64,000 nt of DNA from the NCBI RefSeq assembly GCF_001583495.1, contig NZ_LQAQ01000099.1:130001-194000 (forward strand). The letters are read 5' to 3'. The notes under the pieces were generated by a model, which was not told where the DNA came from, did no database searches, and saw only the letters and a list, made by a program, of their open reading frames with translations. Made by a program: the position numbers and the translations under genes. This document shows, piece after piece, positions 1-64,000 of the stretch. The first letter of the stretch is position 1; every line of letters begins with the position of its first letter. The stretch is from Flammeovirga sp. SJP92. GTDB lineage: Bacteria; Bacteroidota; Bacteroidia; Cytophagales; Flammeovirgaceae.

Positions 1-1682
<1,682 letters not shown>

Positions 1683-1693
1683 CTTTTACGGTT

Positions 1694-1715
1694 GGGGTAG
1701 TAGAGATACTACCTC
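1694..1715 (+). other. 23S-5S spacer hairpin
   Basis: GGTAGTA at 1696-1702 pairs perfectly with TACTACC at 1707-1713 around a GAGA tetraloop, and G-C/G-U pairs extend the helix. It lies just after the 23S 3' end, so it may be an rRNA-processing element. No tRNA gene lies in this 23S-5S spacer. Confidence 0.55.
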
Positions 1716-1806
1716 AGCAAAGTTTTTCCTTTTCACTGTCAATGAAGTTACAAAGAACTTTATGATAGTGATTAGATTCGTTATTAAGTAAGATCAATAA
1801 AGAAAT

Positions 1807-1918
1807 TGATGGTGCCAATGACGTAGGTGTTCACCTCTTCCCATTCCGAACAGAGCAGTTAAGCCCTACCGTGCTGATGGTACTGGGTTAACCCCCGGGA
1901 GAGTAAGTCGGCGCCACA
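1807..1918 (+). rRNA. rrf: 5S ribosomal RNA
   Basis: A typical 5S gene about 125 nt after the 23S. Helix I is formed by TGGTGCC (1810-1816) and GGCGCCA (1910-1916). The conserved loop block TTCCCATTCCGAACAG and the downstream GTTAAGCCC are present. Exact ends are estimated from helix I. Confidence 0.95.
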
Positions 1919-1932
1919 TTCATTAAATACAG

Positions 1933-1969
1933 AAGGTTAGTTAACACAAGATGTTGACTAACCTTTTTT
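1933..1969 (+). terminator. rRNA operon terminator
   Basis: A 14-bp stem (1933-1946 with 1952-1965, one G-U pair) with a 5-nt loop, followed by a run of T. It lies directly behind 5S and ends the rRNA operon. Confidence 0.9.
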
Positions 1970-2146
1970 GTGTTTAATAAATAAATGAATTGTACAATTC
2001 TAAGATATTATATTAGTGATTTGTATAAATGTAACAAAAAATAGAAAGGTCATGTTAGAGGTGTTAGAATACTCTTATATAATTACTATTGCTTGTCACT
2101 GTAATAATTGAAATTGATTTTACAGAATTTGACCTTTATCGATACT

Positions 2147-3001
2147 ATGAAAAACCTAATAACTATCTTATGTTTCTTATTTTTAACTTTAACAAGTTTT
2201 GCACAAAATATAGAAACGACAAATTGTACTCCAATTTCAAATGGACATTTTATAGAAGTATTGACTTCTTTTAAATCAATGCCATCTTCGTCCTTATTAG
2301 AATCTTCTAAAATTTTTGTTGAGAGGTACTGCATGGATAGTGATAAGTTAGGTGAATTGTCATCTTATTTTCACTCAGATCAGGATCGTATAGAATTTTT
2401 ATACCATGCATTTTCACATACAGATAATAAATCAAGTTTGGTAAATACCGACTTTCATTTCGAAGATGAGGCTTTACAAGAAGTATTTGTGGCATTTTTA
2501 AGCAATATGCATCAAAATATATCTGATGGACTAAATACAACTGAACAGGAGATTGTAGAATACCAGAAAACAATCAAAACAGATGAAGATTTGGGAGATT
2601 ATGATGTAAAGGTGGTTTATGTACCTGAATACCGAGGTAGGATTGGGTATGAAAAACCAATGTCATCTTCAGATTTCTTTAATGTTCAGAGGGCAATACA
2701 ATTAGAATCTATTTCTAGTGAAAAAGTAGAAGCTTTTATTAATCAAGTGGAAGGAAAAGGAATAACTGTGCATCAACTTGATGGAATTTTATCATTATAT
2801 AATTATGAAAATGATAAAATGAAAGTATTTACTAATGCAATCGATAAAGTTTACGACCTTGATAATTTATCGCTTGTCCGAAATCACTTTGTTAATCTAT
2901 TCCATAAGAAAGAAATTGATAGAATTACACACTATGAATTAGACAAATACATGACAGACCAGGTTAAAAATGGTGAACATATAGAGTTTCAGCATTATTA
3001 G
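2147..3001 (+). CDS. secreted hypothetical protein
   Basis: I do not recognise the family. The ATG at 2147 is chosen over an upstream in-frame TTG because it starts a clear signal peptide (Lys-Asn, then a Leu/Phe-rich core, ending in a SFAQ cleavage site), so the mature protein of about 265 residues is exported. It is acidic, rich in Asp/Glu/Asn, has no obvious repeats or catalytic motif and looks mainly helical. It stands alone between the rRNA operon and a bidirectional terminator shared with rlmN, so context says nothing of its job. The coding call is secure; the function is unknown. Confidence 0.8.
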   Translation: MKNLITILCFLFLTLTSFAQNIETTNCTPISNGHFIEVLTSFKSMPSSSLLESSKIFVERYCMDSDKLGELSSYFHSDQDRIEFLYHAFSHTDNKSSLVNTDFHFEDEALQEVFVAFLSNMHQNISDGLNTTEQEIVEYQKTIKTDEDLGDYDVKVVYVPEYRGRIGYEKPMSSSDFFNVQRAIQLESISSEKVEAFINQVEGKGITVHQLDGILSLYNYENDKMKVFTNAIDKVYDLDNLSLVRNHFVNLFHKKEIDRITHYELDKYMTDQVKNGEHIEFQHY

Positions 3002-3012
3002 TTTGTCCCATC

Positions 3013-3044
3013 AAAAAAGGCTAAGTTTTTACTTAGCCTTTTTT
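3013..3044. terminator. bidirectional terminator
   Basis: Perfect 14-bp inverted repeat (3013-3026 with 3031-3044) with A-run on one side and T-run on the other, between two convergent genes (the secreted protein gene and rlmN). It can stop transcription from both sides. Confidence 0.9.
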
Positions 3045-3047
3045 GAT

Positions 3048-4094
3048 TTATTTTTCTTTATTAGCGAGTTGTCCACAAGCTGCATCAATATCTTTTCCTC
3101 GACTTCTTCTTACATGAACGTTAACACCTTTCTTGGATAAGTAATCCGCGAATCGTTGGATCTTATCTACTTTGGCATTAAGGAAATCAGCCTCAGAGAT
3201 AGGGTTATATTCAATGATATTTACTTTAGAAGGTAAGTGTTTAGTAAACTGATAAAGTTCCTCAGCGTCCTGTAATGAATCATTGAAGTTGTTAAACACG
3301 ATGTACTCATAGGTAACAGGGTTCTTTGTTTTACTAAAATAATATTTCAGTGCCTCTCTAAGTACTTCTAAGGTGTTTTGTTCGTTGATAGGCATAATTT
3401 GATTCCTCTTCTCATCATTTGCTGCATGAAGAGAAAGTGCAAGATTAAACTTTACATCATCATCACCTAGTTTACGAATCATTTTAGCAATGCCGGCTGT
3501 AGATACAGTAATTCTTTTAGCAGACATACCAAGACCGTTAGGAGATGTTATTTTTTCAACTGACTCCAGAACATTTTTATAGTTCAAAAGAGGTTCACCC
3601 ATTCCCATATATACAATATTGGTTAGCCCAGTATTGTAAGCATCTTGGGCTTGCTTGTCTATGGCCACTACTTGATCATATATCTCTGCAGCATCAAGAT
3701 TTCTTTTACGATCCATGTATCCTGTAGCACAAAAAGAACAAGTAAGAGAGCACCCAACTTGAGAAGAAATACAAGCTGTCATTCTTGGTTCAGCAGGTAT
3801 TAATACGCCTTCAACTAAATGCTTATCATGGAGTTGAAATGCAGATTTAATAGTACCATCATTACTTTGTTGTGCCTTGAAAACAGAAATTGGAAGTATT
3901 TCAAAATGCTCATTCAATAATTCTCTAGTTTTCTTTGATATATTGGTCATATCTTCAAATGAAGTAACGGAACTTTTCCAAAGCCAATCTTGAATTTGCT
4001 TTGCTCTGAATCCTTTTTCTCCATTTTCAACTAGAAAATCTTTGATCTTATCAGATGATAATTTACGTATGTCTTTTTTCTTTGATTTTATCAT
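3048..4094 (-). CDS. rlmN: dual-specificity 23S rRNA/tRNA methyltransferase RlmN
   Basis: Radical-SAM enzyme that makes 2-methyladenosine at A2503 of 23S rRNA and A37 of some tRNAs. The cluster motif CxxxCxxC is seen as Cys115, Cys119 and Cys122 (QVGCSLTCSFC). The two Cys residues of the methyl-transfer mechanism correspond to Cys108 (TACISSQ) and Cys340 (DAACGQ). An N-terminal helical region precedes the barrel, and the 348-residue length is normal. ATG start; the upstream gap holds a terminator, so it is probably transcribed alone. Assignment to RlmN rather than Cfr follows from overall similarity and the neighbouring-independent housekeeping setting. Cfr-type resistance enzymes share the motif, but their N-terminal region differs. 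Confidence 0.95.
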   Translation of the reverse strand: MIKSKKKDIRKLSSDKIKDFLVENGEKGFRAKQIQDWLWKSSVTSFEDMTNISKKTRELLNEHFEILPISVFKAQQSNDGTIKSAFQLHDKHLVEGVLIPAEPRMTACISSQVGCSLTCSFCATGYMDRKRNLDAAEIYDQVVAIDKQAQDAYNTGLTNIVYMGMGEPLLNYKNVLESVEKITSPNGLGMSAKRITVSTAGIAKMIRKLGDDDVKFNLALSLHAANDEKRNQIMPINEQNTLEVLREALKYYFSKTKNPVTYEYIVFNNFNDSLQDAEELYQFTKHLPSKVNIIEYNPISEADFLNAKVDKIQRFADYLSKKGVNVHVRRSRGKDIDAACGQLANKEK

Positions 4095-4144
4095 GGATGT
4101 AAAATATACTTGATCTCTGAATCACAACTTTTTGATTTAGAGAG

Positions 4145-4180
4145 TAAAAAGCCCGAACCTCAATGCGAAGTTCGGGCTTT
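4145..4180 (-). terminator. terminator behind the 526-aa TPR gene
   Basis: A strong GC-rich stem (AAAAGCCCGAAC with GTTCGGGCTTTT) with a short loop and flanking A/T runs, lying downstream of the minus-strand TPR gene and upstream of rlmN. Confidence 0.88.
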
Positions 4181-4220
4181 TCTATGTAAAATTAAAAAAC
4201 TGTTAAGCTTTAGAAAGGAA

Positions 4221-5801
4221 TTATTCCATTGCACTTAGTTTTTTGTCAACTTTATCCATGTTCTCTTGGTCACCAATTTGGTAGTAGATTTTAAGAAGAA
4301 GTTGTAAATTCTTACGGTCATCGTTTGATGCTTCAGCACCTTTAACTGCATAAGGAACAGCTTTCTTTGCGGCTTCTTTCTTCGCTGCCTCTAATTCTTT
4401 TGCTTTAGCAGGATCTACATACTGACCAGTACCTTTTGTTGGTAACTCCTGTAATTCTTTGTTGAAAAGAACACTTTGGTTGTAGTATAATCTTGCAAGG
4501 CTATAAAGAGCACTTCCGTTTTCTGAATCAATAGAAAGTACTTTTTCATACTGTCCCATTGCCATTTCAGTATATTTTTTAACGTCGTCGTCAGATTCGT
4601 TGCTATCAGTAGCTTGATCGTAAAGTTGCGCTAATAAAAGATTAGCAGATACATCGTTAGGATCTTTAGCGATGTTCGCTTTAGCAGAAGCAATAGCCTC
4701 ATCCATTTTGTCTAACTTCAAGTAGTTGATGATCATTGTTCTTGACAAATCAGCATCATCAGCATTGTACTTAAGACCTTCAAGACAGATGTCTAAAGAC
4801 TCTTGGTAGTATTTCTTTGCTTCAGTTTCTAAAGATGCAATTTTAGTGTTTGCAGCTTCTAACTTAGCTTTAGCGTCAGCAACTTCTTTTTGAGCATCTT
4901 CCATTTCTGCTTTCGCTTGCTTAGCTCTTGTAGATGCATTTGAAGTTCTTCTACCTGCACCAGTAGAGTAGTACTCATATCTTTCTTTTGAAGATTCAAC
5001 AGTTTTAGAAGATCTTTCAATTGTGTTTTCAGCATCTCTTACTTCATATCCAAGCTCGTCGATTGAACCTTCGATATCAGATACACCTTGAGAAGCGTAG
5101 AATAACAATTGCTTGTAGTAAACGGCATCATTTTTACCTAAAGAGAATAATACTTTAGCGTAAGTAACCACTTCGTCTTGAAGAGCTTTGATTTTGTCGT
5201 CTTCAGTCTCGTCATTCAACAAGTTGATAGTAGCATATAATGCATTTTGAGCTGCAGTAGTATCTTTTTTAACACGTAGTGCTAGATCGAAATCTTGTTT
5301 TGCAGTTGCAAAGTCTTCGTCTTGCCATGCTTTAGCACCAGCATCGATGAAGTAGTTATAGAACATTGTAAGTTTAGATAACATTGGTTGCATTGTCAAT
5401 GGATCAATTGCATCCGGATTGTCGATCCAAACTTTTTTATAAGTAGGAGATTCTTTACCTACTACTTCTTTGTTTGATTTAATTTCGTTGTATGCAGACA
5501 ATACTGAATCAATAGCAACAGAAATTTCTTCTGTAGATTGACCTTCAACTTTAGCTGCTGCAGTGTAAACATCACCTTTTACGTCTAATGTTTTGTCCTT
5601 AGCGATAGCAGTTTTACCCTTGCTAGCTAATTTGAATTTTTCATAGCTAACTGCATTTTCAACTTCAGTCTTTGCTTGATCAAGCTCGCCTTTTGCCAAA
5701 AAAGAAGCAGCTTTTGTTGCAGAACCTTTTTCTTGTGCTGTAGCTGCAGTTGAAACAGCAGCTGATAATGCAAGAACAGTTATGATTTTCGTAAATTTCA
5801 T
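4221..5801 (-). CDS. secreted tetratricopeptide-repeat protein
   Basis: A 526-residue exported protein. A signal peptide (MKFTKIITVLALSAAVSTAATAQ) is followed by Ala/Lys/Glu-rich helical hairpins. Residues about 160-215 and 335-450 read as TPR-like units (for example YNADDADLSRTMIINYLKLD, then KANIAKDPNDVSANLLLAQLYDQA). Residues about 250-335 form a long coiled coil (AKQAKAEMEDAQKEVADAKA). The C-terminal part also has TPR character. TPR proteins of this build are common in the Bacteroidota periplasm as scaffolds; no specific partner is visible. The next gene upstream is another TPR protein, so the two may work together, although 108 nt separate them. Confidence 0.85.
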   Translation of the reverse strand: MKFTKIITVLALSAAVSTAATAQEKGSATKAASFLAKGELDQAKTEVENAVSYEKFKLASKGKTAIAKDKTLDVKGDVYTAAAKVEGQSTEEISVAIDSVLSAYNEIKSNKEVVGKESPTYKKVWIDNPDAIDPLTMQPMLSKLTMFYNYFIDAGAKAWQDEDFATAKQDFDLALRVKKDTTAAQNALYATINLLNDETEDDKIKALQDEVVTYAKVLFSLGKNDAVYYKQLLFYASQGVSDIEGSIDELGYEVRDAENTIERSSKTVESSKERYEYYSTGAGRRTSNASTRAKQAKAEMEDAQKEVADAKAKLEAANTKIASLETEAKKYYQESLDICLEGLKYNADDADLSRTMIINYLKLDKMDEAIASAKANIAKDPNDVSANLLLAQLYDQATDSNESDDDVKKYTEMAMGQYEKVLSIDSENGSALYSLARLYYNQSVLFNKELQELPTKGTGQYVDPAKAKELEAAKKEAAKKAVPYAVKGAEASNDDRKNLQLLLKIYYQIGDQENMDKVDKKLSAME

Positions 5802-5909
5802 AGAAATATTATATGTTATATAGCTTAGAATACAATTATTTATTCCTCAAAGTGCAAACATAGTATTTTCCAAGCATATTTTTGATGATGTGTGACATAA
5901 ATTTTGCAC

Positions 5910-7103
5910 TTACATATTATCTAACGTATCATCCATACGTTTTAGTTCTTTCGATTTATTTAATAAACCATAAGCATTACGTAATGTTGAGATTACTTCC
6001 TCATTTTCATGATCTAATTCAAAAGCCACATCTAAATTTAAGACGCTTTGATCAAGATGGAATTTTACAGTTTTTCGGATATCACCTCTATGTATGTTCT
6101 TAAAATCCTCAGTCCTTTTTAATTTACTCCAATTATATAAGATTTTTTGATTCTCAATTGCTTCCCTGAATTGTATTTGTCCAAGATTGAAATAGGCATC
6201 AAAACTATAGGGATTAGAATGTATTGCTTTTGTATAATTTAAGACGGCCCTGTTAAAATCATTCAGCTCTTCGTAGACCATTCCTGTGGCCACAAGAGTA
6301 TGGGTGTCAAAAGGATCAATTTTGAGATAATTATTAAGAATTTCTAATGCTTGTGTATACCACTTTTTTCGAATACATATACCAACTCCTCTGTAGATAA
6401 GGGAGTATTGTGAAGGGTGTTTGAAAATACCTTTTTGAACTTCATTCAAGGCTAATTCAGGTTTATTTAATTGTTCAAAAAAGAAGGCTCTGCTTTCATA
6501 TACATCCGTGCTATCATAACCTAATTGTAATAACCTGTCTGAATAAGTGAGTGCTTTTTCAAAATGGCGAGACGCTTCACTGCAAATCATAGCATACCGA
6601 CAGCTGACTCTATCATTGCTATTCATTATGAAAGTTTGATCAAAATAAAACTCAGCTTCGAGGTAATCTTCATTGATAAAGGCATTAACTCCTTTGGTCA
6701 AGAGGTTATCATAAAAGCGATCTAGTTCTGCTTGTGTATAAAGATTGAAAATTTCGCTTTTATCTGTATTTTCTAAAACTTTATTGTACCAATAGGTTGT
6801 GGAATTGACATAACTATCACAATCTTCTTTATTTCGAGGATCCGAGCAATAGTCGTTCAAGGAAAGTATTGAATAGGTCTTTCCTAGAAGTGTCATAACC
6901 TCTAATTCTCCTTCACGAGTGAGATTGTATTCCAGAAGTTGATTGAGTGATGCTAGAGCTTTGTAGGGCTCATTATTGTTGATGGCTAATCGAGCGATAC
7001 TCAAGTTTTTCTCTTGAACTTTTTTCACTTGGGCATGACTTAAGTAATGATTGGTAAATAAAATGATTACCAAAAAATACCAACATTTAAGATTTAAGAT
7101 CAT
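5910..7103 (-). CDS. exported tetratricopeptide-repeat protein
   Basis: 397 residues with an N-terminal hydrophobic segment (about residues 8-24, ending in LSHAQ) that fits a signal peptide. The body is made of 34-residue helical repeats typical of TPR. The clearest are around residues 140-330 (for example FDTHTLVATGMVYEELNDFN, then YTKAIHSNPYSFDAYFNLGQ). An early stretch contains several Cys (NDYCSDPRNKEDCDS). It lies between gyrA and the 526-residue TPR gene on the same strand, with a terminator-like hairpin upstream, so it probably has its own promoter. Role: probable periplasmic scaffold; nothing more specific can be read. Confidence 0.8.
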   Translation of the reverse strand: MILNLKCWYFLVIILFTNHYLSHAQVKKVQEKNLSIARLAINNNEPYKALASLNQLLEYNLTREGELEVMTLLGKTYSILSLNDYCSDPRNKEDCDSYVNSTTYWYNKVLENTDKSEIFNLYTQAELDRFYDNLLTKGVNAFINEDYLEAEFYFDQTFIMNSNDRVSCRYAMICSEASRHFEKALTYSDRLLQLGYDSTDVYESRAFFFEQLNKPELALNEVQKGIFKHPSQYSLIYRGVGICIRKKWYTQALEILNNYLKIDPFDTHTLVATGMVYEELNDFNRAVLNYTKAIHSNPYSFDAYFNLGQIQFREAIENQKILYNWSKLKRTEDFKNIHRGDIRKTVKFHLDQSVLNLDVAFELDHENEEVISTLRNAYGLLNKSKELKRMDDTLDNM

Positions 7104-7126
7104 ACTTCGAAGATACTATTTTTTCC

Positions 7127-7161
7127 ATAAAAAAAGGTACTCGTTATCCACAAGTACCTTT
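7127..7161 (-). terminator. gyrA terminator
   Basis: Inverted repeat 7133-7141 with 7153-7161 (AAAGGTACT / AGTACCTTT) followed on the minus strand by a T-run. It lies directly downstream of gyrA. Confidence 0.85.
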
Positions 7162-7186
7162 CTTATGAAATCAATGAAAGTAAGTC

Positions 7187-9733
7187 TTATTCTTCAGAAG
7201 TTGTATCTTCAGAATTTTCATTACTTGTTTCATTTGTAGGGTTTTCAGTTGTTTCATTATTTTCAACAACTTCTTCTTCCTCTTCAATTGTCGGAACAAT
7301 TTCTACAGATGAGATTTCGTCATTATCATTTAATCGAATTGCTTTCACTCCTTGAGTAGATCTACCCATAGTTCTGAAGTTATTGACAGCAGTTCTGATT
7401 GTGATACCTTCTTTAGTGATTACGATAAGGTCGTCTGTTTCCTCTACAGAGAATAATGCTGAAAGCTTACCTGTTTTATCAGTGATTTGCATTGCTTTCA
7501 CACCTTTACCACCTCTATTCGTACGTAGAGGATATTCTTCTAATAAAGTACGTTTACCGTATCCGTTTTCAGAGATAACCATTAATGATTTAACTTCTAG
7601 CTCTTCTTGAGAGATAGCCGCTAAACCTACAACAGCATCTTCGTCACCGTTAAGAACAATACCTTTCACACCAGTAGCACCTCTACCCATCGAACGAACG
7701 TTGTCTTCATTGAAACGAGTAGCCATACCCAAGCGAGTGGCAATGATGATATCATTTTGACCATTTGTCAACATTACATTGAATAGTTTATCACCTTCGT
7801 TGATGTTGATGGCGTTGATACCATTTGTTCTTGGTCTTGAATATGCTTCCAATACCGTTTTCTTCACAATACCTTTTTCAGTAACCATCAATAAGTAATG
7901 ATTATTGATGTAGTCTTGATCATTCAAGTTCTTAGTACAAATTACTGCCTGTACTTTTTCACCTTCTTGAATGTTCAATAGGTTTTGTAATGGTCTACCT
8001 TTTGCTGTTTTACTTCCTTCAGGTAAACGGAATACTTTCTGCCAGTATACTCTACCTAAATTCGTGAATAACAACAAGTAGTTATGGTTCGAAGCAACGA
8101 ACATATGTTCGGTGAAGTCATCAGATTTCGTTGACGCACCTCTTGAACCAACACCACCACGTCCTTGTGATTTGTATTCTTTTAATGGAGTACGCTTAAT
8201 GTAACCTTCATGAGAAATAGTAATAACCATTTCTTCGTCAGCGATTAAGTCTTCGATGTCTAGATCATCAGCATTGTAAACAATGTTTGATCTTCTTTCG
8301 TCTCCATATTTATCTTTCAACTCTACTAAGTCTGTCTTGATGATATCCATCTGACGTTCTCTACGAGCTAAAATGTCTCTTAAATCTTCAACTAATGCAG
8401 TAACTTCAGCGTGTTCTTGAACGATTTTATCTCTTTCAAGACCTGTTAAACGCTGTAATCTCATTTCTAAGATTGCCTTTGCTTGAAGTTCACTGAATTC
8501 AAAGCGAGAAATTAATTCTGCTCTTGCGATTTCAGCATCTTTTGAACCTCTAATTAATGCAATTACCTCATCAAGATTATCTAAAGCTTTTAAGTAACCT
8601 TCTAAGATGTGAAGTCTTCTTTCTGCTTCAGCTAATTCGAATTGCGTTCTACGGATGATAACATCATGTCTGTGCTCTACATAATACTTGATCATATCAT
8701 GTAGGTTAAGAAGTTTTGGTCTTCCTTTTACAAGCGCAATGTTGTTAACACTGAAAGAACTTTGAAGAGCAGTTTGCTTGAACAAGTGGTTTAATACCAC
8801 GTCAGGCACTGCGTCTTTTTTCAATTCATATACGATACGGATACCGCTTTTATCCGATTCATCACGGATAGCAGAGATTCCTTCGATTTTCTTTTCATTG
8901 ACCAACTCAGCAGTTTTTTCAATCATATTTGCTTTGTTGACCATATATGGGATTTCAGAAACTACAATTTGCTCACGTCCCGAAGAAAGTGTTTCAAATT
9001 CAGTTACTGCTCTCATTACTACTCTACCACGGCCAGTTTCCAATGCTTTTTTCACACCGTCATAACCGTAAATGATACCACCTGTTGGGAAGTCAGGACC
9101 TTTAACGATATCCGTTAACTCATCCATTGTTACGTCAGGATTTTCGACATAGGCAATGATCGCATCACATACCTCATGAAGGTTGTGAGGTGCCATGTTT
9201 GTTGCCATACCTACTGCAATACCCGATGCTCCGTTTAAAAGAAGGTTAGGAATTCTTGCAGGTAAAACTGATGGTTCTTTTAATGAATCATCAAAGTTAG
9301 GTTCAAAATCGACAGTATCTTTTTTGATATCGGCAAGCATTTCTCCAGAGATCTCTTTCATACGAGCCTCCGTATAACGCATTGCTGCAGGAGAATCGCC
9401 GTCAATTGATCCGAAGTTACCCTGTCCATCGACTAACATGTATCGTAATGACCAAGGTTGAGCCATACGTACCATTGTTTCGTATACAGAAGAATCACCA
9501 TGAGGGTGGTACTTACCAAGTACTTCACCTACGATTCTTGCTGATTTCTTATATGAACGGTTATAACTAAGTCCAAGCTCAGCCATACCGTACAATACAC
9601 GCCTGTGAACAGGCTTAAGACCGTCTCTTACATCTGGAAGAGCACGAGAAACGATCACCGACATTGAGTAGTCAATGTAGGCACTTTTCATTTCGTCCTC
9701 TATGTTGATAGAGATGATATTTTCGTCTGCCAT
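7187..9733 (-). CDS. gyrA: DNA gyrase subunit A
   Basis: ATP-dependent negative supercoiling subunit that cuts and rejoins DNA. The active-site Tyr is Tyr120 in [10 protein letters not shown]. The quinolone-resistance region reads [17 protein letters not shown], with Ser81 and Glu85 at the positions matching E. coli Ser83 and Asp87, so no classical resistance change is seen. The winged-helix/tower region is followed by the six-bladed C-terminal wheel. The GyrA box is degenerate (QGRGGVG), and the last about 40 residues form an acidic Glu/Asn/Thr tail. Length 848 is normal. ATG start. Its own terminator follows. Assignment as GyrA rather than ParC rests on the full-length C-terminal wheel. Confidence 0.97.
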
Positions 9734-9849
9734 GTATATTTATTAGAATATGTTTTCACATCTGAAAAAATGAAGAAAAAATCTCCATTTTAAGGAAATG
9801 CAAGATACAAAAAATGAGGGTTTTTTAAAGGAAAAAAGTGATCTAATTT

Positions 9850-11016
9850 CTATCGTTTGAACTGAATTGCACCACATTTTCCTAAGTCTGATTTAATATT
9901 CAATTCCCGCTTCTTTTTTCCTGCTTTTATTGCCACCGCCATTGTGTTAGGCGGGATCTTTCCAAGGTTGTGGGCATATAAAATCAGACGATTTTCTTTA
10001 CCTGGCTCATAAGTTACTTTGAACTTCCTTTTCTTAGCTGTCAACTCATAGTATTCGACAACATGTTCTCCATTCCAAAAAATTGAAACAATGTCACCAT
10101 CTATTGTTCTATCGTCCCAGATTTGAATAGATATATCATAAGTTGTGATGTAGATGGAAGATTGATTTTCAACTGGGCGGTTTTCATACACTAAAGTTTT
10201 AGGAACTTCATTTGGTTCTGGTTCAATATCTTTTGGCTCTTCTTCTTTTATAGTAGCTTGTTTTTCAACAATAAGTTTAGGTTCTTCCTCTTTTTCTTCT
10301 TCAGTAGGAGTGTCACTTGGAATATGTACAAGACATACATCATCAATGTAGATATAGCATTGAGGATCTATATCGTAATTGATATATTTCAGGTCCGTTT
10401 GGAGATCATCTTTAAAGTTGCCTATCGTTAGGTATTTGATCGCTTCTTCTGCTATAAAAGAAAAAGTGATCTTTGTCCAGTCTGTTGCATAGAAAATATC
10501 ATCCAATTGATATTGAGGAGATACGCTCAATAGAGGTTCATAAATTGATTGTTTTAGTTTTTCATTGGTAAATGCGAAGCCTAAACCATTGGTGGCAATT
10601 CCTCCAAAAGCTACATTGTTTCCACTGCTTATATAAGCTGTAAACTGATACTTTTCACCTTTCTTTAAAACTTTATTCAGTTTGATAGAGGCGTACTCTC
10701 TATAGTTGACAACTCTTTGCATGTAAGTGATCAATCCTAATACTGATTGACCAGTTCTAGGACTGAAATTATCTTTAATACCTTTTAGAGGCTGACTTTC
10801 ATTGATAAACATATGGTCTGGTGTGCCATAGAGTGTCTTGGGCTTATTTTGGTTGGTGTTGTACCATTCCTTTAAGTTATCCAAATGTGCGTGTCCTCTG
10901 GTGGCTTCGAAGTAGTCATCAAAACTTGGGTTAGGAATCAAATTCTGACCATACAATGAAATGGATAAAAATGATATGCAGGCAAATAAAAAATATGTAA
11001 TGAAGTTCTTTGTCAT
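9850..11016 (-). CDS. secreted beta-sandwich protein
   Basis: 388 residues. After a signal peptide (about residues 1-23, ending SLYGQ) comes NLIPNPSFDDYF, a start shared by many Bacteroidota surface proteins whose first domain resembles a carbohydrate-binding jelly roll (about residues 24-232, ending YIYIDDVCLVHIP). A Glu/Pro-rich linker (about 235-275) leads to a second beta domain (about 290-388) beginning SSIYITTYDISIQIWDD. The N-terminal layout is often seen in front of OmpA domains, but no OmpA domain is present here. A small secreted protein is encoded 43 nt upstream on the same strand, so the two may be co-transcribed. Function is unknown; cell-envelope location is inferred. Confidence 0.75.
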   Translation of the reverse strand: MTKNFITYFLFACISFLSISLYGQNLIPNPSFDDYFEATRGHAHLDNLKEWYNTNQNKPKTLYGTPDHMFINESQPLKGIKDNFSPRTGQSVLGLITYMQRVVNYREYASIKLNKVLKKGEKYQFTAYISSGNNVAFGGIATNGLGFAFTNEKLKQSIYEPLLSVSPQYQLDDIFYATDWTKITFSFIAEEAIKYLTIGNFKDDLQTDLKYINYDIDPQCYIYIDDVCLVHIPSDTPTEEEKEEEPKLIVEKQATIKEEEPKDIEPEPNEVPKTLVYENRPVENQSSIYITTYDISIQIWDDRTIDGDIVSIFWNGEHVVEYYELTAKKRKFKVTYEPGKENRLILYAHNLGKIPPNTMAVAIKAGKKKRELNIKSDLGKCGAIQFKR

Positions 11017-11059
11017 GACTTTATTTTAAAAGTTCATGACAAAGGTAGTGACTTTTCAA

Positions 11060-11404
11060 CTAAGCTCGAACAACGTCATAATTTCCAAGTTGTTGAACAC
11101 ACATTTTTCTTGAAATTTCACCGCTTTTCATTTTGATTGAAAGGATGTAGTTTCCTGAGTTTACAAAGGATAGGTCTAAAGTGGAAGGAACAAGTTGGTT
11201 AAGTACTACTTTACCAGACATCATTTCAGAAATAGTTACACTGACAATTTTTTCTTTTAGTTCGTCAAATGTAGATAAATTGTGTTGAGCGACAGGAGAT
11301 TCAATTGTGATAACAGCTTTGTTTTTTTCGCTTATTTCAATGTTAGTGCCGAATAAGGCACTAGTAATAAGTAGAGATGATAAGCGATCAGTAGTTAATT
11401 TCAT
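11060..11404 (-). CDS. small exported protein resembling a lone sorting-type beta domain
   Basis: 114 residues. The N-terminus (about residues 1-22) is weakly hydrophobic and could be a signal peptide. The remainder is a beta-rich domain with the run SFVNSGNYILSIKMKSGEISRKM, which looks like the final strands of C-terminal type IX secretion sorting domains and related Bacteroidota DUF3244-like proteins. No cargo domain is attached. It sits 43 nt before the 388-residue secreted protein gene on the same strand. The relation to sorting domains is an impression from the pattern only. Confidence 0.6.
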   Translation of the reverse strand: MKLTTDRLSSLLITSALFGTNIEISEKNKAVITIESPVAQHNLSTFDELKEKIVSVTISEMMSGKVVLNQLVPSTLDLSFVNSGNYILSIKMKSGEISRKMCVQQLGNYDVVRA

Positions 11405-11588
11405 GGTAATAAAGAGTAATTTAAAAATGGATTATAAAGTGTAGTAAAGTAATACCTAATAATCCTTAATACGGGTATTCCTATTTGAGTGATACATAAA
11501 TTTAATAAAAAGGTTCAAGTAGTAGCCTATTTTCATAAAATAGTACTATGTTTTGATGGATGGAATCAATTTCGTTAGGTATAAAAAC

Positions 11589-11632
11589 GAAAAAAGGATC
11601 ATTTCAAATTAAGAAATGACCCTTCTTTTTTC
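11589..11632 (-). terminator. clpC terminator
   Basis: A stem pairing GGATCATTTC with GAAATGACCC around a 7-nt AT loop, flanked by A and T runs, just downstream of clpC on the minus strand. Confidence 0.88.
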
Positions 11633-11646
11633 TATTTTAAAGAGAA

Positions 11647-14178
11647 TTAATCCTCTTCAGATTCTGTTTTTGTAGTGTTCTTTTTGATTGTAACTGTCAG
11701 AGCATCACCCTTTCCAGAATAATCAGCAAGAATAGTATCACCTTCTGCAATATCGCCACCAAGGATCTCTTCAGCCATTGGATCTTCAAGGTACTTTTGG
11801 ATTGCTCTGTTAAGAGGTCGCGCACCGTACTGAGGATCATAGCCTTTTTCAGATAAGAAATCTTTAGCCTTTTCAGTGACTTCAATTTGATATCCCATAG
11901 CAATTACTCTTTCGAATAATTTCGATAATGAAATATCAATGATTTGGTGGATGTGCTCTCTTTCTAAAGAGTTGAAGATAATTACATCATCCAAACGGTT
12001 TAAGAATTCAGGAGCAAAAGCCTTTTTCAATGCTTTTTGAATTGTTCCCTGCATCTCAGCGTCTTGATTATCTAATTTCGTTTGTGTATTGAAACCAATA
12101 CCTGTTCCGAAATCTTTCAAATCTCTAACACCGATGTTTGAAGTCATGATGATTACTGTATTTCTGAAATCAACACGTCTACCTAAACCATCTGTTAAGA
12201 TACCGTCATCTAATACTTGAAGTAAGATATTGAACACATCAGGGTGTGCTTTTTCAATCTCATCCAATAAGATAACGCTATAAGGTTTACGTCTGATTTT
12301 TTCAGTCAACTGACCACCTTCTTCATATCCAACGTAGCCCGGAGGCGCTCCAACCAATCGAGATACAGAGAATTTCTCCATATACTCCGACATGTCGATA
12401 CGTACTAATGAATCATCTTTGTCGAATAAATGAGAGGCTAACACTTTCGTTAACTCTGTTTTACCGACACCAGTTGGTCCTAAGAAGATAAATGAACCGA
12501 TTGGTTTTTTAGGATCTTTCAAGCCTACACGCGTTCTACGGATAGCCTTTGCTAATTTTTCAATAGCTTGATCCTGACCAATCACTTTACCCTTAAGGTC
12601 TTCTGACATGTTCATCAGTTTCTTACCTTCGCTTTCTGCAACACGATTTACAGGAATACCCGTCATCATAGCTACAACTGCTGCTACATCATCTTCAGTA
12701 ACAGGGTAGATAGTTTCATTTGTTTCTTTTTCCCATGCTTCTTTAGCAGTATCAAGGCTTTCAATCAATTTCTTTTCAGAATCACGTAGCTTCGCAGCTT
12801 CTTCGTATTTCTGTCTTTTGACCACCTTGTTTTTTTCCTCTTTGATATCCTCAATCTCTTGCTCGAGTTTCAAGATATTATCAGGAACATGGATATTATT
12901 GATGTGAACACGTGCTCCCACTTCATCTAAAACGTCAATCGCTTTGTCTGGAAGGAAACGGTCACTAATATATCTATCCGAGAATTTCACACAAGCCTGC
13001 AACGCCTCTTCAGAATAATCTACGTGGTGGTGCTGCTCGTATTTTCCTTTGATATTATTCAAGATTTCAATCGTTTCTTCTGGGGAAGTAGGGTCTACCA
13101 TTACCATTTGGAAACGACGTGCTAATGCACCATCTTTTTCAATATATTGTCTGTACTCGTCTAAAGTAGTGGCACCAATACATTGTATATCGCCACGTGC
13201 TAATGCTGGCTTAAACATATTGGAAGCATCAAGCGATCCTGAAGCGCCACCTGCTCCAACAATCGTGTGAATTTCATCTATAAATAGAATTACTTCTGGT
13301 GCTTTTTCTAGCTCGTTCATTACAGCCTTCATACGCTCTTCAAACTGACCACGGTATTTAGTACCGGCCACTAAAGAAGCAAGGTCTAATGTAACGACAC
13401 GTTTGCCGAACAACACTCTTGATACTTTTTTCTGAACTATACGTAAAGCTAGTCCTTCAGCAATTGCTGTCTTACCAACCCCTGGCTCTCCTATTAGGAT
13501 AGGGTTGTTTTTCTTTCTTCTCGAAAGCACTTGAGCTACTCTTTCGATCTCTTTGTCTCTACCGACTATTGGGTCTAGTTTTCCCTCTTCGGCATAGCTA
13601 GTAAGGTCACGACCAAAATTATCCAAGACAGGAGTTTTAGATTTCTCTGTACTCTTTGATGATTCTGGACGAGAGCTCCATGATCCTCCTCCTTTTGATT
13701 GAGGTTCATCGTCATCAGTGCTTGATGAAGCTGTTGGGTTTTCTCCTTGGAATTCGATCATTTCTTTGACTACATCATAGTTTACATCATAACGCTGCAA
13801 AATTTGGGTAGCTAAGTTATCTTCATCTCTAAGTATTGATAATAACAGATGTTCAGTACCAATTAGGCTAGATTTAAAGATTTTAGCTTCTAAATATGTT
13901 ATTTTAAGCGTTTTTTCGGATTGTCTCGTTAGTGGGATGTTTGCGAGGTTTTTTACGTTGAAATTGGCAGTGCTTTTAGTTGACTGCTCAATAGCGTCTT
14001 TCAAATCGTTAAGATTGACGCTTAATTTTTTCAGTAAAGTAATCGCATATCCCTCACCTTCACGAATCATACCCAGCAAGAGATGCTCTGTGCCAATATA
14101 ATCATGGCCAAGGCGCAAAGCTTCTTCTCTACTTAGAGAGATTACTTCTTTGACTCTATTCGAAAATTTTGCCTCCAT
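11647..14178 (-). CDS. clpC: ClpC-type AAA+ unfoldase (Clp protease ATPase)
   Basis: Hexameric unfoldase that feeds proteins to ClpP. The 843 residues show the standard order. First is a double Clp N-domain (about 1-145). D1 ATPase follows with Walker [10 protein letters not shown] and Walker [13 protein letters not shown] motif ([15 protein letters not shown]) sits in the middle region. D2 ATPase has GPTGVGKTE and [11 protein letters not shown], and the D2-small domain with the [10 protein letters not shown] sensor closes the protein. A Ser/Gly-rich linker with charged residues lies between the N-domain and D1. Length and the UVR motif separate it from ClpA and ClpB. ATG start; a clear terminator follows. 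Confidence 0.96.
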
Positions 14179-14347
14179 GGTTAGGGAATTTTTTAGATTA
14201 TAATTTCTACTTCTATAAAATAAGATACAGAATTAATATTCATTAACGAAATAAAAAGGAGTGAAAATTTTAAATCAGGATAATGGATATATCTAATAAT
14301 GGTTTCTGTCTCTTAAAATAAAGCATATAAAATTTATTAAACAACTC

Positions 14348-14974
14348 TTAATGATGGATTAATTGACTATTCTGTGATTTTAATATATTGATCGCATTGG
14401 GTCCTTCACAAAAAAGTAAATCAAGAATACTCAGGTTTCGATCAAAAGTGTCACCAAACACTTGAATATACGAAATCTCGTTAACAAAAGTTGATGAATC
14501 GGTAGCAGTAACCTTGTTTCTAAGGTCAACTATCTCATCTTCAGGTTCTTTTTTATAAGTATTCGTAATTTCAACCTTAGTACGTAATCCTAATAGCTTA
14601 ATAACACATTTCAAAAGTGAAATGTTTAGCTCAAAAAGAGATTCCTCCCCACTTAATAATGTAGTCTTGATGGCTTCCTCATAATATTCGTAATAAGGAG
14701 ACCTCCCATAGGCAGAAAGAATACTTCTCCAATGTTTTACAGCCCAGTTGTCATTTTGGTTGACCTTGATTTTACGCATAGGCTTACCTTTGTTAGCGCC
14801 AACAACCGGAACACTCAATCGATCTACTTTTTGAGCTGTTTTGATAAAGCATCTGTTTCTAAAACTTTGCTTTTGAAACGTCTCAAATTTCTCAATATAA
14901 ACCGTGTCGCAGTGAGCTAGAATAGTGAAATATTCAAGGTTGGGAAAATAATGTAAATCGATTAGTACTTTCAT
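14348..14974 (-). CDS. WbqC-like family protein
   Basis: 208 residues resembling the WbqC family. That family starts with a Pro-x-aromatic strand (here LIDLHYFPNLEYF) and carries a FRNR/KP motif (QSFRNRCFIKTAQ), a LSVPV strand and W-x-x-KHW (NDNWAVKHWRSILSAYGRSPYYEYY), all visible in order in the first 105 residues. WbqC proteins are found in O-antigen and polysaccharide gene clusters, but their reaction is unclear. Here no glycan genes are nearby; trmB lies 21 nt upstream on the same strand, so the two are probably co-transcribed. The family call is fairly secure, the function open. Confidence 0.75.
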   Translation of the reverse strand: MKVLIDLHYFPNLEYFTILAHCDTVYIEKFETFQKQSFRNRCFIKTAQKVDRLSVPVVGANKGKPMRKIKVNQNDNWAVKHWRSILSAYGRSPYYEYYEEAIKTTLLSGEESLFELNISLLKCVIKLLGLRTKVEITNTYKKEPEDEIVDLRNKVTATDSSTFVNEISYIQVFGDTFDRNLSILDLLFCEGPNAINILKSQNSQLIHH

Positions 14975-14995
14975 TGGAGAAGTAAAATAGGTGTT

Positions 14996-15649
14996 TTAGA
15001 ATCTGAATTTTAAGTAGTGCACTTTGTGACCAAGCTCAGTAAATTGCTTTTCATAGCGTGTTTTAATACCATGATGATCGTCCATTAAGTCCGATTCATA
15101 CAGGTCAAAAGTCACCGCTTCTAATTGTACTTTTTCTTGAACCAACGTTTCTACAGAGTACTCAAAAAGCTCTTTACTGTCGGTCTTAAAACGGATTAAA
15201 CCACCTTCTTTAATTAATTCTTTATAGATGTTTAAGAAGCGAGGGTGAGTCATTCTTCTCTTCGCATCTCTGTCTTTTGGACGAGGGTCTGGGTGAACGA
15301 TCCAGATTTCATCTACTTCGCCCGCTTCAAAATAGTTGGCTAAGTTTTGAATATGAATTCTTAAAAAAGCAGCATTTGTCAGACCTTTTTCATCCACTAC
15401 GTTACCACCTTTCCAGATTCTGTCTCCTTTGATATCAACACCAATGAAGTTTCTGTCAGGATAAACTTGTGCAAGACCTGTAGTGTATTCACCTCTACCA
15501 CAAGCCAATTCTAAAACAATTGGATTGTCGTTTTTGAAAACCTCTTTTCTCCAGTTTCCTTTGATGTTATCATACAAAGGTTTTCCTTCTTCAATAATAT
15601 ATGCACGCTCTTTGTTTTGAGCGAATTTTTTTAACTTATGGCGACCCAT
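14996..15649 (-). CDS. trmB: tRNA (guanine-N7-)-methyltransferase
   Basis: Methylates G46 in the variable loop of tRNA using S-adenosylmethionine. The Rossmann SAM motif is ELACGRGEYTTGLA (about residues 47-60), followed by the acidic FIGVDIKGDRIWKG. The family signature VHPDPRPKDRDAKRRMTHPRFL, with the conserved Asp/Arg pairs, is present around residue 120. The C-terminus ends in the usual basic strand motif (KVHYLKFRF). Length 217 is normal for TrmB. ATG start; the WbqC-like gene follows with a 21-nt gap. Confidence 0.95.
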   Translation of the reverse strand: MGRHKLKKFAQNKERAYIIEEGKPLYDNIKGNWRKEVFKNDNPIVLELACGRGEYTTGLAQVYPDRNFIGVDIKGDRIWKGGNVVDEKGLTNAAFLRIHIQNLANYFEAGEVDEIWIVHPDPRPKDRDAKRRMTHPRFLNIYKELIKEGGLIRFKTDSKELFEYSVETLVQEKVQLEAVTFDLYESDLMDDHHGIKTRYEKQFTELGHKVHYLKFRF

Positions 15650-15853
15650 CTTTCAAAAATTTTATAATTCAGAATGCAAACATACAAAATCCCTTTTTTG
15701 CTTGGGTAGTTCCGATTATTCCTCTTATGTTTATATTGGGAAATATTCGGTTTTTTATCGTATTTTCATTGGATTATTAAAGATTTTAGTGGGTTTATGT
15801 TCATTATTAGGAAGTAAGGTCACTGAATAAGGAAGCAATTTTTTAAATTTTGT

Positions 15854-16522
15854 ATGGCTAAAGTAATTTCTTTCGCAACTCAAAAAGGAGGCGTTGGTAA
15901 AAGTACCCTGCTGATGTTAACAGCCTCAGCTGTACATAATAGAACAAACAAAAAGGTTTTGGTGATTGATTGTGATCCCCAAAAATCAGTAAAAGATATT
16001 TATTCCACAGAAGGCGCAGATAAGGAATCTTCTTATGATGTGATTGCCTTCAATTGGAAACAACCTAGAGCCGAAGAGAACTTTGACAAGACGCTCGCAT
16101 TGGCAGAGAAAAAGTATGATGCGATTTTCTTGGATGTACCTGGGCGTATTGAAGGAAAGGAAATCTATTTTAGTGTCTTGGTTTCAGACGTTGTAGTAGT
16201 GCCTGTAGTGGCTAGTGTTTTAGATATGAGAGCAACAATACGTTTTCTGAAAACATTGCCGATGATCAAGGAAATGAAGGAGAAGCAAGGCTACAAGTTT
16301 GAGGTTTTCGGCATTGTCAATAAAAAAGATCAGACTGTTGAACACCAAAAGCTGAAAGAGTTAGCAGGTATCGGCGGAATGGAGTTTTTCTATTCACCGA
16401 TTTCCAACTTGGTAAGATACAAAAGAGGTATCTCAACGGTATACGATATTACAGATCCTGCAATTAAGGACGATGAATTCAATCAGTATTTTGATGAGTT
16501 TTGTACGAAGTGCTTGTTTTAA
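15854..16522 (+). CDS. ParA-family ATPase without ParB partner
   Basis: A MinD/ParA-type P-loop ATPase of 222 residues with the deviant Walker A KGGVGKS (residues 11-17, including the signature Lys11), Walker A' region VIDCDPQKS and Walker B FLDVPGR. The length fits small ParA proteins that position plasmids or protein clusters. No ParB-like gene or parS-like site is adjacent, and the gene stands alone with its own terminator, so it is unlikely to be a simple plasmid partition operon. It may be an orphan ParA that places a cellular machine. The C-terminus ends in a Cys-containing segment (EFCTKCLF). Confidence 0.85.
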   Translation: MAKVISFATQKGGVGKSTLLMLTASAVHNRTNKKVLVIDCDPQKSVKDIYSTEGADKESSYDVIAFNWKQPRAEENFDKTLALAEKKYDAIFLDVPGRIEGKEIYFSVLVSDVVVVPVVASVLDMRATIRFLKTLPMIKEMKEKQGYKFEVFGIVNKKDQTVEHQKLKELAGIGGMEFFYSPISNLVRYKRGISTVYDITDPAIKDDEFNQYFDEFCTKCLF

Positions 16523-16557
16523 ATTAGAGCATTCAAATTTACTGAAATAGATATAGG

Positions 16558-16593
16558 AAAGACTTTCAGCGTTTTATGTTGGAAGTCTTTTTT
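16558..16593 (+). terminator. terminator behind the ParA gene
   Basis: AAAGACTT (16558-16565) pairs with AAGTCTTT (16583-16590), extended by a few further pairs, and is followed by a T-run. Confidence 0.8.
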
Positions 16594-16633
16594 ATATTTA
16601 AGCTTTTAAACTTAAAGTAAACTATTACAAACA

Positions 16634-17935
16634 ATGAGACTACTAATAGTTTTAAGTATTTCAATACTTATTTTTTCATGTAAAATAGCTAATGAGAAAA
16701 ATGATATTGTTCTTTCTGAAAAGGAGCAACAACTATTGAAAGATTCATTATCGGTCTATTTTGATACTTATATCAAATATAATAAGTACAGTCAGGAGAG
16801 GCTTTTGCTTCAATTAATAAGCAGAGTTGATGCAATTAAGAAAGACCAAAAAAGTCCTGAATTTTTCAGTGAATTAGATCAGTTGATTTCTTTACAATCT
16901 AAGCATAATCAAGACTTAGAAAAAAATAAACGAGTTACTGACAGTTTACAACAAGTCATACTTCATAAAATATATTCTAGTGAGGAGTTGACCGCAATAA
17001 GATCTCTTTATGAAAGAACTTATGAAATAGATCCATCTCTCACAATAAAGGAAAATGAACAGGCATTTATTAAGTATTATGAAAAGCTAGATAATTATCA
17101 AGGACCTCTTTTTTATAAAGATTCTGTATGGAGTCATATTAGTAAAGTGTGTCCTATTTACTGGAAAATAAGAAGCGAATTATGGAAAGAAAATCAGCCT
17201 AAAATTGAAGCCTTAAAAGAAAAAATACTTTTAAAAGATGGTGTTCCTGAGGCAAATAAAAAACTACTTCAAGCCTTATTAATGCCCGATTCATCGCAAG
17301 ATTCAATACCAACTTATAAAAGAGTAATGGCTGCAGTTTTTGAATCAACTGATGGTTTGTGGTCAATTCATCAAATGTATACTGGTAGTAAAGGAGATAG
17401 CTTATTAATTGATAAAACAGCTATTCCAGATTCTTTAGATTCACAACTTTTTATTGGTGACAAACTTTTCAAAGACTTCTCTGCTGTTGAAATAACAGAT
17501 GCAATTAAAATTTATGGTTATTCAGAGAAAAGGCGCGTTGATGTAGAGTTGGTATCTATAGGGTATCAAAATGATATGTGTTTAGAGTCGTATTATGTTT
17601 ATGATATTTTACCGAAAAATGACATCGGAAATGAAAAAATAGTTTTTACTTCATCATTACCATTGGAATTAGAGTTTAATAGAAATACAGAAGTAGATTC
17701 TCTTTTGTATGAACATAACTTTGCAATATGTTATGACTGTGGTAGTGGATGGGCAAGTGAAAAGGTGATTGCAAGTTTAAAGGGGTATGAAAATATTTAT
17801 TTTGTCGTAACCATAGGGAAAAAAGGAATTGATGCTGCTGAGACCTATATTAGATCTCTACGTTATATAGATAAAGATTTATCATTTTCATTGTGGTCAG
17901 ATGAATTTGATGCTTTTGGCTGTTCTTGCCTATAG
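16634..17935 (+). CDS. lipoprotein of unknown function
   Basis: 433 residues. The N-terminus MRLLIVLSISILIFSC is a lipoprotein signal with a lipobox (IFSC), so the protein is lipid-anchored. The body is Lys/Glu/Asp-rich. Residues about 25-130 look coiled-coil or helical (DQLISLQSKHNQDLEKNKRV); the C-terminal part (about 240-433) is mixed alpha/beta with a Cys pair near CYDCGSG and a final CSC. I recognise no family. It lies alone, and behind it is a remnant of a gene end (17967-18018). The coding call is secure from length and signal; the role is unknown. Confidence 0.75.
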   Translation: MRLLIVLSISILIFSCKIANEKNDIVLSEKEQQLLKDSLSVYFDTYIKYNKYSQERLLLQLISRVDAIKKDQKSPEFFSELDQLISLQSKHNQDLEKNKRVTDSLQQVILHKIYSSEELTAIRSLYERTYEIDPSLTIKENEQAFIKYYEKLDNYQGPLFYKDSVWSHISKVCPIYWKIRSELWKENQPKIEALKEKILLKDGVPEANKKLLQALLMPDSSQDSIPTYKRVMAAVFESTDGLWSIHQMYTGSKGDSLLIDKTAIPDSLDSQLFIGDKLFKDFSAVEITDAIKIYGYSEKRRVDVELVSIGYQNDMCLESYYVYDILPKNDIGNEKIVFTSSLPLELEFNRNTEVDSLLYEHNFAICYDCGSGWASEKVIASLKGYENIYFVVTIGKKGIDAAETYIRSLRYIDKDLSFSLWSDEFDAFGCSCL

Positions 17936-17966
17936 GTAAATCAATGCGCCTTACCAGTTACAGTAA

Positions 17967-18018
17967 GGCTCCTTCATCAACATCGCATTATAATACTTCT
18001 TTTCTTAACCAATCCGGC
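17967..18018 (-). pseudogene. fragment of the CYTH gene 3' end
   Basis: On the minus strand this piece matches the 3' end of the CYTH gene at about 19350-19420. GGCTCCTTCATCAACAT, one changed base, then GCATTATAATACTTC are shared, and after a deletion of about a dozen bases so is TAACCAATCCGGC. It encodes remnants of the same C-terminal segment (YNAMLMKEP). It is an isolated duplicated scrap with no open frame of its own, about 1.4 kb from the intact gene. Confidence 0.75.
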
Positions 18019-18103
18019 ATTGAAGCATTTGGGGATTTTTAATGGAGTGACTCATTGGTTATTTATATCGATCTTTCTTAAAAACCTATTCAATTAAAGC
18101 TGA

Positions 18104-18985
18104 TCAAAAATACTTAAAATACGAAATTTCATTTTCGAGCTTGAAAATTATAATATCAACCTTTTCTTCAACAGGAACTCCTTTATGTTTTACAATATCA
18201 AAGGAAAGAGAAGCTAAATGATTTGCTATTTTTTGTGTAGTAAGATCTTGCGCTTCTTTTTGAAGTTTTTCAAGACCACCTCCCTCAGGTATTTTAAATG
18301 TTCTTGATACCTCTGAAATTTTTCCATTTGTACCAATAATAATATTATAGCCACCCAAACAATCTTCTATTTCTCGTTTCTTTAATTTTTTAATCTCCTC
18401 AAGTATTACATCATCAGGGGCGGGTTTATCACTATACCTACGGGAAATTCCATTAGGCACTTCCTCGTAATTATTAATCATTGTTTTTTCAATGATATTT
18501 CCCTTTTCAGCTATTACACTTAGTTCTCTCTCAAAAGTTTTAGGTACAGCAGCGTTTCTTCTTAATACGTCTCCTTTGGCAATAATAAATGAACCGCTAT
18601 ACCAATCTATTAGTACTCTGTTATTGACAATTTTATCCTTGAATATTTCTGCTATTTTTGACTGAGACTTTTCTTTATCGATTGTCTTGTTTCTGCGGAT
18701 TTCACCGGGAGTAATAATATCTGTAAGGAAAAGGCTATCATTTTCTATCAAGTAAATTGCTTGATATCCTCTCCAGCAATTAAAGGTGGCATTTTCTCTA
18801 AAACTCAGTCCAAATAACTTTCCATTATCCTTTGTTACTTTTTTCAAGTAATTCTCAAGAAAAAAGTTGAAAGTAATTGATGTATCACCTTGGTAGACGA
18901 TATAATCTCCAAATTGATGACTCCCATAAGAAACATTAAGTTGAAACAATAAAAGCGTAAGGATGCTTATGAGTTTAATTTTCAT
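18104..18985 (-). CDS. secreted protein of unknown function
   Basis: 293 residues with a signal peptide (MKIKLISILTLLLFQLNVSYG). The mature part is mixed alpha/beta, Lys/Glu-rich, with Cys residues near positions 69 and 208. The segment GGYNIIIGTNGKISEVSRTFKIP recalls the energy-transducer/TonB-C-like strand pattern seen in many Bacteroidota proteins, but the match is weak. It is alone, facing the lipoprotein gene across the CYTH-gene scrap. Coding call good, function unknown. Confidence 0.7.
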   Translation of the reverse strand: MKIKLISILTLLLFQLNVSYGSHQFGDYIVYQGDTSITFNFFLENYLKKVTKDNGKLFGLSFRENATFNCWRGYQAIYLIENDSLFLTDIITPGEIRRNKTIDKEKSQSKIAEIFKDKIVNNRVLIDWYSGSFIIAKGDVLRRNAAVPKTFERELSVIAEKGNIIEKTMINNYEEVPNGISRRYSDKPAPDDVILEEIKKLKKREIEDCLGGYNIIIGTNGKISEVSRTFKIPEGGGLEKLQKEAQDLTTQKIANHLASLSFDIVKHKGVPVEEKVDIIIFKLENEISYFKYF

Positions 18986-19329
18986 AATGATTTACTTTTA
19001 GGTGAATGAAATTAAAGTAAGATGACGTATTAATCACTATTTACAGTGATTCTATGATTTCTTGTTTTGGAATAAGCATATTCATACAGTCAGATTGGTC
19101 ATTTCAAAGTTGAATAGTTTACTATAATCTAAAGTATTTGATTCCAAAATAAGTGTTGATTGAAGGTCAAATCTTACTATTAAGACACATACTTTCAATG
19201 AATGGTTTAAAATAGTATTTCAAATTTTAATGATAAAAAAATTCAAAATTGAAACGCTATACTTTGTACAAAATTTCAATTTTGGATTTTATTAGAGGTT
19301 GATCACCTTTCTACTTGTTGTCTATTTTT
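18986..19329. other. intergenic region without recognised features
   Basis: About 340 bp of AT-rich sequence between two minus-strand genes. I see no open frame with coding character and no clear hairpin with a T-run. It should hold the promoter of the 293-residue secreted protein gene, but I could not assign boxes. Confidence 0.5.
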
Positions 19330-19812
19330 TTATGACCAATTTTTGAATGGCTCCTTCATCAACATGGCATTATAATACTTCGCTTCTCCAGTCACTTCTT
19401 CTCCTAACCAATCCGGCTTTTCAAAAGCTTCATCAGTGGAAGAAAGTTCAACTTCAGCGATAGTTAAGCCTTTGTTGTCTCCGTCAAAAACATCGACTTC
19501 GTACGTATGATTTCCCACAGGAACCTCATATCTGATTTTATCAATGGTACCTCCATCGCATAAGTGAAGCAATTGCTCTACTTCTGCAATGGAGATTTCT
19601 TTTTCCCATTCATAGCGTGACAGACCTTCATCTTGAGATTTACCTTTAATGGTGATAAACCCTTTTTCTCCTTTAATTCTCACACGCACTGCTTTGTTTT
19701 CCTCTGCACAAATGTAGCCTTGTACTATGCGGAATGACTTTGATGCGATAGAAGGATCAAAAGATTTTACCAAGAACTTACGTTCAATTTCAAGATGTTG
19801 TTGATTTGCCAT
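19330..19812 (-). CDS. CYTH domain protein (triphosphate-binding)
   Basis: 160 residues, the size of a single CYTH domain, which folds into a beta tunnel that binds triphosphates through metal ions. The defining ExExK motif is at the N-terminus (LEIERKFLVK). Further family residues follow: RVRIKGEKGFITIKGK (basic residues lining the tunnel), EWEKEI, TYEVDVFDG, and AEVELSSTDE with paired acids. Bacterial members of this short type act as inorganic triphosphatases or thiamine-triphosphatase-like enzymes; which one applies cannot be told. ATG start. The next gene upstream is cystathionine gamma-synthase (87 nt away), probably not functionally linked. A fragment of the 3' end of this gene is duplicated at 17967-18018. 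Confidence 0.88.
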   Translation of the reverse strand: MANQQHLEIERKFLVKSFDPSIASKSFRIVQGYICAEENKAVRVRIKGEKGFITIKGKSQDEGLSRYEWEKEISIAEVEQLLHLCDGGTIDKIRYEVPVGNHTYEVDVFDGDNKGLTIAEVELSSTDEAFEKPDWLGEEVTGEAKYYNAMLMKEPFKNWS

Positions 19813-19899
19813 TTTTATATTTTATTTTTTTGAATAGGTTACAACATTGTAATATGGATTTATATGTTGTGTAACACGGGTAGACACATAGGTCTACCC

Positions 19900-21072
19900 C
19901 TACAGGCCTGCGGCCGCAAATGCGTTTTCTAGGTCTTCTTTCAGGTCTTCCAGATCTTCGATACCTACTGAAATTCTGATGAAACCATCATCGATTCCTA
20001 ATTCTTTTCTTGTTTCAGCTGGAATTGAAGCGTGCGTCATGATGGCAGGGTGCTCAATCAAACTTTCTACTCCACCTAAACTTTCAGCTAAAGTAAATAG
20101 CTTACAGTTCGATAAGAATACTTTTGTTTGTTCAAGGTCTGCTTTCAAAGTCACTGAAATCATACCGCCACCTTTCTTCATTTGCTTTTTGGCTAAAGCG
20201 AAATCAGGGTGCGATGGTAAATGAGGGTAATACACTTTCTCTACTGAAGGATGCGTTTCTAACCATTCTGCAATTTTCTCCGCATTAGAACAGTGTCTGT
20301 CCATTCTTACACCTAATGTCTTCAATCCTCTATTGACCAAGAAAGAATCGAAAGGTCCTTGAACGGAACCAACGGCATTTTGTAAGAAAGTTAGTTTTTC
20401 CTCTAACTCTTTGTTCTCACCCACTACAACTACACCTCCTACTACATCAGAGTGACCATTGATGTATTTTGTAGCCGAGTGTGCCACAATATCAAAACCT
20501 AATGCTAAAGGTTGTTGTAAGTAAGGAGTAGCGAAAGTATTATCACAAACCGTGATGATATCGTGCTTTTTAGCTACTTCAGCCACTTTTTCCAAGTCTA
20601 CTAAACGAAGCATCGGGTTGGTAGGTGTTTCCGCCCAAATCATTTTAGTGTTCGGTTGGATCGCATTTTCTAATGCTTCCATATCATTCAAGTCGATGAA
20701 TGAGAACTCTAATTTTGAAGAGAACTTTCTCACTTTATCAAAAAGACGGAAAGTACCACCGTATAAATCGTTCATGGCAATGACATGTGAACCACCTTCC
20801 AGCATATCTAAAATAGTAGCGGAAGCGGCCAATCCACTTGCAAAAGCATATCCTTTTACGCCTCCTTCTAAAGCGGCAACTGCATCTTCGTAAGCGTAAC
20901 GAGTAGGGTTGTGACTACGAGTATATTCAAAACCTTTATGCTCGCCTGGTGCAGTTTGAGCATAAGTAGAGGTAGCATAAATTGGAGGGATAACGGCTCC
21001 TGTAGTTGGATCAGGTTCTTGTCCAGCGTGAATTGCTATAGTTGAGAAGCCATATTTTTTCTTCTTATCCAT
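19900..21072 (-). CDS. metB: cystathionine gamma-synthase/lyase family PLP enzyme
   Basis: 390 residues of the Cys/Met-metabolism PLP family. The PLP-binding Lys is Lys202 in HSATKYINGHSDVVGG. The substrate and cofactor segments YTRSHNPTRYAYEDAVAALE, FASGLAA, the stacking Tyr in NDLYGGT, and DNTFATPYLQQPLALG are all intact, as is the SLGGVESLIEHPA motif. The enzyme would form cystathionine from Cys and an activated homoserine, or cleave it (lyase activity). Gamma-synthase and gamma-lyase cannot be told apart reliably from sequence alone, so the symbol is tentative. ATG start; no partner Met genes in the window. Confidence 0.88.
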   Translation of the reverse strand: MDKKKKYGFSTIAIHAGQEPDPTTGAVIPPIYATSTYAQTAPGEHKGFEYTRSHNPTRYAYEDAVAALEGGVKGYAFASGLAASATILDMLEGGSHVIAMNDLYGGTFRLFDKVRKFSSKLEFSFIDLNDMEALENAIQPNTKMIWAETPTNPMLRLVDLEKVAEVAKKHDIITVCDNTFATPYLQQPLALGFDIVAHSATKYINGHSDVVGGVVVVGENKELEEKLTFLQNAVGSVQGPFDSFLVNRGLKTLGVRMDRHCSNAEKIAEWLETHPSVEKVYYPHLPSHPDFALAKKQMKKGGGMISVTLKADLEQTKVFLSNCKLFTLAESLGGVESLIEHPAIMTHASIPAETRKELGIDDGFIRISVGIEDLEDLKEDLENAFAAAGL

Positions 21073-21244
21073 ATTTATAGTATTTTTAATTTAGGGTCGT
21101 ATGAATGTAAAACTTTTCAAATCATCTGATAACTTTAAAATCCTTTTTCGATCAAATAAAAACTACTATTTGGAATAAAGTGTTTCAGCGATTCTCTTCA
21201 ATTTTTTTCGAATTAAACACTTATCAAAATAAAAACCTACAAAA

Positions 21245-22102
21245 ATGATAGAGTATAAGAGCGTCCTATTGATTTTACTCTTGATCTTATGTGGATGTGC
21301 TTCCGATATGAATGCGAATAATGAATGGAATAAATTAGAAAAATCGTATGCCAAAGAGGGTGTAGAGATGAAAGTCCGACATACAAAGCTGGACAATAAA
21401 ACCATTAATTATCTATCAGTAAAAGGAGAAAATAATCCTTCTACAACCATAGTTTTTATTCATGGAGCACCAGGAAGAGCGGATAACTTTGGGAATTACC
21501 TTAAAAATAAAACACTCCTGGAAAAGGCAAATGTCATTTCTGTTGAACGACTGGGATATGGAAGTGAAAAAGGGAAAGAAGAAGATGCTATTGGCTTACA
21601 TGGAAAGGCAGTGAGGACAGTTTTAAATGACTGGCAAGAAGAATTAGGCGAGCCACAACATTATATACTTGTTGGGCATTCGTATGGTGGACCGATAGCT
21701 GCGTACACAAGTGTGCAAGACAGTAGCGGTATTGATGAAGTGGTTTTGCTAGCTCCTGCAATGTCATCAGAATTGGAATTGATGAAATGGTATTCGAGGT
21801 GGGCGCAGAGTAAAGTGATCTACGCTATTTTGCCATCAGGATTGAAAGTAGCCACGGATGAAAAGGCAAATCATGCTGAAAGTTTAAAGAAAATAGAGGG
21901 AGAGTGGAGTAAAGTAAAAGTGCCCACAACCATAGTTCATGGTACAACAGATGGGTTAGTTCCTTTCGAAAACCTTCAATATGTTGTAGATAATTGGTCA
22001 ATTGATGTAGATACTGTGGTTTTGGAGAAGAAAGGACACCTATTTCCTTTTAAGGATGAAGAGATAGTAGTAAATTTATTATTACAAAAAATAGATTCCT
22101 AG
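21245..22102 (+). CDS. alpha/beta hydrolase lipoprotein
   Basis: 285 residues. The N-terminus has a hydrophobic run and lipobox (LILCGC), giving a lipid-anchored protein. The fold is alpha/beta hydrolase: oxyanion strand IVFIHGAPGRADNF, nucleophile elbow GHSYGG (Ser nucleophile), acid in VHGTTDGLVPFE, and a C-terminal His in KKGHLFPF. A cap domain is short. The substrate is unknown. It is close to the next gene (63 nt), which starts with GTG, so these could be co-transcribed. Function beyond hydrolase cannot be read. Confidence 0.88.
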   Translation: MIEYKSVLLILLLILCGCASDMNANNEWNKLEKSYAKEGVEMKVRHTKLDNKTINYLSVKGENNPSTTIVFIHGAPGRADNFGNYLKNKTLLEKANVISVERLGYGSEKGKEEDAIGLHGKAVRTVLNDWQEELGEPQHYILVGHSYGGPIAAYTSVQDSSGIDEVVLLAPAMSSELELMKWYSRWAQSKVIYAILPSGLKVATDEKANHAESLKKIEGEWSKVKVPTTIVHGTTDGLVPFENLQYVVDNWSIDVDTVVLEKKGHLFPFKDEEIVVNLLLQKIDS

Positions 22103-22165
22103 GTAGACTGCTATCTGAATACCATTTTGAGCACATATTTTCATCAGTACAAAACCTAAAAAAAC

Positions 22166-23980
22166 GTGGAAGAGCAAGACAACACAGTGGAAGAGTTACA
22201 TGAAGAGCCCTCACATATCGAAGAGAAAAAAGCCAAGAAAAGTAACAAGGGAATTATATTTCTGAGTATACTTATTTTGTTGTTTGGAACATTTGGGTGG
22301 TGGACGCAATCATTACCAAAAACAGCATTATGGAAAACACTGCCTGCAGGTGCTGGAGTGATTGTGGGTACTTCAGATGTATTGCATTTGTGGCAAGAAC
22401 TGCACGCTTCAGAGTGGAACAATGCCATTGAAGGAAGTTTAACCTCAAGCCGAAAAAAGGTTTGGAACAATGCTGTATTGAATAATAGTCTACTGCCTTA
22501 TTTCTTGTCGGATTATCCTAGTATTGGCGCTATTTATAAGACAGAAAAAGAAGGCAGAGCTCAATTGATGGCTATTGATTTAGGTTGGCAATCGAAGCTG
22601 ACCGATCACCTCCGTTTCGTAATAGGAAAGAAATTTACCTTGGAACAGAAGTCATTAGGTGGAAATGGGGAGGCGACTGTTTTGAAAAGAGGAACTTCTA
22701 AGCTCGGAATCTATTTTGTATACAATAACCTTCTTGTTTTTTCTACTCACGAAACACTTGCGAAAAGAGCTTATGAAGCATTGGAACATGGTGGAGAAGT
22801 GACCGAATGGGAAGTAGGGGAGTTTGAAGAAGGAAAAATTGCTGAAGTATGGATGAATCCTGATGCGATTTATGCTTTGTCTGAACCGAATTTTGTAGAA
22901 CCTCAGTTATCATTGAAAGGCATAGGCCGACTGTTGGGAGATCAGCACTGGATGTGGACAGAAGATGGTTTATCACTCAAAGCACAGATAGAGACGAAAG
23001 AAAAAGGCTTCAAATTAGAGCCTGTATGGTGGATGTGGTCAGGAACGTCTTCAAGTAAAGAATTGTTGAATGTTATACCCACTCACATTTCAGTGGCTTC
23101 TCATTGGGGGATGTCAACCAAAGTAAAAGAAAGAAGAGAGGCATTGATGCGTGCCAATATTGCTCCATGGAGCGCTATTGAAAATAGATTATCCATTTCT
23201 ATTGAAGAGGATTTTGATAGTTGGGTTGGTGATGAAGCCGCTTGGGTGAAATTGATGGCAAGTGAGCTGAAAGGAAGAGATGGGGAAGTGATGTTGTTGA
23301 AAACGAATAACCCGGCATTGGCTTCAGAAAAGTTGAGAGCCTTGAATGTAAAAGTAGAGGCAAATACTTTGGAAAGATTTTCAGAATTAAAATACAGAGG
23401 CTTTGCTATTGGATATATTGGCGTGGAGGAGTTGTTGCCAAGAGTATATGGCGATGCTTTTAACCGAATCAAAAGGCCATACTACACAGTACTAGGAAAT
23501 GCAGTAGCTTTCTCCAATCATCCTAAATCTCTGAAACGAATGATTGATGCAAAATTGGATCAGAGAACAATCAATTTGGAAGAAACGAAAATCCCAAAAT
23601 CAGCCATGTATATCTGGGGTAATGGTGGAGCTTTATATCAAGATTTACCACTTTGGATAGATCAAGATGGTCTTTCAAAAATGAAAAGCTATCAGCCAAT
23701 GTTCGGCAGTGTTCAAAGTTTTGAGATGGTTTTCTTGCCAAGAGCAAAATATCACGGTGCTTCTTATTTGAATCTGAATTACGGTGATGCAGCACAAGAA
23801 AAAGTGGCCTTGACCAAACGATTAAGAGAATTTCAAGCAATTGATGATAAGAAGTACGAAGCCTATTTGGATGGTGTGAAAATGGAGCATCAAAAAGCAT
23901 TTAAGATTGCTTCTCCACAGAAAAGTGATGAAGACAATATGATAAAATTTCAATTAAATACAGAAACCGAAAAAAATTAG
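22166..23980 (+). CDS. DUF3352-like single-pass membrane protein
   Basis: 604 residues. A charged acidic N-terminus (about 1-30) precedes one transmembrane segment (about residues 31-50, GIIFLSILILLFGTFGWW), and the rest faces outward. The pattern right after the membrane anchor (LWKTLPAGAGVIVGTSDVLHLWQEL) resembles the Bacteroidota DUF3352-type proteins, which have no known activity. GTG start at 22166 is chosen because it gives the acidic leader before the membrane segment; no nearby ATG fits. The LOG-family gene begins 4 nt after its stop, so the two are co-transcribed. Trp-rich in the outer part. The role is unknown. Confidence 0.72.
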   Translation: MEEQDNTVEELHEEPSHIEEKKAKKSNKGIIFLSILILLFGTFGWWTQSLPKTALWKTLPAGAGVIVGTSDVLHLWQELHASEWNNAIEGSLTSSRKKVWNNAVLNNSLLPYFLSDYPSIGAIYKTEKEGRAQLMAIDLGWQSKLTDHLRFVIGKKFTLEQKSLGGNGEATVLKRGTSKLGIYFVYNNLLVFSTHETLAKRAYEALEHGGEVTEWEVGEFEEGKIAEVWMNPDAIYALSEPNFVEPQLSLKGIGRLLGDQHWMWTEDGLSLKAQIETKEKGFKLEPVWWMWSGTSSSKELLNVIPTHISVASHWGMSTKVKERREALMRANIAPWSAIENRLSISIEEDFDSWVGDEAAWVKLMASELKGRDGEVMLLKTNNPALASEKLRALNVKVEANTLERFSELKYRGFAIGYIGVEELLPRVYGDAFNRIKRPYYTVLGNAVAFSNHPKSLKRMIDAKLDQRTINLEETKIPKSAMYIWGNGGALYQDLPLWIDQDGLSKMKSYQPMFGSVQSFEMVFLPRAKYHGASYLNLNYGDAAQEKVALTKRLREFQAIDDKKYEAYLDGVKMEHQKAFKIASPQKSDEDNMIKFQLNTETEKN

Positions 23981-23983
23981 CTT

Positions 23984-24706
23984 ATGTCAGAAGAGAATAA
24001 AAATGAAGAAGAGAGAATCAGAGAGGCGTTTATCAAAAAGGACTGGTCTGAAATAAAAAGTGCCAACTCATGGGTGATCTTTAAAGTAATGGCTGAATTT
24101 GTAGATGGATTTGACAAGCTGGCGAAAATTGGCCCTTGTGTTTCTATTTTCGGATCAGCAAGAACTGCCCCTGATCACAAATACTATAAAATGGCAGAAG
24201 AAGTAGCCGGACTTTTAGTTAAACATGGTTATGGTGTAATTACTGGCGGTGGACCTGGTATTATGGAGGCTGGTAATAAAGGTGCTTCTGAAGCTAATGG
24301 TAAGTCCGTAGGTTTGAATATTGTATTGCCATTTGAACAGGACGGCAATCCTTATATCGACAGAGATAAGATGTTGAACTTTGATTACTTCTTCGTAAGA
24401 AAAGTGATGTTTGTAAAATATTCTCAAGGCTTTATTGTGATGCCAGGTGGATTAGGAACTTTGGATGAGCTGTTTGAAGCTTATACTTTAATTCAAACGA
24501 AGAAGATCGGACGCTTCCCAATCGTATTAGTAGGAGTAGACTACTGGCAGGGTTTGATGGATTGGATCAAGTCAACATTGCTTGAGAAAGAAAAGAATGT
24601 AAGCCCAGAGGATTTAGACTTGATTCACCTAGTGGATACACCACAAGAAGCAGTGAAAATAATTGAAGACTTCTACGGGAAATATCTATTATCTCCGAAT
24701 TTCTAG
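23984..24706 (+). CDS. LOG-family (TIGR00730) Rossmann protein, possible cytokinin riboside monophosphate phosphoribohydrolase
   Basis: 240 residues with the family signature PGGLGTLDELFE (PGGxGTxxE) and the nucleotide-binding GGGPGIMEAGNKGA. LOG proteins remove ribose 5'-phosphate from adenosine-type nucleotides; in bacteria many act as nucleotide phosphoribohydrolases. The start FGSARTAPDHKYY fits the family N-terminal strand. ATG at 23984, 4 nt after the upstream gene, so co-transcribed. A terminator hairpin follows at 24733-24778. Substrate not determinable from sequence. Confidence 0.9.
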   Translation: MSEENKNEEERIREAFIKKDWSEIKSANSWVIFKVMAEFVDGFDKLAKIGPCVSIFGSARTAPDHKYYKMAEEVAGLLVKHGYGVITGGGPGIMEAGNKGASEANGKSVGLNIVLPFEQDGNPYIDRDKMLNFDYFFVRKVMFVKYSQGFIVMPGGLGTLDELFEAYTLIQTKKIGRFPIVLVGVDYWQGLMDWIKSTLLEKEKNVSPEDLDLIHLVDTPQEAVKIIEDFYGKYLLSPNF

Positions 24707-24732
24707 AATTTCAATTCAACAAAATAATAATG

Positions 24733-24778
24733 AGGTTGTTATACAATAAATTAAGTATGGCAACCTTATTTTTTTTAC
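24733..24778 (+). terminator. terminator behind the LOG-family gene
   Basis: GGTTG and following bases pair with GTATG/CAACC across a loop, the stem having one two-base mismatch, followed by a long T-run. A TAnnTTTG-like promoter box (TACCTTTG, 24776-24783) overlaps its end, with no good -33 box. Confidence 0.7.
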
Positions 24779-24980
24779 CTTTGCACCTCTTTTGGGAAAA
24801 GATCAGTGAATATTGTAATACCCCAACAGGATATTTATTTCAAATAAAGACTTGCAAAGTTTGATAAAAAGAAGGATTCTCTAAAGAATATTTGTTAACT
24901 AATGCATTTATATTCAGAACTTAAACAGAATAATTCGACCTTTGTGAGTTAGTATCCATTATCGTGTTTCTTAAGTCAAT

Positions 24981-25901
24981 ATGAAATCATTTTTATGGTT
25001 CCTTTTAGGAGCAATTTCCGTAGCACTGTTAACGTATGCTCCACAATTTATTAGTCCGAAATCTGAGGTGATTACAGAAAAAGTGATTGTGAAGGAGTTG
25101 GAAGCCAACAGTTATGAGTTGCCAATGCCTGAATCATTTTCTTTTTGCGATGAAAAAGTACCTCTTAATGATCCGGACGTTTATGAAAGGTTCGATAGAG
25201 AGTTGTATGTGAACTCGTATTGGCATTCGCATACGATTTTGGTACTGAAAAGAGCGGAGAGATGGATTCCGAAAATTGAAGAAATCTTGAAAGAGGAAGG
25301 TATTCCGGATGACTTTAAATATCTTTGTATTATAGAAAGTGATTTGATGCTGAATGCTCGCTCTTCAGCAGGAGCAGCAGGTTTCTGGCAGTTTATGCCT
25401 TCAACTGCAAGGGAATACGGATTGACGGTCAACAAAGAAGTAGATGAACGCTACAATGTTGAGAAAGCAACAAGAGCAGCGTGTGTTTACCTCAAAAAAG
25501 CCAAAGAAAAGCTAGGTACTTGGACATTAGCAGCGGCGGCGTATAACAGAGGACCAAGCGGTATCGCAAAAGCACTCAAGGATCAGAAAGTAAGCAGTTA
25601 CTATGATCTGTTATTAAATGAAGAGACTTCAAGGTACATGTTCCGTATCCTGGCCTTGAAAGAAATCATGTTGGAACCGGAGAAATATAGTTTTGAGCTT
25701 TCCACACATCAGTTATATACTGAGGAAGCCATTAAAACTATGAAAATAGATACATCTATTCCTGATCTAGCTTCTTTTGCAAAAGAACAAGGAATAAATT
25801 ATAAGATCTTAAAACGCTATAATCCATGGTTGAGGTCAAATAAGTTGACCATCAAACGTGGAAAAACATATATCATTACGCTACCGAAAGTGTTAGGGTA
25901 A
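24981..25901 (+). CDS. membrane-bound lytic transglycosylase, MltD-like
   Basis: 306 residues. A single hydrophobic N-terminal segment (about residues 3-22) anchors or exports it. The SLT/goose-lysozyme-like domain spans about residues 90-230. The catalytic Glu is Glu119 (LCIIESDLML), followed by SSAGAAGFWQFMPSTAREYGL and AAYNRGPSG, both family motifs. A degenerate LysM-like peptidoglycan-binding segment closes the protein (about 255-303, GINYKILKRYNPWLRSNKL). Such enzymes cut the glycan strands of peptidoglycan between MurNAc and GlcNAc. The next gene, der, begins 29 nt after the stop and is probably co-transcribed. A TTCGACCTTTG run upstream could be the promoter -7 region. Confidence 0.9.
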   Translation: MKSFLWFLLGAISVALLTYAPQFISPKSEVITEKVIVKELEANSYELPMPESFSFCDEKVPLNDPDVYERFDRELYVNSYWHSHTILVLKRAERWIPKIEEILKEEGIPDDFKYLCIIESDLMLNARSSAGAAGFWQFMPSTAREYGLTVNKEVDERYNVEKATRAACVYLKKAKEKLGTWTLAAAAYNRGPSGIAKALKDQKVSSYYDLLLNEETSRYMFRILALKEIMLEPEKYSFELSTHQLYTEEAIKTMKIDTSIPDLASFAKEQGINYKILKRYNPWLRSNKLTIKRGKTYIITLPKVLG

Positions 25902-25930
25902 TTCGAAGTTTTGAAAAAGGTAAATTCTCA

Positions 25931-27247
25931 ATGAAGAAGAATACAAATATTGTCGCAATTGTAGGTAGACCAAATGTTGGTAAATCTACTTTATTTAACC
26001 GTCTTGTTGAACGTCGTGACGCTATCATGGATAATGAAAGCGGAGTGACACGTGATAGACATTACGGAAAGGCCGAATGGACGGGAAAAAATTTCACTGT
26101 AATTGATACAGGTGGATATGTAGTAGGTTCAGAAGATACATTTGAAGGTGCCATCCGTGAGCAAGTTCAAATCGCTATTGATGAAGCTTCTGTATTACTT
26201 TTTGTAGTAGATGTGGAAACAGGTTTAACAGACTTAGACCGTGATTTTGCTGATTTATTACGTAAAAGTGATAAGCCAATTTACTTAGTGGCGAATAAAG
26301 CAGATACTTCAGAGAAAGTATTACATGCTTTTGAATTCTATGAACTTGGAATGGGTGAGCCTATGGCTATTGCATCAGCTTCAGGTTTTGGAACGGGTGA
26401 TCTTTTAGATGAAGTAGTTTCTCATTTCCCTGAAGAAACTGAGGAGGAAGAAGAAGAAGAAATTCCAAGAATATCAGTAATTGGTAGACCTAACGTAGGA
26501 AAATCATCATTAGTGAACTTATTACTTCAAAAAGAAAGAAGTATTGTAACTGATGTTGCCGGTACTACAAGAGATGCTGTAGATGCAGTATATAAAGCAT
26601 ATAATAAAGAATTCATCTTAACAGATACTGCAGGTCTTAGAAGAAAGACGAAAGTAAATGAAAATATCGAATTCTACTCTGTAATGCGTACCATCAAAGC
26701 GATTGAAAGATCAGATGTATGTATCGCTATCTTGGATGCTACAAGAGGGATTGAATCTCAAGACTTAAGTATTATCAACCTTGCTTTGAAAAACAAGAAG
26801 GGTGTGGTAATCATGGTCAACAAATGGGACTTGATCGAAAAAGAAACAAACACAGCCAAGGAATTTGCAGAAGAGATCCGTCAGCGTTTAGGTGGCGCGG
26901 CTTACTTGCCAATTATCTTTACTTCGGTACATGAAAAACAACGTATTGCCAAAGTGATCGACAAAGCGATTGAGGTATACGAAAACCGTAAGATGAAGGT
27001 AATGACTTCTGTACTGAACGAAGTGTTAGGAAAAGAGATCGAACGTAGACCACCTCCATCACATAGAGGACATCACATTCAGATCAAATACATTACGCAA
27101 TTGCCAATTCACACACCAGTATTTGCATTCTTCTCTAACTATCCTAAACATGTGAAAGGTCCTTACAAATCTTTCATAGAGAATAAAATTAGAGAGCATT
27201 TCGGTTTTGAAGGTGTACCAATGGGTATTGTATTCAAAGAAAAATAA
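25931..27247 (+). CDS. der: ribosome-assembly GTPase Der (EngA)
   Basis: A two-GTPase-domain protein (438 residues) needed for 50S subunit maturation. Both G domains carry G1 (GRPNVGKST and GRPNVGKSS). The first domain's G3 is DTGG, G4 NKAD; the second has DTAG and NKWD. The KH-like C-terminal domain ends the protein (PPPSHRGHHIQIKYITQ through FGFEGVPMGIVFKEK). Between the two G domains there is a very acidic linker (EETEEEEEEEIP). ATG start, 29 nt after the transglycosylase gene. A good terminator follows. Confidence 0.97.
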   Translation: MKKNTNIVAIVGRPNVGKSTLFNRLVERRDAIMDNESGVTRDRHYGKAEWTGKNFTVIDTGGYVVGSEDTFEGAIREQVQIAIDEASVLLFVVDVETGLTDLDRDFADLLRKSDKPIYLVANKADTSEKVLHAFEFYELGMGEPMAIASASGFGTGDLLDEVVSHFPEETEEEEEEEIPRISVIGRPNVGKSSLVNLLLQKERSIVTDVAGTTRDAVDAVYKAYNKEFILTDTAGLRRKTKVNENIEFYSVMRTIKAIERSDVCIAILDATRGIESQDLSIINLALKNKKGVVIMVNKWDLIEKETNTAKEFAEEIRQRLGGAAYLPIIFTSVHEKQRIAKVIDKAIEVYENRKMKVMTSVLNEVLGKEIERRPPPSHRGHHIQIKYITQLPIHTPVFAFFSNYPKHVKGPYKSFIENKIREHFGFEGVPMGIVFKEK

Positions 27248-27263
27248 GCAACGGCTTAAAAAG

Positions 27264-27302
27264 AAAAACTGCTTTGGTTGTGAGATCAAAGCAGTTTTTT
27301 TA
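27264..27302 (+). terminator. der terminator
   Basis: A 13-bp stem (AAAAACTGCTTTG with CAAAGCAGTTTTT), 10-nt loop, and T-run. It ends the transglycosylase-der unit. Confidence 0.9.
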
Positions 27303-27533
27303 TACCTAATTTTTAAAATACTCTATAGTTGGTATTTTGTATTGCAATATAAATAGAGCTGATTGTTCAGCTGGTATTAGCTTAATCTTTCGTTTTTTCT
27401 ATTTATTTTTATGTAAGTAGGAGGCTAAAAAGTACATAAATAGTAGAAGTTAATTGGGTGGGTTACTTATTCTTTTTTATAAAAAGTGCTGGTTTGTTTA
27501 TTACGTTTCGTATTATCCTTATTATATTCGATA

Positions 27534-28013
27534 ATGATCCAAAAAGAGCAAACACTTAAACAATCTTCATTAAGCTTAAACACTAAAGCAAACAAAGAGC
27601 TTCTTGAACATCAATTTCTAAAAATAAAAGAAGAGCTTTCTGTATTATTTCAAAAAATCCAAGATCAACCCTTACTAAAAGGGGAAGATCCTGAAATATT
27701 GATACAGGAAATGCTAAAGTTTCTTTTTCTTATTGGTAAATATAAAACCAAATTAACACCTTCATTAAAGGTTGATTATGTTTGGCATGAGTTCATACTG
27801 TGTACAAGATTTTATATGGAATTTTGTAATCATAATTATGAACGATATATACATCATAGTCCAGGTGGAGAGAAAAAGGAGAATCACCAATTATACATCA
27901 AAACTTTAAAACTTTACTTTCTTGAATTTGGAGGAGCACCTATTGATATCTGGGGAGATTATCATCAAGATAATGACCAAGATGCAGATTGTGGTTCCTG
28001 CTTTTCATCATAA
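27534..28013 (+). CDS. DUF1399 / glycine-rich-domain-protein-like
   Basis: About 159 residues. The ATG at 27534 (MIQKEQTLKQ) is preferred over an in-frame upstream start at 27486, which adds only a hydrophobic stretch not expected in the family. A block reading DYVWHEFILCTRFYMEFCNH, soon followed by YIHHSPGG, matches DUF1399-type glycine-rich domain proteins, which share W-H-x-x-I/F-L and HH-x-P. The last residues are DADCGSCFSS, Cys-containing. The next gene begins 11 nt downstream in the same direction and also ends in a Cys tail, so the pair is probably functionally linked. Role unknown. Confidence 0.72.
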   Translation: MIQKEQTLKQSSLSLNTKANKELLEHQFLKIKEELSVLFQKIQDQPLLKGEDPEILIQEMLKFLFLIGKYKTKLTPSLKVDYVWHEFILCTRFYMEFCNHNYERYIHHSPGGEKKENHQLYIKTLKLYFLEFGGAPIDIWGDYHQDNDQDADCGSCFSS

Positions 28014-28024
28014 CTTTTACTCTT

Positions 28025-29095
28025 ATGTACTTCGAGGGACAAATTGCCATAGACCCATCACAAGTTTCTGTGATTGAAAAAAGGGTTCCTACCAAATTTT
28101 TTAAAAAATTATTCTATTATCTGACATTAGGAAATGCTTCAGATGGTATTGAAAAACAGACATTCACTGCTGTTTCTATCCTACAACAAATTAATGCTGT
28201 ACTTTTAAAATCAGGAATTGATAATATTGTGAGGTTATCTCATGATGGTATTGATTTCTACCTTGATACAGAAGGAAAAGAGGGAGATTTAAAAGAAGCA
28301 TTTGATAAATATGATTTAGAAATTGATACTTCTATGTCTACTATCTTTGATCAACTGATCATGGTTTTAGAGCATGAAGATGAAGTATTCAAATATCTAA
28401 TTAAAGTAACTATTAACCGTACGCATGATGTTGGAGAGTATCCTATTGAATTAAAAATAGATGGTTTTCTTAAGGAGTTTAGTGCCAAAGGAAAAAATCG
28501 TTATCAATTAGAAAAAGCACTTAAACCTACCTTTAAAACACAAAAAGTTTACAACAATTATAAATCGCGACGATCAAAACAATTTGAGGCATTCTTAGAT
28601 GAAATGAAACTTAATTTTAAAACATTGATGAATGTTGATAATGTGATTATTGAGCAGAAAACAAAGGTAGTGGTTCCTACTTCTAGAGTTACTACTCCAA
28701 AGGATATCAAATTTAGAGAACGTGATAATGATTATGGTGTTTATTATGGATATCACGGTTTTGAAGATGTTATTTTCTATAACATGTTATGGTCTGCAAT
28801 GAGTCGCAAATACGGACTTACGATTGAAGACACTTATTATGAAAATGATACAGGAGATCAATTTGGTTTTGTAGAGGAAGCCGATACTTCACGAGACTTC
28901 TTTAATGAAGAAATTGGTAGTCGTCATTATTCTTTTAGCTCACTTACAGATATCCCTGACAGTACTAAAACTGACTCAGGGTGGTTTAGCTTTGATGGTT
29001 TTGGAGATAGCAGTGATGATTCTGACAATAGTAGTTGTAGTTCATGCTCTAGTTGTAGTAGCTGTAGCAGTTGCGGTTCTTGTGGAGGAGACTAA
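28025..29095 (+). CDS. unknown protein with Cys/Ser-rich tail
   Basis: About 356 residues counting from ATG 28025 (MYFEGQ); a longer TTG start at 27989 would overlap the preceding gene. The N-terminal part is mixed alpha/beta (about 1-130, DGIEKQTFTAVSILQQINAVL). The middle is Lys-rich (NYKSRRSKQFEAFLDEMKLN). The final residues form a repeat of Cys-Ser-Ser ending CSSCGSCGGD, 7 Cys in about 20 residues. The Cys tail suggests metal binding, disulfide crosslinking or a modification site. The preceding DUF1399-like gene also ends in Cys residues. I do not recognise a family for the body; TIGR04222-type proteins sit next to DUF1399 genes in some bacteria, but I cannot confirm that this is one. Confidence 0.68.
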   Translation: MYFEGQIAIDPSQVSVIEKRVPTKFFKKLFYYLTLGNASDGIEKQTFTAVSILQQINAVLLKSGIDNIVRLSHDGIDFYLDTEGKEGDLKEAFDKYDLEIDTSMSTIFDQLIMVLEHEDEVFKYLIKVTINRTHDVGEYPIELKIDGFLKEFSAKGKNRYQLEKALKPTFKTQKVYNNYKSRRSKQFEAFLDEMKLNFKTLMNVDNVIIEQKTKVVVPTSRVTTPKDIKFRERDNDYGVYYGYHGFEDVIFYNMLWSAMSRKYGLTIEDTYYENDTGDQFGFVEEADTSRDFFNEEIGSRHYSFSSLTDIPDSTKTDSGWFSFDGFGDSSDDSDNSSCSSCSSCSSCSSCGSCGGD

Positions 29096-29204
29096 TATAG
29101 TATATGCTCTATATCTAACGCTGGTTTAATGATATAATTTAACCCAAATCAAAAGAAGATTACAATTTTTTTCTTATGTAGAGTGAGACAACTTCTATTT
29201 ATAT

Positions 29205-29212
29205 TACCTTTG
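29205..29212 (+). promoter_or_regulatory. possible promoter -7 box
   Basis: TACCTTTG matches the Bacteroidota TAnnTTTG box and lies about 45 nt before the ATG of the glutaminyl-cyclase-type gene. No clear TTTG -33 box at the usual distance, so only suggestive. Confidence 0.35.
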
Positions 29213-29257
29213 AACACCAAGAAAAATTGAATTTTTTTAGTGTAATATTTTATTAGC

Positions 29258-30244
29258 ATGTTTAAGCAAAAAATAATTATTGCCGTGTTGAGTTGTTTAT
29301 CGTTATTTTCTTGTGGAAATAATGAATCATCATCTTCAACTACGACAAAAGTAAAAGATAAACCTATTCCAACTTTCAACGCAGACTCGGCTTATCAATA
29401 TGTTCAAGCTCAAGTTGATTTCGGGCCAAGAGTTCCCAATACAATGGCACACGATATGTGCGGGTCTTATTTGGCTAGTGAGTTGATCCGTCATGGAGCA
29501 ACAGTGATCGAACAGCCTGTGATGGTGCCTGCTTATGATGGCACAACGTTGAATGGAAAAAATATTATTGGAAGCTTTTTCCCTGAACAAAAAACAAGAA
29601 TTCTTTTAGCAGCACACTGGGATACACGTCAAGTGGCAGATCAGGATACTGTAGATCAGCATGAACCGATCTTAGGAGCAAATGATGGCGGTAGTGGCGT
29701 TGGTATTCTTTTAGAGCTTGCAAGACAGTTGGGTACTTCTAACCTTAAACCAGAAGTAGGTATTGATATTATTTTCTTTGATGTGGAAGATTATGGAAGA
29801 CCAGCTTTTGCAGAAGATCAATCAGGAGATTCTGGGTATTGCTTAGGTTCTAAATACTGGGCAGAAAACCCTCATGTAGAAGGTTACCAAGCTTATTACG
29901 GCATTCTTTTAGATATGGTGGGTGGTAAAAATCCTACTTTCTTAAAAGAAGGAGAATCAAGACAATTTGCACCGAGAATTGTAAAAAAAGTGTGGAAGAC
30001 TGCTGAACGTAAAGGTTTCGGCGGGTTATTTGTCAATCAAGACGGTCCTCAATTAATGGATGATCACGTGTATGTAAACCGCATCGCAAGAATCCCAATG
30101 ATTGATATTATCGATCTTGATCCTACAGGACAGAGAACATTCTTCCAGCATTGGCACACACACCAAGACAATATGGATGCCATCAGCAAAGAATCATTAA
30201 ATGCTGTTGGGGTTACTTTACTCCAAGTGTTATATAACGAATAA
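29258..30244 (+). CDS. M28-family glutaminyl-peptide cyclotransferase-like lipoprotein
   Basis: 328 residues. A lipobox (LFSCGNN) marks a lipoprotein. The zinc-peptidase-like fold is evident: LAAHWDTR (first metal His), GANDGGSGVG (metal Asp), FDVEDYG (catalytic acid Glu/Asp), and a downstream conserved Asp-containing strand. The opening phrase DFGPRVPNTMAHDMCGSYL is typical of the glutaminyl cyclase branch of M28, which cyclises N-terminal Gln to pyroglutamate. This fits export of many proteins whose mature ends begin with Gln in this genome (signal peptides here often end in A-Q). Good ATG; a terminator follows. Confidence 0.88.
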   Translation: MFKQKIIIAVLSCLSLFSCGNNESSSSTTTKVKDKPIPTFNADSAYQYVQAQVDFGPRVPNTMAHDMCGSYLASELIRHGATVIEQPVMVPAYDGTTLNGKNIIGSFFPEQKTRILLAAHWDTRQVADQDTVDQHEPILGANDGGSGVGILLELARQLGTSNLKPEVGIDIIFFDVEDYGRPAFAEDQSGDSGYCLGSKYWAENPHVEGYQAYYGILLDMVGGKNPTFLKEGESRQFAPRIVKKVWKTAERKGFGGLFVNQDGPQLMDDHVYVNRIARIPMIDIIDLDPTGQRTFFQHWHTHQDNMDAISKESLNAVGVTLLQVLYNE

Positions 30245-30268
30245 GGAATTTTAAATTATTATTCTACT

Positions 30269-30307
30269 AAAGCTACTTTAATCGCATAGGTTAGAGTAGC
30301 TTTTTTT
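30269..30307 (+). terminator. terminator behind the glutaminyl-cyclase-type gene
   Basis: AAAGCTACT (30269-30277) pairs with AGTAGCTTT (30295-30303), with a T-run after it. Confidence 0.85.
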
Positions 30308-30448
30308 GTTTCTTTTGGGTAAGTATTGTGAATGTTTATTTAAAATGACCCAAATATTTAACTGTGCATCGTGTTATGTGAATAAAATATGAATTTTAGG
30401 TTAAATTTGTGTTTATTTTTAAACTAAGGCTATTTATAATTTATAGAA

Positions 30449-31132
30449 ATGAAGAAAAAACTAATCTTTATCTTAACTCTATTAATCAGTCAATTCTCTT
30501 TCGCACAAGACAATCCATCTTTAGGTTCATGGTATGTCTACAATGGCTTTTATCAATTAAACCCTAAATGGGAATTATTCTTTGAAAGCCAAGTGAGAAC
30601 TTATGAATTCGCATCAGACGCACAAAGCTTTTTTGTACGTCCGTTTTTGAGTTACTCAGTAGATAAAAATTTACAAATTGGGTTGAGCCAGGAATATCAT
30701 TCCAATTGGTCTGAGCCTTTTGATGGACAATCAAAAATCAATAGTAGTGAGTATAGAACTACATTGCAGGTGATCAGTAAACAAGCATTCGGCAGGGTAC
30801 ACCTTCAACATCGTTACAGATATGAGTTGAGGTCAATTGAAGGAGACTTTAAAACAAGAGCTCGTTATCGCTTACAGTTTGGTATTCCATTAACGAGTAA
30901 GGTCATGGAGAAAGGAGTCATTTTTACCACTTTTGGTAATGAAGTGCTTGTGGATGTAACACCAAGTGCACAATTAAATCAGAACCGAGCTTATGCAATG
31001 TTGGGGTATCAATTGACACCTACCTTAAACCTTCAGTCAGGCTATATGTATTTATCGAAAAATGGTCATCCTAATGAACACCGTTTTCAGTTGTTTATCA
31101 CTCAAAAATTGAAGTTTTATAAAGAAGGATAA
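30449..31132 (+). CDS. DUF2490 outer-membrane protein
   Basis: 227 residues with a signal peptide (ending SFAQD). The mature protein is made of alternating amphipathic beta strands with aromatic girdles, as expected of a small outer-membrane barrel, and starts with SLGSWYVYNGFYQLNPKWELFFESQVRTYEF, the typical DUF2490 opening. The C-terminus ends in a strand plus KLKFYKEG. Function of the family is unknown. Its own terminator follows. Confidence 0.88.
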   Translation: MKKKLIFILTLLISQFSFAQDNPSLGSWYVYNGFYQLNPKWELFFESQVRTYEFASDAQSFFVRPFLSYSVDKNLQIGLSQEYHSNWSEPFDGQSKINSSEYRTTLQVISKQAFGRVHLQHRYRYELRSIEGDFKTRARYRLQFGIPLTSKVMEKGVIFTTFGNEVLVDVTPSAQLNQNRAYAMLGYQLTPTLNLQSGYMYLSKNGHPNEHRFQLFITQKLKFYKEG

Positions 31133-31152
31133 AGATCTACAAAAGCATTCAG

Positions 31153-31194
31153 ATTAAGGCTAATTCAATCTCGGTTGAGTTAGCCTTAATTTTT
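31153..31194 (+). terminator. terminator behind the DUF2490 gene
   Basis: A 16-bp stem (31153-31168 with 31175-31190, one G-U) with a 6-nt loop and T-run. Confidence 0.9.
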
Positions 31195-31734
31195 ACTTTG
31201 GATCAATTTTTTAATCCTAAAAATGCATTTGATAGCGTACTGTCTTGATTTATCAGAATACTAATTCTAAATAGTGAAGGTTTTGATACTCAATAAGAAA
31301 GAAATCTATAAAATAAACTTATTATTCGCGGATAATTCCTAATTTTGCGTTAACAAAGCTTAGAACTTAAGATAAATCAAAAATTACAACTATTGTCATG
31401 GAACGAACTATTCAGCTCTCTAATATTTACTTGCCAAAAAATACTCTTTTTACGAAGGAAGAGTGATGCTAACACAGCAATATCGGAAAGTCAGCTTACA
31501 TATTATTTTCAAGATCAGAACAGGTCGTTTTGATGCTTTTATTTATGTAAACAAACTATCATCGCTTGCCTGATTTTAAAATTAGGAACAAGTCTTAAAT
31601 CTAAATTTTGGAGTAAACATTTACAGTTGAACTGACAAACATCTTCGTTGATCTAAACTATTATTTCTCTCTTCTAAAAGCTCACTAATACGTTTACTCT
31701 CCTCTTCTATTTTATAAATTTTAAATTCCAAAAA
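31195..31734 (+). other. long intergenic region
   Basis: About 540 bp without a recognisable gene. A 22-codon ATG frame at 31398-31466 is present but has no clear ribosome site or family similarity. A TAATTTTG box at 31340-31347 matches the -7 consensus without a good -33 box. The promoter of the downstream propeller gene presumably lies here. Confidence 0.45.
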
Positions 31735-33903
31735 ATGAGACTAAGTTACATATTACTCTTTTTGACCCTGTACACTAACTCAATATTCGCTCAATCCTCA
31801 CGTCATTGGACAGTTTACGGTCATAATTATGTTTATGAGCAAGGGAAACTTTCTCAAAAAGAAGATCAGATCATTAAAACAGCAAGTTCTATTGCCTCTT
31901 TAAAAAGGCTGAGTGATGGAACTATATTAGCAGTGGGAGAAAACACGACTTTACTGCTCAATAATACAAAGCTTGAGGAAGCAGGAAATAATGAATTTAC
32001 AGATATTTCAGCTACCAAACTTTGTTCTTTATTGAAATCTAAAAAGACCAATTTTCAATACCTTATGGGAGATTGGGATCAATCAGGTAATTTTTATTTT
32101 CCCGATTTAAAGGCGGGTTGGAAGATTATCAATCATAAAACAACAATTAAAGGAGACGTAGAAGAAGATGAATGGTCGTTGTATAATATCACAGGGTTGA
32201 AGAAAGGTTTTATTGCCGGTCAATTAAAATACATTGAAAATAATGAAGGTAAGAAAACGCCTGCTTACCGTTTGATTCATTTTGATGGAGAAAATGTTAC
32301 GACGCATAAACTTCCCTCTGAAAAAGATAATAGCCCTTTAATGACGGTGATCGAAGAAGAGCATATTCTGACAGATATTTTTGAAGACAAGCAAGGTAAT
32401 TATTGGGTGACGGGAAAAAATAAAGTTTTCCTTTTTAAAGAAGGGCAGTTGGAAGAGCAGTTTTCTGTTGATGAAGATGAGATCAAGCAATTTGCAGTCA
32501 ACAAACATGGTGAGGCTTTAATTGCTTTGTCAAATGGTACTGTGATTACTTATAATATCAGAAGTAAAAAAACAGAATGGCGTTTTGACAAGTCAGAATC
32601 CATCATTTATGGTGTTTTGAATACCGAAGGGGTAGAGGTGACAGATATTGAGGTGGATAACCAAAATAGATTTGTGCTATCATCAGGTGTTGTAGCTGTA
32701 GAATATCACAACACTAATAACAGTTTTATCACTAAGAAAACCGTAAAAAACGGGGCACTTGTGGTATTTGATTTACCTGCATTTCAATCTCAAAATAGCT
32801 TGAGAGTTTTGAATACTTATACGGATAGAGATGCCAAATTTATGAATTTAGTAGGGCAAGATCGATTGACGGACAATTTAGGTAATCAATATATTTTGGC
32901 AGTAGATGGAGAGTCTTTTAAGAAAATTGATGCAGAAGGAAATATAAAAGAATTTAATGCCGGAGCATTGACCAAATCCGCAGGCTATAAATATCCAGAT
33001 GTGAAATTATACCCTCAAAACTGGTCGATCGATAAGAACTCTGGTACTTTGTATTTCTCCACACCTTCCATGAAATACACTTTTCAGATGAAGGTAGATG
33101 AATCAATAGAGCAATTGACTTTTGGATTGGACGAACATTGGAACTGTAATAAGGTAAAAAGAATGGTTCATGATCATGTCAATGATGCTTTATGGTTGGT
33201 GACTGGTGAAGGATATGTTTATCACCCTATGAATGGAGATAGCATTCAATATTATACAACAGAAGAGACGGGATTGGAAACAGGATATGGCCTTCATCAG
33301 TTGGAAATTGATGAAAAAGGGACACTTTGGGTGAGTCACTTAAAAGGACTAGGAGAGTTTAATAAGGATGGATTTAAACTCCATAAAAACCCTGCAGGCG
33401 GTTACTTATCCATGTTTATGGTGGAAGATTATCAGGGTACACCTTATTCTATTGGTAAAGACGCCATTTATAAATTGAAGGAGGGAGTTTTCACAGAAGT
33501 AGTGCCATTATCTACTTTGCAGAAGACATTGAAAGAACAGTTTCCAGTACAGCTATTATCAAGTTGGGTGAAGCATGTTTGTTTTGATAAATCCAATCAA
33601 TTATGGGCTACTACCCAAGAAAATAAAATTGTTCATTACGATGGTCAGCAATGGAAGATTTATTCCCCAGAAAACTTTTATGCAGGGAGAAATATAATCA
33701 ATATGTTCCTTGATCAGCAAGATAGAGTGAGTATTGTAACTGCAGAAAAGCCTGTTTCGGCGATGATGACATCTTTACAAAAAAATCAGAAAAAAGAGGA
33801 GCAAATAAAGAAAACGTTTGAAGAGATTTTCCTAGAAAAAGTAGAACAATCAATACAGTTTGAAACTGCTATTATCTTGGTAGATAAGAACTTAGAGTAT
33901 TAG
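31735..33903 (+). CDS. secreted beta-propeller (two-component-regulator-propeller-like) protein
   Basis: 722 residues with a signal peptide (MRLSYILLFLTLYTNSIFAQ). The body shows repeated blades with the typical propeller phrases DKQGNYWVTGKNKVFLF, DEKGTLWVSHLKGLGEF, DYQGTPYSIGKDAIYKL and DKSNQLWATTQENKIVHYDG, a D-x-x-G-x-x-W rhythm. Such blades are the sensor part of hybrid two-component systems in Bacteroidota, but here no histidine-kinase or membrane region follows. The C-terminus (about 670-722) is a charged helix. It is therefore a free-standing exported propeller, perhaps a surface or periplasmic binding protein. A terminator follows at 33930. Confidence 0.85.
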   Translation: MRLSYILLFLTLYTNSIFAQSSRHWTVYGHNYVYEQGKLSQKEDQIIKTASSIASLKRLSDGTILAVGENTTLLLNNTKLEEAGNNEFTDISATKLCSLLKSKKTNFQYLMGDWDQSGNFYFPDLKAGWKIINHKTTIKGDVEEDEWSLYNITGLKKGFIAGQLKYIENNEGKKTPAYRLIHFDGENVTTHKLPSEKDNSPLMTVIEEEHILTDIFEDKQGNYWVTGKNKVFLFKEGQLEEQFSVDEDEIKQFAVNKHGEALIALSNGTVITYNIRSKKTEWRFDKSESIIYGVLNTEGVEVTDIEVDNQNRFVLSSGVVAVEYHNTNNSFITKKTVKNGALVVFDLPAFQSQNSLRVLNTYTDRDAKFMNLVGQDRLTDNLGNQYILAVDGESFKKIDAEGNIKEFNAGALTKSAGYKYPDVKLYPQNWSIDKNSGTLYFSTPSMKYTFQMKVDESIEQLTFGLDEHWNCNKVKRMVHDHVNDALWLVTGEGYVYHPMNGDSIQYYTTEETGLETGYGLHQLEIDEKGTLWVSHLKGLGEFNKDGFKLHKNPAGGYLSMFMVEDYQGTPYSIGKDAIYKLKEGVFTEVVPLSTLQKTLKEQFPVQLLSSWVKHVCFDKSNQLWATTQENKIVHYDGQQWKIYSPENFYAGRNIINMFLDQQDRVSIVTAEKPVSAMMTSLQKNQKKEEQIKKTFEEIFLEKVEQSIQFETAIILVDKNLEY

Positions 33904-33929
33904 TGTTTTGGGAATGTTTTTTTGGAAGG

Positions 33930-33967
33930 AAAGCCGGTTTATTGTTGAAAGTAAGCTGGCTTTTTTT
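33930..33967 (+). terminator. terminator behind the propeller gene
   Basis: AAAGCCGG (33930-33937) pairs with CTGGCTTT (33956-33963) with a T-run after it. Confidence 0.75.
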
Positions 33968-34032
33968 GTATGTATATTTTTATAATTTGAAGCTGAAAAG
34001 TAGGGTGTCTGAATTTTCTCTTCCTGTTAAAA

Positions 34033-34065
34033 TTTGCATTACTCACTTATTTTCAATTACCTTTG
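34033..34065 (+). promoter_or_regulatory. promoter of the rtcB-prfH unit
   Basis: TTTG at 34033-34036 and TACCTTTG at 34058-34065, separated by 21 nt, fit the Bacteroidota sigma factor consensus (TTTG and TAnnTTTG). A start near 34072 would give a leader of about 280 nt before rtcB, carrying the tiny ORF and hairpin described next. Confidence 0.6.
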
Positions 34066-34113
34066 TGACCGTAAACACACAATTCACTCTAAAACTAAAA
34101 AAAGGAGGGTATC

Positions 34114-34149
34114 ATGATGTTGGTCTTTAATTTACATATCGAATCGTAG
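34114..34149 (+). CDS. short leader ORF with strong ribosome site
   Basis: Eleven codons (MMLVFNLHIES) with an AGGAGG at 34103-34108, unusual in this phylum where most genes lack such a site. It lies about 40 nt into the predicted transcript of the rtcB-prfH unit. A 9-bp hairpin follows six bases after the stop. A leader-peptide role in controlling downstream expression is an inference; no codon bias for a single amino acid is obvious. Confidence 0.45.
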   Translation: MMLVFNLHIES

Positions 34150-34154
34150 ACTGA

Positions 34155-34182
34155 AATTCAAAATTTCTTAATGTTTTGAATT
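34155..34182 (+). promoter_or_regulatory. hairpin after the leader ORF
   Basis: AATTCAAAA (34155-34163) pairs perfectly with TTTTGAATT (34174-34182), loop 10 nt. No T-run follows, so it is not a classical terminator; it may be an attenuation element or RNA-stability element in the rtcB leader. Confidence 0.5.
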
Positions 34183-34355
34183 CCGCCATCTTTATCAAAA
34201 AGCATGGCCTAATCTCTATATCAGTCTATCACCATTTTAATTTAATTTTTCTTATCAGGTTAATTATTTAATCCTGAATCACTGTATACTATTGTTTTTA
34301 CATAAAAAGTAATACAATATTAATTACAGTGGGTTGATTTGTATATCAAAAAATT

Positions 34356-35759
34356 ATGGGCCAACAGAAACTGAAGGGTAAACACCTTCGTGCCATTCAA
34401 TATGCTTCGAATAAAGCCATTAGTCTTGCTGTTCAAATAATGGCGAAGCATTATAAACATACCTCAATGCAAGATCAATTAACGTTGCTTGAGGACATCA
34501 AAAACAATTATTCGAAATACTTGGAAGATGAAGTACTATCACCAATTGCCAAAGTATTTCAACCAGAAATTAATGTTCAACGAAAGCAGGTAGAACTCTT
34601 ATCGGAAGCCAAAGATTTTAACGTTTTCGGACGTCAACATATCAGTAGCAATGCCTACCAACAAATGCGATGGGCAATGAAATTACCAGTGGTGCATAGT
34701 GGTGCTATGATGCCGGATGCTCACCAAGGATATGGACTTCCTATTGGAGGTGTTTTAGCGACCAATAATGTGGTCATTCCTTACGGTGTGGGGGTTGATA
34801 TTGGTTGCCGAATGAGTTTGACGATCTATCCGCTTCCAACAAATTTCTTAAAGCGATATGAGTACCAAATCAAAAAAGCCTTAAAGGAATATACCAATTT
34901 TGGTACAGGTGGAGAATTGGGTATCGCTCAAGAGCATGAAATCTTGGACCGAGAAGAGTTTTTAGCAACGCCATTATTGCGACAGTTACACGGAAGAGCA
35001 GGGAGACAATTAGGAACTTCAGGTTCGGGAAATCACTTCGTGGAATTCGGGACGGTAATGCTTCCAGCTGACAATCCTTTTGATTTAGAAGGAGGTGAAT
35101 ATGTCGGTTTGCTTGCTCACTCCGGTTCGAGAGGGTTAGGAGCTACGGTTGCCAATCATTATACTTCTATTGCTAAAGAAAAATGCCTTCTTCCGTCACC
35201 CACTCAAAACTTAGCATGGTTGGATTTGAATACTCAAGAAGGACAAGAATACTGGCTTTCGATGAATCTGGCAGGAGATTACGCCAAAGCTTGTCATGAT
35301 CAAATACATTATCACTTGGCAAAAGCTTTAGGAATTAAAGCTGTAGCGAAAGTAGAGAATCATCACAATTTTGCTTGGAAAGAAAAGCAAGCAGATGGAA
35401 CGGAATGTATTGTGCATCGAAAAGGAGCAACTCCAGCAGGAAAAGGCGTATTGGGAATCATTCCAGGCTCCATGACTGCCAATGGCTATATCGTGCAAGG
35501 TAAAGGTGAAAATGCCTCTCTTCAATCGGCTTCTCATGGTGCAGGCCGTCAGTTTTCTCGATCAAAAACAAAAGAGAAAATGACGGGGAGTCAACTCAAA
35601 AAAATCCTTCAAAAAGAACAAGTGACTTTGATTGGAGGAGGTTTGGATGAATCGCCAATCGCTTACAAGAACATTGAAGAAGTGATGAAAAGCCAAACCA
35701 ATTTGGTAGATATAGTGGGGACATTTTCTCCCAAAATAGTTCGAATGGATAAAGCGTAG
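34356..35759 (+). CDS. rtcB: RNA ligase RtcB (PrfH-linked)
   Basis: RtcB joins RNA 3'-phosphate (or 2',3'-cyclic phosphate) ends to 5'-OH ends using GTP and Mn2+. The 467 residues show the family hallmarks. The Mn-binding core is [15 protein letters not shown], then [10 protein letters not shown] with Asp149 and Cys151, [18 protein letters not shown] and VENHHNFAW. The guanylylated His lies in SASHGAGR (His394). An N-terminal extension of about 75 residues ([19 protein letters not shown]) is shared in kind with the second RtcB of the window. ATG start. prfH follows, its start overlapping or nearly touching the stop, so they are co-translated. PrfH-linked RtcB is known to repair 16S rRNA cut at the decoding centre after PrfH rescue. 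Symbol is the family name; this is one of two rtcB genes here. Confidence 0.95.
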
Positions 35760-35764
35760 TGAAG

Positions 35765-36415
35765 ATGGGAAAGAGTAATTTAGAATTATTTATTCAGATC
35801 ACCTCAGGAAGAGGTCCGGCTGAGTGTTGTTGGGTAGTCGCTAAACTTTTGAAAGAAGTATTGGATGATTTGAAGTCAAAAAATATCAATCATCAAGTGC
35901 TTTCTAGGTCAGAAGGTCCTTTGCATCATACCATCAGTTCAGTGCTTATTAAAGTAACTGGAAATGATTTGGAAGAGGAACTGAAGGAGTGGAAGGGAAC
36001 CATTCAGTGGATTGGGAAAAGTCCTTTTAGGAAGTTCCATAAACGAAAGAATTGGTTTGTCGCCATTGATTTCTTCCAAGAAAAAGCGGTCGAAAAATTG
36101 AATACCAAAGACCTGCAATTCCAAACATTTAGGGGATCAGGGCCTGGAGGTCAGCATCGAAATAAAGTGGAAACAGCCGTTCGTGTCATTCACCTTCCAA
36201 GTGGTATTAGTGTGGAAGTCTCGGATGGAAAATCTCAGCATCAGAACAAGCAAAAAGCATTGGAGAAGATGAAAGAGAAGTTTGAGCTTTTACGCCTTGA
36301 ACAGACCAAAGAAAAATTGGAACAGCAATGGATGAATCATCTAGCCTTGGAAAGAGGTAATGCAGTGAAGGTTTATAAAGGAACAGAGTTTAGAGAGGTA
36401 AGAGGGATGAGGTAA
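35765..36415 (+). CDS. prfH: peptide chain release factor H
   Basis: A release-factor-like protein of about 216 residues. The ATG at 35765 is preferred; a GTG at 35759 overlapping the rtcB stop is also possible. The catalytic GGQ motif is in [18 protein letters not shown], followed by [20 protein letters not shown], both family-typical. The N-terminus ([22 protein letters not shown]) matches PrfH, whose domain contacts the decoding region, rather than RF1/RF2, since codon-recognition segments are missing. PrfH hydrolyses peptidyl-tRNA on ribosomes damaged in the 16S decoding centre so that RtcB can reseal the rRNA. Tight coupling with rtcB supports this. Confidence 0.93.
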
Positions 36416-36610
36416 GATGTAAGAGCTGTTTTAGTAAACGTCCAAATTCCACAATTCTTACAGTAAATAAAGCAATCTAATACTATTAAAATTTAAGAAT
36501 TATGTTTTTCAAATTAATGATCAAAAAATAATGATGGATAAAGTAAACCCAACACCGTTGAGTCTATCACCTCATTAAACAGGAAGGAGAGTACTGATTT
36601 GGTAAGGATT

Positions 36611-36648
36611 GGACTCCCATGTCTTGACGGGCATAAAACATGAAGTCC
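36611..36648 (+). promoter_or_regulatory. hairpin around the start of the 324-aa gene
   Basis: GGACT (36611-36615) pairs with AGTCC (36644-36648) and CATGT (36618-36622) with ACATG (36638-36642), enclosing a 15-nt loop. The ATG at 36640 lies inside the 3' arm, so the hairpin would hide it if that is the start. A second in-frame ATG at 36670 would leave the hairpin in the leader. A 15-codon frame with ATGATG at 36531 precedes it. Confidence 0.45.
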
Positions 36649-37614
36649 AAATTGCAATCACAAATCGTTATGCAAACCGATATATTAGAACTTGTTCTAG
36701 CATCTACAGATGTGGAACAAAACTATTTTCCATATAAAAAAGAAGAATACGTACGTCATTTTTTAGAAATGGCCATCGCACAAAACCTCAATTCAAAATC
36801 TACGCTGAAGAATAGTGCTTTTGAATTTTTATTGAACAAACCTGCTTTTAATCGTTTAACGGCTCAAAGTGGGAATGCTCAGTTTTCAAAGGAGAGTTTA
36901 ACTTCAGTAGAGGAAGAAAGTTTGAAATATTTCAAAGTCACTTTAGACCGTTGGGGGGAATATGAGAAGCATCGAAATGATGATTGGTATCAAACCTCAT
37001 TGCCGGGTGAAAACTTGGTTCTTCAGCTGAATTTTGATTTTGAACACGACTTACTTTACAGAAAGAACTTTAAGGTGAAAAAGTGGCATCCTTTTGTAAG
37101 TTACTGTCATCCGATATCGAAAAAGAACAATACTATGGCTTGGTCGAGAATTGACTTTAACTTAGATACAGGAGAAGCTTTTATTGAAGAAATTCAGAAT
37201 GATTGGTTGAGAGATGCTTTAAGTATTCATCGAAAAATAAAATCAACACCAGAGAAAAAACAGAAGAACCATTGGATCACAGATTATGTTTCTTTGGAAG
37301 GTTTAGACCGGTACATCACTTCATTAAAAAAGTATAATCAATATTGGTCGGAAGCCATGTTGATGTGTTCTATTCATTTTCTATTGAAAGAAATTGGAGT
37401 GGATAAAATCTATTATCACACTTTTGAAAGTGGTAATTACTTTAAGAAGTTAGAGGATTGTCCACCTCCAAAATCATTGTACACCAAACTCCCTCAGAAG
37501 TTTGGTTTTAAGAAGACAAAACAGTTTCCTCAGTTTTGGAGAGAAGAGCAATTTCTAAAGAAAAGCATTCGAAATTTCGAAGGTGAAATTTTTTGTTTTG
37601 ATTTTAGAAGTTAG
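36640..37614 (+). CDS. unknown protein of the RNA-repair island
   Basis: 324 residues (314 if the ATG at 36670 is used; this starts MQTDILELVL). No family recognised. The N-terminal part (about 1-110) is helical; the middle (about 120-200) has LQLNFDFEHDLLYRKNF and GEAFIEEIQNDWLRDAL, and the C-terminal part is aromatic and basic (IYYHTFESGNYFKK, then PPPKSLYTKLPQKFGFKKT). Conserved-looking Cys, His and acidic residues (for example WHPFVSYCHPISK) make an enzyme possible, but no known catalytic motif is evident. It is downstream of prfH (224 nt gap) and upstream of the inverted-repeat element, same strand as rtcB-prfH. Coding is secure, function open. Confidence 0.8.
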   Translation: MKSKLQSQIVMQTDILELVLASTDVEQNYFPYKKEEYVRHFLEMAIAQNLNSKSTLKNSAFEFLLNKPAFNRLTAQSGNAQFSKESLTSVEEESLKYFKVTLDRWGEYEKHRNDDWYQTSLPGENLVLQLNFDFEHDLLYRKNFKVKKWHPFVSYCHPISKKNNTMAWSRIDFNLDTGEAFIEEIQNDWLRDALSIHRKIKSTPEKKQKNHWITDYVSLEGLDRYITSLKKYNQYWSEAMLMCSIHFLLKEIGVDKIYYHTFESGNYFKKLEDCPPPKSLYTKLPQKFGFKKTKQFPQFWREEQFLKKSIRNFEGEIFCFDFRS

Positions 37615-37621
37615 ATAGGAG

Positions 37622-37662
37622 CCCCATAAATTTTAATGATTTGAAGTTTATGGGGTTTCTTC
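37622..37662 (+). terminator. terminator behind the 324-aa gene
   Basis: CCCCATAAA (37622-37630) pairs perfectly with TTTATGGGG (37647-37655), followed by a short T-rich run. Confidence 0.8.
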
Positions 37663-37671
37663 ATATCCTCC

Positions 37672-37888
37672 CTGGCGCAAGTGTTAAGCCGACAGGCGTC
37701 ACTTGTGTCTAATAATCGGAAAAGTCTCCAGACTTTCGAATCAACATAACGAAGGAACAGATAAGATAGGAAGACCAAATTTTCTAAATCCTTTCCCTTG
37801 TAAATCAAATGGTTTGTAGGGTAGGGAGTCTACAGACTCCTTCAAAATATAGACACAAGTGACGCCTCCGGCTTAACACTTGCGCCAG
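37672..37888. repeat. 217-bp inverted-repeat element, copy 1 (REPIN/MITE-like)
   Basis: Ends are about 39-bp imperfect inverted repeats starting CTGGCGCAAGTGTTAAGCC and ending GGCTTAACACTTGCGCCAG. Each end itself folds (CAAGTG with CACTTG). Two further palindromes lie inside (AAGTCTCCAGACTT and GGAGTCTACAGACTCC). The second copy at 41173-41389 has the same length and orientation and about seven differences. No open frame inside. The layout resembles a REPIN or a MITE; no transposase or RAYT gene is in the window. No clear target-site duplication. Confidence 0.85.
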
Positions 37889-37912
37889 TTGTGGGATTTA
37901 GTGATTTAAGGT

Positions 37913-38935
37913 TTATGAGGTTTCTTCATCCTGATAAAGTTCCAATCCTTTCAAAAGTACCTTTTTCATTTTATTCCTTAATTTTAAAGGGGCTAACACT
38001 TCAAGCGATGCTCCAAACCCTAAAAGAAGACGTTCCAATTCGTAATTAACATGGACCGTTATTTCGACAGTAATACTACCATCCTTTTCTTTGCTAAGAA
38101 CTTTTTGAGAATGATGCAAAGGTTTTGTTACTACATAAGGGGCATTTTTTCGATCAATTTTTAATTGAATGGTTTCAACATATTCGACAGGGTGAACAGT
38201 GACACCGATTGTGTTTTTATAATATTCATCTCCATTAAATCCGTCATTATTATACTCTTTTTCAAAATCATAATTGATATTGATGATCCGGTCTAAAGCT
38301 AATGTTAATATTTCACGTTTTCTTTTTCTACCAATCACAAACCATCTATTGTTGTATTCCTTCAAAATATAAGGAGTGAGATTAATGGATGAAGGCACTC
38401 TTGAAGTAAAAGATTGATATTCTATCACTAGGCAAACCTTTTTAAGAATCGCTTGATATAAAGTATCCAAATGTTCTAGCCCTTTTAAACCTTCATTTTT
38501 ATCTAAATGAATAATAGCATTTTGGTCACTTTTTTCACTGTAGACTTTATCTTCTAGTCTTTGTATGATGCCATTTAATTCAGAAAAAAGAGAGAAGTCT
38601 TTAAACTGTTTGAGCATTTCTACCGATTCAGAAAGAACACTCATATCATTTTCAGTCAAAGGAATATTGGTGATGGAATAATCCTCGTCTTCATATTTAT
38701 AATACTTTCGATCATAAACTATAATAGGAGCATTATAACCGAGTTTATCACTTCTCATCATTTGAATATCCAATTGAATACTTCTTTTACTCACATTAAT
38801 ATCCCTTCCCTCGTATTCAAAAAGAGCTTCCGAGCATTCTTCAATCAAGTCATTCAAAGTCCATTTTCTGTACTTATTCTGAAGACATTTGTCGATGGTT
38901 TTATAGCGAATTAGAGCGTTTTTATTTTGTGCCAT
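37913..38935 (-). CDS. WYL-domain transcription regulator
   Basis: 340 residues. The N-terminal part (about 1-80) is a winged-helix DNA-binding region (WTLNDLIEECSEALFEYEGRDINVSKRSIQLDIQMMRS). The rest is the WYL ligand-sensing domain, with the core block NNRWFVIGRKRKREILTLALDRI (W-F-V-I-G...L-D-R-I). WYL regulators commonly bind nucleic acid or nucleotides and control defence or RNA-repair genes. It is divergent from the second rtcB, with a perfect inverted repeat between, so it probably controls that gene and itself. ATG start. Confidence 0.92.
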   Translation of the reverse strand: MAQNKNALIRYKTIDKCLQNKYRKWTLNDLIEECSEALFEYEGRDINVSKRSIQLDIQMMRSDKLGYNAPIIVYDRKYYKYEDEDYSITNIPLTENDMSVLSESVEMLKQFKDFSLFSELNGIIQRLEDKVYSEKSDQNAIIHLDKNEGLKGLEHLDTLYQAILKKVCLVIEYQSFTSRVPSSINLTPYILKEYNNRWFVIGRKRKREILTLALDRIININYDFEKEYNNDGFNGDEYYKNTIGVTVHPVEYVETIQLKIDRKNAPYVVTKPLHHSQKVLSKEKDGSITVEITVHVNYELERLLLGFGASLEVLAPLKLRNKMKKVLLKGLELYQDEETS

Positions 38936-38960
38936 AAAATAAAATTAGAAATTATTTACA

Positions 38961-38983
38961 ACTACGCAAAATGATTGCGTAGT
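38961..38983. promoter_or_regulatory. inverted repeat between WYL gene and rtcB (candidate operator)
   Basis: ACTACGCAA, 5-nt spacer, TTGCGTAGT: a perfect 9-bp inverted repeat in the 88-bp divergent gap. It lies just before a TTTG-ending box (CACCTTTG at 38991-38998) that could be the rtcB -7 region. A binding site for the WYL dimer is the natural inference. Confidence 0.6.
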
Positions 38984-38999
38984 AGCCTTTCACCTTTGA

Positions 39000-40394
<1,395 letters not shown>

Positions 40395-40396
40395 CC

Positions 40397-40477
40397 GAAG
40401 GTCAAGCATAAGTTACTTCAATTCCCTTCCTGAACTCACTTATGTAATTACCTTCATTCGGGACAGTAGTTCAGTTG
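40397..40477 (+). ncRNA. decayed copy of the RNA array start
   Basis: Three bases after the rtcB stop, 40397-40455 repeats module 41413-41470 with few changes (stem GAAGGT/ACCTTC; inner stem GCATAAGT/ACTTATGT). The following bases (GGACAGTAGTTCAGTTG) match the first 5' strand and D arm of the tRNA-like RNA, then similarity fades into unrelated sequence at about 40478. It is the leftover from a duplication split by the HEPN-like gene and the repeat element. Confidence 0.7.
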
Positions 40478-40528
40478 TTGTAACTTACATTATCAAAATT
40501 TAATATACTTTTAAAAGAACTATTGAAT

Positions 40529-41161
40529 ATGGAGATGAGCCCCAAGTTCGAAAAGGAACTAATCAATAATGTAATTGAAAGTCTATATGCTTCTGGAGTT
40601 TTCACCGAAGATGATATCAAGGATAAAGAGTCATATATTTCAGGCCTTAAACGAATCATCGATAATGGAATTGTTGACGGAATTACAATTGTAACTGATC
40701 ATACTGAAAGTTTGACATTAAAAGCAAGAGAATGTCAAAAAGCTAAAGAATTCGATTATGCAAGAATATTTTATGCAACTTTTTTTGAGCACAAGGTTAA
40801 TGACCTAATATCTCTATATTGTATTAGAAATGGAATTGATTTAAAAACTCAGATTTCAATTATAAAATCAGTAAATATATTAGGTAAGTTTACTTGGTTA
40901 CTGGAACTAATGAAGTATCCTAAGTTCAATAAAAAACATCTATCTACAATTTTAAAGCTAGCTGATTCTAGGAATTCATTTGTCCATTACAAGTGGAAGG
41001 AAGATCCAGAATTAAATAATGAAATTGATTGGGATAAAGAAAAGTTGAGAATTGACTCTGAATTTGAGAATATTGAAAAAACAGTAAAGTATTTCAAAAA
41101 CTATTGTAGTAAACTAAAATTCAAAGGGAAAAAAGGACAGATTAAAAAGATAGTGAAGTGA
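40529..41161 (+). CDS. HEPN-like small protein
   Basis: About 210 residues; the ATG at 40529 is taken (an upstream in-frame TTG adds two residues). All-helical. The C-terminal half contains ADSRNSFVHYKW, an R-x4-H motif (Arg148, His153 by this start), the catalytic signature of HEPN ribonucleases, with the surrounding pattern of HEPN proteins (helix, RN...H). HEPN domains cut RNA in toxins and defence systems. It lies between the two copies of the RNA array start, downstream of an RNA ligase that can rejoin such cuts. No antitoxin-like partner is adjacent. Family assignment comes from the motif and helical profile, not from a search. Confidence 0.6.
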   Translation: MEMSPKFEKELINNVIESLYASGVFTEDDIKDKESYISGLKRIIDNGIVDGITIVTDHTESLTLKARECQKAKEFDYARIFYATFFEHKVNDLISLYCIRNGIDLKTQISIIKSVNILGKFTWLLELMKYPKFNKKHLSTILKLADSRNSFVHYKWKEDPELNNEIDWDKEKLRIDSEFENIEKTVKYFKNYCSKLKFKGKKGQIKKIVK

Positions 41162-41172
41162 TTTTCTTCCCC

Positions 41173-41389
41173 CTGGCGCAAGTGTTAAGCCGATAGGCGT
41201 CACTTGTGTCTAAAAATCGGAAAAGTCTCCAGACTTCCGAATCAACATAACGAAGGAACAAATAAGATAGGAAGACCAAATTTTCTAAATCCTTTCTCTT
41301 GTAAACCAAATGGTTTGTGGGGTAGGGAGTCTACAGACTCCTTCAAAATATAGACACAAGTGACGCCTCCGGCTTAACACTTGCGCCAG
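41173..41389. repeat. 217-bp inverted-repeat element, copy 2
   Basis: Same length, orientation and ends as the element at 37672-37888, about 97 percent identical. It lies between the HEPN-like gene and the intact RNA array. Right behind it, at 41405-41418, the sequence AAAATAACCGAAGGTC repeats the end of the second rtcB gene plus array start. Confidence 0.85.
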
Positions 41390-41412
41390 TTAAGTTTCTA
41401 TACAAAATAACC

Positions 41413-41470
41413 GAAGGTCAAGCATAAGTTACTTCAATTCCCTTACTGAACTACTTATGCCATTACCTTC
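41413..41470 (+). ncRNA. RNA module B (motif hairpin)
   Basis: Outer stem GAAGGT/ACCTTC (41413-41418, 41465-41470); then CAA opposite CATT; inner stem GCATAAGT/ACTTATGC (41422-41429, 41453-41460); unpaired TAC; then TTCA/TGAA around an AT-rich loop. The sequence motif is GGTCAA, helix, TTACTTC on one strand and ATTACC on the other. Four nt later the tRNA-like RNA starts. Confidence 0.75.
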
Positions 41471-41474
41471 ACCC

Positions 41475-41600
41475 GAGACAGTAGCTCAGTTGGTAGAGCA
41501 TAAGGGATAATATTTAAATTACCATTTACGATGGTCAATAAATATTTACTGCTATCATTGGTTAATCTTAAGGTCGTGGGTTCGAGTCCCACCTGTCTCG
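41475..41600 (+). ncRNA. tRNA-like RNA with 53-nt insert in the anticodon loop
   Basis: A full cloverleaf: acceptor GAGACAG/CTGTCTC (41475-41481, 41593-41599; C41474 and G41600 add a pair); TA; D arm GCTC-AGTTGGTA-GAGC; anticodon stem TAAGG/TCTTA (41501-41505, 41566-41570); variable AGGTC; T arm GTGGG-TTCGAGT-CCCAC, with canonical T-loop. The anticodon loop is 60 nt (7 is normal). The insert folds as GATA/TATC-type closing pairs, ATATTTA/TAAATAT (41510-41516, 41539-41545), AATTACC facing GGTCAA, and ACCAT/ATGGT with a TTACG loop; TTACTGC follows the 3' arm. No CCA is encoded. The loop ending GGTTAA would give GTT (Asn) but lacks U33, so I call it a tRNA mimic, not a decoding tRNA. Confidence 0.85.
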
Positions 41601-41601
41601 C

Positions 41602-41727
41602 TAAAAGGTCAATTGTATCTTACTACTATGAGGTTCGAGTCCTCACTTAGATGTCGGTTTTTAAAGATACAAGTACTAGGACAAAATGTCCCTTTTCTTC
41701 TGTTCTAGTACATAAAATTACCTTTTA
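41602..41727 (+). ncRNA. RNA module C with T-arm mimic and side hairpin
   Basis: Outer stem TAAAAGGT/ACCTTTTA (41602-41609, 41720-41727) followed by CAA and ended by ATTACC. The second helix TTGTATCTT/AAGATACAA (41613-41621, 41664-41672) encloses TACTAC and a perfect T-arm copy, TGAGG-TTCGAGT-CCTCA (41629-41645). A second hairpin GTACTAG/CTAGTAC (41673-41679, 41705-41711), with GGAC/GTCC inside, lies between the second helix and ATTACC, giving a three-way junction. Confidence 0.65.
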
Positions 41728-41731
41728 TGGA

Positions 41732-41797
41732 TGAGGTCAATGCTTTCTTACTTCCACACGACTCAAAATCGCTAGATAGAGAAAGCAAATTACCTTC
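41732..41797 (+). ncRNA. RNA module D
   Basis: Outer stem TGAGGT with ACCTTCA (one bulge), CAA, inner stem TGCTTTCT/AGAAAGCA (41741-41748, 41780-41787), then TTACTTC after the 5' strand and AATTACC after the 3' strand. A short CGA/TCG pair closes the apical region. Same motif as modules B and E with unrelated helix sequences. Confidence 0.75.
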
Positions 41798-41870
41798 ACA
41801 GGTCAACTATTACTTACTTCAGAGGGTTACCTCACTAGGTTAGGGATTTAGAAGTAATAGCATTACCTGT
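41798..41870 (+). ncRNA. RNA module E
   Basis: Outer stem ACAGGT/ACCTGT (41798-41803, 41865-41870), CAA, inner stem CTATTACTT/AAGTAATAG (41807-41815, 41852-41860), TTACTTC straddling the end of the 5' strand, CATTACC after the 3' strand. An extra hairpin GAGG-GTTA-CCTC lies at the apex. Helix sequences differ from the other modules while motifs stay, which argues for a conserved fold. Confidence 0.78.
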
Positions 41871-41883
41871 AACTACCATAACA

Positions 41884-41907
41884 GCCCACAACAAATAGGT
41901 TGTGGGC
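41884..41907 (+). terminator. hairpin closing the RNA array
   Basis: GCCCACAAC (41884-41892) pairs perfectly with GTTGTGGGC (41899-41907) around AAATAG. No immediate T-run (CTCATTAAATTTT follows), so a leaky terminator or a processing/stability hairpin 17 nt before the 745-aa gene. Confidence 0.5.
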
Positions 41908-41924
41908 CTCATTAAATTTTCCAG

Positions 41925-44162
41925 ATGATGAAAAACGAATTACAAAAAGTAGCTATTCGTAATGGGGCATTGTATGTGCCATTAAAAGAGATACCCCAAA
42001 AAGCAGTGATCACAGCGATCACAAAATCATATATCCGCCTTTTTGAAGAAGTGGGATTTTATTTCTCCAATGATCTATTACTTCATTTAAATGCAGTTTC
42101 ACCTACAGAAAAAACGGCTATTTATGCCGTTGTACAAGAGGTTCTTGGCTTAAAGAAAAATTGGACACCACTGATCAAAGCATGGGATCAACCCTCGAAG
42201 ATTACATTTGGTGATCAAGTGATTACTTGGTTGTCCAATAAAATGGGTTCCCAAAGCGGTTACCTTTTACCATGTGATCATGTCATTCCTGAAGGCACAT
42301 TTAATATTGATGACTTCAATGGTTGTCCTCATTGTGGTACACCTTTCGAAGTGGGGAAGTTAATGTTGCAGGATGAAGGGAAAAAGCTTAAAAAATTAAG
42401 TCTTTGGACAGATCAAGAATTAGAAAAATATTTTCACGGGTTACTAGTCTCTGCAGTTGCATTGGATGCCACGCAGGTAGAGAACCTTCAGATTTTATTA
42501 AAACACTTTGACTTTCCTGAAGGTGCACAAATTGTGATGAAGGAAACAAAGATGTTGGTGATTGATACATTGACACAACAAAATGAAATCAGAAAGGCCA
42601 ATCAGTTTTTCCAATCTCCTAATGATGTCTTAAGGTATTTATGGTATAAACATACTGGTTATTTACAACTTGTAAAACCAAAAGTGATTATCAAAAGAAA
42701 AGGGATCAATGCTGTCAATATCCATCGACAAATGGATGCTCAACAAGCCACAAAGAAGAAGGCGACTGACGCTTTGAAATTGAAATTTTCAAGAAAGGAA
42801 GCGAAGGTTTATGCTTATTGGCTGAATCGTTTATCCATGAATATCCAACAGCAATGTGAGGACATGCACCCTAATAGAGGAATGTGGGTTAGAGTGATCA
42901 GAGCCTTACGTTTGGGGGAGTTGAGTAAAAGAAAAGGATATGAAAAGCTCGCTCAATTAATGGATACTTTTTATAATCAAAACTATACCGTTTGGCAGGG
43001 TAGAGTGAATCATTTTAAGCTGAAGCTTGATGCTGAAAAGACTTTTACTTTGTTGAAGCAACGTCCAGGATTATTTGCAAGATCTTTATTTGCCAATATG
43101 CTTTGGTTTGGTCCAGAAGTAACTTTGAAGCACTTTAAGGAAATTGTAAATCAATTGCCATCACGCTTGATCTACACTTTGAATATGTATGCGGATACCT
43201 ATTTTGACCCTAGTTCAGATAGAGTGGTAAAACCTTTGGGCGGGACATCGAAAAGAATTCCGAAAAACCACTTGTTGCAAGCTTATATGGAGGAAGATTT
43301 GAAGAAGATGGTCAATCAAATCCACCAACTGACTTTTGAGAAAATCAAAGAGAAGTTGGAGCAGGAAGAAGTCAAACCACATAGTATTTATATCGACCCA
43401 CAATTGTATAATATTCCTTTTGCGATTGGGGAAAGAAGTAATCATATCCAAGATTTGAATCACGTTCCTACAGGAGCAAGGTTCCCGATTGAGGGAGATA
43501 AAGTCCGTCTGTTTATGCAATGGGGAGAAGGGTTGCCGGCTCAACATTTGGATATGGATGTAAGCTGTATGGTGATTTATCCTGAAAAAGCAGAGTTTTG
43601 CTCTTACTCCCAACTGAATATCGGAGGTTGTAAACACAGCGGAGATATACAGCAGATTCCAGAAAAAGTTGGAACAGCAGAATACATTGATGTTGATGTC
43701 GCTTACTTGCAGAAGTGGGGAGCGAAGTACGTTTATTTTACTTCCAATGCCTACACTAACGGAAGCCTTAGCCCGAATATGATGGTCGGTTGGATGAATT
43801 CAGAATACCCGATGACCATTTCCGATACAGGCGTAGGGTATCATCCAGCACATATTCAACAGCACATCAAAATCAAAGAAGGCTTAGCCAAAGGTTTACT
43901 TTTTGGAATATTGGATATCCAAAAGCGGGAAATGATTTGGTTGGAAATGGATTTCAGTGGTCAAGTCGTTCAAAATATGAACTTGAAAACAGTAGAAAGC
44001 TTGATGCAAAAAATGGAGGCCAGAATCAAAGTAGGAGATATTCTGAAGCTAAAAGCAGAAATTCACCAACTCACCATTACAGAAAATCAAGAAGAAGCAG
44101 ATCAAGTTTATGATTTGAAATGGGCTAGCGATCCGAATGAACTTAATCAGTTTTTGTTGTAA
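41925..44162 (+). CDS. large protein with Cys/His cluster and TerD-like C-terminus
   Basis: 745 residues, not recognised as a whole. Residues about 112-140 contain CDH...CPHC (Cys117, His119, Cys134, Cys137), a likely zinc site. Residues about 285-430 are helical with Tyr/Trp and basic residues (AYWLNRLSMNI, GMWVRVIRALRLGEL, KRKGYEKLAQLMDTFY), plausible for nucleic-acid binding. Residues about 525-640 resemble TerD/stress proteins: HLDMDVSCMVIYP, GGCKHSGDIQQIPEK, and TAEYIDVDVAYL. The C-terminal 105 residues are mixed. It directly follows the RNA array, with ATG ATG start 17 nt after the closing hairpin, so array and gene may share a transcript. A scaffold or binder of the array RNA is my inference; the TerD likeness is by eye. 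Confidence 0.7.
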   Translation: MMKNELQKVAIRNGALYVPLKEIPQKAVITAITKSYIRLFEEVGFYFSNDLLLHLNAVSPTEKTAIYAVVQEVLGLKKNWTPLIKAWDQPSKITFGDQVITWLSNKMGSQSGYLLPCDHVIPEGTFNIDDFNGCPHCGTPFEVGKLMLQDEGKKLKKLSLWTDQELEKYFHGLLVSAVALDATQVENLQILLKHFDFPEGAQIVMKETKMLVIDTLTQQNEIRKANQFFQSPNDVLRYLWYKHTGYLQLVKPKVIIKRKGINAVNIHRQMDAQQATKKKATDALKLKFSRKEAKVYAYWLNRLSMNIQQQCEDMHPNRGMWVRVIRALRLGELSKRKGYEKLAQLMDTFYNQNYTVWQGRVNHFKLKLDAEKTFTLLKQRPGLFARSLFANMLWFGPEVTLKHFKEIVNQLPSRLIYTLNMYADTYFDPSSDRVVKPLGGTSKRIPKNHLLQAYMEEDLKKMVNQIHQLTFEKIKEKLEQEEVKPHSIYIDPQLYNIPFAIGERSNHIQDLNHVPTGARFPIEGDKVRLFMQWGEGLPAQHLDMDVSCMVIYPEKAEFCSYSQLNIGGCKHSGDIQQIPEKVGTAEYIDVDVAYLQKWGAKYVYFTSNAYTNGSLSPNMMVGWMNSEYPMTISDTGVGYHPAHIQQHIKIKEGLAKGLLFGILDIQKREMIWLEMDFSGQVVQNMNLKTVESLMQKMEARIKVGDILKLKAEIHQLTITENQEEADQVYDLKWASDPNELNQFLL

Positions 44163-44182
44163 GGAAGCATTGAAGCTATGCG

Positions 44183-44240
44183 AGTGCTAGGACTTACATA
44201 GTGTACATAGTAGCATGTACATCATGTAAGTCCTAGCACT
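44183..44240 (+). ncRNA. long perfect hairpin in the island's 3' end
   Basis: A 17-bp perfect stem (44183-44199 with 44224-44240), a 2x2 internal loop, then 7 bp (44202-44208 with 44215-44221) and a 6-nt loop. It is followed by more TGTAC-rich inverted repeats up to about 44296. Such a long hairpin is not a terminator (no T-run). It could be a structured RNA or a recombination/mobile-element site. Confidence 0.6.
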
Positions 44241-44307
44241 TGCAATATGTACGTCTCTGCATGTACAGTGTGTACGTGCTGGGATGTACTAGTACAATGC
44301 TTTGGTG

Positions 44308-44400
44308 TCCCATATCTATGGGAAAGATTGTCTCATAGTAATGGGAAAAGGAGTCCTCTTTATATGAGAAACACTTTCCCCAATACATGGGAAAGTGTTT
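44308..44400 (+). other. further hairpins downstream of the 745-aa gene
   Basis: TCCCAT-ATCT-ATGGGA (44308-44323), and AAACACTTTCCC (44369-44380) paired perfectly with GGGAAAGTGTTT (44389-44400) over an 8-nt loop. Both contain the string GGGAAA. No coding frame. The second can serve as terminator for one direction, without a T-run. Confidence 0.5.
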
Positions 44401-44407
44401 ACCACTT

Positions 44408-44448
44408 CTAGCACAAGTATCAAGCCGATACTTGTGTTTAAAAATCGG
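44408..44448 (+). repeat. remnant of the inverted-repeat element end
   Basis: CTAGCACAAGTATCAAGCC, GATACTTGTGTTTAAAAATCGG here matches the left end of the 217-bp element (CTGGCGCAAGTGTTAAGCC, GAT..ACTTGTGTCTAAAAATCGG) with a few changes. It folds into a perfect 10-bp hairpin (44412-44421 with 44427-44436). Sequence beyond 44448 is unlike the element, so only one end remains. The rest of the gap to 44637 shows nothing I can name. Confidence 0.7.
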
Positions 44449-44637
44449 GGAGGAGATAAGATCAGTTAAGACAAATCATAAAAAGGGTTTAAAAAAGATT
44501 TGAGGATAAATCTCTCGAAGATAAATAATTAACGTTTCTATTTAGACAGTTCAGATTATCGGGGTAACTATATTTTCTTTGTAAAGCTAGGAATAAGTTT
44601 TAGTTTTGTGTTTTTAAAAATTTAAAAGCTAAACTAA

Positions 44638-46311
44638 GTGTATCTTCAATCAACTTTTACTGTATTATTATTTTCCCTATTTTTCTTTTTTTCGAATGTA
44701 AGTTGGGGACAAAAGGGAAATACTCACGACGATCCATTTGTGGTGACAGATCTCAATCAAACTTTTGAAGGAAGTTTAAATGATTTTACTAAGGATTTAC
44801 CCATGGGATTAATTCGTCATGAAGGGGATAGTCCCAATATTTGGTTTTCTTTTATTTGTCCACAAAATATAGATTATTTAAGGATCGATTACATATTGAA
44901 AGGAGGTGGCTTACCAAGATTATCATTATATGATCAAGACGGTATAGATAGTTGGAAGAATAATGGTATTGATACTCCCTTATTTAACATAAAAGGAGGA
45001 ATTCATGGTAGGCCTATTATTGTTACAAGTGATTTGTGTAAGTTTGAGCCAGGTAAAAAATATTATATTACGTTTTTTAGTTATTCAGGAACAAGAGAGT
45101 ACAAGGTTGACTTTTCTACTCAATATAAAATTGGGGACAGTCCATCTTCTGCTATTGAAATAGATTTTAATTCATTTAGTAATAATTGGCAACATGTAGA
45201 ACAACCCGTAAACTTAACAATTGTACCTCCTGCTGGAGGAAATACTAAGAGTTCAAATAGATGGTTTAAATTTACCTATCCAGAGGATGAACCTTCTTTG
45301 CAAATAAAATTTATCCCACTACAACAAGGCATAGGTAGAATAACATTGTTTGATCAATCCAAAATAGACCTATGGAATAGTGAGCAACAAGATGAGTATT
45401 TATTAAAAAAGAAGTCTGATGGTCATGGTCAGCCTTCTACAATTAGTTCTAATGATTTTCAGTTTATTAAAGGGAATGTCTATTATTTTTCAGTCCATGC
45501 TCATGTCATAGCAGATGATACTGAATATTCTGTAAATATGATCAAAGGAGATGAGAATGATGGGTATTGGTCAATCATTGAAAAGTATCAATCATTAAGC
45601 TCCTTATATCCGAAAGTAGGAATTGGTACCGAAAACCCTACTTCTACATTAGAGGTTAATGGAGATATTGCAATATCTTCTATGCCATTAGGAGAGAGTA
45701 GTACAAGCAAAAAGTTGATTTTAAATGGGCAATCAATAGCAGATAAAAATATATGGTTATCAAGGCATGATAACTCAAATAATAGTGAATTAAGAATAAA
45801 TTTAGCTTCAGGTATATCTCCTATAGATAATCAATTGAGTATCGGTTATACAGTAGGCTATGATTGGATACCTAAGTTTAGTTTCAGTAAGAGTGGTAAG
45901 TTAAGCATCAACACACTAGACCCTGGTAAATATTCATTAGCTGTTAACGGAAGTATAGGAAGTAACCTAATTGAGTCTAAGGAAGTGATTGTTACACCTC
46001 AAATTGAATGGCCAGATTATGTATTCAATGAAGATTATCCACTTATGCCATTAGATCAGCTTCAAAAGTATTTGAACGAACATAAACATTTACCTGAGAT
46101 ACCTTCTGCTGAAGAAGTGAAAGAGAAAGGACTTTCTATTGGTGATCAGAATGCTTTATTACTGAAAAAAATAGAGGAATTGACTCTTCATATAATAAAT
46201 CAAGAACAAGAGATAAAAAGACTAGAACAACTCAATGATAAAGTAGAATTGCTTGAAAAGCAATTGCTTCTGATGACCGATTTATTAAAGAAAAATCAAC
46301 TTATCGATTAA
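44638..46311 (+). CDS. secreted beta-sandwich protein with WPDYVF tail
   Basis: 557 residues. GTG start at 44638; it gives a signal peptide (about 1-24, ending VSWGQ). Two similar domains of about 130 residues (from SLNDFTKDLPMGLIRHEGD, and from NWQHVEQPVNLTIVPPAGG) look like pre-peptidase C-terminal beta-sandwiches. A stalk-like segment (VGIGTENPTSTLEVNGDIAI) resembles phage-tail-fibre or chaperone-of-endosialidase regions. The end is EWPDYVFNEDYPLMPL, then HLPEIPSAEEV, and a leucine coiled coil (LLLKKIEELTLHI). This tail is shared with the next gene. Surface-exposed trimer-like protein of an RHS-type locus is inferred. Confidence 0.8.
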   Translation: MYLQSTFTVLLFSLFFFFSNVSWGQKGNTHDDPFVVTDLNQTFEGSLNDFTKDLPMGLIRHEGDSPNIWFSFICPQNIDYLRIDYILKGGGLPRLSLYDQDGIDSWKNNGIDTPLFNIKGGIHGRPIIVTSDLCKFEPGKKYYITFFSYSGTREYKVDFSTQYKIGDSPSSAIEIDFNSFSNNWQHVEQPVNLTIVPPAGGNTKSSNRWFKFTYPEDEPSLQIKFIPLQQGIGRITLFDQSKIDLWNSEQQDEYLLKKKSDGHGQPSTISSNDFQFIKGNVYYFSVHAHVIADDTEYSVNMIKGDENDGYWSIIEKYQSLSSLYPKVGIGTENPTSTLEVNGDIAISSMPLGESSTSKKLILNGQSIADKNIWLSRHDNSNNSELRINLASGISPIDNQLSIGYTVGYDWIPKFSFSKSGKLSINTLDPGKYSLAVNGSIGSNLIESKEVIVTPQIEWPDYVFNEDYPLMPLDQLQKYLNEHKHLPEIPSAEEVKEKGLSIGDQNALLLKKIEELTLHIINQEQEIKRLEQLNDKVELLEKQLLLMTDLLKKNQLID

Positions 46312-46312
46312 A

Positions 46313-47884
46313 ATGAAAAAAATACTAATTACAACAATATTATTATGTTGCTCGCTCTCTTTCGCATTTTGCCAGGAGGGAGATAATAAAGAGACTGCTG
46401 TTGCTTTGGTGCTTAATTCAGTTTCTGATGTATTTACTACAGAAGATGGAACTCCAGATGGAGTTAAACCAAGTTGTTGGAAAGATGGTCCGAGTGCTAA
46501 TAAGTGGTTTAAATTTATTGCTCAATCTTCAAATATTGACATTCAATTGAATAGAGGTTCAATTCAGAGGGCAATGATTGCTCTATGGGATGATCAAGGC
46601 AATGTTATCTCCTGTAATAGTTATGCATCAAATTATTCTAATGTCTCGGTAGGTTCAACAGACCTAACACCCGGAAATACTTATTACATCTCTGTAGATA
46701 ATCAAAATTATGTCCCTTACAGAGGCACTTTTACTTTAGCAGTTTACAATAGAATTTCTAATGACTTCAAAGAAGGAGCACTAACAGTGAACTCTTCAGG
46801 ATGTACTGAAGAATTTGATAATGTTGGAGGTACGCCTGACGGTCCTTCAAGTTGTTCTACTACTCCATATGCAAATAAATGGTACAAATTCGTAGCTACA
46901 TCTTCAAATATTGATATCAAACTAAATAGAGGAACTATTACAGCTCCAAGGTTGATGCTTTGGGATTCTAACCTTAATTTATTGTCTTGTGAAGCTTCAG
47001 CGTCAAATAGTTCTGATGTTAGAGTAGGATCTGTCAGTTTAACCTCTGGTGAGGTTTATTTCATCTCAGTTGATAATTTAGGAAATTCATCTTGGAGAGG
47101 TACATTCACATTATGTTTAAGCAATGAAATAACGAATGATTTTAAAGAAGGGGCAAAACCTATTAATTCTTCAGGGTGTACAGAAGAATTTTCTACAGTT
47201 GAGAGTACACCAGATGGACCAGAAAGTTGTACAGTCCCTTTTGCAAACCGATGGTATAGTTTTACTCCTAGAACATCAAAAATTGATATTGAATTAAAAA
47301 GAGGAACTATTACTGATCCAAGGCTGATGCTTTGGGATTCTGATTTTCAATTAGTGGCTTGTGCTATTGCAGAAAATCAAAACTCTAATGTTTCTATTAA
47401 ATCTGAGGAGTTAACTCCGGGAAATAAGTACTATATTTCGGTTGACAACAGAAATAATAATAGTTGGAAAGGTACTTTTTCATTGTGTTTAGATGATTAT
47501 GGTCCTAATATTTGTGCTCCTTTGAGTTGTAATGAAAAAAGCGTTATGATAAATGTTTCTGATGCTAGAGGATATGATCTTGCTGTAGGAGGCAAAATCA
47601 TTGCAGAAGAAGTGACTATTTTGTCTGTTAATAATTGGCCTGACTATGTTTTCGGGGATAATTATGAACTATCATCACTAAAAGACTTAGAGACATATAT
47701 TACAATGAATAAACATCTCCCAGAAATACCATCGATCAAAGAAGTTGATGAAAACGGAGTGGAGCTTGGAAATATGAATAAACTACTTTTGAAAAAAATT
47801 GAAGAGTTAACTCTTTATCTAATCCAACAGAACAAAGAAATTCAAGAACTTAAAAAAGAGGTGTCTGCTTTAAAGAAAGACTAA
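46313..47884 (+). CDS. secreted three-repeat PPC-type protein with WPDYVF tail
   Basis: 523 residues. ATG start two nt after the previous stop, so co-transcribed. The signal peptide ends SFAFCQEG. Three tandem repeats of about 125 residues (about 20-145, 150-270, 275-395) each carry the PPC-type phrases TPDGP, NKWFKFIAQSSNIDIQLNRG and PGNTYYISVDNQN. The C-terminal part repeats the family tail (NNWPDYVFGDNYELSSL, HLPEIPSIKEVDENGVELG, LLKKIEELTLYLIQQ). Tail and repeats suggest an extracellular adhesin- or fibre-like protein. Function unknown. Confidence 0.82.
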   Translation: MKKILITTILLCCSLSFAFCQEGDNKETAVALVLNSVSDVFTTEDGTPDGVKPSCWKDGPSANKWFKFIAQSSNIDIQLNRGSIQRAMIALWDDQGNVISCNSYASNYSNVSVGSTDLTPGNTYYISVDNQNYVPYRGTFTLAVYNRISNDFKEGALTVNSSGCTEEFDNVGGTPDGPSSCSTTPYANKWYKFVATSSNIDIKLNRGTITAPRLMLWDSNLNLLSCEASASNSSDVRVGSVSLTSGEVYFISVDNLGNSSWRGTFTLCLSNEITNDFKEGAKPINSSGCTEEFSTVESTPDGPESCTVPFANRWYSFTPRTSKIDIELKRGTITDPRLMLWDSDFQLVACAIAENQNSNVSIKSEELTPGNKYYISVDNRNNNSWKGTFSLCLDDYGPNICAPLSCNEKSVMINVSDARGYDLAVGGKIIAEEVTILSVNNWPDYVFGDNYELSSLKDLETYITMNKHLPEIPSIKEVDENGVELGNMNKLLLKKIEELTLYLIQQNKEIQELKKEVSALKKD

Positions 47885-47979
47885 ATCAAAAGATTAATAC
47901 AGGACTTTCCGTTTCAATATAAAACTGAAGAAGAGTTATAGATTGGCTGGATATATGATTATGATTTCAAACCAGGAAT

Positions 47980-48054
47980 ATGGTTTTACTAAAAAAGATA
48001 AAAGAATTAACACTGTATATACTTAAACAGAAGCAGAAACAAAATGATCAATAA
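47980..48054 (+). pseudogene. remnant of a third WPDYVF-tail C-terminus
   Basis: A frame starting at ATG 47980 reads MVLLKKIKELTLYILK and ends KQKQNDQ, matching the end of the tail in the two preceding proteins (NKLLLKKIEELTLYLIQQ). Upstream sequence is degraded. A paralogue was apparently lost or truncated between the 523-aa and 193-aa genes. The rest of 47885-48180 shows nothing else. Confidence 0.7.
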
Positions 48055-48180
48055 GAAAGATTGCTAAATATAGAAAAACAACTGAAAGTTCTATTAAACC
48101 AGAATTGAAATTATTTATTCATTTTAAATAAACCTATATTTGATACGTAAAACTAGACAAACCTCTTTATTGTAAGACCA

Positions 48181-48762
48181 ATGAATTTAAAGCTTCATTT
48201 AGCAAACTTATTTTTTGTAGCATTATTATTTTCTGGGTGTACAGGTGTTTCAAAAAATGACTATATAAAGTGGGTCATTAACCCAACAAATAATCTGCGT
48301 CAAATACAGCAAGATACTAGCGGTGTTATTGTAAATTTACAGTTTCAGCCTAGTCGTTATAAAGTACTCCAAAGTAATTTTGAGATAAAAGATCCTGCTT
48401 TTACAAAAGAAATAAAAGAATGGAGTGACGTAGTATCATTTTTAATGAAAGTCTCAGTTCCTGAAGATGACAAATTCAATGCTTTATTGAAACAAAAGGG
48501 AATGAATTTAGATCACTTTTTATCATTTGATTTCAGTAAAGAAATTGAATTAAAACAAGGAAATACAAGTTTGAGTGCAGCGTTTTTTCATAATGAAAAT
48601 AGAAGAACCTCAAATGGTGAGTATGTCATTAATGTTGTGTTTAAAAATGATGAAATCAGCTTTTCAAATCCATTTACATTTAATATTAGAAGCAAAATAT
48701 TGGGTAGGTTCTCTTTTGATTTTGATACAAAAGAAGAAGAGAAAATAACTATTAGATTATGA
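48181..48762 (+). CDS. small lipoprotein of the RHS-type locus
   Basis: 193 residues. Signal with lipobox LFSGC. The body is mixed, with a Phe/Lys-rich C-terminal part (SFSNPFTFNIRSKILGRFSFDFD). No family recognised. Its stop overlaps the start of the next gene (ATGA at 48759-48762), so they are translated together. Similar small lipoproteins accompany RHS genes in Bacteroidota; a helper role is only a guess. Confidence 0.75.
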   Translation: MNLKLHLANLFFVALLFSGCTGVSKNDYIKWVINPTNNLRQIQQDTSGVIVNLQFQPSRYKVLQSNFEIKDPAFTKEIKEWSDVVSFLMKVSVPEDDKFNALLKQKGMNLDHFLSFDFSKEIELKQGNTSLSAAFFHNENRRTSNGEYVINVVFKNDEISFSNPFTFNIRSKILGRFSFDFDTKEEEKITIRL

Positions 48763-50084
48763 TTAAGCTCTACATATTTCTTTTACTTATATTGCCAATT
48801 TTTTGTACTGCACAGTATGTCGAAGAAAGTACTGTAGAGCAAGACACTTTAGACAGAAAAGCAGTTAAAATCATTGAAGGAAAAAGCATTGTTGATGAGG
48901 AGTTAAAAAAAGCGAATAATAAACTAAAAAGTAATTATTCAACGCTTAAAAATGAAAGTGTTACCACATTAAATTTAATTAATGATAATCTATTAAATGT
49001 AGGAAAAGATTCTTCGGTAGAGGGTAAAGCTGAAAGTGTTAAGACATTAATTCTTCTTCAAAAAGAGAGAGTGGAGTCCATTCAAGGAATTAGTTCAATG
49101 AGCACACCTTCTCTAGGAGATTTAGGGGGTAACTTACAATCTAAACTTAAAAATAAAGAAATTCCTTTAGTTGAAAATAAATACACAGATTCAGCATTTG
49201 TCTATTTGGAAGAAGTAAAACGATTAAAAGAGGTTTACCATAATATAGATTCACTTTCCCAGTTAGAAGGTGAATTGACACGTTTTTTTGCGAAACGAGA
49301 AGTTTCCAAAGAAATCGCTCAATTGAAAGAGAAAGTAGATGATCACAAATCAGTAAGAGCTGTTTTTTATTTAGATTCTATCCGTAAATCAAATAGGAAA
49401 AAGTGGAAAGCTTTGAATATAGAATCGGTGGATGATATTAAAGAAAAATTAGAACAGCTAGAGAAGAAAGATTTTAAGAATGGTATAAAGTTACCTGAAG
49501 CTTTTGATACTCTTTCTGTTGCTAGATTTTCCACATCCTCTTTTGACCCTGAGCTTATTTTGAAGGAGAAAGAAAAAATGGCTAAAGATGGAGTAAAGAA
49601 ATATTACATACAGAAGAAACAGCTATTCCAGCTGCCTAAAAATATGTTTTTTAACCTCAACTTAAGTATCACTTCATTCGATTCTTTGGGATTGCAGTTA
49701 ACTCCTAAAATTGGATATAAATTTAAGTTCGGATTAGCAATTTCCACAGGATTAATCATCAATGGACAGGCCTATCCTTATGAGAAGGCCTTTTTAATAA
49801 AAGTGGGTGTAAAAAACACATTAAGTTATCACTATCCTAAGTTTAATAAGTTGGGTGTAGTTTGTGATCATATTCTTGCTCAAAAATCTATTGATCAGAA
49901 TACAGAATACAAAGGGTTGAAAAACTGGGATTCTATTATTCTAGTAGGACCATCACTAAGGATCCCAATTATGGGATTAGTAGACTTTAAGTTTGCTATA
50001 AAATATAATGTATTAGAAAAGAAAAACGACTTTTTTATTGATGAAAACTGGAACATTGATCTAGGGTTCACAATATTTAATTAG
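48759..50084 (+). CDS. coiled-coil plus beta-barrel-like membrane protein
   Basis: 441 residues. Signal peptide (about 1-19, LLLILPIFCTAQ). Residues about 30-290 are Lys/Glu/Leu-rich and coiled-coil in character (TRFFAKREVSKEIAQLKEKV, EKLEQLEKKDFKN). From about 300 to the end the sequence alternates as beta strands (FFNLNLSITSFDSLGLQLTP, GYKFKFGLAISTGLIINGQA), ending in WNIDLGFTIFN with a terminal aromatic. This looks like a small outer-membrane barrel with a long periplasmic arm. ATG overlaps the stop of the lipoprotein gene, indicating a coupled pair. Role unknown. Confidence 0.75.
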   Translation: MIKLYIFLLLILPIFCTAQYVEESTVEQDTLDRKAVKIIEGKSIVDEELKKANNKLKSNYSTLKNESVTTLNLINDNLLNVGKDSSVEGKAESVKTLILLQKERVESIQGISSMSTPSLGDLGGNLQSKLKNKEIPLVENKYTDSAFVYLEEVKRLKEVYHNIDSLSQLEGELTRFFAKREVSKEIAQLKEKVDDHKSVRAVFYLDSIRKSNRKKWKALNIESVDDIKEKLEQLEKKDFKNGIKLPEAFDTLSVARFSTSSFDPELILKEKEKMAKDGVKKYYIQKKQLFQLPKNMFFNLNLSITSFDSLGLQLTPKIGYKFKFGLAISTGLIINGQAYPYEKAFLIKVGVKNTLSYHYPKFNKLGVVCDHILAQKSIDQNTEYKGLKNWDSIILVGPSLRIPIMGLVDFKFAIKYNVLEKKNDFFIDENWNIDLGFTIFN

Positions 50085-50093
50085 AACTTCAAA

Positions 50094-50888
50094 ATGAATA
50101 AATTTCAAATTCTTTCTTCAATTTTTTATCTCATCACCCTTTCACTTTTTGCTCAAGAAGGAGAAATAGATCGGAAGAATATAAATATAGAAGAGATGCC
50201 TTATGTGCATTTGCAATGGGGACAAACTATTTATCAGGATGTGAAAGTATTAGATTCTATTCCTGTGATATATATAGAGCAATACGCTAAAAAAAGTAAA
50301 GAAGTAACTTTTTATTTTGAAGACAAGTTCCATCAGCCTGTCGGACAGATTAAAAGAACTATGGTCAATGGAAGAAATTATTTAGTCATTGATGCTACTA
50401 AATTATTTTTTTTAGTAAGAGGAAACGAGTATTATTTGAAAGTGAAAAACAAATATGGGGTAATCGCTAACTTACATTTTTATTACAAAAAGAAAGCCGC
50501 TCCATTAACTATCCATAGTAAACTTCAACCTGTGGTGATGAACTGTGAAGAATATAAAAAGTCAATTTTTAACTTGACCATGGAAATTACAGGGGGTGAA
50601 CCACCTTATAATATCACTCATAAAATATCAAGAGATAAAGAAGGAAATGAGCTGATTGTAAAACCAGTCCAATACTACAAAAAAGAAAACTCTCCTTCTA
50701 CATATATAGAAGTGGAAGCTTTTGAAGGATTTTATATAAAAAGTACAGTGACAGATAATTGTAAGGAGACAAAGGAATATAAAGTCTTTACCGATTGTAG
50801 GCAGACAGGAACTATTGAATTTGAGTTGAATTTTGTGAATCCATTCAACCAAAACTCCAACTTCAATCAAACGAAAACAGATTATTAA
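50094..50888 (+). CDS. secreted Ig-like protein
   Basis: 264 residues with a signal peptide (about 1-21, ending SLFAQ). The first half holds beta strands (VHLQWGQTIYQDVKVLDSIP), and the second carries MEITGGEPPYNITHKI, the pattern of SprB-type Ig-like repeats (G-G-x-P-P-Y), with Cys residues. Small, likely exported. It starts 10 nt after the previous stop, same operon. Function unknown. Confidence 0.72.
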   Translation: MNKFQILSSIFYLITLSLFAQEGEIDRKNINIEEMPYVHLQWGQTIYQDVKVLDSIPVIYIEQYAKKSKEVTFYFEDKFHQPVGQIKRTMVNGRNYLVIDATKLFFLVRGNEYYLKVKNKYGVIANLHFYYKKKAAPLTIHSKLQPVVMNCEEYKKSIFNLTMEITGGEPPYNITHKISRDKEGNELIVKPVQYYKKENSPSTYIEVEAFEGFYIKSTVTDNCKETKEYKVFTDCRQTGTIEFELNFVNPFNQNSNFNQTKTDY

Positions 50889-50920
50889 TAAGAGAATTAT
50901 ACATTTGTAATTATAAAATA

Positions 50921-53900
50921 ATGATTTACTATTTTAAGAACTACCCACAATTGAAAAGGGGAATTGCCTTTTTCTTGTTGTTCAATTTTTTACAATTTAT
51001 TTTATTACCAAATAGTACTTATGCATTAACTTCAGGACCTTCTCAACCTGAAATTCAATCTTTTCAAGCTATTGGAACTTCAGATATGGTGGATCTATTT
51101 TCTGGAGATTTTAGTTACAATATTCCATTATTTGAGCTTCCAGGTCCCAATGGAGGATATCCTTTTAATTTATCTTACAGTGGTGGAAACTCTGTAGATC
51201 AAGAGGCAAGTTGGGTTGGATTAGGTTGGAGCTTAAGTCCAGGAGCCATTACCCGGCAAGTAAGAGGTATTCCTGATGATTTTAAGGGAGATGCAGTAAT
51301 AAAACAAGTCAGTATGAAGCCAGATCAAACAATTGGTCTAGGAGTTACTGGTTCCTTAGAGTTTGCAGGTGTGAACTTACCCAAAAGTGTGGCTTTAAGT
51401 GGTACTGTAGGATTATTCTATAATAATTATAGAGGTCCGGGCTTAGATATTTCAGCAGGAGTTAATTTTAAAACGGGTTCATTAGGAATGGGACTTAACC
51501 TTGGAGTAGGTTCGCAAGATGGTGTTTCTATATCACCTTCTATTGGACTAAATTATAAGAAAAATGATAGTGAATATAGCTTAAACGGTGGCTTCACTTA
51601 CAATTCTTTAAGAGGAGCTACAGGGTTACAGTTAACTACAGATGTAACAAAATACTCAACAGTTCATAGAACTGTTAAATCTAAGACAGGTCACAAAATG
51701 AGTGAACTTGGCGAAACAAGTTATAGTGTAGGAGCATCAACACCAATTTCTTTTGCTCATTCCGGTTTCATGCCATCTATAGGAATACCTCAAAAAGGAT
51801 TAGGATTTACTTTTAAAGCAAAAACCGGAGTCAGTCTCTTTACAATATTTGGTAATGCTACAGTGCAAGGTAATTATAATAGAATCGAATACGGTGATGG
51901 AGAAAATTTAGTACCATCATATGGAGCTTACTATCATCATGAATCAACAAATGCAGGAGAAGTGTTAGTAGATTTTAATAGAGAAAAGGATGGTATTCTG
52001 AAAAATGGAATGACGAACTTAGCTATGCCTCACTTCACTTCTGATATTTATAATGTTACTGGTCAAGGGAATGGAGGAATGTTTAGAGCAAAACTAGATT
52101 ATATCCCTTTTTTAGGAGATCCAGAACTTAAATCTGAAACAATTTACGGTACTTTGGGGATTGATTTAGGAGCTTTTAAATTTGGAGCAAATGGAACATT
52201 ACTTTATGGAGATAAGGTAGCTAGAAGATGGTCGGAAAAGGTAAATGAAATTCAAGATACAAACAAGGTTGGAAAGTCCAATTTTAAAATGTTTGGTGAA
52301 GAAACAACGATTGACCAGCTATCATCTGATTACGATAATGTTGTTGATATTAACTCCAAATCAAAATTCAGAACACAATCTAATCTATTATCATCATCAC
52401 AAGCACCTTCGAATTTACCAGTTATTGCTATTCCTAATTCATTTTTGAAGCATGATAATTCTTCCAGAGATTATAATGTAACACTTATTGAAGAAAATAG
52501 CAATGAAACGGATTTTGTTAGAGGTGGAGAAGATCATCATATTGGAGCTTTTCAAACAACCAATCAAAATGGTGTAAGGTATATTTATGCTCTCCCAGCT
52601 TATAATCATGAAAGTGAGAATTATACCTTTAATGTAAATGAACAAAGCCTAGGAAATATGACAGGAACCGTTGATATCTCATCAATGAGTATGAGCGGTG
52701 AAGATCTTAATATTAAAGATCTGCCAGGGGACCGATTCTTCGAGAAAACTATTACTCCAAGTCATACTTATGCTCATTTACTGACTGCAATTTTAGGAAA
52801 CGACTATGTAGATGTTGATAATAATGGCCCATCCGAGAATGATTTGGGCTATTGGGTGAAGTTTAGTTATACAAAACATGCAAGTAATTACAAATGGAGA
52901 TCTCCTTATGATGCGACGACAGCCAATTACTCTCCTGGAAGTATAAGCAATAAAAAAGATGATAAAGGTATTGTTGTTTATGGAGAAAAAGAGATATACT
53001 ACCTTTCAAAAGTAGAAACAGCAACACATATTGCCAAATTTATATTATCACCAAGACTTGACGGGAGAGAAGCCGCAGGAAGATTTTTAAAAAGCTTACC
53101 TAATAACCAAACACTTGGAGACCAACTAAAATTGGATCGTATTGATTTGTACACAAGACAAGATCAGAAAACACCAGTAAAATCTGTTCATTTCAATTAC
53201 AAAAAAAATAATTCAGCAAATGATGCGTATGATCTATGCTACGGTACACCTAATAGTAGTGCGTCGACAAAAGGTAAGTTATCATTGCACTCCCTTCATT
53301 TTACTTATGGGAATACACATAAGAGTTTTCTCAATCCCTATATTTTTGAATACAACACGGATACAGAGTGGGTTTATAATCAAGAATCACAGGATAGATG
53401 GGGAACATTCAGGAAATTATCAAATGACTTAGCCTCACTTTTTTTCCCTTATACTGAACAGACTGCAGATAAAGAGAAGTTGGATGATTTTGCTGGAGCA
53501 TGGAGTCTGTCTAAAATAACATTGCCTTCTGGAGCTAAGATGTATATTAATTATGAAATAGATGATTATGCCTATGTACAGGATCTACCTGCAATGGAGA
53601 TGGTGAATATACATAGTACGTCTTCGAATAATGACTTAGATGATTATACAAAAATTGTTGTAGACCTTCCTAATGTAAAATCACAGGAAGATGCACTTCT
53701 TCTATTGGATTTTGATGAAAAGGGTGAAGCCCAAGTGGCCTTTACAGCAATGATGGATATTGGAGTTGGTGGTGGAAGGTGGAAAGATATCCATGGATAT
53801 GCTAAAATTAGTAAGGATAAATGCAAGTATAATACTGATTCAAAAAAAGTTGAATTGGAATTACAAACGATAGATGGGTATCATCCCTTTTCTATGGCGG

Positions 53901-55786
53901 CATGGCAGTATGTTCAAAAATCAGAACCCAATTTGTTAGGGACATCTTCTATGTTTGACGATACTGACCCATCTCAACAAGCCATTTTATCAGGTGCCTT
54001 TGGGATAGTAGGTTTATTAGAGCAAATAGTTCGGGCCATTCAAGGGTTTTATAACTATTGTAAAACTAGAAAAATAGGCACATATATTATGCCCAAATAT
54101 TCTTTTGTGAGGTTAAACTCATTAAAGGAAATGGATGGTAAATTAACTCTTAAAAAATATGGAGGAGGGCATAGAGTAAGTCAGATTGCACTGCATGATG
54201 ATTGGGATGAATGGAATGGTTCTTCAGACCCATTATATTATGGACAAATCTACCAATACAAAACTTATAATGTAGATACAGAAAAATGGGAAAGTAGTGG
54301 GGTAGCTTCCTATGAACCTCAGATGGGTGGTGAAGAAATACCACAGCGAAAGGGGTTGGTGAATAAGGACTTAATACCATTACGAAACAATGAATATTCA
54401 ACTTTTGAGCTTCCAATCAATGAAAACTATCACCCTGGACCAATGGTGGGGTATAGTCGTGTTGATGTCATTGATTTAGCTTCAGCCAAGGCCTATGAGG
54501 GTGCTGGAAATGAGAATTTACTTCAGATGGTAAAAGGAAGAACGATTGATGGAACGGAGAAAAAGCCATTTGATGCGGTTTCGGTGCCTTTTAAAAGAAG
54601 TAAGGTTGGGAAACAAGTTCATGAATTTTATACAGCTAAAGATTATCCAGTGATTACGAATCAAACTCCCATTAGAGTCAATGATTCGGGGAGAGAATTT
54701 GTAACGGCAGTTTTGTACTATCAGGAGTCAAGAACTTTGGATGCAAGTCAAGGATATAGTATAGAACTCAATAACATGCACGGGAAACAAAAGAAGGTAT
54801 CTTTTTATCCTCAGTATGAAGATGGAACATTCTATTCTTCTCCCATATCATGGACTGAATATATTTATCAAGATGACTTTAAAAATGGGAAACGATTACC
54901 ATTGTCAGAAGTAGAATGTTTGACGTTAAGTGGAAAAGATAATACAATAGCATCTAATGTTGAAAAAAGGACTAAAGGTGTGGAGGTAGATATGTTTATA
55001 GATTCTAGATTTTATGAATCTGAGACCTATACTACTGGAGTTGATTTTAATGTAGATGTATTGCAACTACTTTTTGCTCCTATACCTGTTATCTCTGTTT
55101 TACCTGATATAAGTAGAGATTACGAAAAAACAACATCACTTATTACTAATAAGATTATTCATCGTTCTGGGATCTTAGAGAAAGTTAAATCGTATAGCGA
55201 AGGAGCTCTTTCAGAAGTTCATCACAAATACTACGATAGCAAAACAGGCGAAGTTCTAGTGAAGATGAATACAACGCAGTTTTGGGATCAAAAAAGTGAG
55301 CCTTCAGCAGAGAAGAAACTATATTCTTTAAGTGTACCAGGCTATTATAAATACCCAACTATGGGGCAAGGGGAGATAGCTTCAAGTGCGATTTATACAG
55401 GTGGACTTAAAAAACTAGAAACTTCTACATTGTCAGGGGAAGTAAATCCTAACCCTAACTATTACGAATTGGAAATTGATCAAAACATTGAACTCATAAA
55501 AGGAGATGAGTTTATTATGAAACCAGCAGAGGCATCAGCGGTATCAGTGATGAAGTTTATTTATGTAGGAGAGACCAAAATTGGCTTGCCGGTTGTTGAA
55601 GTAATGAACCCAGTGTTGGAAGAATCCTATTCTGGTAGTTTTCAGCATGTAAGATCTGGAAATAGAAATATCCTCTCAGCAACAGCGTCTTCCTATATTT
55701 CTAGAGATCCTTCTATGTCTATTGATAAAGCGGATAAAACGTTTTCCAACCTTAATGAAAATTATTTAACACCTCAAATCGACTAA
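50921..55786 (+). CDS. giant RHS-associated secreted protein
   Basis: 1621 residues. The N-terminus has a hydrophobic segment (about residues 14-36) acting as signal or anchor. Then comes SQPEIQSFQAIGTSDMVDLFSGDFSYNIPLFELPGPNGGYPFNLSYSGG, a phrase typical of the N-terminal domain of Bacteroidota RHS/SpvB-like surface proteins. Residues about 140-260 are a Gly-rich beta-barrel-like stretch (GLFYNNYRGPGLDISAGVNF, GLNYKKNDSEYSLNGGFTY). The rest is beta-rich with YD-like short repeats; no toxin domain is visible at the C-terminus (ends NENYLTPQID). It is the first of two large RHS-like genes. Large surface assembly is inferred. Confidence 0.8.
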   Translation: MIYYFKNYPQLKRGIAFFLLFNFLQFILLPNSTYALTSGPSQPEIQSFQAIGTSDMVDLFSGDFSYNIPLFELPGPNGGYPFNLSYSGGNSVDQEASWVGLGWSLSPGAITRQVRGIPDDFKGDAVIKQVSMKPDQTIGLGVTGSLEFAGVNLPKSVALSGTVGLFYNNYRGPGLDISAGVNFKTGSLGMGLNLGVGSQDGVSISPSIGLNYKKNDSEYSLNGGFTYNSLRGATGLQLTTDVTKYSTVHRTVKSKTGHKMSELGETSYSVGASTPISFAHSGFMPSIGIPQKGLGFTFKAKTGVSLFTIFGNATVQGNYNRIEYGDGENLVPSYGAYYHHESTNAGEVLVDFNREKDGILKNGMTNLAMPHFTSDIYNVTGQGNGGMFRAKLDYIPFLGDPELKSETIYGTLGIDLGAFKFGANGTLLYGDKVARRWSEKVNEIQDTNKVGKSNFKMFGEETTIDQLSSDYDNVVDINSKSKFRTQSNLLSSSQAPSNLPVIAIPNSFLKHDNSSRDYNVTLIEENSNETDFVRGGEDHHIGAFQTTNQNGVRYIYALPAYNHESENYTFNVNEQSLGNMTGTVDISSMSMSGEDLNIKDLPGDRFFEKTITPSHTYAHLLTAILGNDYVDVDNNGPSENDLGYWVKFSYTKHASNYKWRSPYDATTANYSPGSISNKKDDKGIVVYGEKEIYYLSKVETATHIAKFILSPRLDGREAAGRFLKSLPNNQTLGDQLKLDRIDLYTRQDQKTPVKSVHFNYKKNNSANDAYDLCYGTPNSSASTKGKLSLHSLHFTYGNTHKSFLNPYIFEYNTDTEWVYNQESQDRWGTFRKLSNDLASLFFPYTEQTADKEKLDDFAGAWSLSKITLPSGAKMYINYEIDDYAYVQDLPAMEMVNIHSTSSNNDLDDYTKIVVDLPNVKSQEDALLLLDFDEKGEAQVAFTAMMDIGVGGGRWKDIHGYAKISKDKCKYNTDSKKVELELQTIDGYHPFSMAAWQYVQKSEPNLLGTSSMFDDTDPSQQAILSGAFGIVGLLEQIVRAIQGFYNYCKTRKIGTYIMPKYSFVRLNSLKEMDGKLTLKKYGGGHRVSQIALHDDWDEWNGSSDPLYYGQIYQYKTYNVDTEKWESSGVASYEPQMGGEEIPQRKGLVNKDLIPLRNNEYSTFELPINENYHPGPMVGYSRVDVIDLASAKAYEGAGNENLLQMVKGRTIDGTEKKPFDAVSVPFKRSKVGKQVHEFYTAKDYPVITNQTPIRVNDSGREFVTAVLYYQESRTLDASQGYSIELNNMHGKQKKVSFYPQYEDGTFYSSPISWTEYIYQDDFKNGKRLPLSEVECLTLSGKDNTIASNVEKRTKGVEVDMFIDSRFYESETYTTGVDFNVDVLQLLFAPIPVISVLPDISRDYEKTTSLITNKIIHRSGILEKVKSYSEGALSEVHHKYYDSKTGEVLVKMNTTQFWDQKSEPSAEKKLYSLSVPGYYKYPTMGQGEIASSAIYTGGLKKLETSTLSGEVNPNPNYYELEIDQNIELIKGDEFIMKPAEASAVSVMKFIYVGETKIGLPVVEVMNPVLEESYSGSFQHVRSGNRNILSATASSYISRDPSMSIDKADKTFSNLNENYLTPQID

Positions 55787-55794
55787 GCTCAATA

Positions 55795-58700
55795 ATGAAA
55801 TTTTTAATTAATTGCTTTTGTATAATCTTTCTAAATCTGTTGACTTGTTCAGTTGTATTTTCTCAAGCCCCATGTTTAGAAGACGCGATAGTATCTTTAA
55901 AGGTTGATTCCAATAGTAATCTTATATCCGGGAGAGAGTCAGTAATTACAGTATATGATGATGAAAGTAAGATTGAAAAAGGTTTATCAGATATTGAATG
56001 GGAAGTTAGACATTTTGACTCTAGTGCACCTGACCTGATAATTAGAGGAGGTGAAACTAATGAAATTACTGTAAAGTGGGGAGATTCAGGGGATTATTTG
56101 ATTTCTTTTGTTGCACAATATAAAAGTGGAAACTGCAGTAAAAGTTATCAGATTTCTAGTCAATTGATGTTGACTATTAAACCTAATATAATTGAATTTA
56201 ATTACCCTGTATATTCAAATGGAAGTTATGGAGAATATTGTGAGTTTGAAAAGGATAATCATTTTAGTGTGAAATCATCCATTGAATGTCTAGCTTCCAG
56301 CTCTATTACTTTAAAAAGAGAGTTGGAAGATAGGTCTTTTCAAGACATTGCAAAAGATGATCCTGCAAATCAATATGCTTATTATACCAATGATCTAAGT
56401 AAATTTAGAATTAAGCATTCAGGTACATATAAGTTAGAGAATATATATACCTCTTCATGTAGAGATATAGAAGGAGGTGATGAATCAATAAAATTCTATG
56501 TTAATGTAAGTAAACCAGATCCTGATAAGGGTATTTTCGACTATCCTATAGATGATGGTATGGATTATGCCGTAAGATGCTCATTTACTGGGATACGAGA
56601 TTTTGTCCAAAACAATATGAATTATGCTGTAACTGATCCAACAATTTCGTTACAGATTTATGATAAAAAAGATTATAATGGTAATGACATTTATCGGAAT
56701 CTGAGACCTGATGAAGGGAGCATTACAGGAGATGCAACAGACTTTAGTTTTGAATTATTTGCAGCAGGAAAGTATCGTATTTATCATGAATACTATGTGT
56801 GTGGAGACAAAATTACAAAGTCAGTTGTATTCTATTTGTTGTTGATTCAACCTCCAGTAGGAGTAAATCAGCTTATGATTTGTGAAGACAATGATGAAAT
56901 GAGTGATGTTCTTAAAAGCTTCTGCGAAAACCCTGAATTTGGAATGGATGGTAATACAAGACCATCCACAAGTAATGGAGCAGCGATGTTGCAATATAGG
57001 CAAAGTTGTTCTGATCAGGACTTTATTACAATGCCTTCTGTAGGCTATAATAATATGAAGTTTTTAGATATATCATTTGGTGATAAGTTGGACTTTAGAA
57101 TGATAAAAGATCCCCATAAAGGAAGTTTGTGGTATAAAAAATCAACTTATTACATTAGAATTTATAAACTTAATGAAGGAAAAAGAGAAGAAATAAAAGG
57201 AATCACTTCAAGGCGTAAAGGCCAGATTGACCTGACTGTTGACCTGACAGATGATGATTTTAAAAGTGGGGGTATTTTTGAAATTGAAGCATTTGTACTT
57301 TTGAAATCAACAAGGATATCAAGTAAGGGTGCTCCTAGAACTGCGAGGGGGTATTTTAGTATTAAAACAGCCAATTCACCAATATTGGGGGATAACCCTG
57401 TACAACGATATGCTCAAAAGCATCCTGATGATAACACCCAAGATGATATTCATATTAACTTTGGTTTTAAAAACCAAGAGGATGGTGTTAAAGTAAGAGC
57501 TTATGTTTGGGACTTTGAACCGACTTATGATAATCTTAATAAAAATGTTGATTATAGTCCAAGGCATTTGAAGCAGTTACAAGAGGATAATTCTGAGAAA
57601 TTTTTCTTCTTTGATCAAGGGGTAACTCTTAATTCAGAAAGAGATAGACTCTATGGAGAAAAGTGGATTGACCTTAGAAATGTTATTACGGTGGTTGATA
57701 GAAATAGGGAGGAACATGAGGTAGAGAGTGTGCCTCTTAAAGTTATATCGCCTATTAATGTATTTGTAAAACCTCCTCTTCTTAATGAGGAGTATGATAA
57801 TATTGTCACTATTAAGCCAGCAGAATCAATTAAAAAGGAGGAAATTTTTAACAATGAAGGGCTTAGAGGATATGAGGTTTGGAGACCTGTTTTAGCAGAC
57901 GGAACTTTAGTGAGAGATGAAGAAGGTGAGTTAATAGAATACACCGACACTAGTGTTGGGGTTTTAGAAGATAAAAATAATACTGCTAAAAGGTATTTGG
58001 TATATAGAAAAATAGACAAGGAAATAACTGAGACCCCTGAAGACTTATATTCTTTTCCTAATAAAGTGATTATTGTACCAAAACCAGAAATAGCCAAGGA
58101 CCCGATTTGTCCTACAAAATTTTACTTCAATAACAAAAATAATGTAACGCTTGCGGATGTAAAGCAAAGTTATGTATGGAAAATATTACACGAAGGTACT
58201 GAAGTGACAAGCAGTACTAAAGGTAGTTTCTCCTATGATTTTCTTACCCATTTGGAGGGCGATACAAAAGATTATGCCGTAAACTTATCAGTTGCTTATA
58301 CTGACCCTGAAGATAAATTCTTTACAAAACACAGATTACCTGTTTATTCGGATGGAAAAGGAGATTATCCTCACAGTAGAATCTTTAAATCCCATACTTT
58401 CCAAGCAGAAGAGGTGACTTTTACAGCTCCTTATCAATTCAAATTAGATGAAAAGAAGATAGAATTAACTCGAGAAATTATAAAAGAAGGATATGGTATT
58501 TCTGCTGGCACATTTTCAAATGCTTGGTTAATTTCTCCTAGTGATCTTCCAGTGAGTGAGCTCTCTCAGGAAAGTTTATTGGGTATGTCTCCTTGGTTGA
58601 GTGGACAAGCGGGAGTATGGAGAGCAGAAAAACAAATGGCATTTTTAGCAGAGAAATCTCACACGGCTTGGAATAGTGATGTGAATATTAAAAACGATGG

Positions 58701-59871
58701 TCTAATGGATTTAATTGATTTTAACTGGAAAACAAATGGGTATCTAATCAACAAGTCATCTGAAACTTATTCTAATGGTAAATGGGTAAGAGCATCCACT
58801 ATCACTGCTTATAATAAAAGAGGGAATGCCTCAGAACAACAGGATGCTTTGGGTAATTATTCTTCTGTTGCGTTTACACATGATGGACAATTTGTAAAGG
58901 CTACAGGAAGTAATATGCGAAAAGATGAAATGTTTTATTCAGGTTTTGAAGTAGATGATGTGGAAAAAGATTTATTCTTTAAAAACAGAAAGCTCCAGAA
59001 ACTAAAAGTAGTATCTGCAAAAGGAAGATTAGCTATCGTGGATGTTCAACAATTGGAGGATCTTGATATCTTACAAGATGACCAAACGTTGATTATGGTC
59101 AAAGGTAATGCATATGATAGTGATTTACCTGCTCCATTTACTCTTAAAGGGGTTGTGAGTTGTAGATTTGACTACAATTATACACCTTCTTTTGATCATA
59201 ATACCCCAGGAGGAGTAGATGCAGGGACAGGTGATGGAAAAATCAAATACTTTTTAATAGGTATTGAAGGTTTTGGTTTTGATAATTTAGGAGAATGGGT
59301 AGGAGAGTTAGTCGTTCTCAACCAAGGGGAAGAATCTATTGCAGATAATACTTCTAACTTCACTATCAATACTACAGAAGCCCATTCAGGTAATCATTCT
59401 GTAGCAATTCCATCAGGAACACAAACGCTTACATTACAGCACTTATCTCTAGAGAACGGCAAAAAATATGTGTTAAGTGGTTGGGTTAAAAAAGATGAGA
59501 GCACTTCCTTCGAAATAGCAGTAGGAGATAATAATGCGATGACACCGTCTGGTAATGTGATTGAAGGATGGCAAAGAGTACATGAAACATTTACATACAC
59601 TGATACTTCAAAAGATCCTTTGATAGTACAATTTAAAAGTCAAGGAAGTGTGTATTTGGATGACTTGAGAATTTACCCTGAAAGCGGGAACATGCAATCT
59701 TTTGTTTATGATCCAACCTCTTACAAATTAAAAGTCATTTTGGATGAGAACAACTTCGCTACTTTTTATAGCTATGATGAACAACAGCAATTGCAGCTCA
59801 TCCGAAAAGAGACTGAGCAAGGTATTGTTACGCTTCAAGAAGTCATGATGAATTATAAAGATAACTTCTAA
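55795..59871 (+). CDS. giant Ig/RHS-like secreted protein
   Basis: 1358 residues starting 9 nt after the previous stop. Signal peptide (ending VVFSQAPC). Residues about 20-560 look like several Ig/PKD-type domains rich in Cys and Asp. Around 920-1100 there are RHS-type strands (TYSNGKWVRASTITAYNKRGNASEQQDALGNYSSVAF). About 1170-1300 resembles a carbohydrate-binding CBM4/9 sandwich (AHSGNHSVAIPSG, GKKYVLSGWVKKD, YLDDLRIYPESG). It closes with the Bacteroidota RHS phrase QSFVYDPTSYKLKVILDENN and FYSYDEQQQLQLIRKETEQG. Role: surface or secreted; unknown. Confidence 0.78.
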   Translation: MKFLINCFCIIFLNLLTCSVVFSQAPCLEDAIVSLKVDSNSNLISGRESVITVYDDESKIEKGLSDIEWEVRHFDSSAPDLIIRGGETNEITVKWGDSGDYLISFVAQYKSGNCSKSYQISSQLMLTIKPNIIEFNYPVYSNGSYGEYCEFEKDNHFSVKSSIECLASSSITLKRELEDRSFQDIAKDDPANQYAYYTNDLSKFRIKHSGTYKLENIYTSSCRDIEGGDESIKFYVNVSKPDPDKGIFDYPIDDGMDYAVRCSFTGIRDFVQNNMNYAVTDPTISLQIYDKKDYNGNDIYRNLRPDEGSITGDATDFSFELFAAGKYRIYHEYYVCGDKITKSVVFYLLLIQPPVGVNQLMICEDNDEMSDVLKSFCENPEFGMDGNTRPSTSNGAAMLQYRQSCSDQDFITMPSVGYNNMKFLDISFGDKLDFRMIKDPHKGSLWYKKSTYYIRIYKLNEGKREEIKGITSRRKGQIDLTVDLTDDDFKSGGIFEIEAFVLLKSTRISSKGAPRTARGYFSIKTANSPILGDNPVQRYAQKHPDDNTQDDIHINFGFKNQEDGVKVRAYVWDFEPTYDNLNKNVDYSPRHLKQLQEDNSEKFFFFDQGVTLNSERDRLYGEKWIDLRNVITVVDRNREEHEVESVPLKVISPINVFVKPPLLNEEYDNIVTIKPAESIKKEEIFNNEGLRGYEVWRPVLADGTLVRDEEGELIEYTDTSVGVLEDKNNTAKRYLVYRKIDKEITETPEDLYSFPNKVIIVPKPEIAKDPICPTKFYFNNKNNVTLADVKQSYVWKILHEGTEVTSSTKGSFSYDFLTHLEGDTKDYAVNLSVAYTDPEDKFFTKHRLPVYSDGKGDYPHSRIFKSHTFQAEEVTFTAPYQFKLDEKKIELTREIIKEGYGISAGTFSNAWLISPSDLPVSELSQESLLGMSPWLSGQAGVWRAEKQMAFLAEKSHTAWNSDVNIKNDGLMDLIDFNWKTNGYLINKSSETYSNGKWVRASTITAYNKRGNASEQQDALGNYSSVAFTHDGQFVKATGSNMRKDEMFYSGFEVDDVEKDLFFKNRKLQKLKVVSAKGRLAIVDVQQLEDLDILQDDQTLIMVKGNAYDSDLPAPFTLKGVVSCRFDYNYTPSFDHNTPGGVDAGTGDGKIKYFLIGIEGFGFDNLGEWVGELVVLNQGEESIADNTSNFTINTTEAHSGNHSVAIPSGTQTLTLQHLSLENGKKYVLSGWVKKDESTSFEIAVGDNNAMTPSGNVIEGWQRVHETFTYTDTSKDPLIVQFKSQGSVYLDDLRIYPESGNMQSFVYDPTSYKLKVILDENNFATFYSYDEQQQLQLIRKETEQGIVTLQEVMMNYKDNF

Positions 59872-59876
59872 AATCG

Positions 59877-60557
59877 ATGAAATATTTAAGCATTATTCTA
59901 TTATGTCTCAATATGACACTATCAAATTTTGGATTTTGTCAAGACATAGAACAAAAGTTAACTGAACTAGAGCAGAAAGTTCATTCTTCAAAAACGCTAA
60001 AGATTGTTGCAGATGTGTACATTAATGATGAACTGAAGCAACACTTCACCACCTATGTGAAAGGCGATAATGTACATTCTTATATGGATAAAGTTGAGAT
60101 TGTCAAAAATGGAACAATTCAAGCGACAATTGTTCATGATAACAAGAAAATCTTAGTAAGCGAACTTCCTGCGGGAGCCAATAATGAAAATAACATTCTA
60201 TATACTTATAAAGCTCTATTGCCTAATATGTCTGAGGCTTATAAAATTAGAGAGATTAATGGGGATGAAGCCTATGAAATTATCTTACAGGAACAAAAAA
60301 GTATGTATAAGAAAGTACAGATGAGCTTTAATACTTTGGGACATTTGGTTGAAATCAGACTTTTTCCAAAGAAAGATTATATCGGCAGTAGAAGGATAGT
60401 ATATAAAGAATGGTCATTTGATTTACCCCTCAAGAACGAACTTTTTTCATTGAAAAAAATTACAAAAGATCCTTCTAAGTGGGAAGATTTGCAGGAGGAA
60501 TACGAGGATTATACGGTTAGAAAAATTTTAAATAAAGAGAAGAATGCAATCAATTAA
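59877..60557 (+). CDS. LolA-like exported protein
   Basis: 226 residues. Signal peptide (about 1-21, ending FGFCQD). The body pattern (KLTELEQKVHSSKTLKIVADVYIND, YKALLPNMSEAYKIREINGDEAYEIIL, YKKVQMSFNTLGHLVEIRLF) matches the LolA/LppX half-barrel that carries lipids or lipoproteins. Here it is likely a periplasmic helper of the RHS cluster rather than the housekeeping LolA. It starts 5 nt after the previous stop, and the next gene overlaps its end by 14 nt. Confidence 0.72.
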   Translation: MKYLSIILLCLNMTLSNFGFCQDIEQKLTELEQKVHSSKTLKIVADVYINDELKQHFTTYVKGDNVHSYMDKVEIVKNGTIQATIVHDNKKILVSELPAGANNENNILYTYKALLPNMSEAYKIREINGDEAYEIILQEQKSMYKKVQMSFNTLGHLVEIRLFPKKDYIGSRRIVYKEWSFDLPLKNELFSLKKITKDPSKWEDLQEEYEDYTVRKILNKEKNAIN

Positions 60558-61635
60558 TTATATAACTCTTCTGATCTTATTACCAATCACTTACTTTTTT
60601 AGCGGAAGTACTCATTTATACGCAGATAATATAGAATGTTCTGTTTCATTAGATGATTATGTCGTTAACCATGGACTCTTTTTACTTAGAGCTCCTAATG
60701 AGAGTTCTAAAGCTTCAATAAATTTGCCAGGTACTGGAAGTTGGAGTTATGAAGGAAGCACTTTTAATAATAATAATATTAATGATATCTTAAAAGAAGA
60801 TGGTTGTTATAAAACTACTTATACAGAAGGGAGTTGCTCTGTTATTATATATGTTTACATATGGAGACCTAATCTTAGTTCACTCTATGAGGTGAGTTGT
60901 AATAATTATTGTACAGACTGTTTGTTTAGAAGTTATGCTCCATTTTCAACTCCAAAAGTTTTTTCTATTCCAAGCTTCAAAAAATATCCTAATGGATTTC
61001 CTATGCCTCGTATCACAGGGTCAATAAAGGTCCATTTCAATAAAGTAGTTGTCAAGGAAAATGAATTTTCTGGCGATGGTAATTTAGTATTAACAGGAAG
61101 TGCTCAGGGTGTTGAATACTCTTACTATGGAATAGGTAATGTTGATGTCAGCTTGCCTCTAAAAGTAGATTTAGAGAATCATTTTTCAGTGGAGGGGTTG
61201 TCAATTCAAGTAAAAGAAAATTCCATAGATTTTAAATGGGTAGACCCCAAAAAAATTAGGTGGTATAGTGTAACAAAAATAGTATTAGACAATACGACAG
61301 CAAATTTAGAGGCTATAAACAATGCATCTAGTGTGGATGCGTTTTATACATCTGTAAAAAATCAAGACCCTCTTAATGAGATAATCGTTCATCCCGGAAC
61401 TACTACTAGTATAATAAATGCAACATTAGAAAGCAATAAAATTGTAATGGCACGTATCAATATTGGAAGTAGGCAAACATTAACAGTTGCTGTAAGAAAA
61501 GAATCAAATGGTATTGTAAAAATCATAAAGCATATTGGGTTATATCTAAATAAGGTTCCTACTCTGCCATCAGAAAACTATGCAACAGCTTCCTATAATA
61601 ATCTAACTATTGGGATTACTTCAATATTTCAATAA
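60544..61635 (+). CDS. secreted protein of unknown function in RHS-type locus
   Basis: 363 residues. Hydrophobic N-terminus (about 5-22) acting as signal. The first 130 residues are Cys-rich (YEVSCNNYCTDCLFRSYAP); the rest is beta-rich with many Asn/Ser. No family recognised. It overlaps the end of the LolA-like gene by 14 nt and is followed 17 nt later by the RHS-like gene that leaves the window. Confidence 0.72.
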   Translation: MQSINYITLLILLPITYFFSGSTHLYADNIECSVSLDDYVVNHGLFLLRAPNESSKASINLPGTGSWSYEGSTFNNNNINDILKEDGCYKTTYTEGSCSVIIYVYIWRPNLSSLYEVSCNNYCTDCLFRSYAPFSTPKVFSIPSFKKYPNGFPMPRITGSIKVHFNKVVVKENEFSGDGNLVLTGSAQGVEYSYYGIGNVDVSLPLKVDLENHFSVEGLSIQVKENSIDFKWVDPKKIRWYSVTKIVLDNTTANLEAINNASSVDAFYTSVKNQDPLNEIIVHPGTTTSIINATLESNKIVMARINIGSRQTLTVAVRKESNGIVKIIKHIGLYLNKVPTLPSENYATASYNNLTIGITSIFQ

Positions 61636-61652
61636 AAAAGTATTACATTTTT

Positions 61653-64000
61653 ATGTTTAAGATATATTTTTTAATTCTCAGTTTACTAACTTTTTTAACG
61701 TTTAGTGCTTTTGGGCAAACTGATGGAGATCAAGTACCAATTTATCCTTTGGAGCTTGAACAACTGAATAGTTCACATCTTTACACCGATAATAATTTTA
61801 TATTACTAGGTAATAATAATGCAACTCATTCATGGCAAGGTGTTCAAGAAGGATCAAGTTATTCTATTTGGAATGATTGCTGTTTTTCTTCGGACTCTTA
61901 TTACATTTTTTCGATCGCCTTGGAATATAATGGTGATATTCTTAGTGATCAGGAATGGTTAAAGTCTTTAAGTCTGGACCTTATCAGAGAAGATGAGCAA
62001 GGTGATGAAATTGAAGTCATTGCCTCTGATATTGAGTTGTTATTAGATGGAAAGCAGAAGAAATACAGAACCTCTTGGCTTTTTGACAGTCATAAAATCA
62101 ATAATACCAACCATCTTGATTATGCACTGAAAGTAAGATCTATGGTAGATACGAATGTTGAAAGTATCTTACAAGATATTAATTTAGTCGTTTTTTATCA
62201 TAAGTTCATTGGGTTAGAAGAAGGGGATAGAGTAACGGAGACTTTCACACGCAAAATGATGTATGATGAATGGTTTCAAACCTCATCAGCAAATAATGAA
62301 TTCAATATCAATGTAACTCCGGAAAAACTTAACATTGCATGGATTGCTAAAGAAGGGGCTACTTATTATGATTTAGAGTGGATCTTTGTAGAAAATGATA
62401 GAGGCAATAGTACAACAAGCACTAATACATTATATAATTCACTTACAAAAAATCTGAGTAAGGAAAATAAAGAATTATTTGATCTAGCACATAAAGTGAA
62501 AGATCCTGCAAGAGTTAGGATCATTGAAACATACTATAAATTAGGTCTGCAATTTCCTAATGGTATTTTTCTATTAAGAGTACGACCAATTACACAGTTT
62601 TCTTCCAATCTGTCTCAAACGCTTGAAGGAGATTGGATATATAATAAATATGTTTATAAAGGCAACTTTGAAGCAAGTTTCAACTGGCAGAGAGTTACTT
62701 CTTTTGCTGAAGAGGGAAAACATAAGACTGTAGTATCCTATATGGATGCAGTAATGAGAAGCCGCCAATCGGTTGTAAATTACCAGAATAATGACCATCA
62801 ATCTACTCTAGTCAGTGAGCAGTTCTATGATTTACAGGGGCGACCGACGGTATCTACTCTTCCAGTTCCCGCAACTGATGCACTACTTACTTACAAGCAA
62901 AACTTCAATCACTTTGGAAACTTAAATAATGCTTCACTTGACCATGTTTTGCATTATGAAGGGAATCTAGATCGTGTAATTACGGATGAAACGGGTGCTA
63001 AAATCTATCCTTTATCAACTTTGGATGGTGGAACTAGCAACTATTATTCACCCAATATCGATGAATATCAAAAAGGAGGATTGGATGAAGAAGTGATCAG
63101 CAGAATTCCAGATGCCGAAGGGTATGCTTATACAACCAATGAATACAGTCAGGATCATTTTGGTAGAGTAAAGAAATCCATAGGCCTTACAAAAGAAAGA
63201 ACAACTGTATCAAAATTTTATGCTAAACCAACACAAGATAAACTGAATTTATTATTTGGTCCAAATGCCGGTTATGCTTCACATTATCATAAAGAAGTAA
63301 CATCTGATCCAAATGGACAGCTGTCAGTAAATTATAGGGATCAAGGAGGCAAGGTAGTTGCCACCGCTTTGGCAGGAGGATCTCCTTCATCGGTGAGTCC
63401 ATTATTATTACAGCCTCATAATTCTATTGTTAATGATGCTGCACGTAAGTACTTGAATGTAGGTATTGAGTCAGGTGAGGAAATTAAAGTAGTCAATACC
63501 ATATTGTTGACAGAGGGCAGTGAGTTGGAGATCGATTACTCCTTTGACGAACAAGCTTTCCAAACTCTTTTAGGAGCATGTTATGAGTGTTCATATACAC
63601 TGACATTTGATTTGGTTAACCCTATTGGCAGTAAGATAGACCTTTCTCCAGAAGATTCAGAAACCTTGTCTAAGGTGATTGTGATTGATGGGCTTGGGAA
63701 TGTGAGTAATTGTAATGCTGTAAACAAAAAACAAGTTGCCGTAGCAAGACTCTCAGGGTTAAAAGAGTTGGGGGATTATGTATTGACCAAAACGCTTTCA
63801 CTGAATAATGAAAGAATTATTACGCAGATTTTAAGTGAAAATGTTGATGCTCGATTTGCAGAGATTACAGCAGATTTAAGAAATAACGTTTACAGTGATG
63901 AAATTGCAGAGGCTTTGGCCAATTGTGATGCTGCTTATGATCGGGAAATTATCACACCGCCATCTCCTGAGGATGAAAATGGTAACCTAAAGTCTTTGAG
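61653..64000 (+). CDS. RHS-like secreted protein, 3' end beyond window
   Basis: Open frame from ATG 61653 to the window edge, at least 782 residues. Signal peptide (MFKIYFLILSLLTFLTFSAFGQ). Residues about 240-320 contain RHS-type opening phrases, and from about 360 on the typical Bacteroidota DUF6443/RHS block is seen: VNYQNNDHQSTLVSEQFYDL, GRPTVSTLPVPA, and GGTSNYYSPNIDEY. The rest (NEYSQDHFGRVKKSIGLTKE, GPNAGYASHYHKEVTSDPNG) is of RHS repeat type. The C-terminal end, where a toxin domain would sit, is outside the window. Confidence 0.85.
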   Translation, partial: MFKIYFLILSLLTFLTFSAFGQTDGDQVPIYPLELEQLNSSHLYTDNNFILLGNNNATHSWQGVQEGSSYSIWNDCCFSSDSYYIFSIALEYNGDILSDQEWLKSLSLDLIREDEQGDEIEVIASDIELLLDGKQKKYRTSWLFDSHKINNTNHLDYALKVRSMVDTNVESILQDINLVVFYHKFIGLEEGDRVTETFTRKMMYDEWFQTSSANNEFNINVTPEKLNIAWIAKEGATYYDLEWIFVENDRGNSTTSTNTLYNSLTKNLSKENKELFDLAHKVKDPARVRIIETYYKLGLQFPNGIFLLRVRPITQFSSNLSQTLEGDWIYNKYVYKGNFEASFNWQRVTSFAEEGKHKTVVSYMDAVMRSRQSVVNYQNNDHQSTLVSEQFYDLQGRPTVSTLPVPATDALLTYKQNFNHFGNLNNASLDHVLHYEGNLDRVITDETGAKIYPLSTLDGGTSNYYSPNIDEYQKGGLDEEVISRIPDAEGYAYTTNEYSQDHFGRVKKSIGLTKERTTVSKFYAKPTQDKLNLLFGPNAGYASHYHKEVTSDPNGQLSVNYRDQGGKVVATALAGGSPSSVSPLLLQPHNSIVNDAARKYLNVGIESGEEIKVVNTILLTEGSELEIDYSFDEQAFQTLLGACYECSYTLTFDLVNPIGSKIDLSPEDSETLSKVIVIDGLGNVSNCNAVNKKQVAVARLSGLKELGDYVLTKTLSLNNERIITQILSENVDARFAEITADLRNNVYSDEIAEALANCDAAYDREIITPPSPEDENGNLKSL

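Follow-up and report, generated by a model that had tools for sequence, protein, structure and literature searches.

A tRNA-like RNA of Flammeovirga sp. SJP92 that is probably a circularly permuted Y RNA with tRNA termini

The window, i.e. the whole 64,000-nt stretch of Flammeovirga sp. SJP92 DNA analyzed here, encodes an RNA that has the arms of a tRNA and, in its anticodon loop, a putative protein-binding module of the kind repeated in the surrounding array. To judge from its sequence and from those of its relatives, the reading that fits this RNA best is a circularly permuted Y RNA whose termini are those of a tRNA, and the RNA is probably part of a Ro60-like particle. The features of the locus are collected in Table 1.

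Table 1. Features of the tRNA-like RNA, its module array, and neighboring genes in the window
Feature	Position	Strand	Basis
WYL/WCX regulator gene, divergent from the cluster	37913-38935	-	Pfam WYL 4.5e-11, WCX 1.9e-14
Palindrome CTACGCA-N7-TGCGTAG, putative operator	38962-38982	.	perfect match; between the WYL and RtcB genes
TTTG element after the palindrome	38995-38998		
Second, divergent RtcB RNA ligase gene	39024-40394	+	Pfam RtcB 2.4e-35
Standalone module, duplicate copy left of the apparent insertion	40400-40452	+	pattern match; 98% repeat of 41404-41452
5' remnant of a tRNA-like RNA, after the duplicate module	40460-40483	+	read from sequence
Standalone module GGTCAA-GCATAAG-TTACTTC...CTTATGC-C-ATTACC	41416-41467	+	pattern; fold z -4.5
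tRNA-like RNA, read as a probable circularly permuted Y RNA	41475-41600	+	RF00005 55 bits
Acceptor stem of the tRNA-like RNA	41475-41481/41593-41599	+	read from sequence
D arm of the tRNA-like RNA	41484-41499	+	read from sequence
Permuted module in the anticodon loop (stem 41510-41516/41539-41545, ATTACC 41518-41523, GGTCAA 41533-41538, TTACTGC 41546-41552)	41510-41552	+	
T arm of the tRNA-like RNA	41576-41592	+	read from sequence
Standalone module with a T-arm-like hairpin (TGAGGTTCGAGTCCTCA) and an extra hairpin	41607-41722	+	fold z -3.05
Standalone module	41735-41794	+	pattern; fold z -2.8
Standalone module	41801-41867	+	pattern; fold z -4.1
745-aa protein gene	41925-44162	+	NF041916, Prok-RING_4, fold comparisons
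RING4-type zinc finger, helical domain, and TerD domain of the 745-aa protein	residues ~113-138, 158-486, and ~520-690		

The tRNA-like RNA has a completely paired acceptor stem (7/7 pairs), D stem (4/4), and T stem (5/5), its discriminator is G41600, and the CCA end is not encoded. The Rfam tRNA model (RF00005, gathering score 29) matches the full length of the RNA with 55 bits, and with 42.3 bits when the whole genome is searched, whereas ARAGORN, run over the whole window, reported no tRNA gene. The canonical, fully paired arms of the original prediction were thus recovered, as was its 60-nt anticodon loop with a 53-nt insert. Indeed, in place of the 7-nt loop with an anticodon that is expected of a tRNA, there is a loop that spans 41506-41565 and is 53 nt longer than normal. 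It is closed by the stem TAAGG/TCTTA, which has five of five pairs, one being G.U. This anticodon stem is absent from the minimum-energy fold of the window RNA; across 53 such RNAs it is paired at 3.98 of 5 positions versus 2.86 in 1000 shuffles (maximum 3.15), i.e. above chance. The fold energy of the whole 126-nt RNA has a z score of -2.57, with 2 of 200 shuffles as good, and that of the insert alone has a z score of -1.81, with 9 of 200 shuffles as good.

The insert folds as AUAUUUA-A-AUUACC-loop-GGUCAA-UAAAUAU and is therefore, as originally claimed, a hairpin bearing the motif of the array, with AUUACC/GGUCAA next to a 7-bp stem. The common plan of the modules is GGTCAA, 7 bases, TTACTTC, a loop, the complement of those 7 bases, one base, and ATTACC. 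In the tRNA-like RNA the two halves of the module change places: the 7-base complement comes first, followed by ATTACC, a short loop, GGTCAA, the 7 bases, and TTACTGC. Several other features of the array are worth recording. A 39-nt hairpin (GTACTAGGACA...TGTTCTAGTAC) at 41673-41711 lies within one of the modules, beside ATTACC, and is missing from the Flammeovirga aprica copy. Between 40388 and 41500, a 1-kb unit with an open reading frame (40523-41161) is flanked by duplicates of the first module plus tRNA start, which agree at 98% over 49 nt, and the ∼1 kb between the RtcB gene and the tRNA-like RNA looks like a later insertion. F. aprica has a different sequence ahead of its own duplicated module, and the array therefore seems to collect cargo. 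A 30-nt inverted repeat (90% complementary) is found at 44179-44244, right downstream of the 745-aa protein gene.

Relatives were identified via the gene for the 745-aa protein, which is present in 47 of the 390 genomes of the order (a count that includes the genome of the window), and were complemented by 36 loci in named genomes and by three Bacteroidota plasmids. The resulting set comprises 56 distinct loci, counting the window, each of which has 300 nt or more of sequence upstream of the gene. The motif lies upstream of the 745-aa gene in 55 of these 56 loci, in 196 copies, none of which is antisense; 4 copies fall inside the first 1500 nt of the 745-aa genes. Only L037 lacks it, and the two tRNA-like RNAs of this locus are degenerate. 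A finder was run over 53 loci with nothing but the acceptor, D, and T arms as its criteria, which means that intact arms in the relatives are demanded by the search. It detected tRNA-like RNAs whose anticodon loop contains the motif in 37 of the 53 loci; in the other 16, this strict finder returned no tRNA-like RNA. Pairing within the insert was assessed starting from 60 distinct tRNA-like hits, 50 of which have a readable motif pair (at least two of the 10 that were dropped resemble normal tRNAs). In these 50 RNAs, a few of which are near-identical, the 7-bp insert stem is paired at 6.18 of 7 positions, compared with 4.35 when the partners are shuffled (4.78 at most in 2000 shuffles), and 36 aligned RNAs display four to five pair types at each of the seven positions. 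GGT/ACC is swapped for GGA/TCC or GGA/TTC in 8 of 166 modules that were selected for pairing at six or more of the seven positions. The insert is thus neither absent nor random in relatives, either of which would have told against the original prediction. Some RNAs harbor nested modules, two per RNA (e.g. L005, L007, and L064, as assessed by eye), and several tRNA scaffolds are in use (GCTCAG..., GTGTAATGG...).

At the level of genomes, the strict module pattern is found in 38 of 390, and 33 of these 38 encode the 745-aa protein, which makes it the steady partner of the tRNA-like RNAs. The five pattern-positive genomes without the protein have one hit each, 14 of the 47 genomes with the protein have no exact module pattern, and a reversed control of the pattern gave three hits. 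The Fisher value for the co-occurrence, 1.5e-31, is not a clean probability because the genomes are related. Taken together, these comparisons indicate that the RNA belongs to a conserved system. Modules are also seen far from the 745-aa gene (G080:C1:377162-377318, ∼46 kb away) or on contigs other than that of the gene (G123:C115 and C125, G141:C64), and the strict pattern hits of G088 and G123 are likewise on other contigs. A phage search gave 7 records, none covering 80% of the query, and a plasmid search 22 records, 7 of which have 80% cover. All three Bacteroidota plasmids that were examined carry modules and two also carry a tRNA-like RNA (by eye). The cases beyond Bacteroidota (Campylobacteraceae and Spirochaetia) are short contigs of metagenome bins and are possibly misbinned.

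The same data bear on one alternative, namely that an ordinary tRNA gene was broken by a mobile hairpin and has been kept by accident. A broken copy would be tolerable in a genome with 91 Rfam tRNA matches, 41475-41600 among them, and both a duplicated stretch and an insertion are close by. However, the same insert, with the same motif and at the same position, recurs in many relatives and displays covariation, and the acceptor, D, and T stems are intact. We find this alternative scarcely credible, considering that conservation already refutes it.

The circularly permuted Y RNA reading emerges from a comparison with the RNAs encoded next to TROVE (Ro60) genes, which are present in 92 of the 390 genomes. 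Beside many TROVE genes there is a canonical RNA form, consisting of GTGYCGTAG, 7 bases, TTACTTCG, the T arm, the acceptor 3' strand, a loop, the acceptor 5' strand, TA, the D arm, the 7-base complement, and TTRCC. A search for the motif plus 7-bp stem beside TROVE genes detected RNAs in 24 of 32 records, some of which overlap. Full RNAs with T and D arms, 24 of them distinct, were obtained from 16 of the 32 records, and all have the full cyclic order. TTACTTC follows the stem in 49 of 50 RNAs of TROVE loci, a number that is partly built into the search. Both kinds of RNA share one cyclic order: binding stem 5' strand, 7-bp stem, UUACUUC, T arm, acceptor, D arm, 7-bp stem, and binding stem 3' strand. 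They differ, by sequence, in where they end. Canonical RNAs end at the binding stem and have a closed acceptor, whereas the tRNA-like RNA ends at the acceptor and has a closed binding stem.

We built a profile of canonical Y RNAs from the 24 full TROVE-locus RNAs and scored 53 tRNA-like RNAs from 37 records against it, both as encoded and in all rotations. The rotation that starts at GGTCAA outscored the native order in 53/53 RNAs, with a median of 45.2 versus 21.3 bits, and no other rotation was more than 0.5 bits better. For the window RNA, the score rose from 18.7 bits to 46.4 bits. As a control, 36 distinct normal tRNAs from 20 stretches of this genome were treated in the same way; at their best rotation they have a median score of 24.9 bits and do not exceed 39.2 bits. 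Among the rotated tRNA-like RNAs, 33 of the 53 score above the best rotated normal tRNA and 20 do not, and part of the gain stems from the tRNA arm order alone. The nine RNAs below 25 bits are all on other tRNA scaffolds. The rotated RNA of L060 aligns with the canonical Y RNAs through non-tRNA sequence, CTTACTTCG...TTTTAATG (the TTACTTCG...TTTTAATG stretch). When canonical and rotated RNAs are folded jointly, the consensus contains only the T, acceptor, and D helices and loses the module stem, which is recovered when either set is folded alone. It is the same cyclic order, together with the gain upon rotation in every RNA, that argues for a circularly permuted Y RNA. A small hairpin after UUACUUC, considered as a retained anticodon arm, was rejected as it was not above shuffles.

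The Rfam YrlA model (RF02553, gathering score 69) has no hit in the window at its gathering score. It matches the TROVE-locus RNA of L075 with 42.9 bits (E 3e-6) and has no match in the other five of the six TROVE records scanned. Many TROVE genes carry arrays of several Y RNAs (L073, L075, L077, L082, L083, and L105-L124), and 0 of the 6 scanned records reached YrlA gathering. Among four non-TROVE records scanned, the sole YrlA match is in L012, which has five tandem tRNA-like RNAs; the full model spans two neighboring ones from module to module (34.2 bits, E 1e-3). This match across two units suggests a route by which RNA ends could shift, i.e. tandem copies being read in another register. 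In L074 (G141:C280), a TROVE gene is directly preceded by a window-type module (GGTCAAGCAAGCGTTACTTC...ATTACC), which links the two systems. TROVE is commoner in genomes with the 745-aa protein (23/47) than in those without (69/343), and therefore the protein is not a mere substitute for Ro60. In the genome that contains the window, TROVE has no match.

The ∼1-kb distance to an upstream RtcB gene, part of the original prediction, was measured as 1.08 kb, the gene ending at 40394. A pair formed by another RtcB and release factor H (prfH) is located at 34356-36415, ∼3 kb before this second RtcB, so that two RNA repair gene sets adjoin. RtcB of the window subtype was found in at least eight fetched loci (the window/L001, L005, L007, L008, L030, L032, L035, and L063), which is a lower bound because many records have 1.5-kb flanks only. 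A close orthologue, defined by a cut-off set in this analysis (E below 1e-170), is encoded in 18 of 47 genomes with the 745-aa protein and in 27 of 343 without it (p 2e-7, not corrected for descent). RtcB is thus a frequent, not a constant, companion of the system. The palindrome that precedes the RtcB gene is the only site of its pattern in the 8.49-Mb genome when up to one mismatch is allowed, and a reversed control also gives one site. If one mismatch is tolerated, 21 of 56 loci have it upstream of the 745-aa gene, versus 0 of 560 shuffles, and if two are tolerated, 26 of 56 do, versus 8 of 560; with up to three mismatches it occurs in 33 of 56 loci, but in 81 of 560 shuffles too. The palindrome is a putative operator, which the WYL protein would bind.

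With an RtcB gene so close, the RNA could be a splicing or repair substrate: the 53-nt insert would be excised, or the loop cut under stress, RtcB would join the halves, and the cut RNA would act as a damage sensor. The recurrence of this type of RtcB in at least eight loci, window included, and the enrichment of close orthologues speak for such a role, as does the insert sitting where tRNA introns and anticodon nucleases act. On the other hand, 29 of the 47 protein-bearing genomes are without a close orthologue, even if other RtcB genes are possible, and the element order is that of a Y RNA rather than exon-intron-exon. Unlike an intron, the insert bears a conserved motif that also exists as standalone modules, and because of this the intron/splicing reading was set aside. 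Furthermore, YrlA fragments were reportedly not seen under the Salmonella nuclease (PMC7790460). We consider an RtcB substrate very unlikely. Of the roles offered originally, that of a tRNA-like scaffold is therefore supported and can be named, as a Y RNA in tRNA order, whereas that of an RtcB ligation substrate or sensor is not supported as such, the steady partner of the RNA being the 745-aa protein.

The 745-aa protein matches NCBIfam NF041916 (MXAN_6230/SCO0854) over residues 42-684 with an E value of 2.1e-39 and 135.4 bits, below the cut-off of 600. Prok-RING_4 scores 20.5 bits, below Pfam's 27, and is a weak match in all 30 members scanned (E up to 0.1). The predicted structure of the whole protein has a mean pLDDT of 81.6, and the helical domain predicted alone reaches 90.9. 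The TerD domain was identified by structure (Z 14.1 to 3ibz, 147 residues, rmsd 3.2). For the helical domain (329 residues), Ro60 structures rank first to third, with Z 8.3 (rmsd 5.9, 236 residues), 7.5 (6.7, 253), and 7.3 (6.4, 253), values of 7-8 being reachable by chance for helical repeats; the next match has Z 6.5 over 106 residues. Foldseek alone, queried with the helical domain, found nothing under E 0.001 and no Ro60 among the best 50. Ro60 was not among the matches listed for the whole protein and emerged only with the helical domain alone, so its absence from the whole-protein search is meaningless. TROVE homology by sequence was rejected, since PF05731 has no match in the window protein or among the families of the 30 members (E up to 0.1), and profile-profile comparison with TROVE by HHalign gave E 0.84. 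Ro60 carries a von Willebrand factor type A (vWA) domain where the 745-aa protein carries TerD; a vWA domain is absent after the helical domain of the latter, and its place is positively matched by TerD structures. Considering that Ro60 provides the top matches while neither Foldseek nor sequence provides a link, we describe the protein as Ro60-like in predicted fold, which is suggestive only, and not as a TROVE member. A Streptomyces member of the MXAN_6230/SCO0854 family, the one inspected by eye, has no similar RNA in the 0.6 kb upstream, and a literature search for MXAN_6230 and SCO0854 found no paper. A distant RING finger family 4 relative on a Variovorax plasmid (L071) is near an rtcR gene, again beside RNA repair genes.

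How the system might work can be outlined as follows. Gene order and the palindrome point to one transcript from a promoter beside the WYL gene, which would comprise RtcB, the modules, the tRNA-like RNA, and the protein message, although the 1-kb insertion in the window may have altered this. With ends that pair as a genuine acceptor stem, the RNA could be cut out by the enzymes that process tRNAs (RNase P and a 3' processing enzyme), and its excision would separate, or free, the neighboring modules. The 745-aa protein, itself a putative divergent Ro60-like protein, would bind to the GGUCAA/AUUACC stem, including the internal loop, and to the 7-bp stem that flanks it, and the standalone copies in the array would allow several RNAs to be bound. 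The core is conserved in both connections, and the modules may thus bind the Ro60-like protein in either connection; this would be why permuted forms survive. The tRNA body or T-arm hairpin might be an effector, tether, gate, or decoy of the particle, as is proposed for YrlA (PMC8394870, PMC7790460). The pathway would be RNA processing, decay, or repair with RtcB, as RtcB and Ro60 biology suggest. Both protein binding by the RNA and its function are, in this outline, what we infer.

A different use of the same sequences is conceivable, in which the array, tRNA-like RNA included, is a cis leader of the 745-aa gene, and the protein binds its own mRNA leader (or tRNA-binding factors bind it) to tune expression, with no free particle. 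This would fit an array that is upstream of the gene and on its strand in 55 of 56 loci, a tRNA-like RNA that in L058 ends right before the start codon, and a terminator-like hairpin (GCCCACAAC/GTTGTGGGC, 41884-41907) that lies between the array and the gene and could set the ratio of RNAs to message. It fits less well with homologous RNAs being downstream of the gene in several TROVE loci (e.g. L073, L075, L082, and L083) and with modules being distant (∼46 kb in G080, other contigs in G123 and G141), and a full tRNA-type acceptor and elbow would be superfluous for a leader. We regard a leader without a particle as unlikely, and the leader and Y RNA readings can both be true.

Beyond the circularly permuted Y RNA itself, these findings suggest that Ro-type particles have a second, hidden branch and that tRNAs and Y RNAs are linked. 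In its full form, this proposal states that MXAN_6230/SCO0854-like proteins of Bacteroidota (perhaps also of some Campylobacteraceae and Spirochaetia) are a second, unrecognized branch of Ro60-type ribonucleoproteins with their own RNA arrays and, in addition, that the tRNA-ordered RNAs are living tRNA/Y RNA intermediates: the anticodon loop of a tRNA would have acquired a Ro-binding stem, after which tandem copies would have let the ends move, yielding canonical Y RNAs, or the reverse. We see this combined proposal as evenly balanced between right and wrong. We know of no explanation why Y RNAs look like permuted tRNAs. A natural family with Y RNA parts in tRNA order would make the origin of Y RNAs testable by comparison. 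Furthermore, an annotated protein family gains a partner RNA and a fold, both likely, and the Ro-Y RNA-RtcB gene set is seen in a further version, one that stands beside a WYL regulator. The arrays supply numerous naturally varied forms of the presumed binding site, among them circular permutants, and offer a strong handle for biochemistry. The system is not described in the literature that was searched, but parts may be in print in the main papers on Y RNAs and in the RNA repair survey of 2016.

Among known systems, the closest parallels are with bacterial Y RNAs, whose layout is a stem formed from the two ends plus a tRNA-like domain (PMC8394870), and of which the solved YrlA superimposes on tRNAs with circular permutation (PMC11472068). 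Like YrlA with Rsr/Ro60, the window RNA combines a tRNA-like body (D, T, and acceptor arms) with a putative protein-binding stem in place of the anticodon arm, keeps to the same cyclic order, and lies beside RtcB and a gene of possibly Ro60-like fold. Unlike YrlA, it ends by sequence at the acceptor and not at the binding stem, which is internal and closed by a loop, and it has GGUCAA/AUUACC where Y RNAs have GGUGYCGUAG/UURCC; its partner protein is not TROVE by sequence and the RNA has no Y RNA match at Rfam gathering. Set against the TROVE family (PF05731), the 745-aa protein has a predicted helical domain whose best structural matches are Ro60, which is suggestive only, and its gene lies beside Y-like RNAs and, in the window, RtcB; it differs in having no detectable sequence similarity, a RING-type finger in front, and TerD at the place of vWA. 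The match to MXAN_6230/SCO0854 (NF041916) covers residues 42-684, yet 135 bits against a cut-off of 600 indicates a separate branch. In gene content, the RtcB linkage parallels that of known rsr-Y RNA-rtcB operons (PMC7790460), where Salmonella rsr-yrlBA-rtcBA unites a Ro60-type protein, a tRNA-like Y RNA, and RtcB in one operon. The window has a WYL gene and a palindrome instead of RtcR, and no RtcA was found among the 16 window open reading frames scanned with Pfam. Finally, the module resembles the vertebrate Ro60 site in broad form, a seven-pair helix beside bulges, with differing details (PMC4726728).
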